NCBI RefSeq assembly: GCF_016865365.1
Contig: NZ_AP024469.1
Coordinates: 2,882,501 to 2,946,500 of the forward strand
Direction: 5' to 3'
From: Geobacter sp. SVR
GTDB taxonomy: Bacteria > Desulfobacterota > Desulfuromonadia > Geobacterales > Pseudopelobacteraceae
Length of the DNA stretch: 64,000 nucleotides
The notes beneath the pieces are model-generated. The model was given only the letters and a program-made list of their open reading frames with translations, made no database searches and was not told the origin of the DNA. Position numbers and translations under genes: made by a program. Of this stretch, positions 1-64,000 are shown piece after piece (the stretch's first letter is position 1; the number at the start of each line of letters is the position of its first letter).

Positions 1-167
1 ATTTTATTTTTGCAATAGTAGGAATTGGAACGGAAGCATATATCGTCTTGTTCGATATGCCACGTATATATCTACAAGACAATTTTAAAGTTATAGCCGG
101 CCTGCCAATAGATACTGCTATTTATTTGGGAATTGTCACTCTTCTCAGGCAAACAAAGGTAAGATAA
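1..167 (+). CDS. 3' end of an unrecognised gene, cut by the window edge
   Basis: An open frame runs in from the left edge and ends with TAA at 165-167, giving about 54 residues. The visible part is hydrophobic (starts FIFAIVGIGTEAYIVLF and contains IYLGIVTLL), so it may be the end of a membrane protein. The DNA is AT-rich like the region that follows. No family is recognised, and the start lies outside the window. Confidence 0.45.
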   Translation, partial: FIFAIVGIGTEAYIVLFDMPRIYLQDNFKVIAGLPIDTAIYLGIVTLLRQTKVR

Positions 168-685
168 TTTTTAAAACATGGCAAATCGAGGTATCAGGTG
201 CGGGTGAATCAATAGTTATATGGGTTGTTTGTTATTTATTTATAGCCTTTTAATTTGGTTATTATGGTAAAAATGAGTTTGCTTCGCGATCCGTATGGAT
301 CACAAACAATGGATCAGGCTTGCACTCTTTGATATTCGGGGAAAGTTGAGCATAAATATCAAATGGTGCAAGCCTGACCCAGCTGATCTTCCGTTCCCGA
401 TAGCCAACGGCAAGCCGATCGATGGAGCTACGGCCATCCAGGAGACGGTGAGGGGGAATATGGGACTGACGGACCCTCCAAGCTCGCCACCGGCAGCGAA
501 ATAAAGTCATTGCATCAGCCGGCACCGCCACCGATGCCATCTCACGGCCCATCGGGAGCACCACCGCAGTCCCTGCAAGCGTTTGATTCCCAGTTCTCTG
601 GCGCCGACGATAAAATGCGCGGTCTAGAATCCATAGTTCAGCCATCAGGCCCGCCTGTCGCCTCTCCGGCACTGACCGTCACCCC
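168..685. other. Intergenic stretch with one palindromic repeat; no convincing gene
   Basis: About 520 bases between the cut gene and the IS element. It holds the palindromic repeat at 314-377 and a short GATCC-gtat-GGATC palindrome near 289-302. Open frames exist on both strands, including a minus-strand one of 136 codons, but they are proline/arginine-rich, run through the palindrome and show no domain. Confidence 0.5.
314..377. repeat. Palindromic interspersed repeat, copy 1
   Basis: Nested inverted repeat: outer arms TCAGGCTTGCAC (314-325) and GTGCAAGCCTGA (366-377), inner arms TTTGATATT and AATATCAAA, with a loop of about 18 bases containing GAAAGTTGAGCATA. Related copies lie at 8993-9066 and 11463-11512. 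The form resembles REP/RAYT-type or MITE-like intergenic elements. No mobilising enzyme was found beside it. Confidence 0.75.
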
Positions 686-732
686 TGAGCCGGCCACACC
701 AGCCGCCGCCACACCCCAGGACAGGCCGACGG

Positions 733-1044
733 ATGGAGTCACAACGCAACACACCGCACAAGTACGATGCCGAGTTTAAAGCTGAAGCGTTGAAGCTGGT
801 TCTAGAAGACAACCGCACCATCCGCGAAGTTGAAAGCAGCCTCGGGATCACCCATGGAGTTTTAAAAGGGTGGCTCCAGAAGCATCGTGACCAGCAAAAT
901 CCGGCCATTGCCAGGCAGGGATCTGCAGAAGCAGAGCTTAAGCAACTACGCAAAGAGAACGAACAACTCCGCCGGGAGCGTGAAATCCTAAAAAAAGCTG
1001 TGGCCATCTTCTCGACGGACCCACATCGTTATTCGGGTTCATAA
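733..1044 (+). CDS. IS3-family transposase OrfA
   Basis: 103 residues. It has an N-terminal helix-turn-helix (KYDAEFKAEALKLVLEDN, REVESSLGI) followed by a leucine-zipper-like coiled coil (EAELKQLRKENEQLRRERE), the normal plan of OrfA, which binds the IS ends. The last 17 residues are identical to OrfA of the second copy at 7649. The A7G run at 990-997 sits at the LKK codons and moves ribosomes into the orfB frame. Confidence 0.85.
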   Translation: MESQRNTPHKYDAEFKAEALKLVLEDNRTIREVESSLGITHGVLKGWLQKHRDQQNPAIARQGSAEAELKQLRKENEQLRREREILKKAVAIFSTDPHRYSGS

Positions 1045-1067
1045 CCGAGCACCGCTCCGAATTCGGA

Positions 1068-1895
1068 GTGAAGGAGATGTGCCGAGTTCTGGGAGTGACT
1101 CGGAGTTGGTACTACGCTCATACGGCCGGCAGAGTAACGAGACGGCAGCGCGAAGACCAGACGTTGTTGCCAACAATTAAATCCGCCTTCGAAGATAGCG
1201 AAAGCACATATGGTGCGAAACGGATCACCAATAAACTACGCCAGCTAGGGCGGCGCGTCGGAAAAAACCGCATCTGGCGCCTGATGCGCGAAAACGGCCT
1301 TAAAGTCAAGACGACGCGGAAGTTCAAGATTACGACGAACTCAGATCACAAGCGTCCTGTAGCTGACAATCTGGTGAAGCGTCAATTCTCCGCTGCCGCT
1401 CCTAATCGGCTTTGGACCGGTGACATAACGTACATTGAGACGGCCCAGGGTTGGTTGTACTTGGCAGTGGTCCTTGACGTGTTCTCCCGCCGGATCGTGG
1501 GCTGGAGCATGAACAAACGCATGACAGACGATCTTGTTATAGCTGCTCTTACCAATGCGATAGTCAGGCGTCGGCCATCACCAGGATTTATTTTCCACAC
1601 GGATCGAGGGTCACAGTATTGCAGCAAACGGTTTCGTGCCGTGGTCGAGAAAGCAGCTGGCATCCAAAGTATGAGCGGAACCGGGTGCTGCTATGACAAT
1701 GCAATTACGGAAACCTTTTTCTCCACACTGAAGAGGGAGCTAATTTACCACTGCTCCTTCACGACCCGGCAAGAAGCACAGAGCCGGATATTTCGTTACA
1801 TCGAAGGCTTTTACAACCGCAAGAGGATTCACTCTGCGATTGGCTATCTCTCTCCTGACCAATTTGAGCAGCAGGAGCTAAAGGTGGCAGCATAG
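1068..1895 (+). CDS. IS3-family transposase OrfB (DDE integrase)
   Basis: 275 residues from a GTG at 1068; in vivo it is probably made as an OrfAB fusion through the frameshift at 990-997, since the -1 frame is open from there into orfB. The order is HTH_21 region (ESTYGAKRIT, VGKNRIWRLM), then an rve catalytic core with the DDE residues in WTGDITYI, FHTDRGSQYC and NAITETFFSTLKREL, then the YNRKRIHSAIGYLSP end. All catalytic residues are present, so the copy may be active. Confidence 0.9.
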   Translation: MKEMCRVLGVTRSWYYAHTAGRVTRRQREDQTLLPTIKSAFEDSESTYGAKRITNKLRQLGRRVGKNRIWRLMRENGLKVKTTRKFKITTNSDHKRPVADNLVKRQFSAAAPNRLWTGDITYIETAQGWLYLAVVLDVFSRRIVGWSMNKRMTDDLVIAALTNAIVRRRPSPGFIFHTDRGSQYCSKRFRAVVEKAAGIQSMSGTGCCYDNAITETFFSTLKRELIYHCSFTTRQEAQSRIFRYIEGFYNRKRIHSAIGYLSPDQFEQQELKVAA

Positions 1896-1931
1896 AATTT
1901 TGAGTGTGTCCTCTATTGCGAAGACAGGTCA

Positions 1932-2246
1932 GCCTATGGGGGGTTTTCGTCACTGCTATTTCTCCCATTGCCTTTCGTTTCAGATGAAGTCTCACTAACA
2001 AAAATCATTTGAGAACTTAATATATTATCCTCCAAACCTTCTTTACAACCTGCTGAGCCATGCCAACATCCAACAAAATATGTTGCGGGTGATCACTTTA
2101 AAGTTAAACTAATTTTTATTTATTTATATACTTTTTCCAATTGACTAAATTTTATTTTAAATGGTATACAGTCCGCACTCAAAAGCGATCCTCTTTTTAG
2201 GGCATCCGCAGAATGCAACTACACATCACCAACATTGGATAGCAAT
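1932..2246. other. AT-rich intergenic region holding the azl operon promoter
   Basis: About 315 bases without a gene. A sigma-70-type promoter lies at 2141-2170 and gives a leader of roughly 70 bases. No riboswitch-like structure was recognised by eye. Confidence 0.6.
2141..2170 (+). promoter_or_regulatory. Sigma-70-type promoter of the azlC operon
   Basis: TTGACT (-35, 2141-2146), 18-base spacer, TATACA (-10, 2165-2170). It is the best promoter match ahead of azlC and lies in very AT-rich DNA. Confidence 0.65.
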
Positions 2247-2966
2247 ATGAAAAACACACAGCGTACAGGCAATTCGGTGTTGTGGAACGCAGCGCGAGAT
2301 CTCAATCCTCTGATAGTGGGGATGTTACCTTTTGCAATAGCCTTCGGGATTTTTGGGGTCACCTCCGGAATCCCGGCTTTTTATGTCATCCTGATGTCGG
2401 CAACGGTCTATGCGGGACTTGCCCAGTTCGTCGTAGTGAACATGTACACATCCGGAATTGATCAAATTCCACTGCTGATCGGATTTGTCATGTTGGTGAA
2501 CGTCCGGTTCTTTCTTATGGGTATCTCATTGCTGCCATACAGTGCGCTTCAGCCAAAATGGCAACGCTTTTTGCTTGCGTTCGGCTTGTCAGACGAACCG
2601 TATGTGGTGGTCATCAATAGATTCACCACCAAGGGGTATAACCTGCACTATCAAGTGTATGCGTATAGCCTGGTATATCTGTTCTGGGTACTTGGAACTG
2701 CGATTGGATGCGCAGTGAGCCGAGTTATTACCGACCCGCTCGCATTGGGGGTGGATTTCGCCATGTGTGCGGCTTTTCTAGTAATGCTGTTTCCCCGTCT
2801 TCGCTCTCCCCAAAACCGACTTGCCGCAATCGTGAGTAGCGGCAGCGCGGTAATACTGCACCAAGCAGGGCTGGGTGAAGGGGCCATTGTGGCCGCAAGC
2901 ATTCTTGGGTTCTGCACTGTTGTGGCAGTCAAAAACTTGTTCTCAACGTACGTCCGGGAGGCATAA
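2247..2966 (+). CDS. azlC: AzlC-family membrane permease (large subunit)
   Basis: About 239 residues from the ATG at 2247 (GGAT lies seven bases upstream; an in-frame TTG at 2235 is an alternative). It is a hydrophobic multi-span protein with AzlC hallmarks: LIVGMLPFAIAFGIFGV, a motif around ATVYAGLAQFVVV and the LVNVRFFLMG segment. With AzlD it forms a two-component exporter known for branched-chain amino acids and analogues. Its substrate here may differ, because it heads an operon with a radical SAM enzyme and a ureohydrolase, so it may export their product (inference). Confidence 0.85.
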   Translation: MKNTQRTGNSVLWNAARDLNPLIVGMLPFAIAFGIFGVTSGIPAFYVILMSATVYAGLAQFVVVNMYTSGIDQIPLLIGFVMLVNVRFFLMGISLLPYSALQPKWQRFLLAFGLSDEPYVVVINRFTTKGYNLHYQVYAYSLVYLFWVLGTAIGCAVSRVITDPLALGVDFAMCAAFLVMLFPRLRSPQNRLAAIVSSGSAVILHQAGLGEGAIVAASILGFCTVVAVKNLFSTYVREA

Positions 2967-2968
2967 AG

Positions 2969-3286
2969 ATGCAGACAAAGCTGTTGACCCTTATCGGACT
3001 AATGGCTGTGGTTACGTATGTAACTCGAGCTGGGCATTTATTGATTCCTCAAGACAAAATTCCGACCTGGATTCGAGAGCATCTTGACTTGATCCCTGTT
3101 GTGATTATGTCATCAATCGTATCAACCTCGATTTTTATTCATAATAATTCATGCAAGTTGGAATACTCAGCAACGTATATCGTTGCGGCCGTCATCACCG
3201 TCCTGACGTATGTTTTTCTGCGTCGCGGGGGGGTGGCCGTCATGGTTGGACTGGGTTTCCATATTGGTCTCAAAATGTTTTTTTGA
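2969..3286 (+). CDS. azlD: AzlD-family membrane protein (small subunit)
   Basis: 105 residues, starting two bases after azlC stops, so the two are translationally linked. It has the usual AzlD size and layout: short hydrophobic spans, the VTYVTRAGHLLIP segment near the start and an IPVVIMSSIVST span. AzlD pairs with AzlC to form the exporter. The N-terminal RAGHLL part resembles the RxxP region of the family. Confidence 0.85.
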   Translation: MQTKLLTLIGLMAVVTYVTRAGHLLIPQDKIPTWIREHLDLIPVVIMSSIVSTSIFIHNNSCKLEYSATYIVAAVITVLTYVFLRRGGVAVMVGLGFHIGLKMFF

Positions 3287-3335
3287 GAACCACGAGAGCT
3301 GTGATAGTGCCGAAAATTTCTGAGGAGGCAATCGA

Positions 3336-4280
3336 ATGATTCATGACAACCTGCATGCAACCCACCATCAAATTGTTCATCTTTATATGACTTCCTATAC
3401 GGATCATCTTGCAGAAATGATCCGCGTGCACGATGCCGTTTCCGGGTATTACAAAAATGAGTTGGGTAAATTATTCATCATTATCCATGTGGTCGAAGAT
3501 TCTCCCGTAGTGCTGAACATGTTAGAAGACACCATTCTAACCATTCGAGAGGTGCCGGGAGAATTAAAACAAGATCCTATCATCGCGATTATGATTAACG
3601 AGGATAAAACTTCAGTCGAGACCCTTGAGGCGTTAGCAAAACTTGATACGCGCAGCCCCCGCCTGCAGGTGGTTTTCTCTGTAACCGACTCTCAGCCGTT
3701 TCACCAGTATACCAACTCTCTGGAAAGCTTGTTGCGCAAAGCAGAACAGCTTTTTCTGCAATGCCGTGTGCGGTTTAATCTGGTAACGCCAGATCGTTCT
3801 CTTCCATCAATAAAAGATTACCTGAACCCCATACTATCAAGTAAGAGCTATTTACAAGCATTCTTCGAAAAATACCCACCGATTATCGATATCCCCCTTT
3901 TTGCCCAGATCGAAAATATGGACCACTTTGCAAACGAGATCATCGATTTTTGGGAATGTTTTCCCTGGGTAGAAGAAACAGTTCCCTTCATGACGAATGG
4001 ATTAATGCGACTCTTTTTCATCACAAAAGAGCAGAATTTTCTACAACATATAATCCGTCGAGATGTTCAGCGATATTCTCCAGGTGAGGCAAGAACCTCC
4101 ATCGCATGCTTAAGAAAGGTTCAAAAAATTGATCATAGCTTCCGTGCCGGCTTACAGCATCGGACTACATCAGCAGTCGACAACCATCAGTTTCATTACA
4201 CAAAAAAATCGATTGCCTTAGATCATGATTGGGATTTTGTGTTCGATTCTTACGAGTGTCAATCACCAATTTTTATTTAA
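3336..4280 (+). CDS. Unrecognised 314-residue protein of the radical SAM operon
   Basis: The start ATG at 3336 follows a good ribosome site (GAGGAGG, 3321-3327). It looks soluble, with no signal peptide or membrane span. Residues about 45-110 read like an alternating strand/helix fold (KLFIIIHVVEDSP, DPIIAIMINEDKTS, RLQVVFSVTDS), and the C-terminal third has several His (HRTTSAVDNHQFHYT). No known motif is seen. It lies between azlD and the radical SAM gene (17-base gap), so it is probably a partner, carrier or second enzyme of that pathway. The function is unknown. Confidence 0.7.
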   Translation: MIHDNLHATHHQIVHLYMTSYTDHLAEMIRVHDAVSGYYKNELGKLFIIIHVVEDSPVVLNMLEDTILTIREVPGELKQDPIIAIMINEDKTSVETLEALAKLDTRSPRLQVVFSVTDSQPFHQYTNSLESLLRKAEQLFLQCRVRFNLVTPDRSLPSIKDYLNPILSSKSYLQAFFEKYPPIIDIPLFAQIENMDHFANEIIDFWECFPWVEETVPFMTNGLMRLFFITKEQNFLQHIIRRDVQRYSPGEARTSIACLRKVQKIDHSFRAGLQHRTTSAVDNHQFHYTKKSIALDHDWDFVFDSYECQSPIFI

Positions 4281-4297
4281 TGAACCGGGAGGGGTAG

Positions 4298-6010
4298 ATG
4301 AGTGTTGAAATTGATATTATCTTGTTGAAGTTGCCAAATCACAATATTGACTATCCGAGCTTATCTATACCAACACTGACACGTGCACTCCGGAATGATG
4401 GGATTACGGTTATTCAACAAGATGTTAATGTTGAACTTAAGGATATTCTACTTACTCAAAGATGCCTTGAAGAAATCACCTATGAGTTTTTACCAGCAAT
4501 ATGTGAATACTTTATCAGCGATCCTGAAGAGTACACTCGGGTAAAAAACATGGTTATTTACCTGAATAATATTGATACTACCATTGGATTTGGTGCTTTG
4601 GAAAGCGTAAAAAGTCAATTGCTGGAGCGTAAATACAAACAAATCTTTACCTCAACAGAGTCGAGTAACAACACCCTGATTCTCTTTACCATAGCAAGCT
4701 TGCTGCACAATGTTATCGATCTTGCAATCACATTGGACGAGCTGAATGCCCCGATAGCGCAGGACAACGTGGTAATTCGCTTCATGAAGGACAAGATCAA
4801 ATCGATTGCAGCCATCAATTCCCGTATTGTCAGTTTTTCAGTACTCGATATTCAACGCAAGGCAACGCTTTGGTTCGCAAAGCGTTTACGCAAGGTTTAC
4901 CAAGGAACTATAGTTGTAGGAGGACCTGATGTCTCTATATTTCGCGACAATTTCATCCGGCATTACCCATTCATCAACGTCGCCTTTTTGAAAGAATCCG
5001 AGGTCAGCTTGGTAAAGTTTGTTCAGGGAGTCCCTGTAGATACTATAGATGGGGTCATTTACCGTGACATAGATGGCACTGTTCGTATAAACGAGCCAAA
5101 ACACGAACCAAGCAATTCAGTATATCGCCCAGATTTCGATGGATTTCCACTGGATAAATTCCTTCTTCCCACCTTGCCAATCAGTGCTTCTCGAGGTTGT
5201 AAATGGGCTATTTGTAAGTTTTGTGTCCATCATCAAACGTACACCAGTTACTATGAAAGAACAGCGAGTGCTGTTGTCGATGACATCGAGTATTTTGTCC
5301 AAAAGTATCATACACGTTATTTTCATTTTACCGACGATATGCTGGATATTACGATCGGTACTGCAATCGCCCGGGAGCTTATTCAAAGAGGCTTAGATAT
5401 AAACATCCTTACATATGCTCGCTTTCAAAATGGCTTCACTCCAGAGATTCTCGATCTTTGGGCACGTGGCGGCATCAAGGTCATTGAATGGGGGCTTGAA
5501 TCCGCCTCCCCAAGAATGTTGAAAGAGATGGCAAAGGGAATCTCCATAGAAAAAGTGCAAACCATTCTGAAAGATAGTCGCGAAAAGGGCATCCTCAATA
5601 AACTCATGCTGTTTCATAACTACCCTTCGGAAACCATAGACGATTTTGAGCAAACTGTTGATTTCTTGGAAAAAAATATCGAAGAACGAAATGTGCGCCC
5701 ATTTTTCACTATTCGAAACAAACTGGAATTAAGATTGAATTCCGAACTGGATCATCTTTCACAACAAGCCAATCAGACTATTTTTCCAAAACGATGGAAT
5801 ACAAGTAGTATTTTTCAATCTAAAATAGAATATGAAGATACTCCTGACTACCCTGTAAAATTACATAAACTCGAAGCTTTTCTTGGCAGAATGCAGCATC
5901 TTGTCAGTTCACGTCGAGTTTTCAGCACAAATGACGAAAACTTAACGCTCGACCTTGTGGTGCTCGATGTCAGCGCACAAGAGGATAAAATGTGCATCCA
6001 AAGTATTTAA
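4298..6010 (+). CDS. B12-binding-type radical SAM enzyme
   Basis: 570 residues, start with GGGAGGGG just upstream. The N-terminal 270 residues follow the Rossmann-like cobalamin-binding plan of this class (LSIPTLTRALRNDGITV; RIVSFSVLDIQRKA; GTIVVGGPDVSIF; DTIDGVIYRDIDG), although no DxHxxG motif is visible. The radical SAM core begins at PISASRGCKW with cysteines 301, 306 and 309 (CX4CX2C rather than the common CX3CX2C), followed by FHFTDDMLD and IKVIEWGLESAS. Such enzymes methylate or rearrange unactivated carbons in natural products and cofactors. The substrate is unknown; the next gene suggests a guanidino compound. Confidence 0.85.
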   Translation: MSVEIDIILLKLPNHNIDYPSLSIPTLTRALRNDGITVIQQDVNVELKDILLTQRCLEEITYEFLPAICEYFISDPEEYTRVKNMVIYLNNIDTTIGFGALESVKSQLLERKYKQIFTSTESSNNTLILFTIASLLHNVIDLAITLDELNAPIAQDNVVIRFMKDKIKSIAAINSRIVSFSVLDIQRKATLWFAKRLRKVYQGTIVVGGPDVSIFRDNFIRHYPFINVAFLKESEVSLVKFVQGVPVDTIDGVIYRDIDGTVRINEPKHEPSNSVYRPDFDGFPLDKFLLPTLPISASRGCKWAICKFCVHHQTYTSYYERTASAVVDDIEYFVQKYHTRYFHFTDDMLDITIGTAIARELIQRGLDINILTYARFQNGFTPEILDLWARGGIKVIEWGLESASPRMLKEMAKGISIEKVQTILKDSREKGILNKLMLFHNYPSETIDDFEQTVDFLEKNIEERNVRPFFTIRNKLELRLNSELDHLSQQANQTIFPKRWNTSSIFQSKIEYEDTPDYPVKLHKLEAFLGRMQHLVSSRRVFSTNDENLTLDLVVLDVSAQEDKMCIQSI

Positions 6011-6079
6011 CGAACGGCAATTCCCCGTTCAGGTCTCTGCTCCGGGATGAGGTTTGACAGAAAATTATAAGGAGAAGCA

Positions 6080-7045
6080 ATGGATAACAAAACTATTGGA
6101 TCAGTAATCTCAAGTGCTCCACGTTTCTGCGGAATTACGAGTTTTATGCGACTGCCCCATACTCGTGACCTTAACGAGGTAGATGTTGCAATCATCGGCA
6201 TCCCGTTTGATTCAGACGGAGCCTTTCGAATTGGTTCCCGTTTTGCACCGGAGTCCATCCGTTCGCAGGGGAAACTGTGCCTGAGAAACTATCATATTGC
6301 CCATAATATAGCGCCTCTAGAGCATATCAAGGTTGTGGATTTTGGAGATTCTGCCGTCATACCCGGTTCTGTTGAGCGAACATACGAGGTTGTTGAATGT
6401 GAAGTATCCCCGATATTTCAGGAAGGGGTTATCCCAATCGCTTTAGGAGGGGACCACTCGATTTCCTTACCGCTGTTAAGAGCTGCAGCAAAAAAATACG
6501 GTAAGGTAGCTTTGGTACATTTTGACGCCCACCTTGATACAGGTGACGTCTATTATGATGAAATCAAATACACCCACGGCACCCAATTTCGTCGTGCCGT
6601 GGAAGAAGGTCTTGTCGACACCTCAAAGTCCATCCAGGTGGGGATGAATGGAACTATTTATCCTGAAATGACCCGCGAATATTCTGAGACTTTAGGATAC
6701 AAGATCATTACAATGGACGAGGCGGCTGCGCTTGGTTCCCAAATGGTAGCCAATGCTATTCTTGAACGTACTCAAGGCTTACCAGTTTTCTTCTCTTTTG
6801 ATATTGATATCATGGACGTTTCTGTCGCCCCTGGTTCTGGAGCTCCGGAAGTAGGCGGCTATCTAACTCGCGAAATGCTCCAGATACTCAGAGCACTGCG
6901 CGATCTAAACATCATCGGCGTAGATATAGTTGAGGTAAACCCGTTATTCGACAGTGGTCAGATAACCTCCATTCTGGCAGCAAATATCGTATTTGAATTT
7001 CTTGCAATGATTGCTACTCGAAAGCGACAGAGACAACCAATGTAA
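6080..7045 (+). CDS. Ureohydrolase (arginase/agmatinase family)
   Basis: 321 residues, ATG preceded by AAGGAGAAGCA. The manganese-binding motifs of the family are present: GGDHS, DAHLD (as FDAHLDTGD) and SFDIDIMD, plus SGAPEVGG. The enzyme should hydrolyse a guanidino group and release urea (known family chemistry). Agmatinase, guanidinobutyrase and guanidine hydrolase are all possible; the third motif reads DIMD where most agmatinases have DxxDP, so the substrate may be unusual. It is the last gene of the azl/radical SAM operon and is followed directly by a terminator. Confidence 0.85.
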   Translation: MDNKTIGSVISSAPRFCGITSFMRLPHTRDLNEVDVAIIGIPFDSDGAFRIGSRFAPESIRSQGKLCLRNYHIAHNIAPLEHIKVVDFGDSAVIPGSVERTYEVVECEVSPIFQEGVIPIALGGDHSISLPLLRAAAKKYGKVALVHFDAHLDTGDVYYDEIKYTHGTQFRRAVEEGLVDTSKSIQVGMNGTIYPEMTREYSETLGYKIITMDEAAALGSQMVANAILERTQGLPVFFSFDIDIMDVSVAPGSGAPEVGGYLTREMLQILRALRDLNIIGVDIVEVNPLFDSGQITSILAANIVFEFLAMIATRKRQRQPM

Positions 7046-7063
7046 CTTATCTTAGATATCGAC

Positions 7064-7105
7064 AAAAAAAGGGCGGCCATACTTGATGGTCGCCCTTTTT
7101 GTTGG
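7064..7105 (+). terminator. Rho-independent terminator of the azl/radical SAM operon
   Basis: GGGCGGCCAT (7071-7080) pairs with ATGGTCGCCC, flanked by A7 before and T5 after. It ends the operon 20-60 bases behind the ureohydrolase stop. Confidence 0.85.
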
Positions 7106-7159
7106 TATGTGATGCTGGCAGAGGCCTCGTAAGCTTCTCTGTCAAGTAAGCAGTTTGAA

Positions 7160-7317
7160 AGTACGAGTTTCCGGTATGGTTTTGGTGGAACCATCCAGGC
7201 CGTATAGGAGGGAGTCATACCGGTGTACATGATATTCATCAGGTAGAGGATCAGGGACCGCAGCGAGATCAAGGAGTACGGAAGACTGGCCCCTGTAGCG
7301 GCAGCAGGGCGGGAAAT
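7160..7317 (+). pseudogene. Decayed copy of the SDR-end / DUF1330-start junction
   Basis: Bases 7187-7317 match 10384-10515 at roughly 90% by eye: the last codons of the SDR gene, the TATAGGAGG ribosome site and the start of the DUF1330 gene. In this copy the DUF1330 start ATG has become ATA and a TAG stop follows nine codons later, so it cannot be expressed. The match stops abruptly at 7317, where a racemase fragment begins. Weaker similarity extends left to about 7160. Confidence 0.75.
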
Positions 7318-7319
7318 AA

Positions 7320-7589
7320 TCCATCACTTTTGTCGTGCCGGACGACCAAGACCAGCAGTTCATTCAGGAAAAGCTTGTCACCGAGATTGAAAAGGGAATC
7401 ATGAAAGAGGATACACGCTCTTCTTTACTGAGCATTATCGAAGGCATGAGAGAACGGGACGGCATCGAGGCTGCGATTCTCGGATGCACCGAACTCCCCT
7501 TGATTTTTGCCGATAACGACGCGAATATATCTCTCCTTAATACTACCGCACTGCATGTCGAAGAAATCTGCAAATATTGCCTTGGCTAA
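7320..7589 (+). pseudogene. C-terminal fragment of an aspartate/glutamate racemase
   Basis: About 89 codons that match the last third of Asp/Glu racemases: the P-x-x-x-x-Q start, KGIMKEDTRSSLLSII, the catalytic-cysteine motif AAILGCTELPL, and LLNTTALHVEEI. A complete enzyme is about 230 residues, so the N-terminal two thirds with the first catalytic Cys are missing. The fragment is fused to the DUF1330 remnant at 7317. A GTG at 7335 could start translation, but the product would be inactive. Confidence 0.75.
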
Positions 7590-7648
7590 CAAGGTGAGCT
7601 ATCTTCACTTTAGCGGACACATCAATTACCCTAACGGGAACAGGAGGT

Positions 7649-7960
7649 GTGTCCATGGTCAATCGACGGTACGATTCAGACTTCAAGCGCGAAGCCGTGC
7701 GCATGGTTGTTGAAGATGGTTTGAGTGTTCGCGAGGTTGAACGTAGCCTCGGGATCACTTACGGAGTTTTGAAGGGCTGGGTGCAGAAGCACCGTGATCA
7801 TCAAGACGCCGCGTTTGTCGGGCGCGTTGCTCCGGAGTCGCCTGAGGCTGAACTGAAGCGGCTACGCAAAGAGAATGAACGACTCCAACGGGAGCGAGAC
7901 ATTCTAAAAAAAGCAGTGGCCATCTTCTCGACGGACCCGCATCGATATTCGGGTTCATAA
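7649..7960 (+). CDS. IS3-family transposase OrfA, second copy
   Basis: 103 residues with the same plan as the OrfA at 733: helix-turn-helix (RRYDSDFKREAVRMVVED, REVERSLGI), then coiled coil (EAELKRLRKENERLQRERD) and an identical end, KKAVAIFSTDPHRYSGS. The start could also be the internal ATG at 7655. The A7G slippery run is kept at 7906-7913. It is intact although the rest of the element is broken. Confidence 0.8.
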   Translation: MSMVNRRYDSDFKREAVRMVVEDGLSVREVERSLGITYGVLKGWVQKHRDHQDAAFVGRVAPESPEAELKRLRKENERLQRERDILKKAVAIFSTDPHRYSGS

Positions 7961-7983
7961 CCGAGCACCGCTGCCAGTACGGA

Positions 7984-8507
7984 GTGAAGGAGATGTGCCG
8001 CGTTTTTGGAGTGTCTCGGAGCCGGTATTACACTCAGCTTAATGCCAAAGCGACCAAGCGGCGGCGTGAGGATCGGGCGCTGCTGGTCGATATCAAGGCA
8101 GCCTTCGACGACAGTGACCAGACCTATGGTGCGGGCCGCATTGGCCACGAGCTTCGCGCTCGAGGTACCCGGGTGGGCAAGAACCGCATCTGGCGCTTGA
8201 TGAAACTGCACGGGCTGAGGGTCAAGACCATGCGCCGCTTCAAGCTCACGACGAATTCGGACCACAAACGACCAGTGGCTCCGAACCTGGTCAAGCGCAA
8301 CTTTTCGGCCGAAGCCCCGGTCGGCTCTGGACCGGAGATATCACCTACATCTGGACCGCCGAAGGCTGGCTGTATCTTGCCGTCATTCTGGATGTCTTTT
8401 CCCGCCGGATTGTTGGCTGGAGCATGGACAAGAGGATGACGGATACCTTGGCTGTCACTGCGTTCAAGAATGCCCTGGTGCGGCGGCGCACTGCTGCTGG
8501 CTTGATC
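7984..8507 (+). pseudogene. Frameshifted and truncated IS3 OrfB
   Basis: The start GTG at 7984 begins MKEMCRVFGVSRSRYY, like copy 1. Reading is normal to NFSAEAP, then one base is missing at about 8317 and the frame changes; the correct continuation (RLWTGDITYIWTAEGWLYL) is found in the next frame up to ALVRRRTAAGLI at about 8507. The HTDRG and NAITE regions that carry two of three catalytic acids are absent. Confidence 0.85.
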
Positions 8508-8563
8508 ACTACAGCAGACCAAACGCCAAGGTACTACTTACTCGCACAGCAAAGGAAACATCC

Positions 8564-8974
8564 ATGGATACTGAGATCGTTGCAGAAACCGCCCGCGCCA
8601 CTCTTTCCGGCATCATTTCCTTTCCAGAGGTTGTCCGCAGACTTACTGAGACCGGCATTGAGTATTACCATGTAGATTACATTGCCTTGCGGAAAAGCTT
8701 TTACAGCGCCACAGGTGATGTTGTCACCACCCCGATCAACTATGAAGATCTACCCCCAGTAGCCGCCGATTTCGATGCAGTGGGGTTGCGTGCAGCAATT
8801 TGGGACAGCCAGCACCAAGGCCAGCATTACCGGGACTTTACTCGGCGTGCGATGGAGGCGGGGGTGCAGGGCTATATCGCGTTTTTACGCGGTCAGCGAG
8901 TGACTTATTGGGGCCGCGGCGGCGACCAGCATACCGAGTGGTTTCCCGGGGCAAAACCAACTGATTCCAAATGA
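8564..8974 (+). CDS. DUF1398-family protein
   Basis: 136 residues with AGGAAAC ahead of the ATG. The sequence follows the DUF1398 (YbcV-like) pattern: an N-terminal helical part, then EYYHVDYIALRKSFY, a short GDVVTTPI strand and the end YRDFTRRAMEAGVQGYIAFLRGQRVTYWGR. The length fits a complete member. The function of the family is not known. It stands alone between the broken IS copy and a palindromic repeat, so it is likely part of the same acquired patchwork. Confidence 0.75.
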   Translation: MDTEIVAETARATLSGIISFPEVVRRLTETGIEYYHVDYIALRKSFYSATGDVVTTPINYEDLPPVAADFDAVGLRAAIWDSQHQGQHYRDFTRRAMEAGVQGYIAFLRGQRVTYWGRGGDQHTEWFPGAKPTDSK

Positions 8975-8992
8975 AAGCAACAAGGACACCGA

Positions 8993-9066
8993 GGGTCGAG
9001 GCTTGCTTGCATTCTTTGATATTCTGAAAAGTGGAGCATAACCATCAGATGGTGCAAGCCTGACCC
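8993..9066. repeat. Palindromic interspersed repeat, copy 2
   Basis: Arms GGGTCGAGGCTTGC and GCAAGCCTGACCC enclose TTTGATATT and AAGTGGAGCATA, as in the copy at 314-377. The similarity continues past the right arm (TTGATCTTCC here, CTGATCTTCC in copy 1), so the mobile unit is longer than the hairpin. Confidence 0.7.
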
Positions 9067-9134
9067 TGTTGATCTTCCTCAAACGACGCATACCCGCACA
9101 TCTCACCGATGCGACTCTACTCCGCTTCCTTCCA

Positions 9135-9557
9135 TTACCTCTCCAATTCCAAGACTTCATATTTCGCATGGTAGCCGCCGTATTCCGCCTCGGGGTTGCG
9201 CTGCGCAGCCCATACCAGCAACGCATCCAGGGCAGGGCAGAGGCCCCTGCCCTGCTCCGTCAGTCCGTAATCCACCCGGGGCGGAACCTGCGGATATACG
9301 GTTCTCTGAACGATCCTATCCGCTTCCAGGGCCCGCAACTGCTGAATGAGCATCTTCTGCGTAACGTCGGGAATGGCTCGTTCCAGCTCCGAGAACCGCA
9401 TGATGCCGTTCGCAAACAGGTTCATGATGATCGGCAGTTTCCACCTCCCCTCCAGCACCTTCAGAGCATCCTGTATGCCCGCGGCAGCCACGGTAGGGGA
9501 TATGGTTTCATGCTTACTTTCGGGTAAGTACCCGACTTTTTTGTGTGTACTTGACAT
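9135..9557 (-). CDS. HxlR-family transcriptional regulator
   Basis: 140 residues. It has the winged helix of the HxlR/MarR-like family: DALKVLEGRWKLPIIMNL, MRFSELERAIPDVTQKML, QQLRALEADRIVQRTVYPQVPPRVDYGLTEQG. The N-terminal cysteine found in some members is absent. It is divergent from the SDR gene with 76 bases between starts, so it most likely controls the SDR/DUF1330 pair and itself. An AAGTAC/GTACTT inverted repeat (9526-9552) overlaps its own first codons and the -35 box of the SDR promoter. Confidence 0.85.
   Translation of the reverse strand: MSSTHKKVGYLPESKHETISPTVAAAGIQDALKVLEGRWKLPIIMNLFANGIMRFSELERAIPDVTQKMLIQQLRALEADRIVQRTVYPQVPPRVDYGLTEQGRGLCPALDALLVWAAQRNPEAEYGGYHAKYEVLELER
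9526..9552. promoter_or_regulatory. Possible HxlR operator
   Basis: Inverted repeat AAGTAC (9526-9531) and GTACTT (9547-9552), 15 bases between arms; a second one, CTTAC-N6-GTAAG, overlaps at 9513-9528. The right arm touches the -35 box at 9551. Confidence 0.4.
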
Positions 9558-9580
9558 AGGTGCACCCTAATCGGTAGCTT
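9551..9580 (+). promoter_or_regulatory. Sigma-70-type promoter of the SDR gene
   Basis: TTGACA at 9551-9556, 18-base spacer, weak -10 TAGCTT at 9575-9580. The perfect -35 with a poor -10 would suit a regulated promoter. Confidence 0.4.
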
Positions 9581-9633
9581 GGAAAATGTCAACCGCGGGC
9601 CCCGGATGATACCAAAACGCACACGGAGGAATC

Positions 9634-10404
9634 ATGAAAAACGAGTTTGCGGGGAAAAAGGCGCTGGTCACGGGAGGTACCAAGGGAATGGGGCAGGCCA
9701 TGGCGCTCCGCCTTGCCGCAGGGGGAGCGGATGTCATCGTTGTTGCGCGAAATATGCCCCCGGAGTTTCCGCTGAAAGGGATAGAAGCGGACATAGCCAC
9801 CAGCGAAGGAACGGACCAGGTTATCGAGCATGTCAAAAAGGAGTTCGGCTGCCTGGATATCCTGATCAACAATGCCGGCGGGTCGAAATCTCCCATGGGG
9901 GGATATATCAATCAAACCGACGATGAATGGCAGAACATGTTCGAGCTCAACCTCTTCGGCGCGGTACGGCTGGACCGGGGACTCCTGCCCGGCATGACGG
10001 AGCGGGGTAAAGGGGTCATCATCCATGTCTCCTCCATCCAAAGCCACAAGCCGATCTATGAATCTACCCTTGCTTATGCGGCGGCCAAGGCGGCCTTGAA
10101 TAACTACAGCAAGGCTTTGTCGCTGGAGGTGGGAAAACATGGCGTGCGGGTGAACGTCATCTCGCCGGGATTCATCGAGACCGAGGCGGCCGGCGCCTAT
10201 GTCAGGCAGATTGCGGAGGATAAGGGCATCAGCATCGATGAAGCCCGGCAGGAGATCATGGACTACATCGGCGGCATACCGCTCGGAAGAACGGGGCGCC
10301 CCGAAGAGGTGGCGGAGCTGGCGGCCTTTCTTGCTTCGGACCGGGCTGCCTGGATAACAGGGGTCGAGTACCGGATCGACGGCGGAACCATTCAGACCGT
10401 ATAG
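9634..10404 (+). CDS. Short-chain dehydrogenase/reductase
   Basis: 256 residues, ATG after CGGAGGAATC. Classical SDR motifs: TGGTKGMG (cofactor loop), NNAG, the catalytic Ser in HVSSIQS and Tyr/Lys in YAAAK, then SPGFIETE and the C-terminal GxxYRIDGG. It oxidises or reduces an alcohol/carbonyl with NAD(P)(H); the substrate cannot be told. The DUF1330 gene begins 11 bases after the stop. A 131-bp copy of this gene junction lies at 7187-7317. Confidence 0.9.
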   Translation: MKNEFAGKKALVTGGTKGMGQAMALRLAAGGADVIVVARNMPPEFPLKGIEADIATSEGTDQVIEHVKKEFGCLDILINNAGGSKSPMGGYINQTDDEWQNMFELNLFGAVRLDRGLLPGMTERGKGVIIHVSSIQSHKPIYESTLAYAAAKAALNNYSKALSLEVGKHGVRVNVISPGFIETEAAGAYVRQIAEDKGISIDEARQEIMDYIGGIPLGRTGRPEEVAELAAFLASDRAAWITGVEYRIDGGTIQTV

Positions 10405-10414
10405 GAGGGCAGCT

Positions 10415-10702
10415 ATGCCGGTGTACATGATATTCATCAGGGAGAGGATCAGGGACCGCGGCGAGATCGAGGAGTACGGAAGGCTGGCTCCTGCAGCGGC
10501 AGCAGGACGGGAAATGAAGCCTCTGTCCGTCTACGGGAAACTGGAAACGCTTGAGGGACCGGAAGCCCAGGGTGTCGTGCTGTTGGAATTTCCGACGCAT
10601 GCAGAGGCAATGGCCTGGTACAACAGCGAGGAATACAGGGAGGCCAGACGACATCGGTTCCTGGGGGCGGATTACCGGGTATTTGCGCTCGAAGGAACAT
10701 GA
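10415..10702 (+). CDS. DUF1330-family protein
   Basis: 95 residues, close behind the SDR gene with TAGGAGG ahead of the ATG. It matches the DUF1330 ferredoxin-like dimeric alpha/beta-barrel pattern: MIFIRERI, a PAAAAAGREMKPLSVYGK region, LEFPTHAEAMAWYNSEEYREAR. The family lacks a defined reaction; members often sit beside oxidoreductases, as here. Probably co-transcribed with the SDR gene under HxlR control. Confidence 0.85.
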   Translation: MPVYMIFIRERIRDRGEIEEYGRLAPAAAAGREMKPLSVYGKLETLEGPEAQGVVLLEFPTHAEAMAWYNSEEYREARRHRFLGADYRVFALEGT

Positions 10703-10798
10703 TCATGCCGTGACCGTGGCTTGGGATTACTTTTGGATGGACAAATCCCGGCCGGTTTTATACATGATATGCTCTATTCATTTATCGAGTGAGACGAG

Positions 10799-11431
10799 AT
10801 GACCGATTTTTCCTACTGGTTTGTATTTTTATCCACGGTGATTATCCTGAATCTCTCGCCTGGGCCGGACATGATCTACATCATGTCGCGTACCGTTGCC
10901 CATGGCCGAAATGCCGGGTTTGGAGCGGCTCTCGGTGTCTGCACCGGGGCTCTTTTCCATGTATCGATTGCAGCGTTGGGTCTTGCGGCGATTCTCGTTG
11001 CATCCCCGGTTGCATTCACCGTGGCGAAATACGTGGGGGCTGCCTACTTGATTTATCTGGGAATACAAGCGTTCCGGTCCACAGAAGGTCTGCTTCGCAT
11101 GGATGACGACGGTATAGCCTCCATGACCTTTTCCCAGGCTTTCCGGCAGGGGGTGCTGGTCGACATCCTCAACCCCAAGGTTTCTCTCTTCTTCATGGCC
11201 TTTCTTCCGCAGTTTGTCCGGCCGGAGCTGGGGCATGTGCATATGCAGACCTTTGGCCTGGGAGTGCTGGTAATCTTACTGTCGATCCCCATAGAGAGCA
11301 GTCTTGTACTGGTGGCGGATAAGATCAGCCGTGTTCTTCGCACCAATGCATCCTATTCGCTTCTGCTGAATCGACTGCTTGGAGCGATTTTTGTGGGGCT
11401 TGGCCTGAACTTGGTATATTTCCACTTTTGA
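10799..11431 (+). CDS. LysE/RhtB-family amino acid exporter
   Basis: 210 residues with about six membrane spans. Family signature near the start (LNLSPGPDMIYIMSRT), then GRNAGFGAALGVCTGALFH, the GAAYLIYLGIQAFRS segment and DILNPKVSLFFMAFLPQF. Members export amino acids such as homoserine, threonine or lysine. There is a weak GAGACG upstream of the ATG. It has its own 96-base upstream gap, so it is not clearly part of the SDR operon. Confidence 0.88.
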   Translation: MTDFSYWFVFLSTVIILNLSPGPDMIYIMSRTVAHGRNAGFGAALGVCTGALFHVSIAALGLAAILVASPVAFTVAKYVGAAYLIYLGIQAFRSTEGLLRMDDDGIASMTFSQAFRQGVLVDILNPKVSLFFMAFLPQFVRPELGHVHMQTFGLGVLVILLSIPIESSLVLVADKISRVLRTNASYSLLLNRLLGAIFVGLGLNLVYFHF

Positions 11432-11462
11432 AGTCCCGGTCCATAGTATGTGGTCACGGGAA

Positions 11463-11512
11463 CAGGCTTGCACTTCTGGCGAAAGTGGAGCATCAAATTT
11501 CAAATGACGCAG
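11463..11512. repeat. Palindromic interspersed repeat, degenerate copy 3
   Basis: CAGGCTTGCACT and AAAGTGGAGCAT match the left arm and loop of the copies at 314 and 8993, and TTTCAAATG matches the inner right arm. The right outer arm has decayed to GACGCAGTTG. Confidence 0.55.
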
Positions 11513-11601
11513 TTGTCCCTTATGGCTCCAATAGAAGAATATAGCGTACCTCGCATAACCTCCTGACTCCCATCCCTTAGTAGAAATGAAAGAGAAAGAA
11601 T

Positions 11602-11904
11602 ATGCCCAAACTCAAAATGGCTGTCCCCCATAGCCTCACGCAGGATGAAGCCATCAAGCGTATCAAGGTTCTACTCGATGACACAAAAAAGGAATTTGCT
11701 CACAAGATCAGCGCATTGCATGAGGAGTGGGATGGCAATACGGGCAGGTTCAATTTTTCCGCAATGGGTTTTTCAGTGTCAGGGACGCTGACCGTGAAGA
11801 CGTCGCAGGTAGATATCTCCGGTAACTTCCCTCTTGCAGCAATGCTCTTCAAGAGGAAGATCGAATCCACGATACGGCATTGTGCGGAAACGCTGCTTGC
11901 CTGA
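11602..11904 (+). CDS. Polyhydroxyalkanoic acid system family protein
   Basis: 100 residues, full length for the PHA_gran_rgn family: MAVPHSLTQDEAIKRIKVLL, then an alternating beta strand region (FNFSAMGFSVSGTLTV, VDISGNFPLAAM) and a helical end. The family is often found near polyhydroxyalkanoate genes but also alone, as here; the biochemical role is unclear. The upstream site AAAGAGAAAGA is purine-rich. The next gene starts 19 bases on. Confidence 0.75.
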   Translation: MPKLKMAVPHSLTQDEAIKRIKVLLDDTKKEFAHKISALHEEWDGNTGRFNFSAMGFSVSGTLTVKTSQVDISGNFPLAAMLFKRKIESTIRHCAETLLA

Positions 11905-11923
11905 ACGACGCGAAGGCTCTGCC

Positions 11924-12409
11924 ATGCAATGGAAGAAAATCTCAAACCTGATAATGAGACCAAAACTTGCTCATATAATTCTACTCAGCATGTTCATATC
12001 ATCATGCACTGTGATCGAGCCAGCAAAGAAATTCGATATAGAAAATGAAAATAGAATCAGAGATTTGTCTATCAGACGGGATTTTGTCTCCCCCGAAGAA
12101 CGCGATGTTATCGATTCCGAACTTAGATTTAGAAAAACAAAGCGGGATGGCCTTGTAATGTTTGATCCCCTGCATTTCTCGGGAAATGATGATGCCAAAA
12201 TCATGACCTATCAAGCGGCGCCTGAGAATAAAAACAGCGCCCTGAACCCGTTATTGAATAAACAGCTGGGGAGATCCAGCGACTTAACGCCGGAAATAAA
12301 AGAGAAGGCATTGATTGAACTCATAGAGAAGAATTGGGGGGCACAGAGCGAAAGGAATAACCTATTGCTTAAAACACCACTTAACGCGCGGCAGGAGCCG
12401 ACTCGCTGA
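11924..12409 (+). CDS. Putative lipoprotein, unrecognised family
   Basis: 161 residues from the ATG at 11924 (GAAGG seven to eight bases upstream); an ATG at 11954 gives a more typical short signal peptide. The segment KLAHIILLSMFISSCTVIEP is a lipoprotein signal with lipobox ISSC, so the mature protein should be membrane-anchored by a lipidated Cys. The rest is charged and soluble, with no domain recognised. AT-rich compared with its right-hand neighbours. Confidence 0.65.
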   Translation: MQWKKISNLIMRPKLAHIILLSMFISSCTVIEPAKKFDIENENRIRDLSIRRDFVSPEERDVIDSELRFRKTKRDGLVMFDPLHFSGNDDAKIMTYQAAPENKNSALNPLLNKQLGRSSDLTPEIKEKALIELIEKNWGAQSERNNLLLKTPLNARQEPTR

Positions 12410-12520
12410 CGCTCATGGTTCACCGGTGCTGCTGGCCACAATGTGCAAGAGAGGAATTGGTGGGCACAAGACGGTAGAAACAGCCCGTTGTGCTTACATC
12501 CGCCAAGACCTGCAAACGAA

Positions 12521-12550
12521 GAGAGGCCGGGAATTGTCTCCCGGCCTCTC
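12521..12550. terminator. Strong stem-loop, likely terminator of the methyltransferase gene
   Basis: Arms GAGAGGCCGGGA (12521-12532) and TCCCGGCCTCTC (12539-12550), loop of six bases. It lies 60 bases past the stop of the minus-strand methyltransferase and faces the lipoprotein gene, so it could end both. T-runs are weak on both sides. Confidence 0.6.
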
Positions 12551-12609
12551 TTGTCGAGTACGTCCGTTGTGGCGTCAAATCATTCCCATGTCCCGGCCCG
12601 GATGCCCCC

Positions 12610-13380
12610 TCAAAGCGCATAGGTCAGGAACAGGTCGGTGCGATAGGGAATATGGATGAACTCCTTGCCCCGGGTTTCGGGATGTTCGCGCACCAGGGCC
12701 CTGACCTCTTCCAGCACCTGCACCCGTGTTTCATCAGGCAACGCCGCAATGAAACTCGCCGAAGCCACGCGGTCGACCAGGGTCTGGACCGTACCGATCT
12801 GGGTATGGGCAAATTCACAGTGCCGCAGCGGCGCGAACAGGCTCGTGGCGGCAAAGGCGTGTTGCCACTCGCCGCTTTTGTAGCGCGGTGTCCCGCCTTC
12901 ATAGCGTTCGTAGATCCGTCCCAGGCAGGCCATCCAATCCACCGAATCGTCCCGGAGGTTCCAGATCAGCCCCAAGCCGCCCCCGGGCCGGAGCACGCGG
13001 CGGAACTCGGCCAGGGCCTCCTCGCCACGGAACCAGTGAAAGGCCTGGGCCGCCGTCAGACTATCAGCCGAACCGCTTGGCAGGGGGATCTGCTCGGCGC
13101 TCCCGTCCCGCACCTCAATCCACGGACAGACTGCTGCGAGCTTGCGCCGCATCCCCTCCACCGGTTCCACGGCAATGATCCGCGCCCCCGACGACGCCAG
13201 CAACCGGGTAAACTTGCCGGTCCCGGCCCCCACGTCCACCACGGTCGTTCCCGGAACAATGGCCAATTCGTGAATCAGCCGGTCGACCGCATCTTTCGGA
13301 TATTCCGGCCGCCCCCGCTCGTAAAAATCAGATGCCGTACCGAAACCCACAACGGCCTTTTCGTGAACTGAAGCGATCAT
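12610..13380 (-). CDS. Class I SAM-dependent methyltransferase
   Basis: 256 residues. Methyltransf_11-type fold: motif I VVDVGAGTGKFTRLL, then IIAVEPVEGMRRKL, EQIPLPSGSADSLTAAQAFHWF and the RVLRPGGGLGLIWNL motif. It is close to ubiquinone/menaquinone-type and tRNA-like small-molecule methyltransferases, but no substrate can be named. GGGGGG lies ahead of the ATG on the minus strand. It is a stand-alone gene, divergent from the TAXI gene at 13615. Confidence 0.88.
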   Translation of the reverse strand: MIASVHEKAVVGFGTASDFYERGRPEYPKDAVDRLIHELAIVPGTTVVDVGAGTGKFTRLLASSGARIIAVEPVEGMRRKLAAVCPWIEVRDGSAEQIPLPSGSADSLTAAQAFHWFRGEEALAEFRRVLRPGGGLGLIWNLRDDSVDWMACLGRIYERYEGGTPRYKSGEWQHAFAATSLFAPLRHCEFAHTQIGTVQTLVDRVASASFIAALPDETRVQVLEEVRALVREHPETRGKEFIHIPYRTDLFLTYAL

Positions 13381-13614
13381 ACAGGCCCCCCTTTTTCCTC
13401 CGATGCCAGGCGCTGAAACACCTGGGAGGGGCAGGATATCAGAATATGGCCAGGTCCGCCAGAGCGTACGTGCCCTTCAGGGACCGCGTAGGTCCGGGGC
13501 TGCAGTAGCGACAGGGCGACAGGCGCGGGAATGTGTTGACAAAAGGAACCATTTGCAGAGAATGAAGGGGCAGTCGCACCCGCGAACAGTTGCACGAGGA
13601 GAACATACAGCGCC

Positions 13615-14943
13615 ATGAAGCAGAGCATCAAGATGCCGTCCCTTAACAGACCGCTGACGCGCTTCGCCCGGATCTCGTTCCGCGATCTGGTTTTCACCGT
13701 CCTCCCTATCCTGTTCATAACCATCCTCGGCATAGGTGCGGCTTACCGGTTCATGCGTCCGGCCCCGCCGACCACACTCACCATCACCTCCGGACCGGCA
13801 GGAAGCGTGTTTCAGCTCAATGCCGAAAAATACAGGAAAATCCTGGCCCGCAACGGCGTAACCCTGAAGATCCTGCCTTCCAACGGCTCACTGGAAAACC
13901 TCAACCGGCTTCTGGCCCCTTCATCCGGCGTCGATATCGGCTTCGTCCAGGGGGGCATGGTCGGGGACAAGCCGGCAGGCACTCTGTTCTCCCTCGGGAG
14001 CGTGTTTCACGAGCCGCTGGCCCTTTTCTACCGTTCCGGCAAGCCGATCAGCCTGATTTCGCAGCTGGCCGGCAAACGCCTGGCAATAGGTCCGGAGGGG
14101 AGCGGCACCCGCGCCGTTGCCATGACGCTGCTCAAGGCGAACGGCATCAAGCCGGGAGATGCGACACTGCTGGATCTGTCGGGTGAAGCCGCTACCTGGG
14201 CACTTGTCGATGAGAAAGTTGACGCGGCCTTTCTGATGGGGGACTCGGCCACGCCGGCCGACATGCGGAGCCTGCTGTGGACACCGGGGATACACCTGTT
14301 CAACTTCAGCCAGGCCGAGGCTTATTCGCGGCGCTATCCCTACCTGAACCAGCTTGTCATCCCCATGGGGGCTTTCGATTTCGGCAAGAACGAACCTGCC
14401 TCGGACATCCATCTCCTGGCGCCGACCGTTGAACTGGTGGCACGCAACAGCCTCCACCCCGCCCTCTCCGATCTTCTGATCGAGGCGGCCCGGGAAGTCC
14501 ATGGCCGCGCCACCCTCCTGCAGCGCGCAGGGGAGTTCCCTGCACCGGTGGAGCACGAATTCCGTCTCAGTGACGACGCGAAGCGCTACTATACCTCCGG
14601 AAAGAAGCTGCTCTACCGGTATATGCCCTTCTGGCTGGCGACGCTGGTCGACCGTTTTCTGGTGGTGTTCGTCCCTGTCCTGGTGCTGCTCATACCGGGC
14701 CTGAAACTGGTGCCGGCGCTGTATGACTGGCGCATAAAATCGCGCATCTACCGCTGGTATGGGATCTTGATTTCCCTGGAGCGGGCTCTGCTTTCCCGCC
14801 AGACGACTGAAGAGCGCGAAGAAACACTCAAGCGGCTGGACGAGATCGAAACGCAGGTAAATCGGATGAAAGTGCCCCTGTCGTACGCCGACCAGTTTTA
14901 CGTCCTGCGCGATCACATCAGCTTCGTCCGGCAGCGGTATTGA
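13615..14943 (+). CDS. Membrane-anchored TAXI-family solute-binding protein
   Basis: 442 residues. N-terminal span (about 25-45), then a TAXI-type periplasmic binding domain: TLTITSGPAGSVFQLNAEKY, GVDIGFVQGG, GKRLAIGPEGSGTRAVAMTLL, VDAAFLMGDSATP. A second span (about 348-368, VFVPVLVLLIPGLKLVP) is followed by a charged cytoplasmic tail with a coiled coil (EEREETLKRLDEIETQVNRM). Ordinary TAXI proteins are free periplasmic partners of TRAP membrane subunits; none is encoded here, so this may be a sensor or an anchored receptor (inference). Confidence 0.8.
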   Translation: MKQSIKMPSLNRPLTRFARISFRDLVFTVLPILFITILGIGAAYRFMRPAPPTTLTITSGPAGSVFQLNAEKYRKILARNGVTLKILPSNGSLENLNRLLAPSSGVDIGFVQGGMVGDKPAGTLFSLGSVFHEPLALFYRSGKPISLISQLAGKRLAIGPEGSGTRAVAMTLLKANGIKPGDATLLDLSGEAATWALVDEKVDAAFLMGDSATPADMRSLLWTPGIHLFNFSQAEAYSRRYPYLNQLVIPMGAFDFGKNEPASDIHLLAPTVELVARNSLHPALSDLLIEAAREVHGRATLLQRAGEFPAPVEHEFRLSDDAKRYYTSGKKLLYRYMPFWLATLVDRFLVVFVPVLVLLIPGLKLVPALYDWRIKSRIYRWYGILISLERALLSRQTTEEREETLKRLDEIETQVNRMKVPLSYADQFYVLRDHISFVRQRY

Positions 14944-15250
14944 AGGTTTCCCTTGACCGATGTCTGATGGGTCCGGTGCCATACGACCGACGGCAGAGGT
15001 TGAGTCGGGAATCGATCGGGAAACATACGATATTGCTATTAGCGAACATACGCTCTCATGTTTTCTGGACTTCTGGACCGATAAGCCATTCCCGCCAAAT
15101 ATTTTCAGCGAGATACGCAGAAATTAATAGGACAAGTCAATTACAAATCAATAATACAAGAACGATCAGCCGGAAAAACCAAGGCTTTTTTGCCTCAAGC
15201 GGTTGCAACTCCGGTTGACGCCGTTCTTTTCATCATGGTATGTGGTAAGC
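14944..15250. other. Intergenic region, nothing recognised
   Basis: About 307 bases, more AT-rich than the flanking genes. No gene, clear terminator or strong promoter could be read. Confidence 0.4.
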
Positions 15251-16240
15251 ATGTTGTCCCGTACCAGGAAACTCCTGCCCGATTACAAGACCAACCCCTC
15301 CTCCCTGCTCCTGCTCATCACATGGACGGCAGGCGCCTCGATCGCCATTATCCTGACCCTCTACGGCCTCACCATTCACCGGACCATTTCGGACGAAATA
15401 ATCCGCGATGCCAAAGAGGCCTCGGTGAAGGTGTGCAACGCCCTGTTCGAGGACCAGAAAAACGAACTGATAACGCCGGGAACAGAGGGGGAGGCGAAGC
15501 TCCGGCTCGCTCCCGACGCTTTCAGACGGGTCGATCGCCACTACCGCAGGTTTCTGAGCAATTTCGAGATCCTCAAAATAAAGATATACGACTCCCAGAA
15601 TACGATCATCTACAGCACCGATGCCAAAATCATCGGCAGGGGCGATTCCGGGAACAAGCTTCTGAACAGGGCCTTACGGGGGGAAGTACATTCCAAGCTC
15701 GTGAAAAAGGAGAAGATGCTGGACCTCTCGGATGAGGCCAGGTTCAATGTCGAGGTGGTGGAGACATACGTCCCCATAAAGGTCGGCAACAGGGTCATCG
15801 GCGCATTTGAAACCTACACGGATGTCGTTTCCTCCTACGAGCAGATCAGCCGCATCGTGCTGACATCGGTCCTGAGCCTTACGGTTATTCTTCTACTGGT
15901 CTTCGGCCTTTCGTACCTGATTATCAAAAAGGCGGTCGTTCTTCTCAAGACGGCGCAACAGGAACTTGCCGTCAAAGTCGTGCAGCTGGAAACGGCACTG
16001 TCGGAGGTGAAGAACCTCCAGGGCATCATCCCGATCTGCATGCACTGCAAGAAAATTCGCGATGACAAGGAAAGCTGGCATCAGCTGGAACAGTACATAT
16101 CGCAGCATACCGAAGCCCATTTCAGCCACGGCATCTGCCCCGAGTGTTTCGCAGCGGAGATGCAGACCATCAAAAAACGGAAGTCCCTGGATACCGCCGA
16201 CCGCACGGATACGACCGCACCATCCCCGGGCATGTCGTAG
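15251..16240 (+). CDS. Membrane receptor with periplasmic sensor and CxxC...CxxC end
   Basis: 329 residues from the ATG at 15251. A membrane span (about 18-38), a periplasmic domain of about 165 residues (IKIYDSQNTIIYSTDAKIIGRG and ETYVPIKVGNRVIGAFETYTDV suggest a Cache-like fold), a second span (about 205-228), a short coiled coil and a C-terminal module with ICMHCKKIRDD and HGICPECF. That end module occurs at the C-termini of many Geobacter-type sensor proteins (recalled). There is no kinase, GGDEF or methyl-accepting domain, so how the signal leaves is unclear. Confidence 0.75.
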   Translation: MLSRTRKLLPDYKTNPSSLLLLITWTAGASIAIILTLYGLTIHRTISDEIIRDAKEASVKVCNALFEDQKNELITPGTEGEAKLRLAPDAFRRVDRHYRRFLSNFEILKIKIYDSQNTIIYSTDAKIIGRGDSGNKLLNRALRGEVHSKLVKKEKMLDLSDEARFNVEVVETYVPIKVGNRVIGAFETYTDVVSSYEQISRIVLTSVLSLTVILLLVFGLSYLIIKKAVVLLKTAQQELAVKVVQLETALSEVKNLQGIIPICMHCKKIRDDKESWHQLEQYISQHTEAHFSHGICPECFAAEMQTIKKRKSLDTADRTDTTAPSPGMS

Positions 16241-16497
16241 CAGTCTTTTACACCACGCCGGCCCCCATCCCATGCAGCCGATTGATGCCTGCATATCCCC
16301 ATCTACCGGACGTACCGCACCGCTTCCGATTACCACTTCCTTCACACATTCTCCCATTGCTCCTGCTGCAGTACTTCACGGCAATCACGAACAAGCGCTC
16401 CGCAGAACCTCCCATCCTTGATTTCCGTCAAAAAACCACATCTGAATACCGGCTATGATCGTTGTTACCCCGAGGTTACACACGAGGAGAAACGATC
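16241..16497. other. Gap ahead of the sigma-54 activator with tandem GTTAC motifs
   Basis: GTTAC occurs at 16464-16468 and 16475-16479, 11 bases apart (one helical turn), just ahead of the activator's ribosome site. Related GTAAC/GTTAC half-sites lie upstream of nrfH at 17902-17916. No clear -10/-35 was identified. Confidence 0.35.
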
Positions 16498-17889
<1,392 letters not shown>

Positions 17890-17901
17890 CGTCACCGGAG
17901 A

Positions 17902-17916
17902 GTAACACCCCGTTAC
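17902..17916. promoter_or_regulatory. Possible activator-binding palindrome upstream of nrfH
   Basis: GTAAC-acccc-GTTAC, a perfect 5-bp inverted repeat about 75 bases upstream of the -24 box. A further GTAAC lies at 17886-17890. The half-site recurs ahead of the activator gene itself. Confidence 0.45.
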
Positions 17917-17988
17917 CGCAGCCTCCCGCCGGGCTTCCTCCCTGCCCTCATCATTCCGCAAAAACAGCAGCTTATCTCCGCGAGGCTG

Positions 17989-18005
17989 TTGGTACGCATT
18001 CTGCG
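17989..18005 (+). promoter_or_regulatory. Sigma-54 (-24/-12) promoter of nrfHA
   Basis: TTGGTACGCATTCTGC: GG at 17991-17992 and GC at 18003-18004 with exactly ten bases between, as sigma-54 requires. It lies about 45 bases ahead of the nrfH start and directly downstream of a sigma-54 activator gene. Confidence 0.75.
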
Positions 18006-18047
18006 ATAGGCAGTGGCGAAACGTACCACCAGCATCAGGGAGACAGC

Positions 18048-18512
18048 ATGCAACTCTTGTCGAAAAGACGGCCGATGGCGATCATCCTGGCACTGGTCCT
18101 GCTGACCGGCGCCATCACCCTTTTCATGGCCTTCGGCCCTCCCCGGCTTCTGGCCAAATCCGAGGCACCCGAATTCTGCGGCGGCTGCCACGTCATGGGC
18201 GAGCAGTACACCGCCTGGAGCCACGCCGGAGCCCATCGCCGGCTCACGTGCGTCGATTGCCATCTTCCCAACGGCAATCCGCTCGAACACTACGTCTGGA
18301 AGGGAATCGACGGCATGAAGGATGTGGTTTCGTTCCACACCGGCCTGATTCCCGAGCGGATCGAACTGTCGCAGCACGGGAAGCGGGTCCTGCAGGCCAA
18401 TTGCATCCGCTGCCATGGGGCAACCGTGGCGCAGATGGATACGACCCGGCAATGTTGGGGCTGCCACCGGCAACTGCGGCACCGCCTGACCGGCAGCATC
18501 GCTACCCGTTGA
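18048..18512 (+). CDS. nrfH: NrfH, tetrahaem quinol dehydrogenase of nitrite reductase
   Basis: 154 residues from the ATG at 18048, which has CAGGGAGACAGC ahead of it. One N-terminal membrane span (about 11-33, IILALVLLTGAITLFMAF) and four haem sites: CGGCH, CVDCH, CIRCH, CWGCH, the NapC/NrfH plan. It should take electrons from the quinol pool and pass them to NrfA on the outer face of the inner membrane. nrfA follows after 135 bases. Confidence 0.92.
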   Translation: MQLLSKRRPMAIILALVLLTGAITLFMAFGPPRLLAKSEAPEFCGGCHVMGEQYTAWSHAGAHRRLTCVDCHLPNGNPLEHYVWKGIDGMKDVVSFHTGLIPERIELSQHGKRVLQANCIRCHGATVAQMDTTRQCWGCHRQLRHRLTGSIATR

Positions 18513-18647
18513 AACGAAGCGTCGGCCCTGCTGTGCTACACAGTGCGGCCACGGCTCTCTCAGATCCTCTCTAAAGAATGTCGCCGATTCAGATATGCAG
18601 GAACGGATTTCCATCCGATAACCGAAAACAAGGAAAGGGAAAGAATC

Positions 18648-20099
18648 ATGAGGATGAACAGGTACTATCGCTGGACGTTGGCGGCCTTGCTGGCCGTGGC
18701 CGGAGCGGCCGGCTGCGCGCCGAAGAAGGTGGAGCAGGTCGAAACGACGCAGATTGCCGATGGTGAGATCGATCCCAAGGCATGGGGCAAGGCCTTTCCG
18801 GTGGAGTATGAGCTCTGGCGGAAAACCGGCGAACCGACGCCGGCCGGCAAGAGCAGGTATAAGCGGGGCTATGACGAGGGGAAGGAACAGCCGGACAAGC
18901 TGGATGAGTACCCGTTTCTGGCGCTCTTGTACAATGGCTGGGGTTTCGGCGTGGAATACCGGGAGCCGCGGGGGCACCAGTTCATGATAAAGGACCAGCT
19001 CGAAGTCGATCCGGGGCGGGTCAAGGCAGGAGGCTCCTGCCTTACCTGCAAAACTCCCTATGCCCCGATCCTCCAGGGCAAGATGGGCCAGGAATACTTC
19101 TCCAAGCCGTACAAGGAGGTCCTCGACATGATCCCCAAGGAACACCAGACCCTGGGGGTGGCCTGCATCGACTGCCACAGCAACCGCGACATGGCGCTCA
19201 AAATCTCCCGCGGTTTCACCTTGGGCAAGGGGCTGGAAAAACTGGGCATGGATGAGACCAAGCTTACCCAGCAGGATATGCGTTCCCTGGTCTGCGCCCA
19301 GTGCCACGTCACGTACAGCATTCCCAAGGATGCCGGGATGAAGTCCACCGATGTCTTCTTCCCTTGGGAAGGGAGCCAGTGGGGCAAAATCACCATCGAG
19401 AACATCATCAAAAAACTGCGCAGCACGCCGCAGAGCAAGGAGTGGACCCAGAGTGTGACCGGATTCAAGATGGCCTTCATCCGGCACCCGGAATTCGAAC
19501 TGTTCTCCAACAATAGTGTCCACTGGCAGGCGGGCGTTGCCTGCTCCGACTGCCACATGCCCTACACCAAGGTGGGCAGCAAAAAGGCTTCGGACCACCG
19601 CATCATGAGCCCCCTGAAGAACGACCTCAAGGCATGCCAGCAGTGCCATGCCGAAACGCCCGAATGGCTGCGCAACCAGGTCTATGCAATCCAGGACAGG
19701 ACCACGTCGACCTTTATCCGGGCCGGTTACGCCACCGCCACCGTGGCAAAGCTGTTTGAGCTGACCCACAAGGAACAGGCGGCCGGCAAGGTCATCGACA
19801 GAACACTCTATGACCAAGCCAAGGACCACTACGAGGAGGCCTTCTACCGGGTGGTGTTCATCGGCGCCGAAAACTCCACCGGCTTCCACAATCTCACCGA
19901 GGCCCTGCGGGTGCTCGGGGATGCCGCCAGCCATGCCGGCAAGGCCGAGGCTTACCTGCGTCAGGCTTTGGCAGCGGCAGGAGTGACGGTGCCGATGAAG
20001 GTGGATCTCGAGCTTGCCAAGTATCTCAACAACCGCGGTGTCAAGAAGCTCATGTTCAAACCGGAGCATGAGATCAAGGACCCGCTAGCCGGCAAGTAG
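18648..20099 (+). CDS. nrfA: NrfA, ammonia-forming cytochrome c nitrite reductase
   Basis: 483 residues from the ATG at 18648 (AAGGAAAGGGA upstream). Signal with a lipobox-like AGAAGC, so it may be lipid-anchored. Five haem sites: the catalytic CLTCK with lysine ligand, then CIDCH, CAQCH, CSDCH and CQQCH. It reduces nitrite to ammonium with six electrons. Two positions that bind calcium in the classical enzyme are changed: CHVTY in place of CHVEY, and IRHPE in place of KxQHPE. The Arg matches the calcium-independent class described for Geobacter lovleyi NrfA (from memory). Confidence 0.93.
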   Translation: MRMNRYYRWTLAALLAVAGAAGCAPKKVEQVETTQIADGEIDPKAWGKAFPVEYELWRKTGEPTPAGKSRYKRGYDEGKEQPDKLDEYPFLALLYNGWGFGVEYREPRGHQFMIKDQLEVDPGRVKAGGSCLTCKTPYAPILQGKMGQEYFSKPYKEVLDMIPKEHQTLGVACIDCHSNRDMALKISRGFTLGKGLEKLGMDETKLTQQDMRSLVCAQCHVTYSIPKDAGMKSTDVFFPWEGSQWGKITIENIIKKLRSTPQSKEWTQSVTGFKMAFIRHPEFELFSNNSVHWQAGVACSDCHMPYTKVGSKKASDHRIMSPLKNDLKACQQCHAETPEWLRNQVYAIQDRTTSTFIRAGYATATVAKLFELTHKEQAAGKVIDRTLYDQAKDHYEEAFYRVVFIGAENSTGFHNLTEALRVLGDAASHAGKAEAYLRQALAAAGVTVPMKVDLELAKYLNNRGVKKLMFKPEHEIKDPLAGK

Positions 20100-20127
20100 C
20101 CGGGCAGAATTCATTCTCCCACACCTC

Positions 20128-20256
20128 AAATGCAATGGAACGCGGATCAAATCTGATCGAACGGATTAGCGCGGATCAGATTTCAAAATATGCATCAATA
20201 TGTGTCAATACGAATCAATCGATGTCAATACAGGTCATCCGCGTTCCATTGCATTT
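20128..20256. repeat. Long imperfect palindrome between nrfA and the polyferredoxin gene
   Basis: A perfect 20-bp inverted repeat (20128-20147 and 20237-20256; core GCAATGGAACGCGGAT) encloses a second perfect 10-bp one, AAATCTGATC (20149-20158) and GATCAGATTT (20174-20183), and a run of CAAT motifs spaced 8-10 bases. It looks like a non-coding mobile or REP-like intergenic unit, and could also form an RNA stem between the two genes. Confidence 0.7.
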
Positions 20257-20288
20257 CGCGGTTTACTATTCAATTCAGGATCAACGTT

Positions 20289-21296
20289 ATGAAGAGAGCG
20301 AGTCGTTCCAACCAGTTTGTCGTTGCGCGCCTGATCGTTCAATGGGGTTTTCTGGCCGGGGTGATCGTCATCGGCGTCCGTTTCGGCAGGTTTGTCCGCC
20401 ACTTCGAAAGCAGCGGTGCTGCCCCGTTTGTTGCCCGGTCGCCGGGGGTGGAAGGGTTTCTTCCCATCGGTGCCCTGGCCAGCCTGAAGCACTGGCTGGT
20501 TTCCGGAGAGATCAACCCGGTCCACCCGGCCGCGCTGATGATTTTCCTGACGATTGTGGTCATGAGCCTGCTGACCAAGAAGTCGTTCTGCTCCTGGCTC
20601 TGCCCGGTGGGCACGCTTTCCGAGGGCGCCTGGAAACTGGGCATACGGCTCTGCGGCCGTAACTTTCGCGTGTGGAAGTGGCTCGATATCCCCTTGCGGG
20701 GGCTCAAGTATCTGATGCTGATCTTTTTCGTGAAGATCATCCTGATCGATATGGCGCCGCCCGCTTTGGCGGAGTTCCTGGCAGCTCCTTACTGGGCGGT
20801 CAGCGACGTCAAGATGCTGCGTTTCTTCAGCCACCCCTCGCCCACCAGCGTGGCCGTGCTCACCCTGCTGGGCTGCTTTTCCCTGCTCTACAGGAATGCC
20901 TGGTGCCGCTATCTCTGCCCCTACGGCGCCCTGCTGGGGATCGTGAGCGTGCTGAGCCCCTTCACGATCCGGCGCGACACTGCCGGTTGTACCGGCTGCC
21001 GCCGCTGTTCCGTCGCCTGCCCGGCAAGCCTTCCGGTCCACTCCCGCACAACCATCCGTTCCCCAGAGTGCACCGGTTGTCTCACCTGCGTGTCCAACTG
21101 TCCTGAAAGCGGCGTCCTGCGGATGGATCTGCCTTTCCGGCGGCCCTCGGCCCCGGCCTGGCTCTTTCCCTGTCTGGTGGTGGCCCTGTTTGCAGCCGGC
21201 ATCGGCTGCGCAATGCTCTCCGGGCATTGGGAGAGCGTGCTGAGCTATGACGACTACCGGCGGCTAATCCCCATGGTCCCGTACCTGAGCCACTGA
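20289..21296 (+). CDS. NapH-like membrane polyferredoxin
   Basis: 335 residues from the ATG at 20289. Membrane spans carry the two CxxxCP motifs of the NapH/CcoG/NosR group, CSWLCPVG and CRYLCPYG, followed by two [4Fe-4S] motifs, CTGCRRCSVACP and CTGCLTCVSNCP, and a last span near the C-terminus. Such proteins move electrons between quinol and redox partners. Its place behind nrfHA suggests a second electron input or a redox-sensing role for nitrite reduction (inference). Confidence 0.82.
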   Translation: MKRASRSNQFVVARLIVQWGFLAGVIVIGVRFGRFVRHFESSGAAPFVARSPGVEGFLPIGALASLKHWLVSGEINPVHPAALMIFLTIVVMSLLTKKSFCSWLCPVGTLSEGAWKLGIRLCGRNFRVWKWLDIPLRGLKYLMLIFFVKIILIDMAPPALAEFLAAPYWAVSDVKMLRFFSHPSPTSVAVLTLLGCFSLLYRNAWCRYLCPYGALLGIVSVLSPFTIRRDTAGCTGCRRCSVACPASLPVHSRTTIRSPECTGCLTCVSNCPESGVLRMDLPFRRPSAPAWLFPCLVVALFAAGIGCAMLSGHWESVLSYDDYRRLIPMVPYLSH

Positions 21297-21360
21297 CATC
21301 AGGTGCAGGTGAACGTGGCTTGTTCATTGAATTAACACGTGTATGCAGGAGGAAAATCGA

Positions 21361-21885
21361 GTGCGCAGAAGGGTTAGACGTTTACCGGGAAAGATGAGGG
21401 GACGGCTCAGGGGACACCATGCTCCCCTGTCGCTCAAATACGCCCTGTGGGGTTTGATCAGCGGAACGGCATCGATCCTGGCCATTCTAACCGTAACGCA
21501 CATGGCCGGCCATCCGCTCCTGATCGGTTCCTTCGGGGCATCGGCCGTGCTTCTGTTCGGCGCGGCGGAATCGCCGCTGGCGCAACCGCGCAACCTGCTG
21601 GGGGGACATCTGGTTTCCGCCCTGGTGGCCGTGGCCGTTGTCGCGCTGGGCGCCACCGGGATGCTGGCCATTTCCCTGGCAGTCGGCCTTTCCATCTTCC
21701 TGATGTACCTGACCCGCACCGTCCATCCCCCCGGCGGGGCAACCGCCCTGATCGGGGTACAGGGGCACGCCGGTCTCTTTTTCATTCTCATCCCGGTCCT
21801 GGCAGGAGTGCTGATTCTCCTGGCAACCGCGCTTCTGACCAATAATATCGTCCATCACCGGCAGTATCCCCGGCACTGGCTATGA
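21361..21885 (+). CDS. HPP-family membrane protein, possible nitrite transporter
   Basis: About 174 residues from the GTG at 21361, which has GGAGG eight bases upstream; an ATG at 21343 is in frame but lacks such a site. Several membrane spans and the name-giving motif in RTVHPPGGATALIG. HPP-family proteins of plant plastids and cyanobacteria have been reported to carry nitrite (recalled), which would fit a gene directly behind nrfHA and a polyferredoxin. Confidence 0.8.
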   Translation: MRRRVRRLPGKMRGRLRGHHAPLSLKYALWGLISGTASILAILTVTHMAGHPLLIGSFGASAVLLFGAAESPLAQPRNLLGGHLVSALVAVAVVALGATGMLAISLAVGLSIFLMYLTRTVHPPGGATALIGVQGHAGLFFILIPVLAGVLILLATALLTNNIVHHRQYPRHWL

Positions 21886-22047
21886 TCCGGAACAAATGCG
21901 GGCTCCGGCTCCATGAGGCAGTGCGACGCTCCTTCCGGGTGGAAGCTTGAACATCTCCGCTGCAAGAGCTATGATTGACGGTGTCGGGCATCTTTCCCGG
22001 CACAGGCCCCGGATTGGAAAGCGCCCGAAAACGGAGACGACACTGAC

Positions 22048-22467
22048 ATGAGGCCGACCAAATCGAATTCCCTGTTTACCAGATTTGCGAAATGGACCGC
22101 CAGGATGGCCGGCAGGCCGATCTCGTTCAACCTGGCTGTGGCACTGATCGCGGGATGGGCGATCACCGGACCCTTGTTCGGATTCAGCGATACCTGGCAA
22201 CTGGTGATCAACACCGGCACCACCATCGTCACCTTTCTGATGGTATTCCTGATCCAGAACACCCAAAACCGAGATTCCGAAGCCATCCAGGTCAAGCTGG
22301 ACGAACTGATCCGCGCCAACAGCGACACCCATAATGCGCTGCTCGATCTGGAGGAACTGGAAGAAGAGGAACTGGACCGCATACGCCTGAAGTACGAGAA
22401 ACTTGCCGAAAAGGCACGGGCGGAGCTCAGGAGAGGCAACAGCGACAAGGGAAAGCCGGAAGCATGA
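22048..22467 (+). CDS. Low-affinity iron permease family protein
   Basis: 139 residues, ACGGAG upstream of the ATG. It matches the Iron_permease family: RFAKWTARMAGRPISFNLAVALIAGWAI, a second span TGTTIVTFLMVFLIQNTQNRD, then a soluble helix with many acids (LDLEELEEEELDRIR). The family name comes from yeast Fet4; the bacterial function is not settled. It stands between HPP and NRDE genes on the same strand. Confidence 0.8.
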   Translation: MRPTKSNSLFTRFAKWTARMAGRPISFNLAVALIAGWAITGPLFGFSDTWQLVINTGTTIVTFLMVFLIQNTQNRDSEAIQVKLDELIRANSDTHNALLDLEELEEEELDRIRLKYEKLAEKARAELRRGNSDKGKPEA

Positions 22468-22492
22468 GCCGACAGGGCCCCACGGAATTACG

Positions 22493-23263
22493 ATGTGTCT
22501 GATAGTCTTTGCCAATGACTGCCATTCCGCCTACCGCCTGATCCTGGGCGCCAATCGGGACGAATACCGGAACCGGCCGGCCGAAGCCGCCTCGTTCTGG
22601 AGCGATGCTCCGCACCTGCTGGCAGGCCGCGACCTGCAGGCCGGCGGTACGTGGCTGGGAATGACGACCGGCGGAAAACTGGCGGCTGTCACCAACTACC
22701 GCGATCCCCGCCAGCAGATCACCCATCCCCGCTCCCGGGGGGGACTGGTGGCGGATTACCTGCTGGACCGTGCAATGACGCCCCGGGACCTGACCACGAC
22801 CCTCAGCCGGGACGGCGACCGCTACGACGGCTTCAACCTGCTGTACGGCACCTGCGATGAGCTGCATTACTTCACCAACCGCGGCGGCTCGTCCGGTCCC
22901 GTCCGGCCGGGCATACACGCCCTCTCCAATCACCTGCTCGATACCCGCTGGCCCAAGGTGGCCGCAGCCAGGGAACGCCTGGAGCACTTGCTGCAGCGGG
23001 ACACGGTGGATCCGGAGGAGATGTTTTCGATGCTCTCGGATCCCACCCCCTTTGCCGATGCGCAGTTACCCGATACCGGCATCGGACTGGAGCGGGAGCG
23101 CCTGCTGTCCCCCCTCTTCATCAACGGCACAGACTACGGAACCCGCTGCACGACGCTCCTGCTGGTCGACCGGGACGGTCACGCGCAGTTCCTGGAACGT
23201 GTCTTCTCCCCTTCCGGCCAGGCTGCGTCGACACAGCGTTTCAGCTTCCGGATCCGGCCATAG
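22493..23263 (+). CDS. NRDE-family (TANGO2-like) protein
   Basis: 256 residues from the ATG at 22493, beginning directly with MCLIVFA as in other members (the Cys after Met is conserved). The family motif GANRDEYRNRPA and GGTWLGMTTGGKLAAVTNYRDP are clear, with GIHALSNHLLDTRWPKV and a TCTTLLLVD-type end (TRCTTLLLVDRDG). The enzymatic role is unknown; eukaryotic homologues are linked to membrane/haem traffic. It starts 25 bases after the preceding gene. Confidence 0.85.
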   Translation: MCLIVFANDCHSAYRLILGANRDEYRNRPAEAASFWSDAPHLLAGRDLQAGGTWLGMTTGGKLAAVTNYRDPRQQITHPRSRGGLVADYLLDRAMTPRDLTTTLSRDGDRYDGFNLLYGTCDELHYFTNRGGSSGPVRPGIHALSNHLLDTRWPKVAAARERLEHLLQRDTVDPEEMFSMLSDPTPFADAQLPDTGIGLERERLLSPLFINGTDYGTRCTTLLLVDRDGHAQFLERVFSPSGQAASTQRFSFRIRP

Positions 23264-23333
23264 CCCCGCCCTTCCGAAAACCATACATTTGAACTTCGCT
23301 CCGGACAAACTTCAAAAAATCCCAATAAAAGAG

Positions 23334-23361
23334 ATGACAAGCCGTAACTTTGTGTTATAAT
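23334..23361 (+). promoter_or_regulatory. Sigma-70 promoter of the HD-GYP gene
   Basis: ATGACA (23334-23339), 16-base spacer, perfect TATAAT (23356-23361). The leader that follows (about 95 bases) contains a GC-rich hairpin CCCTCCC-tgc-GGGAGGG at 23381-23397. Confidence 0.65.
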
Positions 23362-23462
23362 TGCCTCCTTTTTTTCCGCCCCCTCCCTGCGGGAGGGTTC
23401 CGCGTTTTTACCGGTGCGCCGCGATAGCGGCACAGGCACCATCACTCGATCAAGGATAAGAG

Positions 23463-24521
23463 ATGAGCGACTGTTTCTGGCGGCCGATCAGCGTTGACTG
23501 TGTGGATCCGGTCTGTTTTCCCGACGTGGCTGTGTACCTCAAGCGGGGAGGCAACTATGTGCTCTACAAGGACAAGGAAAGGGGTTTCACCCAAGACGAC
23601 CTGCGTCGCCTGGAGACCACCTTCACTGAATTTCTCTATGTCAGGAGCAGCGACATGGAGGAGATCAACAGCTACATGGAGAAAAACCTGGCCGACATAC
23701 TCGCCAGCACGAATGTGAGCGGCGCTGCCAAGGGCAGGATTCTCTACCAGACCTCCGTCAACCATGTCATCAATCTCTTCGAATCCCCGGAAATGGCCGC
23801 CAATCTCGAGCGCTGCCGCAAACTGATCCGCCACATGATCGAATATGTGGCTAACGAGCCCCATGCGCTGGAGCCGCTGCAGTCCATCGCTGCCCACAAC
23901 TTTTACATCTTCGCCCACAGCGTGCAGGTGGCTGCCCTGAACCTGCTTGTCCACGAAAAACTGTTCCAGATAAGTCCCGACGAAATGACCGACGTGGGAA
24001 TCGGCTCGCTTCTGCACGACTTCGGCATGATTTTCATATCCGATCAGATCCTCGAAAAGCCCGATGCCCTGTCCGAAGTCGAGTACTACAAGGTAAAGGA
24101 GCACGCGCAGAAAGGCTACGAGTACCTGAAGCAGACCGGTCTCTTCAGCGACGTGGCCCTCACCATCGTCCGCCATCACCACGAACGCCATGACGGCAAC
24201 GGCTACCCCACCGGAATAAAGGGAAGCGTCATTCCCCGCAGCGCCCAGCTTTCTGCCATCTGCGACGTTTACAGCGCCCTGACCACGGATCGGCCGTTCC
24301 GCAAAGCCTCCACGTCCGGCGAGGCGCTCAGGATAATGCGAGAAGAAGCCAAGTCAGGATTTTTCAACTACGAGCTTTTTGATAAATTCGAAGACCTCAT
24401 CGTTACCTTGAAAGGCGTATCGAACCAGGAACGCGACCAGCTTCTGGCGTCAAGACCCACTTCCGGCCGCGTGGAAATCATTCTCAGAAGCCCGGATGTG
24501 CGCTACCTGATCCCCTCCTGA
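23463..24521 (+). CDS. HD-GYP domain protein (cyclic-di-GMP phosphodiesterase family)
   Basis: 352 residues. The N-terminal 120 residues resemble the regulatory part of HD-GYP proteins (VAVYLKRGGNYVLYKDKERG). The catalytic part has SVQVAALN preceded by the His of FAHS, LLHDFGMIFI, KEHAQKGYEYL, HHHERHDGNGYP and DVYSALTTDRPFRKA. The HDxGK lysine is Met here (HDFGM), so activity may be altered; the metal His/Asp residues are kept. It would hydrolyse or sense cyclic-di-GMP. Confidence 0.85.
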   Translation: MSDCFWRPISVDCVDPVCFPDVAVYLKRGGNYVLYKDKERGFTQDDLRRLETTFTEFLYVRSSDMEEINSYMEKNLADILASTNVSGAAKGRILYQTSVNHVINLFESPEMAANLERCRKLIRHMIEYVANEPHALEPLQSIAAHNFYIFAHSVQVAALNLLVHEKLFQISPDEMTDVGIGSLLHDFGMIFISDQILEKPDALSEVEYYKVKEHAQKGYEYLKQTGLFSDVALTIVRHHHERHDGNGYPTGIKGSVIPRSAQLSAICDVYSALTTDRPFRKASTSGEALRIMREEAKSGFFNYELFDKFEDLIVTLKGVSNQERDQLLASRPTSGRVEIILRSPDVRYLIPS

Positions 24522-24724
24522 ATCCTGCTGCGGCTCCCCCTGGCCGGGAACCGCGGCAGGCCGCATTGCCGGCACCCCGCTCTCCCCCCGTTCCACCGAA
24601 TACCCCCATCGTCTTCTTCCCCATTTGACCCATCCCGTATATCTGGAACAATATCTAGGTAGTTCCGTCCGGAAACTCCGGATGGGAAACAAGCGTTTTC
24701 CAGTCCGCCCCGACGGGAGAATTC

Positions 24725-26284
24725 ATGCTCAAAAGCCCGTTGCTGCTCGTCTGCCTGGCCATCGGCTGCGGTGCCCTGCTCGGCAGCGTCTCGATCAGAA
24801 AGATATCGCTGGGGGTTGCCGGAGTGCTCTTTGCCGGCATCCTGTGGGGCTACGTCGCGCCGGGGGTCAGCCCGCCGGATGTGCTGGCCACCTTTGGCCT
24901 AGCCCTTTTCGTGTATGCCATCGGCCTCTCTTCCAGCGATTTACTGTTCGACATCTGGTCCCATGGCGGCTGGCGTTTCCTGCTGATACCGCCGGTTGCC
25001 GTGGGGATCGCCTTCGCTGTTCTCCTGCTGGCCTCGCGTATGCTCGATATGCCTTCCAGCACCGCATCGGGCATCTTTGCCGGGGCTCTGACCAACACCC
25101 CCTCCCTGGCCGCCGCTACCACCGTCCTCGGAAAACGGGGAGCCGAAGCGACCTTGGCGTATGCCACCACCTATCCGCTGGGGGTCCTGATCCCGATCCT
25201 GATGCTGGCATGGCCATTCAGACACGAAACGCCCCTTTCAGGAGACAAACTGGCAAGCGCAGCCATCGCGGTGGGCACTGTCCGGGAGCCGGGCGAGGCA
25301 ATCGACGGCCTGCTGGAACGTCACTCGCTGACGGTGCGCTTCGGCCGCTGCGTTCGGGAAGGAGAACATTTCGCCCTGTCAGGCTATTCGGTCATCAAAA
25401 ACGGAGACATCGTAACCGTGGTCGGATTGGCGGATGACGTGCGCCGGGCCGTCGAAGCGCTCGGCTCGGAGCATCGCGGCGACCTCCGGAGCGACAGGAG
25501 CCAGCTCGATTACCGGCGCATTTTCGCCTCCAGCCCGGCCGTATGCGGCAAAACCCTGGATGAGATCGGGATATTCCGCAACTTTGAAGGCATCGTAACG
25601 AGAATCAGACGCGGCGACCGCGATTTCATTCCGACGGCGAGAACCACCATCCTGCCGGGGGACCGCCTGCGGGTGGTGGCGCCGCGCGAGAGGCTTTCGG
25701 AGATCACGGAATATGTCGGGGACTCCTATCAGGAGGCGAGCGAATTCAACATCCTGACCTTCGGCCTCGGCCTTGCCATGGGCATCGGCCTGGGAACCGT
25801 GGACATCAGCCTTCCGATGGGGTTGGGGATGTTCGAGATCGGTCCGGTGGCAGGTTGCCTGATAGTGGGGCTGATCCTGGGGGCACTGGGCCGGACCGGT
25901 CCGCTGACCTGGCACATGCCGTACGGCACCTCGATTTCATTGCGCCAGTTGGGCCTGGTCCTCTTTCTGGCATGCTCCGGCATCAAGGCGGGCAGCCAGT
26001 TGCACACGGCACCCGTCGACCTCTCCACCCTGCTCGTGGGCGCCGGCATCACGACGGTGGCCTGCCTGGCAACGGTCGCCATGGGCCTGGCAATAGCCGG
26101 CACATCCTGGCCGTTCATCGGCGGCATTCTGGCGGGAATTCAGACGCAGACGGCGGTGCTCGGCTTTGCCGTTGAACACTGCGGCAACGAACGGGTCGAG
26201 GCAGGCTATGCCGAGGCATATACGCTCAGCATGCTGCTGAAGATACTGCTGGTCCAGATCCTGCTGCTGGTCATGAAATCCTGA
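24725..26284 (+). CDS. AspT/YidE-type transporter with TrkA_C domains
   Basis: 519 residues, GGGAGAATTC ahead of the ATG. Two membrane halves of the aspartate:alanine exchanger type (first half with FAGALTNTPSLAAATTVLG, second with GGILAGIQTQTAVLGF) enclose two soluble RCK_C/TrkA_C domains at about 195-345 (FALSGYSVIKNGDIVTVVG; FIPTARTTILPGDRLRVVAP). Characterised members exchange aspartate, alanine or succinate; the substrate here is unknown. The second-half sequence TQTAV differs from the first-half TNTPS. Confidence 0.85.
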   Translation: MLKSPLLLVCLAIGCGALLGSVSIRKISLGVAGVLFAGILWGYVAPGVSPPDVLATFGLALFVYAIGLSSSDLLFDIWSHGGWRFLLIPPVAVGIAFAVLLLASRMLDMPSSTASGIFAGALTNTPSLAAATTVLGKRGAEATLAYATTYPLGVLIPILMLAWPFRHETPLSGDKLASAAIAVGTVREPGEAIDGLLERHSLTVRFGRCVREGEHFALSGYSVIKNGDIVTVVGLADDVRRAVEALGSEHRGDLRSDRSQLDYRRIFASSPAVCGKTLDEIGIFRNFEGIVTRIRRGDRDFIPTARTTILPGDRLRVVAPRERLSEITEYVGDSYQEASEFNILTFGLGLAMGIGLGTVDISLPMGLGMFEIGPVAGCLIVGLILGALGRTGPLTWHMPYGTSISLRQLGLVLFLACSGIKAGSQLHTAPVDLSTLLVGAGITTVACLATVAMGLAIAGTSWPFIGGILAGIQTQTAVLGFAVEHCGNERVEAGYAEAYTLSMLLKILLVQILLLVMKS

Positions 26285-26320
26285 CGCAGCGGCGACCGCG
26301 GCCTTGCCGGAGCTTTTCAC

Positions 26321-27091
26321 ATGAATACGGAACAGACCATGAACGGATCTTCTCCCCACCGTCAGGCATCGGCATCTGCCCCGCAGACAGGGGAAACTGC
26401 CCCGGACTTCTATGATCTGCTGTGGTCGCAGTCCCCTCTGATTCCCCCCCATCGTTTCAATACCTGGCCGCTGATTTCCCGATTGCTGTCCTCTGCGCCG
26501 CAGCGGCTGGAGCTCGGCCCGGGCCTGCGCCCCCGCCTGCCGATCTCCGGCACCCATTTTGTGGACGCCAGCCCGGTGGTGATCGAACGGTTGCGTGCAG
26601 CAGGCGGCATCGCCCTCTGTGGCGACATAACCGGGCTGCCTTTTCGGGAGGGCACCTTTCAACTGGTTGCCGCCTTTGACATCATCGAACATGTGCGGGA
26701 TGACCGGCGCGCTTTGCACGAAATAAGCCGCCTGCTCATGCCGGGGGGCACTCTGGTGTTATCGGTTCCGATCCATGCCCGGCTATGGACCGGATTTGAC
26801 GGATTTGCCGGCCACATGCGCCGGTACGAACCCGGAGAGCTGCCAGAGCTGCTGGTGATGCACGGCCTGACGATCGAAAGCAGCGCCGCCTATGGCATGC
26901 AGCCGGCAAATCCGCGCCTGCTGGAGCTGGGTGTATGGTGCCTCAGACATCGCAGGCGGGCGGCCATGTGGTGGTACAACCGGATCCTGATGCCGCTGGG
27001 TCTGTTTTTCCAAAAGCGGCTGGACTTTCGTGACGGCCTGATCGAAACGGATGGTGTCGACGAAGTGGTGCTGGTATGCCGGAAATGCTGA
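26321..27091 (+). CDS. Class I SAM-dependent methyltransferase
   Basis: 256 residues. A variable N-terminus is followed by RLELGPGLRPRLPISGTHFVDASPVVIERL (motif I region), GDITGLPFREGTFQLVAAFDIIEHVRDD and LLMPGGTLVLSVPIHARLW, with a C-terminal half rich in Arg/Trp. It resembles bacterial methyltransferases that act on lipids or glycans, but no substrate is evident. It starts 36 bases after the transporter gene, so the two may be co-transcribed. Confidence 0.82.
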   Translation: MNTEQTMNGSSPHRQASASAPQTGETAPDFYDLLWSQSPLIPPHRFNTWPLISRLLSSAPQRLELGPGLRPRLPISGTHFVDASPVVIERLRAAGGIALCGDITGLPFREGTFQLVAAFDIIEHVRDDRRALHEISRLLMPGGTLVLSVPIHARLWTGFDGFAGHMRRYEPGELPELLVMHGLTIESSAAYGMQPANPRLLELGVWCLRHRRRAAMWWYNRILMPLGLFFQKRLDFRDGLIETDGVDEVVLVCRKC

Positions 27092-27110
27092 AATGAGTAA
27101 CAGCCATATT

Positions 27111-27135
27111 AAAAAGGGCGGCCGGCGCCGCCCTT
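27111..27135 (-). terminator. Terminator of the minus-strand cytochrome operon
   Basis: AAGGGCGGC (27114-27122) pairs with GCCGCCCTT (27127-27135); the T5 run lies on the minus strand, so it serves the operon reading from 30630 down to 27179. It may also stop plus-strand reading. Confidence 0.7.
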
Positions 27136-27178
27136 CGGGCATTCAACAGTTCGGTGACTGCACCGCCATGTTGAGGCG

Positions 27179-27712
27179 TTACCGGATCATTGATCCCGCT
27201 CCCCCGGTTTTACCCTCCATGGCCCGCGAGGTGTACTGGCTGAGGTGGTAGTGCTGCAATGCCAGCACAGCCAGACCGGAGATGAACACCACGTTCATGT
27301 GGCTGGCCAGGGCATCGGACACGAAGTACAGGACAAAGAAACTCAGCCGAAAGCAGAGATGATTCCAGGTGCTGCCGGGTCTGGCAGCATGATACAGGCG
27401 GCCGGAGATGACGATCAGCGAGCTGATGGTGGAAACTCCCAGCACGATGTCGATCAGCATCACCGGAGGACGGGGACCGAGCTGTTCCAGCAGATCGGCC
27501 GGCAGCAGACCGCCGAGGGTCTGGTCTCGAAAGCAGAGGGCCACGGCGCTGGCAACCAGGAAGATCAACAGCCCCCACAACCCCTGGCGGGACAGGACAT
27601 GCAGCTCGTCCAGGCGGCTTCCGGCGGTTGATGATGCACCGTTGAGTCGATCTTCCTCGACGGACCTCCTCGAACGTTCCTTCCTCATTTTGTCGATGAT
27701 CGTCGCTGACAT
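27179..27712 (-). CDS. Unrecognised four-span membrane protein of the cbc-like module
   Basis: 177 residues, AAAGGAGGAGAGCC upstream of the ATG. A charged N-terminal tail of about 40 residues (KMRKERSRRSVEEDR) is followed by about four membrane spans (GLLIFLVASAVAL; VMLIDIVLGVSTISSLIVI; FFVLYFVSDALA; VVFISGLAVLALQ). Several His (HAARPGSTWNHLC, LQHYHLSQY) could bind haem, but no motif proves it. It is the last gene of the cytochrome operon and probably an accessory subunit. Confidence 0.7.
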   Translation of the reverse strand: MSATIIDKMRKERSRRSVEEDRLNGASSTAGSRLDELHVLSRQGLWGLLIFLVASAVALCFRDQTLGGLLPADLLEQLGPRPPVMLIDIVLGVSTISSLIVISGRLYHAARPGSTWNHLCFRLSFFVLYFVSDALASHMNVVFISGLAVLALQHYHLSQYTSRAMEGKTGGAGSMIR

Positions 27713-27834
27713 GGCTCTCCTCCTTTCGACATCCTCGTACTGTGGAGAATCTGAAACCTCCCGCCGCTACGCCGGGAACATCACCTGTCGCCTATAAGTT
27801 TCGTCCGCATTCCCGACGCCGCGCCAGCCCATCC

Positions 27835-28479
27835 TCAATGCTTGGCGGTCTGGCCATGTTCCTCGACATCTTCCCAGCCGGTCCACATCGGCTTCCAGTA
27901 TGCCAGCGGCGTCTTGCCGAGAGTGGCCAGATAGACATGGGTGAACAGGAAGGCGCACAGGCTGCAGGCCAGCAGGAAATGCGCCGCCACCAGAATCTTC
28001 AGGCCGCCGGCCAGCACCACCATTTCGCGCAGCGGTGCCACGTTCATCAGCAGGATACCGGTCAGGCTGACCAGCGGCACCAGCACGAACATGATCGCCA
28101 GGTAGGCCGACTTCTGCAGCGGGTTGAACTTGTTGTCCGGGGTGGCGTGGTGCGGATTGGGCACCCCGAAGAAGTAGGCGAAAAAGTAGAAGATCACCTG
28201 GCGGGGGAAAAGCTTCAGATCCGTCAGGGTCGGTATGTAGATCTTTTCCATCGTGTTGGATGCCAGCTTGTAGTAGAAGAACCAGATCGAGAACGACAGC
28301 GCCACGCAGATGCCGGCCGTGTTGTGCAGCATGATCGCGCCGCGGTAGCTGCCGAAGAGCGGGACATACTCCGGAAAGCGGATCTGGGCGCCGGTCAGAC
28401 AGAGGGTGACGATACCGAGGGCGTTCAGCCAATGCCAGATGCGGACCGGGAGCGGTTGGAGATAGATTCTGGTTGTCAT
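27835..28479 (-). CDS. cbcB: Dihaem b-type cytochrome, CbcB-like
   Basis: 214 residues with four to five spans of the Ni/Fe-hydrogenase/formate-dehydrogenase cytochrome b type: LPVRIWHWLNALGIVTLCLTG (haem His), MLHNTAGICVALSF, YFFGVPNPHHATPDNKFNPLQK and LLACSLCAFLFTHVYLATLG. It should oxidise menaquinol in the inner membrane and pass electrons to the adjacent seven-haem cytochrome (13-base gap). This pair matches the CbcBA arrangement of Geobacter; the name is by analogy. Confidence 0.8.
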   Translation of the reverse strand: MTTRIYLQPLPVRIWHWLNALGIVTLCLTGAQIRFPEYVPLFGSYRGAIMLHNTAGICVALSFSIWFFYYKLASNTMEKIYIPTLTDLKLFPRQVIFYFFAYFFGVPNPHHATPDNKFNPLQKSAYLAIMFVLVPLVSLTGILLMNVAPLREMVVLAGGLKILVAAHFLLACSLCAFLFTHVYLATLGKTPLAYWKPMWTGWEDVEEHGQTAKH

Positions 28480-28492
28480 GGCGGTTGCTCCT

Positions 28493-29572
28493 TTATCTGT
28501 TTTTTCTCGTCAGAAAACGCAGGAAACCATGCCCCACCGGCATCACCAGGCCGCCGGCAATGATGGCCAGGCCGATCTTGTTCAGCGTCGTATTCCGTGC
28601 CGAGCCCATCAGATAGAAATCCGGGATGGTGTGCAGGGCATCCAGCACCGCCCCCCGCTCAACCGACATGGCTGCATAGGTCCCGTCCGGCTTGGGCAGC
28701 GTCAGGTAACTGGTCTGCATGATCTCCGGGCCCGAGGCATGGCAGAAGGTACAGTTCCAGCGGTCGTCAAAGGTCTGGAAAGTATGGGTCGGGTTGAGCG
28801 GGACGATCATGCCGCGCAGGTACAGTTCCTTGTTGTCAGGGTTGAGGTTGAAGCGGCGCAGTTCGTCCAGCGAAATGTAATTGTCGTGGTTGCGGTCGAT
28901 CAGGGCCTGCAGTTCGCCGCTGCCCGCCTTGGTGGCCAATTCCGCATAACTGGCGGTCCGGATCGCTTCACCCTCATCTTTGTCGCGGTGCTTGGCGATG
29001 TAGATGGAGACCACAAAACTGGCGGCCTTGCTGTGGCAGGCGACACAGGCGATCGATTCCATGTGGAGCCCGGCCTGGGGCAGCCAGCGGGAATGGCTGG
29101 TGATGATTTTCTGTTTTGTATGGCAGTTGGCGCACTGGCGGTTCAAATCGTCTCCCGAGACCTGCTCGGGCCTGACCGCCTGATGGGGATTGTGGCAGCC
29201 GCCGCAGGCGGCCTTTCCGGCATGCGCGCTCTTTCCGTATTCGACAGCCACCGTATCGTGGCAGTCGCGGCAGGTGGTGGTATGGGCCACGGATCTGCCG
29301 TCGGGGTGGCTCGCGCTGACTCCGTCGTGGCACGATCGGCAGCCGAAACGGGCATGGGTGGTGTGGCTGAAGCGATCCTGATCGACATAGGTGCGTTTAT
29401 CGACCTTGGAGCGGTCGCCGTGACACTTCAGGCAGTCGTCGTTCTTGGTGCCGACTTCGCCGTAGGAAAAGCCGGCGCCTGCTGCAGGCAGGGAGAGGAG
29501 CAGTCCCAAGAACAGGCCCGCCACCAGGGTGAAACATGCATGCTGTAGCTGGATGCGGATTCCGTGATTCAC
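28493..29572 (-). CDS. cbcA: Seven-haem cytochrome c with EF-hand, CbcA-like
   Basis: 359 residues from a GTG with AAAGGAGGTCAATC upstream. Signal peptide (LVAGLFLGLLLSLPAAGAG), seven CxxCH sites at about 47, 78, 101, 123, 147, 176 and 274, and a C-terminal membrane anchor (LAIIAGGLVMPVG). Between haems 6 and 7, residues 226-237 form a textbook EF-hand loop (DRNHDNYISLDE), pointing to calcium binding. It should carry electrons from the b-type cytochrome out to the periplasm. Gene order b-c and nearby sigma-54 regulators support the CbcA call. Confidence 0.82.
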   Translation of the reverse strand: MNHGIRIQLQHACFTLVAGLFLGLLLSLPAAGAGFSYGEVGTKNDDCLKCHGDRSKVDKRTYVDQDRFSHTTHARFGCRSCHDGVSASHPDGRSVAHTTTCRDCHDTVAVEYGKSAHAGKAACGGCHNPHQAVRPEQVSGDDLNRQCANCHTKQKIITSHSRWLPQAGLHMESIACVACHSKAASFVVSIYIAKHRDKDEGEAIRTASYAELATKAGSGELQALIDRNHDNYISLDELRRFNLNPDNKELYLRGMIVPLNPTHTFQTFDDRWNCTFCHASGPEIMQTSYLTLPKPDGTYAAMSVERGAVLDALHTIPDFYLMGSARNTTLNKIGLAIIAGGLVMPVGHGFLRFLTRKNR

Positions 29573-29648
29573 GATTGACCTCCTTTCGATATGATGGCTG
29601 GCCTCCGAAGGGGTGGGAAGCCGGCTGCTTCCGATACGGCGAAACCGG

Positions 29649-29885
29649 CTAGTGCGTCTGCTTTTCCTGGGCAGCCTGGTCGGCGATGTGTGTTTCCCGC
29701 TTCCTGCCTGCCCTTCTCAGCAGGGGAACAATCTGGGCCGTTACGATCAGGGCACAGAAGCCGATGAATATCCAGACCCCCAGATCGTTGGGAGCGGCCC
29801 GGTTCTCTGCCGCAAAGGCCTGGAGGGGCGTTCCGGCCGCCGTCAGTATCCATGCTGCCATTGTCGTTTTTCCGTTGACTGACAT
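29649..29885 (-). CDS. Small membrane protein of the cbc-like module
   Basis: 78 residues from the ATG at 29885, which has AAAGGAGGCTACACA upstream; longer readings lack a site. It has a signal-like N-terminus (TMAAWILTAAGTPLQAFA) and one span (VWIFIGFCALIVTAQIVPLL) followed by a basic tail. It resembles the 92-residue protein at 30352 (both have an FxGAL/CALIxTxQIVP-type span), so the two are likely paralogues. The role is unknown. Confidence 0.7.
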   Translation of the reverse strand: MSVNGKTTMAAWILTAAGTPLQAFAAENRAAPNDLGVWIFIGFCALIVTAQIVPLLRRAGRKRETHIADQAAQEKQTH

Positions 29886-29980
29886 TGTGTAGCCTCCTTT
29901 CACAGGGATATTCCGTCTTTATCAATCGGTTTCATCTTGTGTCAGAGTGGATCAATAAATATCATACTGAATGCAACAAC

Positions 29981-30322
29981 CTATTCCTGACCACACTGGA
30001 GCACCGGCCGAAGTGCATGATAGAAAACCCCTTCCCGGCGCACACGGCGTACCATCGGCAGCGAGGCTTCATCCGACACAAGCACCACTGCCAGGTGGCG
30101 GTTGCACTTCTTCAGCAGCTTCACCAGCTCCACCAGTCCCACCTGCCGGTCGAAATCGCTCCCCAGAAGCAGCACCGGCGTCTGTTTCTTGACGATGTTG
30201 CAGAGCACCTGGGCCGTGGATTCGGTGGTTTCCACCTGATAACCGGCATCCGCCAGGTGCTCGGCAACCTCCCGCAGGAAAGCGGTATCCTTGTCTGCCA
30301 CCAGTAAACTCTGCTCTTTCAT
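29981..30322 (-). CDS. Receiver-like protein, probably degenerate
   Basis: 113 residues from the ATG at 30322, which has GCGAGGATCGCC upstream. It follows the response-regulator receiver plan (SLLVADKDTAFLREVAEHLADAGYQVETTESTAQVL ... HLAVVLVSDEAS) and is the size of a single receiver domain. The acidic pocket keeps one pair (ADKD), but the phospho-acceptor strand reads LLLGSDFD and the usual conserved Lys near the end is not seen. It lies between two paralogous small membrane protein genes, so it may be a stand-alone partner of the kinase at 32521. Confidence 0.65.
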   Translation of the reverse strand: MKEQSLLVADKDTAFLREVAEHLADAGYQVETTESTAQVLCNIVKKQTPVLLLGSDFDRQVGLVELVKLLKKCNRHLAVVLVSDEASLPMVRRVRREGVFYHALRPVLQCGQE

Positions 30323-30351
30323 GGCGATCCTCGCTTCAACGGGCTGATCCG

Positions 30352-30630
30352 TTATCGCTTGTCGGGATGTTCGGCAGAGGCTTCCGCGGTTTCGTTTCCG
30401 CGTCCGATCCTGAAAATGCCCTTGAGCATTGCTGCCAGAAGGAGCAGGCCCGGAACGATCTGCAGCGTGATGATGGCTCCGAAGAAGATCAGGAAGAGCT
30501 TGGACATCAACTCGCCATCGTTGGGCGCGCTGTTGACCAGGGCGAATGCCGCCGTTCCTGCCACGACCAATGCCACTATCAGGGTATTGGCGATCCTGTC
30601 CGTGATACGTTTGACATTCCTGGCTTCCAT
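30352..30630 (-). CDS. Small two-span membrane protein, first gene of the cbc-like operon
   Basis: 92 residues, AAAGGAGACAGCC ahead of the ATG. Two spans (TLIVALVVAGTAAFALV; LFLIFFGAIITLQIVPGLLLLAAMLKGIF). The second span resembles that of the 78-residue protein at 29649. It is the first gene behind the sigma-54 promoter at 30678. The function is unknown. Confidence 0.7.
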   Translation of the reverse strand: MEARNVKRITDRIANTLIVALVVAGTAAFALVNSAPNDGELMSKLFLIFFGAIITLQIVPGLLLLAAMLKGIFRIGRGNETAEASAEHPDKR

Positions 30631-30677
30631 GGCTGTCTCCTTTCATTTGTGGCGGTGATGAGCCTTTGCCTTCATAG

Positions 30678-30695
30678 GAGCAAGAGCGATACCAA
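30678..30695 (-). promoter_or_regulatory. Sigma-54 (-24/-12) promoter of the cbc-like operon
   Basis: On the minus strand TTGGTATCGCTCTTGCTC: GG at 30693-30692 and GC at 30681-30680 with ten bases between. It lies about 50 bases ahead of the first small membrane protein gene. The sigma-54 response regulator at 31071 is encoded just upstream. Confidence 0.75.
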
Positions 30696-30861
30696 AACCA
30701 CAAGTCCTTTAAATTACAAATACTTATACACAGACGACACGCATTCCGATCCAGTGCTGCCACAGTTCCACAGAGTGGGACCGCTAGCCAAGAAACGTTC
30801 AAGCCATTGAAATAAAAGAAATTATTAGCACAGGAGGGAATAAAATGCGCTGAAGCTCGTT

Positions 30862-30898
30862 CTTGCCGCACAGGAGCCGGTTCCTGTTGCACAGGAAT
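30862..30898. promoter_or_regulatory. Possible enhancer sites for the sigma-54 regulator
   Basis: GCACAGGA occurs twice (about 30868-30875 and 30889-30896) with an inverted TCCTGTTGC between them, about 180 bases upstream of the -24 box, a normal distance for activator sites. Confidence 0.4.
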
Positions 30899-31070
30899 AA
30901 GGGCTGGAATCAGGGAAAAGGCGAAGCACCCGGAGGCACAGGCAACTCTGAAGACGGGAAAAATCGGGATGTTCGGTCCGGGCGGGGAAGGCGGCCATCA
31001 AGCGCTGCGTTACAGCTCCGGAACTGGCGGCGAGGCAGTCTACGTATCTCAGAGGTTGTTCGACGATCTG

Positions 31071-32546
31071 CTAGGGAGTGGGGTCGGCTTCCGCTTCTGC
31101 CGGGTGTGACGGCCGGGGCTTGAGATGTTTGTCGGGCGGCGTGCTCTGCTTCTTCAGCAGGGCGTACAGACGCGACTGGGACAGCCCCGAAATCCGGCAG
31201 GCCCTGCCGATATCGTGGTCGGCCTGGACCATCAGGTCATGCAAGTACTGCTGCTCGGCACGGTTATAGACCGAATCGCGGAAGGCCTGGATCTTGGGGA
31301 GGTCCTTTGGCTCCGCCTGCTCTGCTGCCGGTTCTGCAGGAGGAACAAGGCTGTCCTTCCTCAGGGAGCTGCGCATGACTTCGATCCGGATCTGCATCGG
31401 CAGGTGTTTCGGAAAGAGGATCACTTCGGAGCGGGCAGCCACAATGGCACGTTCCAGCGCATTGACCAGTTCACGAACATTGCCGGGCCAGGCATAGGCG
31501 GCCAGGTGCTTCAGGAATTCAGGGGCAAACCCCTTGGGGGGCACGGCGTAGCGTTCGCAGAGGCGGTCCACATGGTAGCGGGCCAACTGCCGGACATCCT
31601 CGGCGCGCCCCCGCAGCACGGGCAGCTCGATCACAAAGGAGCGCAGCCGGAACAGCAGGTCGTTTCGGAAACGCTCCTGCCTGACCATCTCCTCCAGGTT
31701 GCGGTTGGTGGCAGCCACCAGCCTGAAATCGCTGGTAAGTTCACGCGTGCTTCCCAAAGGACGGAAACGACGCTCCTGCAATACCCGTAAGAAAGCCTTC
31801 TGCAGGGTCAGCGGCATCTCGCCGATCTCATCAAGAAACAAAGTACCGCCGTCAGCCTGGCGGATCAATCCCTCCCGGGCCTGATCCGCCCCGGTGAAGA
31901 CCCCCTTTTCGTGGCCGAACAGCATACTCTCGATCAGGGTCTCGGGCAGGGCGGCGCAATCCACCACAACAAAGGGACGGTTGGCCCGGAGACTGTTCCG
32001 GTGCACCGCCCGGGCGAACAGCTCCTTGCCGGTGCCGGTTTCTCCGGTGATCAGCACGCTGGCATCGCTGGCAGCCGCCTGGGCCACCTGATCGAGACAG
32101 CACATGAGCTGCGGGCTGCAGCCGATGATGTCCTCCCGCTTCAGGGATGCCGCGACTCCTGCGGCCGCTCCGGCCTGCTTCTGCTTGCGGTACTGAAGAG
32201 CACGCACCAGCGAAAGCATTATCTCCCTGACCGAGGCCCCCTTTTCCAGATAGTCCCAGACACCGCTCTTGATGGCCAGTTCCGCCCCGCTCGGGTCGCC
32301 GTAGCCGGTCATGATGATGATTTCCGGCGCATGCGGCAGCTTTTCCAGGTGAGGCAGCGCATCCAAACCGTTGCCGTCCGGCAGGCGCACGTCGAGAAAA
32401 ACCACATCGAAGAGTTCCTGGGACGCCTTTTTCAATCCGACTGCCAGGGTATGGGCGCAGTCGGCCTCGTGTCCCTTGCGCCGGGCCACCAGGGAAAGCG
32501 ACTGGCATACCAGCTGGTCGTCATCGATGATCAGGATCTTGGCCAT
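31071..32546 (-). CDS. bccR: Sigma-54-dependent response regulator, BccR-like
   Basis: 491 residues from the ATG at 32546, overlapping the kinase gene by 26 bases. Receiver domain (ILIIDDDQ, phospho-acceptor D52 in [11 protein letters not shown]), AAA+ domain with GETGTGKE, Walker [32 protein letters not shown], and a Fis-type helix-turn-helix ([21 protein letters not shown]). The sigma-54 contact loop reads GVFTGA instead of GAFTGA. By position and pairing it should activate the sigma-54 promoter at 30678. The BccR name rests on analogy to the Geobacter cbcBA locus. Confidence 0.8.
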
Positions 32547-34869
32547 CAGGCTCCCTCCGGGCATGGGCATCATCCAGCGCACGTCGGATCAGGCCGGCGA
32601 TCTCGGCCCGCTCCAGCGGTTTCAACGCCAGTTCGCAGATGTATTCGGCGGTTTCGCCATCCCCGGTGGCGGCACCGCTTGAGAGGGGATCGTAGCCGGT
32701 GCAGAGGACGATCGGGATATCCGGCCGGATCAGGCTTATCTCGCGGGCCAGTTCAGTGCCGTTCATACGCGGCATGGTCTGGTCGGTGATGACGATATCG
32801 AAACTGTCCGGCTGGGCGCGGAACAGCTGCAGGGCCTGGCGCGGATCGCTCCTGGCCACCACGTTGTAGCCGAGCTGCCTGAGCATGCGCTGTCCGGCGA
32901 ACACCAGGTCCTCTTCGTCGTCCACCAGCAGAATGCGTTCACTGCCGTGCTCGGCCTGCACCGGCCGCAAATCTCCCCTGGGCCGGCCGGCAGCTTCGAT
33001 TCGCGGCAGGTACACGCAGAAGGTGGCCCCCCTGCCCGGCTCGCTCTCCACGGTAATGGCGCCGCGATGGTTCCTGACAATGCCGTGGATCACCGATAGC
33101 CCCAGCCCGGTACCCTCTTTCTGCGATTTGGTGGTGAAGAAGGGGTCGAAGATCCTCTCCATGGTGCCGGGATCGATGCCGTGCCCGGTGTCCCGCACCA
33201 TGAGGCGCAGGTAGGAACCCGGCGCCAGGTTGCCGATGGAGGCCGCGGCAGCGCCGTCCAGATCGGCGTTGTCCAGCCAGACCTCCAGCACGCCGTGGGG
33301 CTGGCAGCGCATGGCGTGCAGGGAATTGGTGCAGAGATTCATCACGATCTGATGAATCTGGGTCGGATCGGCCAGCACCTGTCCCAGCTCCTTGCCCAGG
33401 TTCAGCGCTATTTCGATGGAAGCGGGCTGGGACGCCCGCACCAGCTTCAGGCACTCGTTCACGATCAAATCGACCTGGACCTCCTGCGGTTCCTGCTCTC
33501 CCCTGCGGCTGAAGGTCAAAATCTGCTTGACCAGGTGCTTGCCGCGCAGCCCCGATTTCAGGATCACGTCCAGGAGCTCGTGCAGCGGGCTTTCGGACGG
33601 GGTCTCCGCGATGGCCATCTCGGAACAGGTGATGATCGATGCCAGCGTGTTGTTGAAGTCATGGGCGATCCCGCCCGCCAGGGTGCCGATGGACTCCATC
33701 CGCTGCGCCCTGCGCAGCTGCCGTTCCAGCTGCCTTTCGTTGGTCACGTCCCGGATCAGGGCCACATAGCTGATTACCTTCCCGCTCTGGTCCGACACAG
33801 ACCAGGTGCTGACGTTGATCTCGAAAGTCACGCCGTCGTTGCGCCGGTAGGAGAGCTGGCCGGTATAGCCCTCGCTGTGGGGGATGGCGTTCAGGATGGT
33901 GGCGTAGAAGTGGTGGTCGTCGTCCTGATGCTCCAGCGCATGGATGTTTGCTCCGATCATCACCTGGGGAGGCCGGCCGGTGATGGTTTCGATGGCGGGA
34001 TTGACGTACTGGATCACCCCCTCGGCGTCAAACAGGAACAGCCCTTCCTTGGCCTGCTCGATCACCGAGGCCAGCAGCCGGCGCTCCCGTTCGCTGGCCT
34101 TGCGTGCCTGGGCGGCCCTGAGGGCGGTGATGCCGTAGGACAGGTCATTGGCGAGTTCGCCCAGCAGTTTGACTTCATGGCCGTCAAAGGCGTTCGGTTC
34201 CCCGGCGAAGATGACCAGTGCGGCAAAGACCTGATGATCGCTGCTGAGCGGCAGAGAGATGGAAGAGGCGAAACCGTGCCTGAGCGCCTCATCGCGCCAC
34301 TGCATCCATTTCGGATCGTATTCGATGTACTGGGCCACCACCGGCCTGCCGGTCCTGATGGCAGTGCCGGTCGGCCCCCGTCCACGATCGGTATCGGACC
34401 AGTTCGTCTTCAGGTTCTTCAGGTACCCGGTTTCATCGCCCCACTGCACCACCGGGTGTATGCTCAGCTCGTCATCGTGTTCGGCCAAGCCGACCCAGGC
34501 CACCCGGTATCCTCCGACCTGGACGATGGTCCGGCAGATGGACTGCATCAGCTGCATCTCGTCCGTGGCCCGGATCAGGGCCTGATTGCACTCGCTGTAG
34601 GCCTTGAGCGCCCGGTTGAGGCGCCCCAGCGCCTGTTTGCGCTGCAGGATGCCCGACTCGCTCTTGCGGATCATGACGTACAGGAGCCAGGCCGTTGCCA
34701 GGACGAAAATCGTATTGTGCAGCTCGATCTGCTTGAAGGCGCTGGGATCGATCAGAAAGGAGGTCACCACCTGGGTGGACACCAGGAGCAGCCAGATACC
34801 GCCGATGCAGGCGTAGAAAATGGCGATGCTGAGCGGGTTGATGCGTATGCACCAGGATGGCCACTTCAA
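32521..34869 (-). CDS. Hybrid sensor histidine kinase (GAF-PAS-kinase-receiver)
   Basis: 782 residues from a TTG at 34869. Two N-terminal spans (IAIFYACIGGIWLLLVS; TIFVLATAWLLYVMI), a GAF domain (about 95-260), a PAS domain (about 275-390, LFLFDAEGVIQYVN), HisKA with IGTLAGGIAHDFNN, HATPase with NLCTNSLHA, DTGHGI and GTGLGLS, then a C-terminal receiver (ILLVDDEED, DIVITDQTMP). It is the cognate kinase of the overlapping sigma-54 regulator. With only short spans and no periplasmic domain, the signal is probably read in the cytoplasm or membrane (redox or quinone state is possible). Confidence 0.88.
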   Translation of the reverse strand: MKWPSWCIRINPLSIAIFYACIGGIWLLLVSTQVVTSFLIDPSAFKQIELHNTIFVLATAWLLYVMIRKSESGILQRKQALGRLNRALKAYSECNQALIRATDEMQLMQSICRTIVQVGGYRVAWVGLAEHDDELSIHPVVQWGDETGYLKNLKTNWSDTDRGRGPTGTAIRTGRPVVAQYIEYDPKWMQWRDEALRHGFASSISLPLSSDHQVFAALVIFAGEPNAFDGHEVKLLGELANDLSYGITALRAAQARKASERERRLLASVIEQAKEGLFLFDAEGVIQYVNPAIETITGRPPQVMIGANIHALEHQDDDHHFYATILNAIPHSEGYTGQLSYRRNDGVTFEINVSTWSVSDQSGKVISYVALIRDVTNERQLERQLRRAQRMESIGTLAGGIAHDFNNTLASIITCSEMAIAETPSESPLHELLDVILKSGLRGKHLVKQILTFSRRGEQEPQEVQVDLIVNECLKLVRASQPASIEIALNLGKELGQVLADPTQIHQIVMNLCTNSLHAMRCQPHGVLEVWLDNADLDGAAAASIGNLAPGSYLRLMVRDTGHGIDPGTMERIFDPFFTTKSQKEGTGLGLSVIHGIVRNHRGAITVESEPGRGATFCVYLPRIEAAGRPRGDLRPVQAEHGSERILLVDDEEDLVFAGQRMLRQLGYNVVARSDPRQALQLFRAQPDSFDIVITDQTMPRMNGTELAREISLIRPDIPIVLCTGYDPLSSGAATGDGETAEYICELALKPLERAEIAGLIRRALDDAHARREPDGQDPDHR

Positions 34870-35275
34870 GGGAGCGTCCGAGAGGAGTCAGAGTGGACGA
34901 CAACGGGGTGGCGGCAGATACCGCCAAGGGACGTGGAGAACTGCCACAGGCGTATCGGGAGGGAACGGCTACTCACGGGCATCGACCTTTCCACGGGGAA
35001 GTGCAGCCGATTTACCCTTCAACTGTAGCGCAGGTTATATAACCGTCAAGACGGCAGCCTACATTGCGGGGACCAAGGGAACAAAATCAATTTTTACCAC
35101 GGAGGACAACCTTCTTTACAGGGATGTACAGGATGAACGGGATAAAAAAACTAAGACTTCCAAAGAGCTTCTGAGATTCTATCCTGTACATCCCTGTAAA
35201 ATGCTTTTGATGTTACGGCTTTCTCCGTGTCCTCTGCGCCCTCTGTGGTGACAGCTTTTTTGGAGTTTTAGTCTT
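34870..35275. other. Intergenic region between the kinase and acyl-CoA synthetase genes
   Basis: 406 bases. A 12-bp palindrome GGTTATATAACC lies near 35032-35043, and the repeat unit 35097-35250 fills most of the rest. No gene is seen. Confidence 0.55.
35097..35250. repeat. Intergenic palindromic repeat, family 2, copy 1
   Basis: A perfect 20-bp inverted repeat with core ACAGGGATGTACAGGAT (arms 35115-35134 and 35181-35200) sits inside weaker outer arms ACCACGGAGGAC / CCCTCTGTGGT. The same core recurs at 62593-62687 between aroA and tyrA. Confidence 0.7.
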
Positions 35276-36934
35276 TCACGCCGTCGGCCCCGCCTCATCC
35301 AGCTGCATCTCCTTGATCGCCATCTCACGCATCTTGAACTTCTGGATCTTGCCGCTGGCGGTCATCGGGTAGTTCTCGACGAAGCGTACATACTTCGGGA
35401 TCTTGTAGTTGGCGATTTTGTCACGGCAGAAGGCACGCACTTCCTCTTCATCCATTGTCATGCCCTTTTTGAGGATGATCGAGGCCATGACCTGCTCGCC
35501 GTATTTGCGGTCAGGCACGCCGTAGACCTGGACGTCGCTGATCTTGGGATGGGTGTAGAGGTATTCTTCGATTTCACGGGGGTAGATGTTCTCCCCACCG
35601 CGGATGATCATGTTTTTGATGCGGCCCGTGATTTTGCAGTAGCCGTTTTCGTCCATGATGGCCAGGTCGCCGGTGTGCAGCCAGTTGTCGCCGTCAATGG
35701 CACGGGCGGTTTCGTCCGGCATTTTGTAGTAGCCTTTCATGACCAAATAGCCGCGCGTGCACAGTTCCCCCTGTTTGCCGGGGGGCAACGTGGCTCCGGT
35801 TTCGATGTCGACGATTTTGACTTCCACGTCCGGCAGGGCCCGGCCTACGGTGGCTACCCGCAGTTCGATGGCGTCGTCCGTGCGGGTCTGGGTGATGACC
35901 GGTGAGGATTCGGTCTGGCCGTAGGCGATGGTGATTTCAGAGGCGTGCATGTCGGCTATGACCTTTTTCATGACTTCGATGGGGCAGTTGGAGCCGGCCA
36001 TGATGCCGGTTCTGAGGCTGGTGAGGTCGAAGGTTTTGAATTGGGGGTGTTCCAGTTCGGCGATGAACATGGTGGGGACGCCGTGGACGGCGGTGCATTT
36101 TTCCTTTTCGATGGTCTGCAGGACTTTGAGCGGGTCGAAGATTTCCACCGGGACCATGGTGGTGCCGTGGGTGACGCAGGCCATGACCCCCAGCACGCAG
36201 CCGAAGCAGTGGAAGAAGGGCACCGGGATGCAGAGCCGGTCCTTTTCGGTCAGGCGCATGCATTCGCCGATGTTGTAGCCGTTGTTGACGACGTTGTAGT
36301 GGGTCAGCATGACCCCTTTGGGAAAGCCGGTGGTGCCGGAGGTGTACTGCATGTTGATGGTGTCGTGGCAGTCCAGCCCGGCTTCCACGGCGGCCAGGCG
36401 CTGGTCGCTGATGTCTTTTCCCTGGCCGATGATGCTGTTGAAGTTGAGCATGCCGGCCGGGGTGTTGTCGCCGATGAAGATCACCCGTTTGAGGTGGGGC
36501 AGTTTGGGGGTGTTCAGCTGGCCCGGCTGACTGGTGGTGAGTTCGGGGATCACGTCGTTGACGGTCTGGACGTAGTCGGAGTCTTTGAAGCTGCGCACCA
36601 TGAAGAGGGTGGTGGAGTCGGACTGGTTGAGGATGTATTCCAGTTCAGCACTCTTGTAGCTGGTGTTGACCGTGACCAGTACGGCGCCGATCTTGGCGGT
36701 GGCGAATTGCAGGATCACCCATTCCGGTACGTTGTAGGCCCAGATCGAGAGGTGGTCCCCTTTTTTGATGCCCATGGCCAGGAGCCCTTTGGCCACCTGG
36801 CGGCAGAGCTCGTTGAACTGGTGGTAGCTGTAGCGCAGGCCGCGCTCGGGGTAGACCAGCGCATCGTTGTCGGGAAAACGGCGGGCCATGTCGTCCAAAA
36901 GCCCGCCGACAGTCAGTGTGATCGGTTGCGACAT
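35276..36934 (-). CDS. AMP-binding acyl-CoA synthetase
   Basis: 552 residues from the ATG at 36934, which has TTGGAGGTGAGGGT upstream. ANL-family motifs: the P-loop YTSGTTGFPKGVMLTH, IAYGQTESSP, WLHTGDLAIMDENGY, ITGRIKNMIIRGGENIYP, and the catalytic Lys in TASGKIQKFKMRE. It activates a fatty or short-chain acid to acyl-CoA through an acyl-AMP. Sequence style is that of medium/long-chain FadD-type or acetoacetyl-CoA synthetase-like enzymes. Single gene, divergent from the glutamate synthase operon. Confidence 0.9.
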   Translation of the reverse strand: MSQPITLTVGGLLDDMARRFPDNDALVYPERGLRYSYHQFNELCRQVAKGLLAMGIKKGDHLSIWAYNVPEWVILQFATAKIGAVLVTVNTSYKSAELEYILNQSDSTTLFMVRSFKDSDYVQTVNDVIPELTTSQPGQLNTPKLPHLKRVIFIGDNTPAGMLNFNSIIGQGKDISDQRLAAVEAGLDCHDTINMQYTSGTTGFPKGVMLTHYNVVNNGYNIGECMRLTEKDRLCIPVPFFHCFGCVLGVMACVTHGTTMVPVEIFDPLKVLQTIEKEKCTAVHGVPTMFIAELEHPQFKTFDLTSLRTGIMAGSNCPIEVMKKVIADMHASEITIAYGQTESSPVITQTRTDDAIELRVATVGRALPDVEVKIVDIETGATLPPGKQGELCTRGYLVMKGYYKMPDETARAIDGDNWLHTGDLAIMDENGYCKITGRIKNMIIRGGENIYPREIEEYLYTHPKISDVQVYGVPDRKYGEQVMASIILKKGMTMDEEEVRAFCRDKIANYKIPKYVRFVENYPMTASGKIQKFKMREMAIKEMQLDEAGPTA

Positions 36935-37152
36935 ACCCTCACCTCCAATTTTATACATGCAGGGATTCAGGCTGAATCAGCCTCAAGTGACTGATCCAGC
37001 TATCATAGAGCATCGCTGTTAGTCAAGAGCCAATCGGTGACAAACGGCCTGTCGAGAGCATGGGTCAGGCGGCGCCAACCACTGTGTAACTCACACAAGC
37101 ATAAAAAATACACATCAACCACCCGTATACCCCATACCGGAAAAGCAAATCA

Positions 37153-37176
37153 CAGGGGCATTACACGACACCCCTG
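37153..37176. promoter_or_regulatory. Possible activator site (NtrC-type position) for glutamate synthase
   Basis: CAGGGG (37153-37158) and CCCCTG (37171-37176) form a spaced inverted repeat about 80 bases upstream of the -24 box. It does not match the enteric NtrC consensus, so the activator is unknown. Confidence 0.35.
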
Positions 37177-37253
37177 ACAACATCTTCCGGAAGTACCCGA
37201 CAAATGGACAAAAACCATCAGGCCCCGGAAAGTTCTTCGTCCAGGACTTCACT

Positions 37254-37270
37254 TTGGCATTCCTGTTGCT
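37254..37270 (+). promoter_or_regulatory. Sigma-54 (-24/-12) promoter of the glutamate synthase operon
   Basis: TTGGCATTCCTGTTGCT: GG at 37256-37257 and GC at 37268-37269 with ten bases between; near-perfect match to TGGCAY-N5-TTGCW. Nitrogen control of glutamate synthase would fit sigma-54. Confidence 0.8.
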
Positions 37271-37376
37271 AATTAATGCCCCAGCAAGGCGGCACAGGTG
37301 TGCCCCAGATGAGCGCAGCCGCACAAGAAGCGGCTACAGGCGCACCAGGAACCGGAACATCCGGAGGAGGTTCAGA

Positions 37377-38906
37377 GTGCTTTACAAATCAGTGAACGAA
37401 TCCTTCAACGAGTTCATCGTCGAACGGAGCGATCCCAAATGCATACGCTGCAAGGTATGCGTACGTCAGTGCGCCTACGAGGTGCATCGCTATGTAGAAT
37501 CCGATGACTGCCTGATTGAGGACCACACGCTCTGCATAGGCTGCCGGCGCTGTTCCGCCCTGTGTCCGACCGGAGCCATCACCATCCGCGCCAACCAGGA
37601 GGTCTTCAAGAAGAACGAGTCCTGGTCAACGGCCCACATCCGCAACGTGTACGCCCAGGCCGATACCGGCGGCATATTGCTGGCCGCCATGGGTAATCCG
37701 GCCAAGTACCCGATCTTCTGGGACCATCTGCTGCTCGATGCGTCGCAGGTCACCAACCCCTCCATCGACCCCCTGCGCGAACCGATGGAGCTGCGTACCT
37801 ACCTGGGGAAGAAACCGGATAACATCGAGGTGGTGCGCGACCCCGCCACCGGTGCTCCCAGCCTGAAGACAAAACTCACTCCGCAGCTCAAACTGGAGTA
37901 TCCCTTCATTTTCTCGGCCATGAGCTACGGCGCCCTGAACCTGAATGCCCATCGCGCCATGGCCGCTGCCGCCGAAGAGCTGGGCACGATCTACAACACC
38001 GGTGAGGGGGGGCTGCACAAGGACCTCTACAAGTACGGCAAGAACGTCATCGTCCAGGTCGCCTCGGGGCGCTTCGGCGTCAGCGAACAGTATCTGAACG
38101 CCGGCGTGGGAATCGAAATCAAGATCGGCCAGGGAGCCAAGCCGGGTATCGGCGGGCACCTGCCGGGCGAGAAGGTCAACGACCAGATTTCCGAAACCCG
38201 CATGATCCCGATCGGCTCCGACGCCATCTCGCCGGCACCGCATCACGACATCTACTCGATCGAGGACTTGCGCCAGCTGATCTATGCGCTCAAGGAAGCC
38301 ACCAACTACACCAAGCCGGTTTCGGTCAAGATCGCTGCCGTGCATCACATTGCCGCCATCGCCTCCGGCGTGGCCCGTGCCGGTGCCGACATCATCACCA
38401 TCGACGGATTCCGGGGGGGGACCGGGGCAGCGCCTCAGGTCATCCGCGACAATGTCGGCATTCCCATGGAACTGGCACTGGCGGCCGTGGATTCCCGCCT
38501 GCGCGACGAAGGGATCCGCAACCAGGTTTCGATCGTGGTCGGCGGTGGGGTACGCTCCTCCGGCGACGCCATCAAGGCCATCGCCCTGGGAGCCGACGCC
38601 ATCAACATGGGCACCTCGACCCTGCTGGCCTTGGGCTGCACCCTCTGCCAGCGCTGCTACACCGGCAAATGTCCCTGGGGCATCACCACCAACAACCCCT
38701 ACCTGGCCAAGCGCCTCAACCCGGAACTGGGAGCGGAAAAGCTGGTCAACCTGGTGCACGCCTGGGGCCACGAAATGAAAGAGATCCTGGGGGGCATGGG
38801 TCTGAACGCCCTGGAATCGTTGCGCGGCAACCGGTACAAGCTGCGGGCAGTTGGTCTTTCCGAAAAAGAAATGTACTTGCTCGGCGTCATGCCGGCAGGG
38901 GAGTAA
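37377..38906 (+). CDS. Glutamate synthase FMN-domain subunit with N-terminal ferredoxin domain
   Basis: 509 residues from a GTG at 37377 with GGAGGAGGTTCAGA upstream. An N-terminal pair of [4Fe-4S] motifs (CIRCKVCVRQCA, CIGCRRCSALCP) precedes the Glu_synthase FMN-binding barrel (IFSAMSYGALNLNAHRAMA, NTGEGGLHKDLY, GQGAKPGIGGHLPGEKV, DGFRGGTGAAP) and the cluster motif CTLCQRCYTGKCPWGI. It makes glutamate from 2-oxoglutarate and ammonia. This is the archaeal-type enzyme, with amidotransferase and GXGXG domains encoded separately downstream. Confidence 0.9.
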   Translation: MLYKSVNESFNEFIVERSDPKCIRCKVCVRQCAYEVHRYVESDDCLIEDHTLCIGCRRCSALCPTGAITIRANQEVFKKNESWSTAHIRNVYAQADTGGILLAAMGNPAKYPIFWDHLLLDASQVTNPSIDPLREPMELRTYLGKKPDNIEVVRDPATGAPSLKTKLTPQLKLEYPFIFSAMSYGALNLNAHRAMAAAAEELGTIYNTGEGGLHKDLYKYGKNVIVQVASGRFGVSEQYLNAGVGIEIKIGQGAKPGIGGHLPGEKVNDQISETRMIPIGSDAISPAPHHDIYSIEDLRQLIYALKEATNYTKPVSVKIAAVHHIAAIASGVARAGADIITIDGFRGGTGAAPQVIRDNVGIPMELALAAVDSRLRDEGIRNQVSIVVGGGVRSSGDAIKAIALGADAINMGTSTLLALGCTLCQRCYTGKCPWGITTNNPYLAKRLNPELGAEKLVNLVHAWGHEMKEILGGMGLNALESLRGNRYKLRAVGLSEKEMYLLGVMPAGE

Positions 38907-38910
38907 GCAT

Positions 38911-39360
38911 ATGAAACGAATCTACACCATCGAAGACGCCTGTATCGGCTGCCACTTGTGCGAAATCGGCTGCATCACCGAACATTCGCTTTCCAAGGAC
39001 CCTGTCAAGGCATTCCTGCACGAGAAAGAGCGGCCCATTTCACGCTGCACCGTGGAGGAGCGGGACGGCGGCGTGATATCCCTGTCCACCACCTGCCGGC
39101 ACTGCGACGAACCGGACTGCCTGCGGGCCTGCATCTCCGGCGCCATTCAGAAGAATGCCGAAGGGGTTGTCCGCATCGACCGCGAACAGTGCGTGGGCTG
39201 CTGGTCGTGCGTGATGGCCTGCCCCTACGGTGCGATCCAGCGAAACCTCGCCAGCAAGAAGGCCAACAAGTGCGACCTCTGTCCGGATCGCGAAACACCG
39301 GCGTGTGTCGATGCCTGCCCCAACAGAGCACTCGTGTACCGGGAGGGAAGCCAGAAATGA
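38911..39360 (+). CDS. Four-cluster ferredoxin-type iron-sulfur protein
   Basis: 149 residues, five bases after the FMN subunit. Cysteine groups CIGCHLCEIGC, CRHCDEPDCLRAC, CVGCWSCVMACP and CDLCPDRETPACVDACP fit a DMSO-reductase-B/HycB-like protein with about four [4Fe-4S] clusters. It should pass electrons between the FAD reductase (next gene, overlapping ATGA) and the FMN subunit. Confidence 0.88.
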   Translation: MKRIYTIEDACIGCHLCEIGCITEHSLSKDPVKAFLHEKERPISRCTVEERDGGVISLSTTCRHCDEPDCLRACISGAIQKNAEGVVRIDREQCVGCWSCVMACPYGAIQRNLASKKANKCDLCPDRETPACVDACPNRALVYREGSQK

Positions 39361-40667
39361 ATTACGTGATCGTCGGAAACTCCGTGGCTGCCGTGGGCGC
39401 CATCCGTGCCATCCGGGCACTCGATCAGGACGGTACCATTACCGTGATTTCGCGCGAGCGGCATAACGCCTACGGCCGGCCGCTGATCTCCTATCTGCTG
39501 GGGGGGCTGATCAACGAAAAGCGCATGTCCTACCTGCCGGAGGATTTTTACGAGCAGAACCGGATCAACCTGCTGCTGAATTCCGAAGTGGTGGCCGTGG
39601 ACAGCGTTGCAAAAAAAATCACGCTGGCCAGCGGCGACAGCCTGCCCTACGACAAGCTGCTGCTGGCAACCGGCGGTGATCCGTTCGTGCCCCCCATCTC
39701 AGGGCTGGCCGACAAGGATCGCGTTTTTACCTTTACCACCTGGGACGATGCCGCCAAACTGAAGGTCATTTCCCAGGACATCAACCGTGCCGTAGTTATC
39801 GGCGGCGGCCTGATCGGCCTGAAGGCAGCAGAGGGACTGAACCTGCTGGACAAGAGCGTCACCGTTGTGGAACTGGCCGACCGCGTGCTCTCATCGGCCT
39901 TTGACCGGCCGGCCGGCAAGATCGTGGCCCGCAAGATGAAGGCCAACGGGATCGACGTGATCACCGAGGACACGGTCGTCAGCATCGAAGGCAACGGACG
40001 CGAGATCACCGGCGTTACCCTCAAGTCGGGTGATTTCATCCCCTGCGATACGGTGGTGGTCGCCATCGGCGTACGCCCGGCAGCCGGTTTCCTCAAGGGA
40101 AGCGACATCGAGATCAACCGCGGGATCGTGGTGGACAGCAGCATGGCGACCTCGGCCGAAGGGGTCTATGCGGCCGGAGACGTGGCTGAGGCAGCCGACT
40201 TTTTCAGCGGACAGAAGAATCCGATGCCGATCTGGCCTGACGCCTATATCCAGGGGGACATCGCCGGCACAGCCATGGCAGGCGGCACCAAGGCCTACGA
40301 AGGTGGCCTGGCCATGAACTCGATCGAATTCTTCAAGGTCTCCACCATTTCCATGGGGGTCACCAACCCCAGGGATCCCAGCGAATACGAGATCCACGCG
40401 TTTCAGGACATCCAGAACTACCAGTACCGCAAGATCGTCCTGCAGGACAATCGCCTGGTCGGGGCGGTTCTGGTCGGCAACGTCGACCGCGCCGGCATAT
40501 TCTCGGGTCTGATCAGGGAAAAGATCGACATGACCCCCTTCAAGGAGAGCCTGCTGCTGCCGGAATTCGGCTTCATCAACCTGTCCCGGGAGATCAGGGA
40601 CCAGCTCTTCGCACCACAGGGCAAAACCAGCGATACCGGACGTACTCAACGGGCCGTCGGACACTGA
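39357..40667 (+). CDS. FAD/NAD(P)-dependent oxidoreductase of the glutamate synthase operon
   Basis: 436 residues. The ATG overlaps the stop of the ferredoxin gene (ATGA). Pyridine nucleotide-disulfide oxidoreductase fold: YVIVGNSVAAVGAIRAI (FAD), KLLLATGGDPFVPP, AVVIGGGLIGLKAAEGL (NAD(P)), GVYAAGDVAEAADF and a C-terminal domain of the NADH-oxidase/rubredoxin-reductase type. It probably feeds electrons from NAD(P)H into the ferredoxin subunit. Confidence 0.88.
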   Translation: MNYVIVGNSVAAVGAIRAIRALDQDGTITVISRERHNAYGRPLISYLLGGLINEKRMSYLPEDFYEQNRINLLLNSEVVAVDSVAKKITLASGDSLPYDKLLLATGGDPFVPPISGLADKDRVFTFTTWDDAAKLKVISQDINRAVVIGGGLIGLKAAEGLNLLDKSVTVVELADRVLSSAFDRPAGKIVARKMKANGIDVITEDTVVSIEGNGREITGVTLKSGDFIPCDTVVVAIGVRPAAGFLKGSDIEINRGIVVDSSMATSAEGVYAAGDVAEAADFFSGQKNPMPIWPDAYIQGDIAGTAMAGGTKAYEGGLAMNSIEFFKVSTISMGVTNPRDPSEYEIHAFQDIQNYQYRKIVLQDNRLVGAVLVGNVDRAGIFSGLIREKIDMTPFKESLLLPEFGFINLSREIRDQLFAPQGKTSDTGRTQRAVGH

Positions 40668-40716
40668 TCGCGTTCAGGCGATCATGGATCGCCGATCCGG
40701 ACATAGGGCGAATACC

Positions 40717-40736
40717 GGGCGAATCCAGATTCGCCC
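40717..40736 (+). other. Stem-loop within the glutamate synthase operon
   Basis: GGGCGAAT (40717-40724) and ATTCGCCC (40729-40736), loop CCAG, between the oxidoreductase and amidotransferase genes. It lacks a T-run, so it is more likely an mRNA processing or stability element than a terminator. Confidence 0.4.
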
Positions 40737-40754
40737 TTCCAGAGGAACTTACCC

Positions 40755-41867
40755 ATGAAACAGCAATCTCCGTACTTCTACGAAAAAGAAATCTCCAACT
40801 GCGGCCTGACCGGATTCATCTCCAAAAAGGGGACACGTGTCGGAGGAGAGGTCATCATCACATCGATCTCGCTGATGCACGACCGCGGCAACGGCCTGGG
40901 GGGCGGCTTCGGCGCCTACGGCATCTACCCCGACTATAAAGAGTTCTACGCCTTTCACCTGATGTACGAGAACTCCATGGCTCAGCAGCTGACCGAGGAG
41001 TACCTGGAAACCAATTTTCATATCGAGCAGCAGGAGGACATCCCCACCCGCCGCACGAAAGCCATCGCCAATCCGCCGGTATTCAAGCGCTACTTTGCCA
41101 GCCCGCTGGCAACCGACGAATACCGTGAGGCCCTCGAATATCAGGGGCTGACCGAAGAAGACATGATCGTCCGGCACGTGATGGCCATCAATCATGAGAT
41201 CGAAGGGGCTTTCGTGGTGTCGTCCGGGAAAAACATGGGGGCCTTCAAGGGGGTCGGTTTTCCGGAGGAGATTGCCGATTTCTTCCGCCTGGAAGAGTAC
41301 AGCGGCCATATCTGGACCGCCCACAACCGTTTTCCGACCAATACCCCCGGCTGGTGGGGGGGCGCACACCCCTTTACGCTGCTGGACTGGTCCATCGTCC
41401 ATAACGGCGAAATTTCGTCCTACGGCATCAACAAGCGCTACCTGGAGATGTACGGCTATCTCTGCACTATGCTGACCGACACCGAGGTGGTGGCCTACAT
41501 GCTCGACCTGCTGATCCGCAAGCACGGCTTGACCCCTTCGCTGGCCTGCACCGCACTGGCCCCCCCGTTCTGGGAACTGATCGATCAGCTGCCGCACAAC
41601 GAGCGCGAACTTTTGACCGCCATCCGCCAGGTCTACGGCAGCGCCCTCCTGAACGGGCCCTTTGCCATCCTGTTCGCCAGCAACAAGGGCCTGATCGGCC
41701 TCAATGACCGCGTAAAACTCCGCCCCCTGGTCTGCGCCGAAAAGGACGATTTTGTCTACATGGCCTCGGAAGAGGCTGCCATCCGCGAGATCTGTCCGGC
41801 CCCCTCCCGTATCTGGGCGCCGCGCGGCGGCGAACCGGTCATCGCAATGGTCGAAGGAACGGCTTAG
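40755..41867 (+). CDS. Class II glutamine amidotransferase subunit of glutamate synthase
   Basis: 370 residues, AGAGGAACTTACCC ahead of the ATG. GATase_2 fold: NCGLTGFI with the presumed nucleophile Cys16, HDRGNGLGGGFGAYGI, HNRFPTNTPGWWGGAHPF (the Arg/Asn/Gly-Gly glutamine site) and VHNGEISSYG. It releases ammonia from glutamine for the FMN subunit. The nucleophile must be N-terminal to be active, so the first 15 residues are probably cleaved off. Confidence 0.88.
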   Translation: MKQQSPYFYEKEISNCGLTGFISKKGTRVGGEVIITSISLMHDRGNGLGGGFGAYGIYPDYKEFYAFHLMYENSMAQQLTEEYLETNFHIEQQEDIPTRRTKAIANPPVFKRYFASPLATDEYREALEYQGLTEEDMIVRHVMAINHEIEGAFVVSSGKNMGAFKGVGFPEEIADFFRLEEYSGHIWTAHNRFPTNTPGWWGGAHPFTLLDWSIVHNGEISSYGINKRYLEMYGYLCTMLTDTEVVAYMLDLLIRKHGLTPSLACTALAPPFWELIDQLPHNERELLTAIRQVYGSALLNGPFAILFASNKGLIGLNDRVKLRPLVCAEKDDFVYMASEEAAIREICPAPSRIWAPRGGEPVIAMVEGTA

Positions 41868-41950
41868 AGGCAGGGACCAGTGATCAGGGACCGGGGATCG
41901 GCAAAGGCCTTTCCTGGTCCCCGGCCCCAATTTTACAAGGAGAGCTTTCC

Positions 41951-42697
41951 ATGAAAATAGATGCCCAGGGCACTTACTACCGCGATCTCAACGTGAGTAT
42001 CCGCGAAGCGGTTTCGGCAGGTGCCGAAATCATCGAGCTGGACAACGTCAATGGCCAGTACTTCATCGGCGACGGCATCAACCGGCCCGTTACCATCACC
42101 ATCAACGGGGTGCCCGGCAACGATCTGGCAGCTTTCATGAATGGCGCCACCATCGTTGTGAAGGAAAATGCCCAGGATAATATCGGCAACACCATGAATG
42201 CCGGCAAGGTGATCGTGCACGGCCACGCGGGTGATGTTCTCGGCTATGGCATGCGCGGCGGCAGGATCCATATCCGCAAGGATGTCGGCTATCGCGTCGG
42301 CATCCATATGAAATCGTACGAGGAGAACAAACCGGTCCTGATCGCCGGCGGCAATGCGGGCGATTTCTTCGGGGAGTACATGGCCGGCGGCGTCCTGATC
42401 CTGCTGGGCATGTTCAGCGACAACACTTCCAAACCAAAACATGGTTATCTGTTTGGCACCGGCATGCACGGCGGCGTCATCTATGTGCGCGGCGGAGTGG
42501 ACGAATCCAGGCTGGCAAAAGAGGTCGGGGTATTCGAACTCGACGGCGAAGACCTCAGGGCCCTGGAAGGGTACATCAAGGAATATTGTTCGGATTTCAA
42601 CCTGGATCCGGCCGAAATACTCAAGGAACGCTTCGTAAAAGTGCTTCCGCGCAGCAAGCGCCCTTACGGCAACATGTACTGCCCGATGCCCAAATGA
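41951..42697 (+). CDS. Glutamate synthase GXGXG-domain subunit
   Basis: 248 residues, CAAGGAGAGCTTTCC upstream. A right-handed beta helix with repeated G-x-G-x-x-G turns (IGNTMNAGKVIVHGHAGDVLG, GMRGGRIHIRKDVGYRVG, GGNAGDFFGEYMAGGVLILLG, GTGMHGGVIYVRGG) equal to the C-terminal domain of GltB. It links the amidotransferase and synthase sites structurally. The 83-base gap before it contains GGGACC-type inverted repeats. Confidence 0.9.
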   Translation: MKIDAQGTYYRDLNVSIREAVSAGAEIIELDNVNGQYFIGDGINRPVTITINGVPGNDLAAFMNGATIVVKENAQDNIGNTMNAGKVIVHGHAGDVLGYGMRGGRIHIRKDVGYRVGIHMKSYEENKPVLIAGGNAGDFFGEYMAGGVLILLGMFSDNTSKPKHGYLFGTGMHGGVIYVRGGVDESRLAKEVGVFELDGEDLRALEGYIKEYCSDFNLDPAEILKERFVKVLPRSKRPYGNMYCPMPK

Positions 42698-42732
42698 TGA
42701 AATAACGGCTTTTCAGCAGTACCGTTTCAACC

Positions 42733-42767
42733 AAGGAAGATGTCCCCGGACATCTTCCTTTTTTTTG
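42733..42767 (+). terminator. Terminator of the glutamate synthase operon
   Basis: AAGGAAGATGTCC pairs with GGACATCTTCCTT and is followed by T8. A textbook rho-independent terminator 35 bases past the last stop. Confidence 0.9.
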
Positions 42768-42793
42768 TATCAACCCTCCTGCCTCCCCCTGTC

Positions 42794-42821
42794 TTGACAT
42801 CTGCGAAATGCGTCATATCAT
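42794..42821 (+). promoter_or_regulatory. Sigma-70-type promoter, distal, upstream of the IclR gene
   Basis: TTGACA (42794-42799), 16-base spacer, TATCAT (42816-42821). Confidence 0.5.
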
Positions 42822-42958
42822 TCCATCATCAGACACCAATCAACCACAAAATCAAAATTGTCAAAAACACATTTCATTTATTTTTCACTTTCATTTATTT
42901 TATAAACTATTGTTTTTTATGATTTATTTTTAAAAATTATTTACGGTATACAATTTTA

Positions 42959-43005
42959 TTGACAAAACTAAAACGCCGTACTACAAACAGAAAAATTTGT
43001 CCTAC
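42959..43005 (+). promoter_or_regulatory. Proximal IclR promoter with overlapping operator
   Basis: TTGACA (42959-42964), 17-base spacer, TACAAA (42982-42987). A 28-bp near palindrome, GTACTACAAA at 42978-42987 against TTTGTCCTAC at 42996-43005 (8 of 10 pairs), covers the -10 box, as expected for autorepression. Confidence 0.55.
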
Positions 43006-43057
43006 ATGATTTTAAACAGATGTTTCCAAAAAACACTAGGAGCTCTTGGAGCTGATC

Positions 43058-43834
43058 ATGGACAGAGAACGTGGCGCTTATTCGGTTCAGGCTGTAGTTA
43101 AGGCGTTTGACCTCCTTGAAACCCTTGCCGCGGAAGACTCCAACCCGACCATTCCGCTCCTGGCCAGAAAACTGGAGCTGAGCCGCAACAAAGTGTTCCG
43201 GTTGCTGGCCACACTGGAAGACAAAGGCCTGGTCGAACGCGACGAAGTCAGCGGCATGTACCGGCTTGGATTGTGCGCCTTCGAGATGGCCCAGCATATT
43301 CTCAAAAGTGCCAGCCTCATCAGATTGGCACATCCTGTCATGGAAGAACTGGCCAGGAAGCACGACGAGGCGATCTACATCACCGTCCTGAACAATGATG
43401 AAGTGCTCTTCCTGGATATGGTCGACTCTTTTCAGCAGATAAAGACAGTGCCCCTGGTCGGCAGACGCTTTCCCTTTTTCACCAATGCCGCCGGTAAAGC
43501 CATCAAAGCCATGAGTTCCTCCGATGCAATCGGAGCGATGGGTAAACGACGCGCTGCCAAGACTGGCATTCGCGATATCCAACGACTGGAATCCGAACTC
43601 GACGATATCCGCAAACGCGGAGTCGCCGTGGATATCGGCGGGCTGGGCGAAGGTATCTGCGCCGTCGCCGTTGCCATCAGGGATTACGCCGGCAAGGTGG
43701 TGGGTGCCTTGACGCTTCTGGCCCCCTCCTTCCGCATGCTGCAGGATCGTCTGGAGCAGGAAATCATTCCTTCCATGCTGGAGGGGGCGGAAGTACTTTC
43801 CATGAAATTCGGCTATGCCAAGATACACGCATGA
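43058..43834 (+). CDS. IclR-family transcriptional regulator
   Basis: 258 residues from the ATG at 43058 (TTGGAG six bases upstream; a TTG at 43046 is possible). N-terminal winged helix (AVVKAFDLLETLAA, LLARKLELSRNKVFRLLATLEDKGLVER) and C-terminal effector domain (LAHPVMEELARKHDEAIYITVL, GRRFPFFTNAAGKAIKA, VDIGGLGEGICAVAVAIRDYAGKVVGALTL). It precedes the acetate uptake genes and probably controls them in response to an organic acid. Confidence 0.88.
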   Translation: MDRERGAYSVQAVVKAFDLLETLAAEDSNPTIPLLARKLELSRNKVFRLLATLEDKGLVERDEVSGMYRLGLCAFEMAQHILKSASLIRLAHPVMEELARKHDEAIYITVLNNDEVLFLDMVDSFQQIKTVPLVGRRFPFFTNAAGKAIKAMSSSDAIGAMGKRRAAKTGIRDIQRLESELDDIRKRGVAVDIGGLGEGICAVAVAIRDYAGKVVGALTLLAPSFRMLQDRLEQEIIPSMLEGAEVLSMKFGYAKIHA

Positions 43835-43924
43835 AAGATGAATCCATTACGCGAAAGGAGACTGCGATCCGGAATCAGAGGGAAATACTACGTTTCGATT
43901 ATTCACGAGAGAAAGGAGTAAAAC

Positions 43925-44236
43925 ATGGCAGAAAAACAGTATGATTGGTCCGCAATCGCCAAAAATCCGAAGTTCATCGAACTCCACCACAAAAAATCAG
44001 CCTTCCTGTTCGGCTGGTGGATCTTCTCCAGTGTCTATTATTTCCTGCTCCCCATCGGGGCAGCGTATGCTCCCGGTCTTTTCAAGGTCAAGATCATCGG
44101 CGTCGTCAACTTCGGTTACGTTTTCGCACTGTCCCAGTTCTTCGTCTCCTGGGCTCTGGCGCTGTACTACGCTCATGTTGCCAACAAGGATTTCGACCGC
44201 CTGACCAGGGAACTGGTCGATGAACTTCATCTCTAA
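43925..44236 (+). CDS. DUF485-family membrane protein, partner of the acetate symporter
   Basis: 103 residues, GAGAAAGGAGTAAAAC upstream. Two spans (GWWIFSSVYYFLLPIGAAYAPGLF; FGYVFALSQFFVSWALALYYAHVA) and the conserved end KDFDRLTREL of the YjcH/DUF485 family. In many bacteria this gene is paired with actP, as here (17-base gap). Confidence 0.9.
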   Translation: MAEKQYDWSAIAKNPKFIELHHKKSAFLFGWWIFSSVYYFLLPIGAAYAPGLFKVKIIGVVNFGYVFALSQFFVSWALALYYAHVANKDFDRLTRELVDELHL

Positions 44237-44253
44237 GCAAAGGAGGATAGGAC

Positions 44254-46260
44254 ATGACCTTCAAAAAGATTATCATTGCCGCAACACTGACCCTTTCCGT
44301 CGCCGCAGCCGCCTTTGCTGAAGAGCCGAAGAAAGCTCCGGCCGCCCCCGGCGCAGCCCCTGTTGCCGCCGCTCCTGCCGCTGGCGCGCCTGCCGCCGCA
44401 CCGGCAGTCGCCGCTCCCGCGGCTCAGGCCCCGGCTCCGGCTGCCGCCCCTGCCCCGGCCGCTCCGGCGAAAAAGAAAGAACTCAAGGCCAACAAGGCTA
44501 TTACCCTGACCATGTTCACCGCCATTATCGCCATCACCATGGGAGTGGTTGTCTGGGCCGCCAAACAGACCAAGACAGCGGCCGACTTCTACGCCGCCGG
44601 CGGCGGCATCACCGGTACCCAGAACGGCTGGGCCATTGCCGGCGACTACATGTCGGCTGCCTCCTTCCTCGGGATTTCCGGCATGATCTCCCTGTACGGC
44701 TATGACGGGTTCATGTACTCCGTCGGCTGGCTGGTGGCCTACATCACCGTGCTCCTGATCGTGGCCGAGCCCTGCCGTAACGCCGGCAAGTACACCCTGG
44801 GGGACATCCTCTCCTTCCGCACCGATCCCAAGCCGGTCCGCGCCGTGGCTGCCCTCTCCACCGTGGCTGTTTCCACCTTCTACCTGACCGCACAGATGGT
44901 CGGCGCAGGCAAGCTGATGGCCCTGCTGGTCGGTATCTCCTACAAGACCTCGGTCATCGGCGTGGGCATACTGATGGTCGGCTACGTCGTTTTCGGCGGC
45001 ATGACCGCCACCACCTGGGTTCAGATCATCAAGGCCGGCCTGCTCATGAGCGGCGCCTTCCTGCTCTCGTTCCTGGTCATGATGAAGGCCGGCTTCAACC
45101 CGATCGGCTTCTTCAGCGACATCGTCAACAACCCCAACATACAGGATCACGTTTCCAAACTGGTGCTGAAGGACGGCATCACTCTGACCGGAGCGGATGC
45201 CGGCCAGCGCTTCCTTGAGCCGGCCCTGTTCATGAAGGCTCCGCTCGACCAGATCTCGCTCGGTATGGCCCTGGTGCTCGGTACCGCCGGCATGCCGCAC
45301 ATCCTGATGCGCTTCTTCACCGTGCCGACCGCCCAGGCCGCACGTAAGTCCGTTATCATCGCCATGTTCATCATCGGCGGCTTCTACGTTCTGACCACCC
45401 TGCTCGGCTTTGGCGCCGCCATCCACGTTACCCCCCAGGGCATTACCGCTGTCGACGCCGGCGGCAACATGGCCACCCTGCTCCTGGCCCAGCAGCTGGG
45501 TGCCGATATCGCACCGATCATCGGCGACATTTTCCTGGCCTTCCTCTGCTCGGTTGCCTTCGCCACCATCCTGGCTGTCGTTTCCGGCCTGGTACTGGCC
45601 GCTTCGGCCGCCATCGCCCACGACATCTACGTCAACGTGATCAAAGATGGCCACGCCGACCAGCATGAGCAGGTCATGGCCGCCCGCATCACCTCCTTCG
45701 TGGTCGGTGCTGTCGGCATCGTCATCGGCATCGCCGCCGAGAAGCAGAACGTCGCCCACCTGGTGGCCCTGGCCTTTGCCGTGGCCTCCTCCGGCAACCT
45801 GCCGGTGGTCGTGCTGTCGCTCTTCTGGCGCAAGTTCAACACCGCCGGCGTCATCTCCGGCCTGGTGGTCGGCACTGTCGCCTCCATCGGCCTGGTCATG
45901 GTATCGCCCAACATGACCTATCCCAAGGTGGTCGCTGCCGGCGCCCAGAAGGTGATTACCGCCATGGAGAAGAAACAGGCTGCCCTGCCTCCGGGCGCCC
46001 AGCTTGAAGAGAAGGATGCCAAGGCCCTTGAAAAGGCCAAGGCCGATTACGAGAAGAACAAGGACGGCAAGTCCATCATGGGTCTTGACGCTCCGCTGCT
46101 GAAGCTGAAGAACCCGGGCATCATCTCGATCCCGCTCGGCTTCCTGGCCGCCATTCTCGGCTGCCTGGCCTTCCCGAACCGTCGTTCCGAAGAGATGTTC
46201 GACGAGGTCTATGTCCGCCAGAACACCGGCCTCGGCATGGCCAAGGCCATCGATCACTGA
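44254..46260 (+). CDS. actP: Sodium/solute symporter, acetate type (ActP-like)
   Basis: 668 residues, AAAGGAGGATAGGAC upstream. A cleavable-type signal peptide (to about 22) is followed by an Ala/Pro stretch of about 50 residues, then about 13 spans of the SSF family: AADFYAAGGGITGTQNGWAIAGDYMSAASFLG, LSTVAVSTFYLTAQMVGAGKL, GMPHILMRFFTVPTAQAARKS, ILAVVSGLVLAASAAIAHD. It should import acetate with Na+, the main electron donor in Geobacter. A charged insert of about 60 residues (EKKQAALPPGAQ to KNKDGKS) lies before the last span. Confidence 0.88.
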   Translation: MTFKKIIIAATLTLSVAAAAFAEEPKKAPAAPGAAPVAAAPAAGAPAAAPAVAAPAAQAPAPAAAPAPAAPAKKKELKANKAITLTMFTAIIAITMGVVVWAAKQTKTAADFYAAGGGITGTQNGWAIAGDYMSAASFLGISGMISLYGYDGFMYSVGWLVAYITVLLIVAEPCRNAGKYTLGDILSFRTDPKPVRAVAALSTVAVSTFYLTAQMVGAGKLMALLVGISYKTSVIGVGILMVGYVVFGGMTATTWVQIIKAGLLMSGAFLLSFLVMMKAGFNPIGFFSDIVNNPNIQDHVSKLVLKDGITLTGADAGQRFLEPALFMKAPLDQISLGMALVLGTAGMPHILMRFFTVPTAQAARKSVIIAMFIIGGFYVLTTLLGFGAAIHVTPQGITAVDAGGNMATLLLAQQLGADIAPIIGDIFLAFLCSVAFATILAVVSGLVLAASAAIAHDIYVNVIKDGHADQHEQVMAARITSFVVGAVGIVIGIAAEKQNVAHLVALAFAVASSGNLPVVVLSLFWRKFNTAGVISGLVVGTVASIGLVMVSPNMTYPKVVAAGAQKVITAMEKKQAALPPGAQLEEKDAKALEKAKADYEKNKDGKSIMGLDAPLLKLKNPGIISIPLGFLAAILGCLAFPNRRSEEMFDEVYVRQNTGLGMAKAIDH

Positions 46261-46287
46261 TTCCTTTGATTAAAAGATGTGATATAG

Positions 46288-46318
46288 TGGGGGAGGCTTC
46301 GGCCTCCCCTTCTATTTT
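46288..46318 (+). terminator. Terminator of the acetate symporter operon
   Basis: GGGGAGGC (46290-46297), TTCG loop, GCCTCCCC (46302-46309), then TTCTATTTT. Stable UUCG-type hairpin about 30 bases past the actP stop. Confidence 0.8.
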
Positions 46319-46355
46319 CCCGCTGATTCCGATCGGCACCCCGGACACCTGACTC

Positions 46356-47552
46356 ATGACCTTCAACGACACGCTATCCGCTATTCCGGAATTGCACCGG
46401 ATCACCCGCTACTGCGAAGCGGAAGAGGTCGGCCTGCTGCTGCGGGACCTCCGCAACGTACTGGAGCAGGACCGCCGGCAAATGCTTGCATGGTCCGAAG
46501 AATATGAAGATCTGCTGGCGCGGGTCCAGGATGCCGACTCCGGCGTCCTGACCTCCATCCATCAGGACTTGAACCGCGTCGAAACCGAGCGTTTCCTGCT
46601 GAGCTATTCGGTAACAGCCCTGCATGCCAACTGCACCCATTATCGCGACCTGATAGCCGCTCGCACCATGACACTGGTGTCCGCCGAAATGGCTGCTGCC
46701 GGCCGCCAGCCCCCTCCGGTGCCCTGCGCCCTGCTCAGCATGGGCAGCGATGGCCGCCAGGAACAGACACTGATCACAGATCAGGACTATCTCATCGTCT
46801 ACGGCGATGGGGGGGGCGAAACGGCTGATCTCTATTTCAAGGACTTCTCCGATCTGCTGGTAGACAAGCTGGAAGAAGCGGGATTCAAGAAATGCACCGG
46901 CGATATCATGCCGAGCAACCCCACCTGGCGCGGATCGTATTCCCAGTGGCGCAAACGCCTGTTGGCCATCGTGCGGTACGAGTTCGACGACTATGCCAAA
47001 AACATGATGGATCTCATCGTCCTGTCCGATGCCCGCTATGTGGCCGGTGACCGGGAGTTGGCCGAACAGCTGGCCGGTATGATCAGAACGATGGAGCAGG
47101 ATTATTTCCAGGTACTATGGGGCATGGCCAAGGCAGCCACGGAGATGAGGCTGGCACTCGGATTTCTGAAGCGGCTCTGGACCGAAAGCAGTGGAGAGCA
47201 CAAGGGGGAGTTCAACCTGAAGCTGCTGGCCTGGGCTCCGCTGGTGATGAACATCCGGATTCTGGCGATCAATCAGGGCATACCGGCCACCAATACCGTG
47301 GAACGCATCTCCCTCCTGGAAAGAGAGGGCAGCTTTTCAGCTTCGGTAGCCCAAGAGCTCCGGACCGCCTATCATATTCTCACCAAACATCGCATCCTGC
47401 TGCAGATCAAGGTGCTGAAGGGCATCCAGAACGATGCCTATCATCTCAATCCTTATCAGCTTCCCGCTGCCGAACGGGAAAAGATACGCCACGGCCTGAT
47501 CAAGATCGAGGAACTGCAGAAAGTCATCCATTCCAACTTTTCGATTGTCTGA
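46356..47552 (+). CDS. DUF294 nucleotidyltransferase-like protein
   Basis: 398 residues. An N-terminal helical part (about 1-110), the DUF294 nucleotidyltransferase motif SMGSDGRQEQTLITDQDYLIVY (GS-x2-R-x-E and DxD) and DUF294_C (WGMAKAATEMRLALGFLKRLW, TVERISLLEREGS). Usual members carry CBS and cyclic-nucleotide domains; these are missing here. Genes of this kind often stand beside acetate symporters, so it may adjust acetate uptake or utilisation (inference). Confidence 0.85.
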   Translation: MTFNDTLSAIPELHRITRYCEAEEVGLLLRDLRNVLEQDRRQMLAWSEEYEDLLARVQDADSGVLTSIHQDLNRVETERFLLSYSVTALHANCTHYRDLIAARTMTLVSAEMAAAGRQPPPVPCALLSMGSDGRQEQTLITDQDYLIVYGDGGGETADLYFKDFSDLLVDKLEEAGFKKCTGDIMPSNPTWRGSYSQWRKRLLAIVRYEFDDYAKNMMDLIVLSDARYVAGDRELAEQLAGMIRTMEQDYFQVLWGMAKAATEMRLALGFLKRLWTESSGEHKGEFNLKLLAWAPLVMNIRILAINQGIPATNTVERISLLEREGSFSASVAQELRTAYHILTKHRILLQIKVLKGIQNDAYHLNPYQLPAAEREKIRHGLIKIEELQKVIHSNFSIV

Positions 47553-47669
47553 TTCCCCTGCCCGACCGCCTGACCTCCCCAAACGCCCCTCCCGCGCCTC
47601 TTTCGACCTTTGTTGCCGAGTGCAGCCGGATTGTCCCCCCGATAAATTTTTCTTCGCCCCATACAGCAA

Positions 47670-47696
47670 GGGCCGGCGAAACTTGTTCGCCGACCC
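47670..47696. other. Stem-loop between convergent genes
   Basis: GGGCCGGCGAA and TTCGCCGACCC with loop ACTTG, between the ends of the DUF294 and 12-haem genes. Could act as a two-way terminator, but there is no T-run. Confidence 0.4.
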
Positions 47697-47731
47697 CCGG
47701 TCAGACTGCTGTTTAATGCTGTTAATGTCTC

Positions 47732-48586
47732 TTATTTCTTTTTGCTTTTCTTGGCGGGTGCGGCCGGAGTTTCCGATTTCTTCTGGGCCGGATCCCAATG
47801 GTTAAGGTTATGTGCCGTATTGTGGCAGTCGCCGCACTTGTTGAAACGGGCCAGCATGCCGGCCGGATGCGGCGACCCATGGCAGCTCTGGCAGGTCGGC
47901 ACCATCTTGTGCTTGTCCCTGTGGCAGGTCACGCAGGCCACGACCTTATGTTTCGCATCGCTGGCAGCCAGAACCGCGGCAGGTTTCGTGTGGCAGGCAG
48001 CGCACATCTTATTGGGTGTGTCGGATGGATAGGTAACCACTGTCGGCATATGAGCCTGATGGCAGCGTTTGCAATCGGTTGCCGTCATATCGGCACTGTG
48101 CGGTTTGTGGCACTGCGTACACTGCGGAATCTTGCCGTGAACATTGTGGCAGAAGCTGCAGGCAAGGCTGGAGTGCTTGCTCTTGACCTGCTTCAGCTTG
48201 ACAATCTGCTGGTTGTGACAACCGAGGCATTCTTCGGTGATATTGTTGGACAACTTGATGATCTTGGGTGTGTGGGGATTGTTGTGGCAGCGCATGCACG
48301 CGGACAGGTTGTAGTGAGGTTTGCCGCTGTGACACGAGCTGCATTCGGGAATGACTTTCCTGACCGCCGGCGGGTGGCCCGTGTGGCAATCCTGGCAAGT
48401 AACACTGGTCTTGTGAGCACCTCCATTGGATTCAATATCCGCAACGGGGCCTGCATGACACTTGATGCAATCGGCATTGCTCAATGCCGGTTTCTGCGCG
48501 GGCTCCGCGCCGAACGCAGCCGCCGACAGCAGGCATGTCACTGCCGCAGACAGCACCAATCCTCTCAACGATACCAGTACGCTCAT
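47732..48586 (-). CDS. Dodecahaem c-type cytochrome
   Basis: 284 residues, AAAAGGAGGAAGCACG upstream. Signal peptide (VLSAAVTCLLSAAAFGA) and twelve haem sites: CIKCH, CQDCH, CSSCH, CMRCH, CLGCH, CSFCH, CTQCH, CKRCH, CAACH, CVTCH, CQSCH and CGDCH, about one per 21 residues. A Pro/Ala/Lys-rich tail ends the protein. It should be a periplasmic or outer-surface electron carrier. No partner genes lie beside it, so its place in the electron chain is open. Confidence 0.88.
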   Translation of the reverse strand: MSVLVSLRGLVLSAAVTCLLSAAAFGAEPAQKPALSNADCIKCHAGPVADIESNGGAHKTSVTCQDCHTGHPPAVRKVIPECSSCHSGKPHYNLSACMRCHNNPHTPKIIKLSNNITEECLGCHNQQIVKLKQVKSKHSSLACSFCHNVHGKIPQCTQCHKPHSADMTATDCKRCHQAHMPTVVTYPSDTPNKMCAACHTKPAAVLAASDAKHKVVACVTCHRDKHKMVPTCQSCHGSPHPAGMLARFNKCGDCHNTAHNLNHWDPAQKKSETPAAPAKKSKKK

Positions 48587-48808
48587 CGTGCTTCCTCCTT
48601 TTCAAATGGTGTCATCCCCCCATATCCGCACAAAACCTTGTAAAGTGTGCCACATTCCGATCGACCGTCAACCGGCGCACCAAAAAATTTCATTATAAAT
48701 ATGTATGCTGCCGCAGAAAAATGGGCTTCAACCACCAGCCGCCCCGCCCCGGTACTCCTGAAAACTTGACAGCAGCGGCATGTTCTGTTATCTACTTTCT
48801 GTCACAAC

Positions 48809-48883
48809 GGGCGCTTAGCTCAGCGGGAGAGCACTGCCTTCACACGGCAGGGGTCACTGGTTCGATCCCAGTAGCGCCCACCA
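48809..48883 (+). tRNA. tRNA-Val (anticodon CAC)
   Basis: Full cloverleaf: acceptor GGGCGCT/AGCGCCC, D loop AGCTCAGCGGGAGAGC, anticodon stem CTGCC/GGCAG with loop TTCACAC, T arm CTGGTTCGATCCCAG, encoded CCA. The CAC anticodon reads GUG. Confidence 0.95.
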
Positions 48884-48888
48884 TTTTT

Positions 48889-48925
48889 AGCCGACGACTC
48901 CACAAGTCATCGGCTTTCTGTTTTT
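48889..48925 (+). terminator. Terminator of tRNA-Val
   Basis: AGCCGACGAC and GTCATCGGCT with loop TCCACAA, then TTCTGTTTTT. Confidence 0.75.
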
Positions 48926-48980
48926 CAGAGGTCAAAACGAGCAGTACAGTTCCAGGTCCTGGACAGTAGATTCTCCAATA

Positions 48981-49014
48981 AAAAAAGCCCCTCCGTCTTC
49001 GGAGGGGCTTTTTG
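48981..49014. terminator. Bidirectional terminator downstream of the HU gene
   Basis: AAAAAGCCCCTCC and GGAGGGGCTTTTT with loop GTCTTC. A on one side and T on the other make it work for both strands; it ends the HU gene at 49038. Confidence 0.85.
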
Positions 49015-49037
49015 CTTTCAAACTTGTTTCTCGAATA

Positions 49038-49328
49038 TTACTTCTTTTTGGCCGGTTTTACCTTCAGGTCCCTCAGGTCTTTGCCCGGTGTGAATTTTCC
49101 GGAGGTCTTGGCAGGAATTTTGAGGGCTTTGCCAGTCTGAGGATTCCGGCCGGTCCGGGCGCTACGGGTAACGGAGCTGAAGCTGCCAAATCCGACCAGA
49201 GTGACTTTGTCGCCAGCCTTGATTGCAGCAGTAGTTTCCGCAATAAAACCGTTCAGCGCCAGATCGGCCTGTTTTTTTGTAATCCCCGCGGCTTCTGCCA
49301 TCTTTGCCACCAGATCTGCCTTTTTCAT
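49038..49328 (-). CDS. HU-family DNA-binding protein
   Basis: 96 residues, CAAGGAGGGCTT upstream. HU/IHF fold: MKKADLVAKMAEAAGITKKQADLALNGF, VTLVGFGSFSSVTRSARTGRNPQTGKALKIPA and a Lys-rich end (LKVKPAKKK). It binds and bends DNA as a nucleoid protein. A sigma-70 promoter (TTGAAT, 16 bases, TATATA on the minus strand, 49384-49357) precedes it. Confidence 0.92.
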   Translation of the reverse strand: MKKADLVAKMAEAAGITKKQADLALNGFIAETTAAIKAGDKVTLVGFGSFSSVTRSARTGRNPQTGKALKIPAKTSGKFTPGKDLRDLKVKPAKKK

Positions 49329-49356
49329 AAGCCCTCCTTGAATTAAAAGATGATTG

Positions 49357-49384
49357 TATATAGCACATCACCTGACTTATTCAA
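49357..49384 (-). promoter_or_regulatory. Sigma-70 promoter of the HU gene
   Basis: On the minus strand: TTGAAT (49384-49379), 16-base spacer, TATATA (49362-49357). Confidence 0.6.
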
Positions 49385-49476
49385 CACTTATTATGCGTCA
49401 CGAGCCCCAAACGGCACTTTTCTGACCGCAGTCACATTAAAAATACGGGCAGAACAATCTAAGACCAGCTTGATCA

Positions 49477-50151
49477 TCACTCTCGTGATGACAGGTGTCG
49501 AAGAATGACGGGAAACAGGATAAACAGACAGACAAGCAGCAATGCCGAGACCACTTTCCATGATGCTATCTCCTGCAGTTCTTCCGCCATGCGCATCTGT
49601 GCTCCTGCGAAGGCGTACACGAAAGAACCGGGCAATACGCCGACCGATGTCGTCCAGATAAAGGTGGACAACCGTATTCTGGTGATCGCGGCGCAGTAAT
49701 TGACGGCAAAAAACGGAATGACCGGCAGGATGCGCAGGATCAGCAGGTACCGCGGACCATGCCGGGCTATTTCCCTGTTGAAACGCTCCAGGTGCCGGCT
49801 GAAACGCACCTGAAGCCAGTCTCCGATCACAAAGCGGGTAGCGATGAACGCAAGTGTAGCCCCGCTGGTTGCGGCGATATTTATGAAAATCATCGCGGGC
49901 AACGTACCGAACGCCATCCCGCCGGCCACGGTCAGCACCAGGGCTCCCGGAAGAAAGAAAGCGGTGGCAAGGTAGAGCAGCATGAAGCCGGCCGCTGCAT
50001 ACGCGTAATGCTGCCCTATGTAGCCCAGCAATGCCTGTTTGTGCTCCTGCAGATAGCTTATTGTAAGAAGGTCATCCTGCAGCAGGAACCTCGCCAGCAG
50101 GATCAATACGCCTAAGAACAGCGCAACAACAAGCTGCTTCCGGTATTTCAT
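49477..50151 (-). CDS. TVP38/TMEM64-family membrane protein
   Basis: 224 residues from the ATG at 50151 (GGCGGGAAC upstream). SNARE-associated/DedA-like fold: YAAAGFMLLYLATAFFLPGALVLTVAGGMAFGTLPAM, FIATRFVIGDWL, RHGPRYLLILRILPVIPFFAVNYCAAITRI, TSVGVLPGSFVYAFAGAQM. Such proteins are thought to move lipids across the membrane. The phosphatase and phospholipase-like genes that follow (divergent) may act in the same lipid process. Confidence 0.85.
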   Translation of the reverse strand: MKYRKQLVVALFLGVLILLARFLLQDDLLTISYLQEHKQALLGYIGQHYAYAAAGFMLLYLATAFFLPGALVLTVAGGMAFGTLPAMIFINIAATSGATLAFIATRFVIGDWLQVRFSRHLERFNREIARHGPRYLLILRILPVIPFFAVNYCAAITRIRLSTFIWTTSVGVLPGSFVYAFAGAQMRMAEELQEIASWKVVSALLLVCLFILFPVILRHLSSRE

Positions 50152-50341
50152 GTTCCCGCCTACCCCTGGCCGTCCTGGCACCGGGTCAGAATTGACTTAC
50201 CCCCCTTTTAAAGTATCCTTTTCAATACATCACGCCGCTGCCGGGCGTTCCCGCGACATGTACCGGGGTCCCGGCACGACAGGGTTCGATAGCCGCCGGA
50301 CCGAAGGTCCCTTCGACTTAAGGATAGTACATCACCTACCC

Positions 50342-51082
50342 ATGTCAAAAACCTTCTCCGTTATGACGTACAACGTTCACAGCGGCATCGGAATGGATGG
50401 TAAGGTTTCGCCATTGCGGATAGCCGATGTGATCGACGAATGCAATCCCGACATCGTCGCATTGCAGGAGCTGGATTCCGGTCTGCACCGCACGGAAATG
50501 ATCGACCAGGCCCATCTGATCGCCTTGACGCTGAACATGTCCTATCATTTTCACTCCTCCATCCAGGTCGAAGGAGGAGGATACGGGAACGCGGTTCTGA
50601 GCCGCTATCCGCTCCGGCTGGTAAAGGCCGGAGCCCTTCCCAGCGAGCCCTTGAATCCCTTTTTTGAACCGCGCGGGGCCGTCTGGGCAATGGTGGAGCT
50701 AAACGGCCAGGCGCTGCAGATAGTATCCACCCACTTCGGCCTGAACCGGCAGGAACGGAAAAGCCAGGCAACGTCAATCACCGGGCCGGAATGGCTGGGA
50801 CATCCGGAGTGTCGTCCCCCGGTCGTTTTTTGTGGAGATCTGAACTCCCTGCCAGGCTCGCCCCCCTACCGCTCCATCACCAGACACCTGCACGATGCGC
50901 AGCGCTGCCTGAAAGGCAACCGTCCCCGCGGAACCTGGCCGGTACGCCTGCCCCTCATGCGCATCGACCATCTCTTCATCTCATCCGACCTGCGGGTCTT
51001 GAAGGTAGCGGTGCCCAGGACGCCACTTACCAGAATTGCTTCAGACCATTACCCGCTGGTCGTCACGTTGGAGCTGCCATGA
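50342..51082 (+). CDS. Endonuclease/exonuclease/phosphatase-family protein
   Basis: 246 residues from the ATG at 50342. EEP fold: MTYNVHSGIGMDGK, DIVALQELDSGLHRT (catalytic Glu), GYGNAVLSRYPL, VSTHFGLNRQER, CGDLNSLPGSPPYR and the end RIDHLFIS ... ASDHYPLVVTLEL. It cleaves a phosphodiester in lipids, nucleic acids or a small molecule. The stop overlaps the start of the phospholipase D-like gene (ATGA), so both are made together, which favours a lipid substrate. Confidence 0.88.
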   Translation: MSKTFSVMTYNVHSGIGMDGKVSPLRIADVIDECNPDIVALQELDSGLHRTEMIDQAHLIALTLNMSYHFHSSIQVEGGGYGNAVLSRYPLRLVKAGALPSEPLNPFFEPRGAVWAMVELNGQALQIVSTHFGLNRQERKSQATSITGPEWLGHPECRPPVVFCGDLNSLPGSPPYRSITRHLHDAQRCLKGNRPRGTWPVRLPLMRIDHLFISSDLRVLKVAVPRTPLTRIASDHYPLVVTLELP

Positions 51083-52581
51083 TACTGAAACCGGGATCCA
51101 ACTGCATGGACATCTATCAAGCGTGTACGACGGGCCTGATCGTCGATGCCTGCGATTATTACCGCACGTTCTATCATGCGGCCGCCAAGGCGCGCCGCTC
51201 TATCCTCCTGGCAGGGTGGCAGTTTGATTCGGAGGTTCCTCTGTTACGGGGCAGGGAAGCTGAGCAGTGCGGCGAGGTGCGTTTTCTCCACTTCCTGGAA
51301 TCCCTGTGTGAGCGCCTTCCGGACTTGGAAATATACATTCTGGCCTGGGATTTCAGCGTCATCTTTTCGATGGAGAGGGAATGGTTCCAGGACATCATCT
51401 TCAACTGGACCACCAACGAACGCATCCATTTCCGTTTCGACGGAAAACATGCCATCGGCGCCACGCACCACCAAAAATTCGTGGTAGTTGATGGTGCAAT
51501 CGCCTTTGTCGGTGGAATGGACATCTGTTCGGAGCGCTGGGACGACCGCCACCATCTCCTGGAAAATGCCTCAAGGGTCGATGCCAACGGCCCCTACGGA
51601 CCCTACCATGACATTCAGTCTTTTCATACCGGACCCATTGTCGGGGAGTTTACCCGGCTGTTCGAGCAACGCTGGCTCGATTCGGGAGGTGCTCCGCTGT
51701 TGCTTCCGCCCCCCTTGCCGGGACACACGCTGCTGACGGGGGATGACCTGATACCGCTTGCCACCGATCGCGTCGCTGTCAGCCGCACGCAGGCATCCGA
51801 TCCCCAGACCCGCCAGAGTGCCATACAGGAGATCCGCCGATTATTCATCGACGCCATCAGCATGGCTGAACAATTGATTTATCTGGAAAACCAGTATTTC
51901 AGTTCTCAGGCGGTGTACCGGGCACTGATCGACAGGATGACCGATCCGGGGCGATCGTCGCTCCAGATCATCATGATTGTGCCCGACAAACTCCCCTTTA
52001 CGGAGGAACTGTTCCTGGGAGTGCCCCAGATGAAGATGCTGCGTTCCCTGCAGCGCACGGCAGAAGAAACCGGCCATGAGCTGCGCGTGTATTCTACCGC
52101 CTGCATCAAAAACGGCGAGCGGACGATGACCTTTATTCATTCGAAGTTACTGCTGGTTGACGACCGTTTTCTGACCATCGGTTCGGCCAACATCACCAAC
52201 CGCAGCCTTGGCCTGGATACGGAGCTGAATGTCAGCTGGGAGGCCGAGCCCGGGACATGCGGCGGGTTGATCGAGTCCATCCGCCGGGTGCGCACGTCCC
52301 TGCTGGCAGAGCATGCCGGCCAGCAGGGACGGGAGGCCGACTTTCAACAGATCCATGGTTTGATCCGACGGCTCGACCGTTTGGTTGAGGAACCCGACTC
52401 CCGTCTCTGCTGGTATGAGCCCGATCCTGAGCTGGAAAACAATACCTGGCCGGGTGCGCTGGAACCGATCGCCAGGGTTGTCGATCCGGAAGAAAATGTT
52501 TATGAGCAGATCACCCGCTACAGGACCAGCGCTTTTGCCAGGGGAATCCGCCTGGTGAGCCAGTGGATCACCGGGTTATGA
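51079..52581 (+). CDS. Phospholipase D-like protein (two HKD motifs)
   Basis: 500 residues. The ATG overlaps the previous stop. HKD motif 1 HHQKFVVVDGAIAFVGGMD and motif 2 HSKLLLVDDRFLTIGSANITNRS are both complete, with YLENQYF between them, as in plant/bacterial PLD and cardiolipin synthase relatives. No membrane span at the N-terminus. It is likely a phospholipase D or a phosphatidyl transferase working with the coupled EEP phosphatase. Confidence 0.88.
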   Translation: MILKPGSNCMDIYQACTTGLIVDACDYYRTFYHAAAKARRSILLAGWQFDSEVPLLRGREAEQCGEVRFLHFLESLCERLPDLEIYILAWDFSVIFSMEREWFQDIIFNWTTNERIHFRFDGKHAIGATHHQKFVVVDGAIAFVGGMDICSERWDDRHHLLENASRVDANGPYGPYHDIQSFHTGPIVGEFTRLFEQRWLDSGGAPLLLPPPLPGHTLLTGDDLIPLATDRVAVSRTQASDPQTRQSAIQEIRRLFIDAISMAEQLIYLENQYFSSQAVYRALIDRMTDPGRSSLQIIMIVPDKLPFTEELFLGVPQMKMLRSLQRTAEETGHELRVYSTACIKNGERTMTFIHSKLLLVDDRFLTIGSANITNRSLGLDTELNVSWEAEPGTCGGLIESIRRVRTSLLAEHAGQQGREADFQQIHGLIRRLDRLVEEPDSRLCWYEPDPELENNTWPGALEPIARVVDPEENVYEQITRYRTSAFARGIRLVSQWITGL

Positions 52582-52605
52582 TTCCTGGCCTCAATGGCTG
52601 GTATC

Positions 52606-52662
52606 AAAGAAAAAGGCCACTTCTCTTGCGAAAAGTGGCCTTCTGAAATATGGCGTCCCCTG
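52606..52662. repeat. Left copy of the tRNA-Arg-end direct repeat (putative attL)
   Basis: Contains the GGCCACTT/AAGTGGCC terminator hairpin and then GGCGTCCCCTG, the last 12 bases of tRNA-Arg including CCA. It matches 57288-57344 over about 57 bases. The rest of the tRNA is absent here. Confidence 0.75.
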
Positions 52663-52833
52663 GCAGACGCCCTTCGAATTTTCTTGTTCTGACAAGCCGT
52701 TCGTGAACGGATACCCCGCATTCGGCTAATTCCGCAGACTAAAGCTTATGCGGACACTAGAATCCTTCGCCGCTGTTGCGCACGCTTAGCCGCTTAAGCC
52801 CATCTTCGTCTAATTCATAGCTGCGGCTGGGAT

Positions 52834-55800
52834 TTACTGGTCCTCCACCCGAGCCGGAGAGCTGATGGCGTAGATCCCAGGCACGGCATTCAAGCCTGCA
52901 GTGAAAGTCACAGTAGAGGTACCAGATCCAGGTGCGTCGATAGTGGAAGGGCTGAAAGCACCTGTGACACCAGTCGGCAATCCCATAACGGTGAGGGCAA
53001 CTGCGCTGTTGAAGTCACCCGAGACGGGAGCGGTAATCGTAGAAGTCACAGTTCCACCTTGCTTCACGGAAATAGATGACGGAGAAGCCGTAAGAGCGAA
53101 TGTCGGCACTGGTGAGTCCCCTATGCCTGTCACACCAACACTCACTGATGGAACAGCTGGATAATTAGTATTGATTGTCAAGTATGCGTCTCTGTCTCCG
53201 GTAACCGATGGTCTAAAGCTGACGTTAATAGTGCAGTTCGCTCCCGCAACCAAACTTGTACCGCAGGTATTTGACAGGATAAAGTCGCTTGCATTGGAGC
53301 CGTCCGTCCCGATACCGGTGATAGTCAAATCCGCAGTGCCTGTGTTAGACAGCGTCACAGTTTGCGCTGTACTTGTCATGTTAACCATCTGGGTCCCAAA
53401 TGAAAGCGATCCAGGCAGGACCGTGAGGATCGGACCCACGCCATTGACCATCGTGACGGAGGCTGCCGGAGTTGTGTTCGAAGGGCTGGATCCGTCGACA
53501 AGAGCAAGGATCAGCTGGTTGCCCGAACTCGTTGAGAATGCCGGGCTTGCGACCAAGGTGCCGGGATTCACCTTGCCGGTCGAGACATGAGTATCATCTG
53601 ACAAACTTGAACGATTTAGTAGTAATGAAGAATCTAGTGTCATGGTGACATTTGCAGATCGATTTCCGGATACATTCCCCGTTGCATCCTTGGCCCAGGC
53701 ATACAGTGTCTTACTGTCTGCTGGCACTGCTGCTGTCCATCTGCCTGCCGTCGCCGAGGGAGCGGTGGCCGATTCCGTGACCAGATTGTCAGTGACGGCA
53801 CCGTTGTCCGTTGCGGTAATGCTGCTGATCGGCGCAGTGGATATATTCCCCGCTGCATCCTTGGCCAAAGTGTACAGGGTCTTGATGCTTGCCCTGGCAA
53901 AGGTATAGGAGGCTGGCACTGTTGCCGTCCATCCGCCTGCCGTTGCGGGAGGAGCAGCGGCCGATTCCGTGATCAGATACCCGGTGACGGCAACGTTGTC
54001 CGTTGCGGTAAAGCTGTTGATCGGCACTGTCAGTGAGTTTGAGGTGGCAGGTATGGTGAAGTCCGTAACAGTCGGTGCAGTGCTGTCTATGGTGGTAATG
54101 GTGACATCTGCACTTCTGCTTGCGGAGACATTGCCAGCCGCACCTCTTGCCCAGGCGTAGAGGGTCTTTGTGCCTGCCGTGGCACAGACATACGAGGCTG
54201 GCGCTGTTGTCGTCCATCCGCTTGCCGTTGCCGAAGGAGCGGTGGTCGATTCCGTGACCAGATAGCCGGTGACGGCAACGTTGTCCGTTGCGGTAAAACT
54301 GCTGATTGGCACTATCAAGGTAGAGGAGGCAGAGGGAATCGTAAAGGCGGTTACCACAGGAGCAGTAGTATCCTTGGTAGCTGCGGCAGGAGTAAAGACT
54401 ACATCTACCCAATAGTTGCTGGCATTGTAGGAGTAGATCGGGAAACCGCCGCCGTACTTGTATACCCCGTTACTACCGTCCAGGCCGTCTTCCAGCGCGT
54501 GCAATGGTGGGTTATCAAATGAGTGGGAAAAGTAAGGGCGATCCACAGCATAATATCCGGATGCCGAATAGCAGGAGGCGACATAGGTGGTGTTCGCTGC
54601 AATAATGACCGGAAACGGGAAAGAAACCTCCTGCCAGCCAGAAGCAGTTTCGGCCCTAAAGGTCGCGGAGGCCAGCAGCGCACCATCCCGCGACCAGAGT
54701 TTGGCTATGTGGGTCCCGGTATTGGCGTATCCTTTGTAAAATCTCAGCCCGTTAATTGCACCGCTTACGTCTGAACGGAACTTGACTCCCACCTCAACCG
54801 GTTCACCGTCGCTGGTTGCCGTGACTGTCGGTGTCACCGTGACCGGCCAGATGGTCGCCCTCGTGAGCGGTGGGCCCTGAATTTCCTTGAATAATGCCCG
54901 ACTTGTCAAAGCATAAACAGCGGTCGGGTCGGTTGGTGCGATAGTGATCGAATCAACGAAATCAATCGAGCCTTCTGTGGAATTCCATGTGCTGCCACCA
55001 TCTGTGGTCTTGAACACACCGTTTCTTGTCCCGGCATAGACGGTGAGCGGGTGGCTCGGATCGATCGCCAACGAGTTTATCATCAAATTGCCGAGGATCT
55101 CTGTCCATGAACTGCCGCCATCCGTGGACTTGGACACACCACTAGATGTCCCGGCATAGATGATTTGAGAGTTGGCCCGGTTGATCGCCAAAGAATAAAC
55201 ATGCAAGGCATTGCCGGTAAGACCATTATTGGCTGCGCTCCACGAATTGCCGCCATTGGTTGACTTGAAAACCCCGTCATTTGCTGTTCCTGCATAAATG
55301 GTTTGTACGTTGTTCGGATCAGCAGCTAATGCATAGGCTATATCATAGACCTGATAATCAGGTGATCCACGGTAGAGAAGCCCATCGTTGACAGGGAGCC
55401 AGGAAGCACCGCCATCGGTTGACCGATATATTCCTGATGTTACAGGAGATGGCGCATCAAAGATGCCGACATACACGGTTTCCGGAATAGTAGGAGTGAT
55501 CAGAAGTGAACTCACCGTTCCGCCTACAGGGACTGCCCCCCAAGATCCCCCGCCGTTAGTTGACTTGAATACGCCCACCTCAGTACCTACATAGAGAGCC
55601 AACGGATAGTTTGGGTTAATGGCAAGAGCCCAAAAAACATCATTGATACGGAGTCCAGCATGCGCCGGACTCCAGGAATTGCCCCCATCGACAGACTTGA
55701 ACACCCCATGGTATTCGGTACCGAGGAACATGGTAGTGGAGTTGACCGGATCAATCGCCAGAGAAGTGAAGTCAATGTCGGTCAAACCTATGTTGGCTGC

Positions 55801-56778
55801 CTCCCAGTGCTCCCCTCTATCGGCGGACCTGAATACTCCGTCATATGATCCGGCATAGATGTTTTGGGAGTTGCCGGGATCGAGAACCACAGAGTAGATA
55901 CTTGGGGTGGTCAGTCCCGCATTGACGAAACTCCAGGAGCCGCCGCCATCAACGGATTTGAACGCACCGGCAGCAGATGTCCCGGCATAAATGGCCTGAC
56001 TATTGGCCGGATCGATAGCAATAGATGATACATCTGTGACCGGTAAGCCACTTTTTAAAGCACTCCAGGAACTACCGCCATTGGTCGATTTGAATGCTCC
56101 ACCGAATGTCCCGGCGTAGATGGTCTGCGGATTTGCCGGATCGATGGCCAGACAATTGACCTGCAAGTCGGTCAGGCCAATGTTGATAGTGCTCCAGCTG
56201 ACTCCACCATTAGTGGACTTGTAGACCCCGGCGTTCCCGGTATAACCACTGACTCCAAGATAGATTGTCTGTGGATTGAAGGGATCAATGGCTATTGAGG
56301 AGATCACCGTAGCGGCTGATGTGATGGACCAGGAGGTGCCACCATCGTAAGACTTAAATAAACCGCCGTCTGTTCCGGCATAGATAATATCAGGTGCGGT
56401 GGGATCAATGGCTATGGAATAGATATTGGTGAGCCCGGAAAGGGATGTACTCCAGGAGTCGCCACCATTTGTCGACTTGAGGAGGCCACCAGAGGTCCCG
56501 ACGTAAACGATCTGAGAGTTTCTGGGATCAATGGCCAGACTATAGGTATAATCATCAGTATCTACAGCAGCACTCCAGGAACTGGCGCCATTTGTGGACT
56601 TGAACACATTGCCGTTTTGTGTGACAGCATAGACGGTCTGGGGACTGCTGGAGGCGATCACAAGCATCGTGATTTTACCGCCTGTCGGAGTAGTTAGTTC
56701 TTGCCAAGATGCCATTGCCGAAACAGCGAAAATTAAAAGTAACGCTGATTGAAACAGTACCCACCGGACAAGTTTCAT
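52834..56778 (-). CDS. Large secreted BNR/Asp-box repeat protein
   Basis: 1314 residues from the ATG at 56778, with GCGGAGGCTGCC upstream. Signal peptide (VLFQSALLLIFAVSAMA). Residues about 35-640 are beta-propeller repeats with Asp boxes (S-T-N-G-G-x-S-W), each beginning IAIDP-x-x-x-x-x-IYAGT. A DUF4082-like domain follows (RFYKGYANTGTHIAKLW), then three copies of an approximately 85-residue TAPVVTAFTIP...SFTATDNVAVTGYLVTES unit (the third decayed), a choice-of-anchor/ASH-type domain (LSFGTQMVNMTSTAQTVTLSNTG) and a last Ig-like piece that stops abruptly. Likely an extracellular or surface protein. Confidence 0.8.
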   Translation of the reverse strand: MKLVRWVLFQSALLLIFAVSAMASWQELTTPTGGKITMLVIASSSPQTVYAVTQNGNVFKSTNGASSWSAAVDTDDYTYSLAIDPRNSQIVYVGTSGGLLKSTNGGDSWSTSLSGLTNIYSIAIDPTAPDIIYAGTDGGLFKSYDGGTSWSITSAATVISSIAIDPFNPQTIYLGVSGYTGNAGVYKSTNGGVSWSTINIGLTDLQVNCLAIDPANPQTIYAGTFGGAFKSTNGGSSWSALKSGLPVTDVSSIAIDPANSQAIYAGTSAAGAFKSVDGGGSWSFVNAGLTTPSIYSVVLDPGNSQNIYAGSYDGVFRSADRGEHWEAANIGLTDIDFTSLAIDPVNSTTMFLGTEYHGVFKSVDGGNSWSPAHAGLRINDVFWALAINPNYPLALYVGTEVGVFKSTNGGGSWGAVPVGGTVSSLLITPTIPETVYVGIFDAPSPVTSGIYRSTDGGASWLPVNDGLLYRGSPDYQVYDIAYALAADPNNVQTIYAGTANDGVFKSTNGGNSWSAANNGLTGNALHVYSLAINRANSQIIYAGTSSGVSKSTDGGSSWTEILGNLMINSLAIDPSHPLTVYAGTRNGVFKTTDGGSTWNSTEGSIDFVDSITIAPTDPTAVYALTSRALFKEIQGPPLTRATIWPVTVTPTVTATSDGEPVEVGVKFRSDVSGAINGLRFYKGYANTGTHIAKLWSRDGALLASATFRAETASGWQEVSFPFPVIIAANTTYVASCYSASGYYAVDRPYFSHSFDNPPLHALEDGLDGSNGVYKYGGGFPIYSYNASNYWVDVVFTPAAATKDTTAPVVTAFTIPSASSTLIVPISSFTATDNVAVTGYLVTESTTAPSATASGWTTTAPASYVCATAGTKTLYAWARGAAGNVSASRSADVTITTIDSTAPTVTDFTIPATSNSLTVPINSFTATDNVAVTGYLITESAAAPPATAGGWTATVPASYTFARASIKTLYTLAKDAAGNISTAPISSITATDNGAVTDNLVTESATAPSATAGRWTAAVPADSKTLYAWAKDATGNVSGNRSANVTMTLDSSLLLNRSSLSDDTHVSTGKVNPGTLVASPAFSTSSGNQLILALVDGSSPSNTTPAASVTMVNGVGPILTVLPGSLSFGTQMVNMTSTAQTVTLSNTGTADLTITGIGTDGSNASDFILSNTCGTSLVAGANCTINVSFRPSVTGDRDAYLTINTNYPAVPSVSVGVTGIGDSPVPTFALTASPSSISVKQGGTVTSTITAPVSGDFNSAVALTVMGLPTGVTGAFSPSTIDAPGSGTSTVTFTAGLNAVPGIYAISSPARVEDQ

Positions 56779-57332
56779 GGCAGCCTCCGCGGAATTATGG
56801 TGCGACAATATGCGATCATTGGATTCGCGAAACCTTGAAATACGGCGGGCGTGGAGTACCCCACTAAATGCGCAAGAGCAAACAGAATGCCAGAAGTTAA
56901 ATGGTAGAGCTTGCGGGGGATGATGCGGTGTAACTACGCGATGGTGTAAAACGGCCCGACAAAATAGGCCGGAATCTTACAGCGAACAAAGGGCCTATGA
57001 CCTGCAGCATGAATAAAAGGCTTTTAGCGTTGATCGTACCGATTGGAGCGGATGTTTCCCAACGAATTAGATGGTACGGTCGTGAAGATGCATGTAAGAA
57101 GTTGGTTGAAGGAATAAAGCGAGGGGGTTCCGGATGGTGCGAAAGCTGTGCTCGCGCAAACGCTCCCGGTCTCGAATGCAGGCTAAAATAACGCAGGTTG
57201 TTCGATCTCTTTTCGAGCGGGTGGTGAGCTGGCGCCGAACTTCAGGAAACCATTTGACATCATCGCAGTTTCCAACGATGAATACCTTAGAAAAAAGGCC
57301 ACTTCTCTGACGAAAGTGGCCTTTTTGAAATT
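56779..57332. other. Right part of the island, no clear gene
   Basis: About 550 bases. It holds the sigma-54-like promoter at 56876-56893 and the right direct repeat. A 64-codon plus-strand frame (56997-57191) has no recognisable domain. Confidence 0.5.
56876..56893 (-). promoter_or_regulatory. Sigma-54 (-24/-12) promoter of the BNR-repeat gene
   Basis: On the minus strand CTGGCATTCTGTTTGCTC: GG at 56891-56890 and GC at 56879-56878, ten bases between. It lies about 100 bases ahead of the start codon. Confidence 0.65.
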
Positions 57333-57344
57333 TGGCGTCCCCTG
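57288..57344. repeat. Right copy of the tRNA-Arg-end direct repeat (putative attR, with terminator)
   Basis: Includes the GGCCACTT/AAGTGGCC terminator hairpin of tRNA-Arg and the last 12 bases of the tRNA. Matches 52606-52662 with a few changes in the hairpin loop and T-run. Confidence 0.75.
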
Positions 57345-57409
57345 CAGGATTCGAACCTGCGGCCTACGGCTTAGAAGGCCGTTGCTCTATCCAGCTGAGC
57401 TAAGAGGAC
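57333..57409 (-). tRNA. tRNA-Arg (anticodon TCT)
   Basis: Cloverleaf on the minus strand: acceptor GTCCTCT/AGGGGAC, D arm AGCTCAGCTGGATAGAGC, anticodon stem ACGGC/GCCGT with loop CTTCTAA, T arm GCAGGTTCGAATCCTGC, encoded CCA. It reads AGA. Its 3' end is the repeated sequence at 52606. Confidence 0.95.
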
Positions 57410-57479
57410 GTACGTGGGAAGCATTGTGAGTCTGCTGAAGAGGCTGACATTCCTGGTCAGCCTCCTGAACAATTGTTTG

Positions 57480-57566
57480 TGGTGCCCGGAGCCGGGATCG
57501 AACCGGCACAACGTTGCCGTCGAGGGATTTTAAGTCCCTTGCGTCTACCAGTTCCGCCATCCGGGC
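57480..57566 (-). tRNA. tRNA-Leu (anticodon TAA)
   Basis: Cloverleaf on the minus strand with a long variable arm: acceptor GCCCGGA/TCCGGGC, anticodon stem AGGGA/TCCCT with loop CTTAAAA, T arm GCCGGTTCGATCCCGGC, CCA encoded. It reads UUA. A GAGGCTGAC/GTCAGCCTC stem-loop lies between it and tRNA-Arg. Confidence 0.95.
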
Positions 57567-57575
57567 AGAACGGTA

Positions 57576-57854
57576 TCAGCAGTTTACCCGCTCCTTGAGT
57601 TCCTTACCGGTCTTGAAAAAAGGCGTTTTCTTGGCGGGAATGCTGACAACTTCGCCGCTCTTCGGATTGCGCGCCTCGCGCCCGGTACGCTCACGAATCG
57701 TGAAACTTCCGAAACCACGAATCTCGACTTTGTCGCCTGCCCTGAGAGCGTCTTCAATGGAGTCGAAGACGGTATTAACCAGCAGCTCGGAAACCTTCAT
57801 ATTCAGCATGCCATGGGCCTGCACAACTTTTTCGATCAATTCGCTCTTAGTCAT
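57576..57854 (-). CDS. ihfB: Integration host factor, beta-type subunit
   Basis: 92 residues, CAGGGGAGATAC upstream. HU/IHF fold: TKSELIEKVVQAHG, KVEIRGFGSFTIRERTGREARNPKSGEVVSIPAKKTPFFKTGKELKERVN. Its place just behind rpsA is the usual ihfB location. IHF bends DNA and helps sigma-54 activators touch their promoters, which matters here given four such promoters in the window. Confidence 0.9.
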   Translation of the reverse strand: MTKSELIEKVVQAHGMLNMKVSELLVNTVFDSIEDALRAGDKVEIRGFGSFTIRERTGREARNPKSGEVVSIPAKKTPFFKTGKELKERVNC

Positions 57855-57875
57855 GTATCTCCCCTGCGTGAAGCA

Positions 57876-59615
57876 CTAATTATTGTTTTTGTTGTTGAGT
57901 TCCTGCTGCAGAAGCTCACCGAAACTCGATGTCGCCTTGCCCTGGGAACCCAGGTACTGCTCGAATTCCGCCTTTTCGGCGGCAGCCTGCAATGCCTTGA
58001 TGGAAAGGGAGATACGCCGTTCCTTGGGATCGCAGCTCAGCACAACCGCCTCGAGAACGTCGCCGATCTCGGCAAAGGTCTTGGCAGAAGGCACTTTCTC
58101 GCGGGAAAGCTCGGAGACGTGGATCAGGCCTTCGATACCCTCTTCCAGTTCCACGAACACGCCGAAATCGGTCAGAGAGGTAACCTTGCCGGAAACCTTG
58201 TTGCCGGGGCGATAGGTAGAGGGGGCGAGAGACCAGGGATCCGGCTCGAGCTGCTTGATACCCAGCGAGAGACGCTCGTTTTCCACATCGACCTTCAGAA
58301 CTACGGCGTGGACAAGGTCGCCTTTGGCATAAACATCGCCGGGATGCTTGATGCGCTTGGTCCAGGAAATGTCGGAGACATGGACCAGACCGTCGATTCC
58401 GTCTTCGATGCCGATGAACATGCCAAAGTCGGTCATGTTCTTGATCTGACCTTCGATCTTAGTGCCCGGAACGTATTTTTCCGCGATTGCGGTCCAAGGA
58501 TTCTCGTTGGCCTGCTTCAGGCCGAGGGAAATCTTGCGATTGCCCATATCGAGACCCAGCACTACCGCTTCGACTTCATCGCCGACGTTGAGAATGTCGG
58601 AAGCCCTTCTGACCCGTTTGGTCCAGGACATTTCGGAAACGTGGATGAGCCCTTCCACACCCGGCTCCAGTTCTACAAAGGCGCCGTACTCCATCAGGCT
58701 GACAACGCGACCTTTGATGCGGCTTTCGACCGGATATTTCTCCGGCACAGTCAGCCACGGGTCGGACAGAGTCTGCTTCACCCCCAGGGAAATCTTGCCC
58801 TTGGTGCGATCGAACTTGAGAACTTTGGCGGTGATCGCCTGTCCCGGCTTGAGTACATCCGCCGGCTTGCCCACGCGGCCCCAGGAAAGATCGGAAACGT
58901 GCAGCAGGCCGTCCACACCGCCCAGATCGACGAATGCGCCGTATTCGGTCACATTCTTTACGACGCCTTCCACGATTTGACCTTCTTCCAGTTTCTCGAG
59001 GGTCAGTTCGCGGACAGAAGAACGCTCTTCTTCGAGGATCGCACGGCGGGAAAGCACGATATTGTCGCGGCGCTGATTGAGTTTGATCACCTTGAATTTA
59101 CCGGTGAGTCCGATGTAGTTCTCAGGATTGGCAGAAGGACGGATATCCACCTGGGAGGCGGGCAGGAACGCCTGCACTCCGAAGATATCAACGCTGAACC
59201 CGCCGTTGACACGGGCAGTGATGGTACCCTCGAGGATACCCCCTTCCTGGCCGGCATCGCCGATCTTTTCCCAGGCTGCCTGGTAGTCTGCTTTTTTCTT
59301 GGAAAGAATATAACCTTTTTTGCCGTCTTCGCGGGTCATCAGGACGCGGATACGGTCGCCGATAGTAACGTTCACTTCGCCATTTGCATCACGAAACTCC
59401 GATACCGGTACATGGCCTTCCGACTTTAGCCCGATATCCACGAGGACGGTTTCCTGGTCGATGCGTACAACTGTTCCTTCTATGATCTTGTCCCGCTCGG
59501 GCCTCTCCTTGAGGCTTTCACTGTAAAGCGCGGCAAATTCGTCGCTCTGCTGCTCGAAATCCGGATCCTCGTGCTCACCGTTATCAGCAGTATTGAGCCT
59601 TTTGAAGTCAACCAT
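57876..59615 (-). CDS. rpsA: 30S ribosomal protein S1
   Basis: 579 residues with six S1 (OB-fold) repeats, for example GTVVRIDQETVLVDIG, GVVKNVTEYGAFVDLGGVDGLLHVSDLSW, GRVVSLMEYGAFVELEPGVEGLIHVSEMSW, GQIKNMTDFGMFIGIEDGIDGLVHVSDISW and GKVTSLTDFGVFVELEEGIEGLIHVSELS. It binds mRNA on the 30S subunit for initiation. Normal length and conserved position between ispH and ihfB. Confidence 0.95.
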   Translation of the reverse strand: MVDFKRLNTADNGEHEDPDFEQQSDEFAALYSESLKERPERDKIIEGTVVRIDQETVLVDIGLKSEGHVPVSEFRDANGEVNVTIGDRIRVLMTREDGKKGYILSKKKADYQAAWEKIGDAGQEGGILEGTITARVNGGFSVDIFGVQAFLPASQVDIRPSANPENYIGLTGKFKVIKLNQRRDNIVLSRRAILEEERSSVRELTLEKLEEGQIVEGVVKNVTEYGAFVDLGGVDGLLHVSDLSWGRVGKPADVLKPGQAITAKVLKFDRTKGKISLGVKQTLSDPWLTVPEKYPVESRIKGRVVSLMEYGAFVELEPGVEGLIHVSEMSWTKRVRRASDILNVGDEVEAVVLGLDMGNRKISLGLKQANENPWTAIAEKYVPGTKIEGQIKNMTDFGMFIGIEDGIDGLVHVSDISWTKRIKHPGDVYAKGDLVHAVVLKVDVENERLSLGIKQLEPDPWSLAPSTYRPGNKVSGKVTSLTDFGVFVELEEGIEGLIHVSELSREKVPSAKTFAEIGDVLEAVVLSCDPKERRISLSIKALQAAAEKAEFEQYLGSQGKATSSFGELLQQELNNKNNN

Positions 59616-59648
59616 TAAACCATACCCCCTGGACGTTTTCTTTTACCC

Positions 59649-59670
59649 CCGCAGTGCCTAAATACTGCGG
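59649..59670 (-). promoter_or_regulatory. Leader stem-loop upstream of rpsA
   Basis: CCGCAGT (59649-59655) and ACTGCGG (59664-59670) pair perfectly in the rpsA leader, about 35-55 bases ahead of its start. It could take part in S1 autoregulation, or be an ispH end structure. Confidence 0.35.
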
Positions 59671-59703
59671 AAGCTCTTAAATGTATCACAAATCGGTAAA
59701 AAT

Positions 59704-60546
59704 TCAATTGCTTTTATTGATGTCCTCGATCCGGTTCATGACCTCATCGATGATCCATTTGGGAGTGGAAGCGCCCGCCGTAACGCCGACCCGTTCAACC
59801 CCTTCGAACCAGGCGGCGTTGATCTCTGCAGCGGTTTCAATATGGTGCGTACGAGGCTGCAATTCTGCGCAAACCTCTGCCAGCCGGCGGGTATTGGCGC
59901 TGTTGAAGCCGCCGACCACCAGCATGCAGTCCACCTGGCAGGCCAGTTCCTTGGCCTCTTCCTGACGTACGGCGGTTGCATCGCAGATCGTATTGAAAAC
60001 ACGGATCTCCCCACCCCGGAGAAGACATTCACAGACAACGTTCTTGAGGTTTTCAAAGGACTGGGTGGTCTGGGCGACAATGCCAATCTTACTCATCTTG
60101 GGAAGCGCCTTGACTTCGTCCCCTGAGCCGACCACAAAGACCTTGTCCCCACCGTAGGAGACGATCCCCTGCACTTCCGGGTGGTCTGCATCACCGACCA
60201 CCACCACGCCGTATCCCGCTTCGGACAGGCTCTGGACGTGTTCCTGCGCCTTCTTGACGAACGGACAGGTGGCATCGACGATCTCGAGGTTCTTCTGGAT
60301 GGCTTCGTTGATCTCATCCGATGCGACACCGTGCGAACGGATGATGATGGTACCGCTGTCCATACTCTCCAGACTTTTGAGTACTTTCACCCCCATCTCT
60401 TCCAGTTTGTTGACCACCTGGGGAGAGTGGATGATCGGACCGAGCGTGAATGTCCGCTTGTCCATGGCAGCCGCTTCAAAGGCCATCTGTGTGGCGCGCT
60501 TGACGCCGAAGCAGAAGCCGGCACGTTTGGCAAGTATCACTTTCAT
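59704..60546 (-). CDS. ispH: 4-hydroxy-3-methylbut-2-enyl diphosphate reductase
   Basis: 280 residues. IspH signatures: LAKRAGFCFGVKRA (first cluster Cys), LGPIIHSPQVVNKLEEMGV, IIRSHGV, DATCPFV (second Cys), ICDAT and CMLVVGGFNSANTRRL, with THHIETAAEI. It makes IPP and DMAPP in the last step of the MEP isoprenoid pathway using a [4Fe-4S] cluster. Followed by rpsA, as in other Geobacter-type genomes. Confidence 0.95.
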   Translation of the reverse strand: MKVILAKRAGFCFGVKRATQMAFEAAAMDKRTFTLGPIIHSPQVVNKLEEMGVKVLKSLESMDSGTIIIRSHGVASDEINEAIQKNLEIVDATCPFVKKAQEHVQSLSEAGYGVVVVGDADHPEVQGIVSYGGDKVFVVGSGDEVKALPKMSKIGIVAQTTQSFENLKNVVCECLLRGGEIRVFNTICDATAVRQEEAKELACQVDCMLVVGGFNSANTRRLAEVCAELQPRTHHIETAAEINAAWFEGVERVGVTAGASTPKWIIDEVMNRIEDINKSN

Positions 60547-60562
60547 GGTTTCTTCCCTGTTA

Positions 60563-61234
60563 TTACAGTTTTTGTTTTACAAACCCTTCCATAGTGGAGA
60601 GGACATCTTCGATAGCGAGACCGGAAGAGTCGATGGCAATGGCATCTTCAGCCTGCCTGAGCGGAGCGAGGTCCCGCCGGGAATCCTGCTCGTCCCGCAG
60701 AATGACTTCGGCGATGGTATCCTCGAGCGTCACCTGTTCCCCCTTGGCCAGCAGCTCCGTGAAACGCCGGCGACCGCGCTCCTCCGGCGAGGCGGAGAGA
60801 AAAAATTTCAGATCGGCATCGGGAAAAACCACCGTGCCTATGTCGCGCCCCTCCAGAACGACCCTTCCATTGCATCCCATTACCCGCTGGGCCCGCACCA
60901 TCGCCTCCCTAACCGGCCTGAGAGCGGAAACACGGGAGGTCATCAGCGACATCTCCGGAGTGCGGATCTGTCCGGTCACGTCCTGGCCGTTGGCAGTCAC
61001 CCGCTGAACACCGTCCACAACTTCGAGACGCACATCGACATTGCTGCAGAGACGCTCCACCGCCGCCACATCTGACGGATCGATCCCGGCACGGCTGATC
61101 AGGAGTGCCACGGCACGATACATGGCGCCGGTATCGATCTGCAGATAGCCGAGCCGCTGGGCCAGAAGACCGGCGATGGTACTCTTGCCGGCTCCGGACG
61201 GACCGTCGATGGCGATAACCAGTCCCGATTTCAT
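60563..61234 (-). CDS. cmk: Cytidylate kinase
   Basis: 223 residues. The ATG overlaps the aroA stop (ATGA). P-loop GPSGAGKSTIAGLLAQRL, YLQIDTGAMYRAVAL, VVLEGRDIGTVVFPDADLKFFLSASPEERGRRRF and RDEQDSRRDLAPL mark CMP/dCMP kinase. It supplies CDP for nucleotide synthesis. The aroA-cmk-ispH-rpsA order is conserved. Confidence 0.95.
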   Translation of the reverse strand: MKSGLVIAIDGPSGAGKSTIAGLLAQRLGYLQIDTGAMYRAVALLISRAGIDPSDVAAVERLCSNVDVRLEVVDGVQRVTANGQDVTGQIRTPEMSLMTSRVSALRPVREAMVRAQRVMGCNGRVVLEGRDIGTVVFPDADLKFFLSASPEERGRRRFTELLAKGEQVTLEDTIAEVILRDEQDSRRDLAPLRQAEDAIAIDSSGLAIEDVLSTMEGFVKQKL

Positions 61235-62526
61235 CGTACTGCCTCCGCGACCGTTTCCAGCAGAGGATAGAAGGTCGGGAAGGAGGTGGCGACACAGTCG
61301 ATGTCGTCGATGGTGATCCCACCATCGGATACCAGCGCAGCGATCGAAAAGGACATGGCGATGCGGTGGTCCCCGAAGCTCTCCACCATGCCCCCCCCCA
61401 GGCGCTCAACACCTTCGATATCCATGCCATCCTCGCATTCCTCCACCTGCACCCCCAACCGGCGCAGATTGACGGCCATGGCTGCAATGCGATCGGTTTC
61501 CTTGACCCGCAGTTCGCGGGCATCGCGCAGGGTGGTGGTACCCTCGGCGCAGGCAGCGGCAACGCAGATAGCAGGGAACTCGTCAATGGCACGGGGCACG
61601 ACGCTCCCGGCAATCTCAATGCCTTTGAGATGCGAAGAACGCACCAGCAGATCTGCCACTGCTTCGCCGGAAACCTCGCGCTGATCCAACAGCTCGATAC
61701 TGCCCCCCATGGCCGTGAGGATGTCGATGACACCGGTACGGGTCGGGTTGACGCCGACATTGCGGATCAACAGTTCCGCTCCCGGGGTGATCAGGGCAGC
61801 CACGATGAAGAAGGCTGCCGACGATATATCTCCCGGCACGACGACCTCCCGGGCCTGCAGCTCGCTCCCCCCCCTGACCGTCACACCGCCGTCGAAACTA
61901 TCCACCGAAGCGCCGAACAGCCTGAACATCCGTTCAGAATGATCGCGCGACAGGCTCGGTTCGAGCACCGTAGTCTCGCCCTCGGCATACAGCCCCGCCA
62001 GCATCAGGGCAGATTTGATCTGCGCGCTGGAGACGGGAGACTGGTAACGGATGCCTTTCAAGGCGCCGCCGCTGATCGCCAGCGGAGCAAGGCTCCCCTT
62101 GGCGCGGCCGCTGATGGTGGCCCCCATCAGCGAAAGGGGCTCGACCACCCGCTTCATGGGGCGTTTGCGCAGATACTGATCGCCGGTCACCACCGAGAAA
62201 AACGATTGTCCGGCCAACAGACCGGTGATCAACCGGATGGTGGTACCGGAGTTGCCGCAGTCGATCACGTCGGACGGTTCCGACAGCCCCCGCAGGCCTT
62301 TGCCGTGGATGGTGATGATCTGGCCGTCGTCGTCAATGGTAACTCCCATGGCACGGAAGGCCTTCATGGTGGCCATGTTGTCCTCGCCCCGCAGAAAGCC
62401 CTGAACCGTAGTCACGCCATTGGCGATGGCACCCAGCATGATCGAGCGGTGGGAAATGGATTTGTCGCCGGGAACGCAGATTTCGCCCCGCACACGGGAG
62501 GTGGGCTTGATAGTAATGGAACTCAC
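61231..62526 (-). CDS. aroA: 3-phosphoshikimate 1-carboxyvinyltransferase (EPSP synthase)
   Basis: 431 residues from a GTG at 62526 with ACGGAG five bases upstream; the open frame reaches 62634 but the extra part is repeat-derived. Motifs: VPGDKSISHRSIMLGAIANG, DCGNSGTTIRLITGLLAG, QYLRKRPMKRVVEPLSLMGA, KSALMLAGLYAEG and the end AVNLRRLGVQVEE ... FGDHRIAMSFSIA. It joins PEP to shikimate 3-phosphate in aromatic amino acid synthesis. It follows tyrA. Confidence 0.95.
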   Translation of the reverse strand: MSSITIKPTSRVRGEICVPGDKSISHRSIMLGAIANGVTTVQGFLRGEDNMATMKAFRAMGVTIDDDGQIITIHGKGLRGLSEPSDVIDCGNSGTTIRLITGLLAGQSFFSVVTGDQYLRKRPMKRVVEPLSLMGATISGRAKGSLAPLAISGGALKGIRYQSPVSSAQIKSALMLAGLYAEGETTVLEPSLSRDHSERMFRLFGASVDSFDGGVTVRGGSELQAREVVVPGDISSAAFFIVAALITPGAELLIRNVGVNPTRTGVIDILTAMGGSIELLDQREVSGEAVADLLVRSSHLKGIEIAGSVVPRAIDEFPAICVAAACAEGTTTLRDARELRVKETDRIAAMAVNLRRLGVQVEECEDGMDIEGVERLGGGMVESFGDHRIAMSFSIAALVSDGGITIDDIDCVATSFPTFYPLLETVAEAVR

Positions 62527-62592
62527 GTCGACTCCGTTCGATGGATACTCTTTCAGCATGAACTCGGAGAACATCAGAACAACGGCATTTAT

Positions 62593-62687
62593 TACAGGGA
62601 TACACAGGATCGGCAGGATGATCAGAACCGGCATGGCGACAACAAGGTCAGGTTACGCGTTATCCGTATATCCTGTCCATCCCTGTA
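62593..62687. repeat. Intergenic palindromic repeat, family 2, copy 2
   Basis: TACAGGGATACACAGGAT (62593-62610) pairs with ATCCTGTCCATCCCTGTA (62670-62687) at 16 of 18 positions. The core is the same as in the repeat at 35115-35200. It lies between aroA and tyrA. Confidence 0.65.
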
Positions 62688-62724
62688 GAACGGGATTCCG
62701 GTTCTTCCATGCTTTTACGGAAGT

Positions 62725-63588
62725 TTACAAAATCCCGTCGCGGAATTGCTTGGCAATGGTGAAGAACTCCGCCAGTCCGTCACCATCCCCTCGATCGATC
62801 CGGCCACGCAACTCGGCCAGGCTGGCCGAAAAACCGTCGATACTGGCAAGCAGCGCCGCACGGTTCATCAGAGCGATATCCCGCCACATGGCAGGGTCGG
62901 AGGAGGCGATGCGGGTAAAATCGCGAAAGCCGCCGGCGGTGTAGGAAAGCACGTTCTCACCTTCGACATCGGCCGTGCCCACGGCATGCACCAAGGCGTA
63001 GGCCACAGCATGGGGCAGATGCGATATTTCCGCGAAGATCCGGTCATGATGTCCCGGCTCCATGGAGCAGACTTCCGCACCGGCAGCCTGCCAAAGCCGG
63101 GAAACGGCCTGCAGGGCCTGTCGATCGGTAGTTTCCGTGGGGGTCAGGATGCAGCGTTTGCCTTTGAAAAGGGTCGCAAAGGAGGCTGCTGCTCCGGAAT
63201 GCTCGGTGCCGGCAATGGGGTGTCCCCCCACAAAATGGCAGCCGGTCGGCATCAACTGCTGGCAGGCTGCAACGATTTCCGCCTTGACGCTGCCTCCGTC
63301 GGTGACGATGCAACCGGGATCGAGCGCAGGAGCGATCTCCTGCAGGACACCAGGGATCGAGCAGACCGGCACCGATAAAAACACCATCTGGGTGCCCCGC
63401 ACCCCTTGGGCGGCGCTGGCGGCGATCTCGTCCACAACTCCCAGCGCGAGCGCCTGTTCCAAGTTGGCAGGATCGCGATCGACACCGACGATGGTCCTGA
63501 CCACACCCGCCTCGCGCAGGGCAAGCGCAAAGGAGCCACCGATGAGCCCTACCCCGACAATTGCCAGTCGTTCGATGATCACGGACAC
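62725..63588 (-). CDS. tyrA: Prephenate dehydrogenase
   Basis: 287 residues from a GTG at 63588. NAD-binding GVGLIGGSFALALRE at the start, VFLSVPVCSIPGVLQEIAPAL, the prephenate site HPIAGTEHSGAAA, and SHLPHAVAYALVHAV with an end typical of TyrA. It oxidatively decarboxylates prephenate for tyrosine synthesis. It starts 12 bases after pheA, so the genes are one operon. Confidence 0.93.
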   Translation of the reverse strand: MSVIIERLAIVGVGLIGGSFALALREAGVVRTIVGVDRDPANLEQALALGVVDEIAASAAQGVRGTQMVFLSVPVCSIPGVLQEIAPALDPGCIVTDGGSVKAEIVAACQQLMPTGCHFVGGHPIAGTEHSGAAASFATLFKGKRCILTPTETTDRQALQAVSRLWQAAGAEVCSMEPGHHDRIFAEISHLPHAVAYALVHAVGTADVEGENVLSYTAGGFRDFTRIASSDPAMWRDIALMNRAALLASIDGFSASLAELRGRIDRGDGDGLAEFFTIAKQFRDGIL

Positions 63589-63600
63589 GTCTGCCGGCCC

Positions 63601-64000
63601 CTACATGGACCGCGGGTAGGAACCGAGGACTTTGAGAAACTGGCAGCAGCCCTTGAGCTCATCCAGGGCTTCGGCGACGTTTGCATCAGAAATGTGGCCG
63701 AACAGATCGAGAAAAAAGATGTACTCCCAGGCCTTGCTCTTGAAGGGGCGCGACTCGATCTTGGAGAGGTTGATGCCGCGCTTTGCAAAGGGTTCCAGCA
63801 TGCGGCAGAGGATACCGGGCTCGTCCTTGACCGAAAACAGGACCGAGGTCTTGTCATTGCCGGAGCGTTCGCTCCCTTTGCGCGAAATCACCAGGAAACG
63901 GGTGATATTGTTGACCTGGTCTTCGATGCGGCTCCGGACGACCTTGAGGTCATACAACGAGGCGGCCAGCTCGCTGGCAATGGCAGCGGCGGTGTAGTCC
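63601..64000 (-). CDS. pheA: Prephenate dehydratase / P-protein, C-terminal part, cut by the window edge
   Basis: The visible 132 codons cover the end of the dehydratase domain (DYTAAAIASELAASLYDL, VNNITRFLVISRKG with the Thr/Phe motif of the active site) and a complete ACT domain for phenylalanine feedback (SVLFSVKDEPGILCRMLEPFAKRGINLSKIESRP, GHISDANVAEAL). The N-terminus, possibly with chorismate mutase, lies beyond 64000. First visible gene of the pheA-tyrA-aroA-cmk block. Confidence 0.92.
   Translation of the reverse strand, partial: DYTAAAIASELAASLYDLKVVRSRIEDQVNNITRFLVISRKGSERSGNDKTSVLFSVKDEPGILCRMLEPFAKRGINLSKIESRPFKSKAWEYIFFLDLFGHISDANVAEALDELKGCCQFLKVLGSYPRSM

Follow-up and report, generated by a model that had tools for sequence, protein, structure and literature searches.

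Several parts of the locus described here have counterparts in characterised systems. In Bacillus subtilis, the two-subunit AzlCD transporter exports azaleucine, histidine and asparagine, and it reportedly protects against diaminopropionate (PMC10882977). An amino-acid-type exporter is also found within a small antimetabolite cluster, AMB, where it is represented by the LysE-type protein AmbA (PMC4357302). Among ureohydrolases, R72 of GbuA is proposed to bind the carboxylate of the substrate, reaching it from the neighbouring subunit (PMC9772407). The locus in question lies in a 64-kb window, the whole stretch of DNA that was analysed (positions 2882501-2946500 of a 4.72-Mb single-contig genome), of a bacterium probably from a Geobacter-like group that has been little studied for natural products. 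The gene content of this host, on which that placement rests, includes multihaem cytochromes, NrfA and many B12-type radical SAM proteins.

Within the window, genes for an AzlCD-type exporter, an orphan protein of 314 residues, a radical SAM enzyme and a ureohydrolase stand together as one block, and neither a described system with the same five-gene set nor a paper linking AzlC with a radical SAM enzyme was found in a limited literature collection. Our preferred but tentative reading, to which we assign a probability of about 0.38, is that the block is an imported, self-contained operon that would make and export a small modified amino-acid-like molecule. Below, we set out the layout and apparent origin of the block and the predicted properties of its products, and we weigh this reading against four others before returning to the comparison with known systems.

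Layout and origin of the five-gene block

Five open reading frames follow one another on the forward strand between positions 2235 and 7045: azlC (2235-2966, starting either at a TTG at 2235 or at an ATG at 2247), azlD (2969-3286, beginning 2 nt past azlC), the gene for the 314-residue orphan U314 (3336-4280), that for the 570-residue radical SAM enzyme (4298-6010) and that for the 321-residue ureohydrolase (6080-7045). All parts that can be recognised fall into known superfamilies, with matches of AzlC to PF03591 (E=8.1e-32), AzlD to PF05437 (E=5.1e-15), the radical SAM enzyme to PF04055 (E=3.4e-15) and the ureohydrolase to PF00491 (Arginase, E=1.5e-83). The gaps along the block measure 2, 49, 17 and 69 nt, and clear or strong Shine-Dalgarno sequences precede the last four genes, with none clear for azlC. 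The operon is closed on the same strand by an intrinsic terminator at 7059-7106, a hairpin of -27.3 kcal/mol with the sequence GGGCGGCCAT-ACTTG-ATGGTCGCCC, followed by the T-rich stretch TTTTTGTT. The five closely spaced genes and the one terminator reported in a first-pass annotation of this DNA are thus confirmed. The single promoter that completed its description fared less well: a sigma-70-like candidate (TTGACT-18 nt-TATACA, about 2141-2170, forward strand) is visible on inspection, yet the operon region has no more promoter-like sites than shuffled sequence (10 observed vs 12.1 +/- 3.4), and the candidate is therefore unproven. An RNA-element search returned no hits, and 1896-7648 holds no small ORF that combines precursor-peptide features with a ribosome-binding site.

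In composition, the block departs markedly from its surroundings. GC content per gene is 0.40-0.51 in the operon vs 0.56-0.64 in comparison genes, and third-position GC, which runs from azlC to the ureohydrolase gene as 0.57, 0.48, 0.44, 0.40 and 0.41, compares with 0.67-0.81 across nine genes elsewhere in the window. The operon is thus more AT-rich than the rest, as first described, and the difference in third-position GC indicates that all five genes were imported. The same values can be read in another way, namely that azlCD on one side and the genes for the orphan, the radical SAM enzyme and the ureohydrolase on the other are two or more fused pieces, each acquired from its own source and acting on its own. 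Third-position GC indeed drops stepwise, from 0.48-0.57 in azlCD to 0.40-0.44 in the later block, and the widest gaps precede the orphan gene (49 nt) and the ureohydrolase gene (69 nt). However, the genes share one strand, good ribosome-binding sites and a single terminator, and no repeat or IS remnant lies between the parts, so that we regard such a fusion as very unlikely.

IS3-family DNA lies on both sides of the block, as the first-pass annotation had noted, but the borders are two different truncated elements rather than copies of one. The upstream element (760-1932, forward strand) lacks its left end; ten other genome copies, to which it is 92% identical, reach about 75 nt further left. 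Elements of this type occupy 11 places in the genome, the ten elsewhere being near-identical to one another and the window copy their 92% relative, and one of the near-identical copies is found on the opposite strand, about 3 kb before the window begins. The downstream element (7594-8444, forward strand) is a truncated remnant that stops inside orfB and shares about 71% identity with the upstream type. Because the flanking elements are only about 71% alike and both are truncated, a composite IS3 transposon is ruled out.

Repeats around the block suggest another route of arrival. A 75-nt direct repeat (left copy at 318-392, forward strand; 86.7% identical to its partner at 9005-9078) occurs in these two copies only across the 4.72-Mb genome (E<=1e-5) and brackets a stretch that includes both the IS elements and the operon; an inverted repeat (310-336 and 355-381) lies in the left copy. 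Just past the operon terminator, at 7184-7317 on the forward strand, lies a remnant comprising the end of an SDR gene and the start of a DUF1330 gene, which is 89.6% identical to 10381-10515 in the intact partner genes downstream. The right-hand repeat partners are 1.4 kb apart and enclose an intact hxlR-SDR-DUF1330 segment; between the left-hand partners, 6.9 kb apart, lie the IS and the operon. Most simply, the operon together with the IS may have replaced the middle of a second, decayed hxlR-SDR-DUF1330 copy, which would put the foreign DNA's right edge somewhere in 7106-7184, less than 80 nt from the terminator. Further on, positions 7335-7589 encode the C-terminal end of a protein from the Asp/Glu racemase family (model positions 143-210 of the 211 in PF01177), in what looks like a pseudogene; the window holds no second copy.

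Predicted enzymes, orphan protein and exporter

The radical SAM enzyme carries the cluster motif C301-x4-C306-x2-C309, and its three cysteines are invariant among relatives. Those in the same class are 22-24% identical over the full length, with local matches of up to 37%, and no close relative was found among about 85,000 species genomes or in viral contigs. An AlphaFold2 model (pLDDT 71, pTM 0.75), built from an alignment of 16 sequences whose rows were drawn from genome loci, shows an N-terminal Rossmann-like domain with a helical insert, followed by a radical SAM core; the insert and the C-terminus are poorly predicted. The model aligns with TsrM (Z 23.8, rmsd 4.4, 423 aligned), OxsB (Z 23.7, rmsd 3.4, 390 aligned), AprD4 (Z 23.6, rmsd 3.2, 382 aligned) and MgmA (Z 22.2, rmsd 3.7, 362 aligned) in matches that cover residues 3-568 and hence both domains, and it also matches CysS (Z 20.9) and TokK (Z 20.6). 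This alignment over both domains supports the earlier designation as a B12-type enzyme in the sense of a predicted architecture, as do the motif and the two-domain fold (Z 22-24), while Pfam's B12-binding family is matched only weakly (E=0.002). AprD4, which has the same fold, is not known to use cobalamin.

Among curated families, the enzyme scores highest against TIGR03975 (rSAM_ocin_1, RiPP maturation radical SAM C-methyltransferase), at 132.8 bits vs a cut-off of 281.85; 21 further NCBIfam families match more weakly, and no subfamily cut-off is passed. That this is the top named family, and that conversion of arginine to ornithine is known in RiPPs (PMC12703449), would fit a pathway acting on a ribosomal peptide, which would be C-methylated by the radical SAM enzyme and have its arginines converted to ornithines by the ureohydrolase. 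We consider such a RiPP pathway very improbable. The score does not reach half the required value, and further two-domain radical SAM proteins in this class obtain comparable scores against TIGR03975. Peptide arginases belong to Pfam family PF12640 (PMC12703449), whereas the ureohydrolase matches PF00491 only, with no PF12640 match at E<=1, and a peptide arginase was accordingly rejected. Finally, the operon holds no credible precursor ORF, no protease, no peptide exporter and no RiPP partner genes.

An anti-phage role was also considered and rejected: the radical SAM enzyme matches the candidate system PDC-M51A (E=1e-15), but it has matches to numerous families of B12-type radical SAM proteins as well, and none of the remaining parts of a PDC-M51A-type system accompanies the gene. 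A separate observation concerns a plasmid of Jannaschia sp. W003 (locus L047, 5281-8108), on which a nitric oxide synthase oxygenase gene comes immediately after a related B12-type radical SAM gene; here too, an enzyme of this type has an arginine-using enzyme as its neighbour.

The assignment of the ureohydrolase as a guanidino-hydrolysing enzyme holds at the level of its class, and all six metal ligands (H126, D149, H151, D153, D241 and D243) are conserved in the alignment. Its top solved relatives are GbuA, GpuA and proclavaminate amidinohydrolase (PAH), at E of about 1e-63 or better, followed by agmatinases at 2e-51; identities amount to 39.6% with GbuA, 37.3% with GpuA, 37.5% with PAH and 35.7% with E. 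coli SpeB, and a tree gives the protein no clear place among GbuA/GpuA, PAH and SpeB. In both pairwise and multiple alignments, R69 falls on the putative carboxylate-binding R72 of GbuA, and its retention favours a guanidino acid over agmatine as substrate. The protein is therefore probably a guanidino-acid hydrolase, and a plain agmatinase is the less likely identity, an objection to the first-pass proposal that keeps some weight since the TIGR01230 agmatinase equivalog cut-off is passed (188.9 vs 174.3 bits). Human AGMAT, for comparison, is an agmatinase by annotation and yet hydrolyses guanidino acids (PMC9772407).

The passed cut-off would also fit a plain agmatinase or arginase of polyamine or arginine metabolism that came to lie beside unrelated genes through chance of transfer, which we judge quite unlikely. 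No arginine decarboxylase or polyamine gene is found in the operon or immediately beside it, the search score is nearer to guanidino-acid hydrolases than to the E. coli agmatinase, R69 is kept, and the operon signals and composition are common to all five genes. Moreover, the host has a separate ureohydrolase of arginase type, the only other one found in the genome, which is 27-30% identical and lies far from the operon. At locus L108 (4197-6285), this second gene is on the same strand as, and just downstream of, a gene apparently similar to the TIGR00300/LOR-SDH type, which belongs to arginine or ornithine metabolism.

The 314-residue protein has no accepted match in Pfam, NCBIfam or PHROGs; DUF7036 (E=0.0065) and phrog_22798 (0.06) were rejected as families, both falling under threshold. 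No relative rose above noise in genome, plasmid, phage and viral collections, where the scans of genome contigs and viral contigs detect close relatives only, and none was found in 146 other near genomes (two of the same genus) or in 395 genomes of the phylum. A single-sequence structure model has a mean pLDDT of 54.5 and at this low confidence shows beta/alpha repeats, with higher confidence in residues 35-150. Its fold matches, to a designed TIM barrel (Z 8.2), ChlB (Z 7.8) and viperin (Z 7.5), are at the level common to barrels, and given these values together with the pLDDT we claim no fold. The possibility of a degenerate radical SAM barrel was rejected as well: the protein lacks the three-cysteine motif, its BLASTP comparison with the neighbouring radical SAM enzyme gives E=0.018 over 60 residues, and the corresponding profile comparison gives a probability of 1.9%. 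The first-pass suggestion of a carrier finds no support; better guesses are an additional enzyme or a protein that works together with the radical SAM enzyme.

Both exporter subunits score above the Pfam gathering thresholds, with their genes 2 nt apart. AzlC reaches 74.5 bits vs a TIGR00346 equivalog cut-off of 332.35, which places it in a different orthologue group from B. subtilis AzlC, and its closest relative in the phylum is 34% identical, with none above about 35%. By homology, AzlCD would here work in the export direction.

Gene linkage and the proposed pathway

A check in other genomes of whether azlCD and the ureohydrolase gene stay with the radical SAM gene and the orphan gene, as the first-pass annotation suggested, lends no support: relatives of the radical SAM enzyme, the ureohydrolase and AzlC lie at loci with none of the other operon genes, except for azlD beside azlC; none of the 29 AzlC loci in the phylum holds a radical SAM or ureohydrolase gene; and the 314-residue protein has no detected relative to place. 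All the relatives used are remote (22-48% identical to the operon proteins), so that the check neither supports nor refutes a pathway, and the linkage of the genes therefore rests on one genome.

We infer a single pathway for the five genes, together with its substrate, order of reactions and product and the role of the 314-residue protein. In a first step, the cobalamin-type radical SAM enzyme would modify an unactivated carbon of an arginine-derived guanidino acid, most likely by C-methylation, with the 314-residue protein perhaps acting as an obligate partner or an extra enzyme. The ureohydrolase would then remove urea and leave an amine, as does PAH in clavulanate biosynthesis, and AzlCD would export the product and thereby also protect the producer. 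Several features argue for this scheme: the tight co-directional layout with its ribosome-binding sites and terminator, the low third-position GC in 5/5 genes, the edge of foreign DNA placed within 80 nt of the terminator, the alignment of the radical SAM model with B12-type enzymes of which many act on small molecules, the solved relatives, intact metal ligands and R69 of the ureohydrolase, the export of several amino acids, toxic ones among them, by B. subtilis AzlCD (PMC10882977), the parallel with AmbA, and the lack of a credible precursor peptide in the operon. Against it stand its occurrence in one genome, the agmatinase cut-off passed by the ureohydrolase and the weak B12-binding match. 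With no adenylation, carrier or aminotransferase gene in the operon, the pathway would need a ready-made starting metabolite. The synthesis and export of a small molecule proposed in the first-pass annotation is thus the most economical reading, with the enzyme classes correctly named, although the linkage check lent it nothing.

The enzyme classes could also serve breakdown, since GbuA-type enzymes are mostly catabolic and some homologues of the ureohydrolase in other genomes adjoin permease, dehydrogenase and aminotransferase genes. In a catabolic or detoxifying operon, urea would be released from an environmental guanidino compound, the radical SAM enzyme would activate or remodel the substrate, and a toxic amino acid would be exported. 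The operon, however, has no importer, urease, urea carboxylase, aminotransferase or dehydrogenase, its transporter is of the exporter type, and a cobalamin-type radical SAM enzyme would be a costly tool for catabolism; we hold a catabolic role to be unlikely. Returning to biosynthesis, a more specific version of the preferred reading would be a minimal, carrier-less natural-product pathway, in which the radical SAM enzyme and a dedicated new partner remodel arginine or a guanidino acid, followed by deguanidination and the export of a non-protein amino acid by AzlCD. In this specific form the proposal is doubtful. Should the five genes work jointly, the result would be a very small, portable route to a modified amino acid, bringing with it a new radical SAM substrate and an uncharacterised partner protein. 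The chance of a new natural product is real but unproven.

Comparison with known systems

The exporter resembles B. subtilis AzlCD in that both subunits are encoded by adjacent genes (PF03591, PF05437), but differs in that the operon lacks the azlB regulator. With TsrM, OxsB, TokK and CysS, and with AprD4 for the fold, the radical SAM enzyme shares a two-domain architecture over nearly its full length and an intact three-cysteine motif, while it is 13-21% identical to these proteins. The ureohydrolase has in common with GbuA (3NIO) and GpuA (3NIP) the metal ligands, the HGT-FRR motif, the carboxylate-capping arginine and an identity of 37-40%; in contrast to them, it lies in a biosynthesis-like operon and carries the unusual DVSVAPGSGAPE where most relatives have DPxxAPGTGTPE. 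PAH of the clavulanic acid pathway (PDB 1GQ6) belongs to the same Pfam family at 37.5% identity, and the proposed likeness would extend to function, in that PAH removes the guanidino group from a carboxylate-bearing pathway intermediate. However, the carboxylate-capping arginine of GbuA is kept in the ureohydrolase described here and not in PAH, and in place of the beta-lactam or clavaminate-type genes of the clavulanate system, the present operon has a radical SAM enzyme, an orphan protein and AzlCD.
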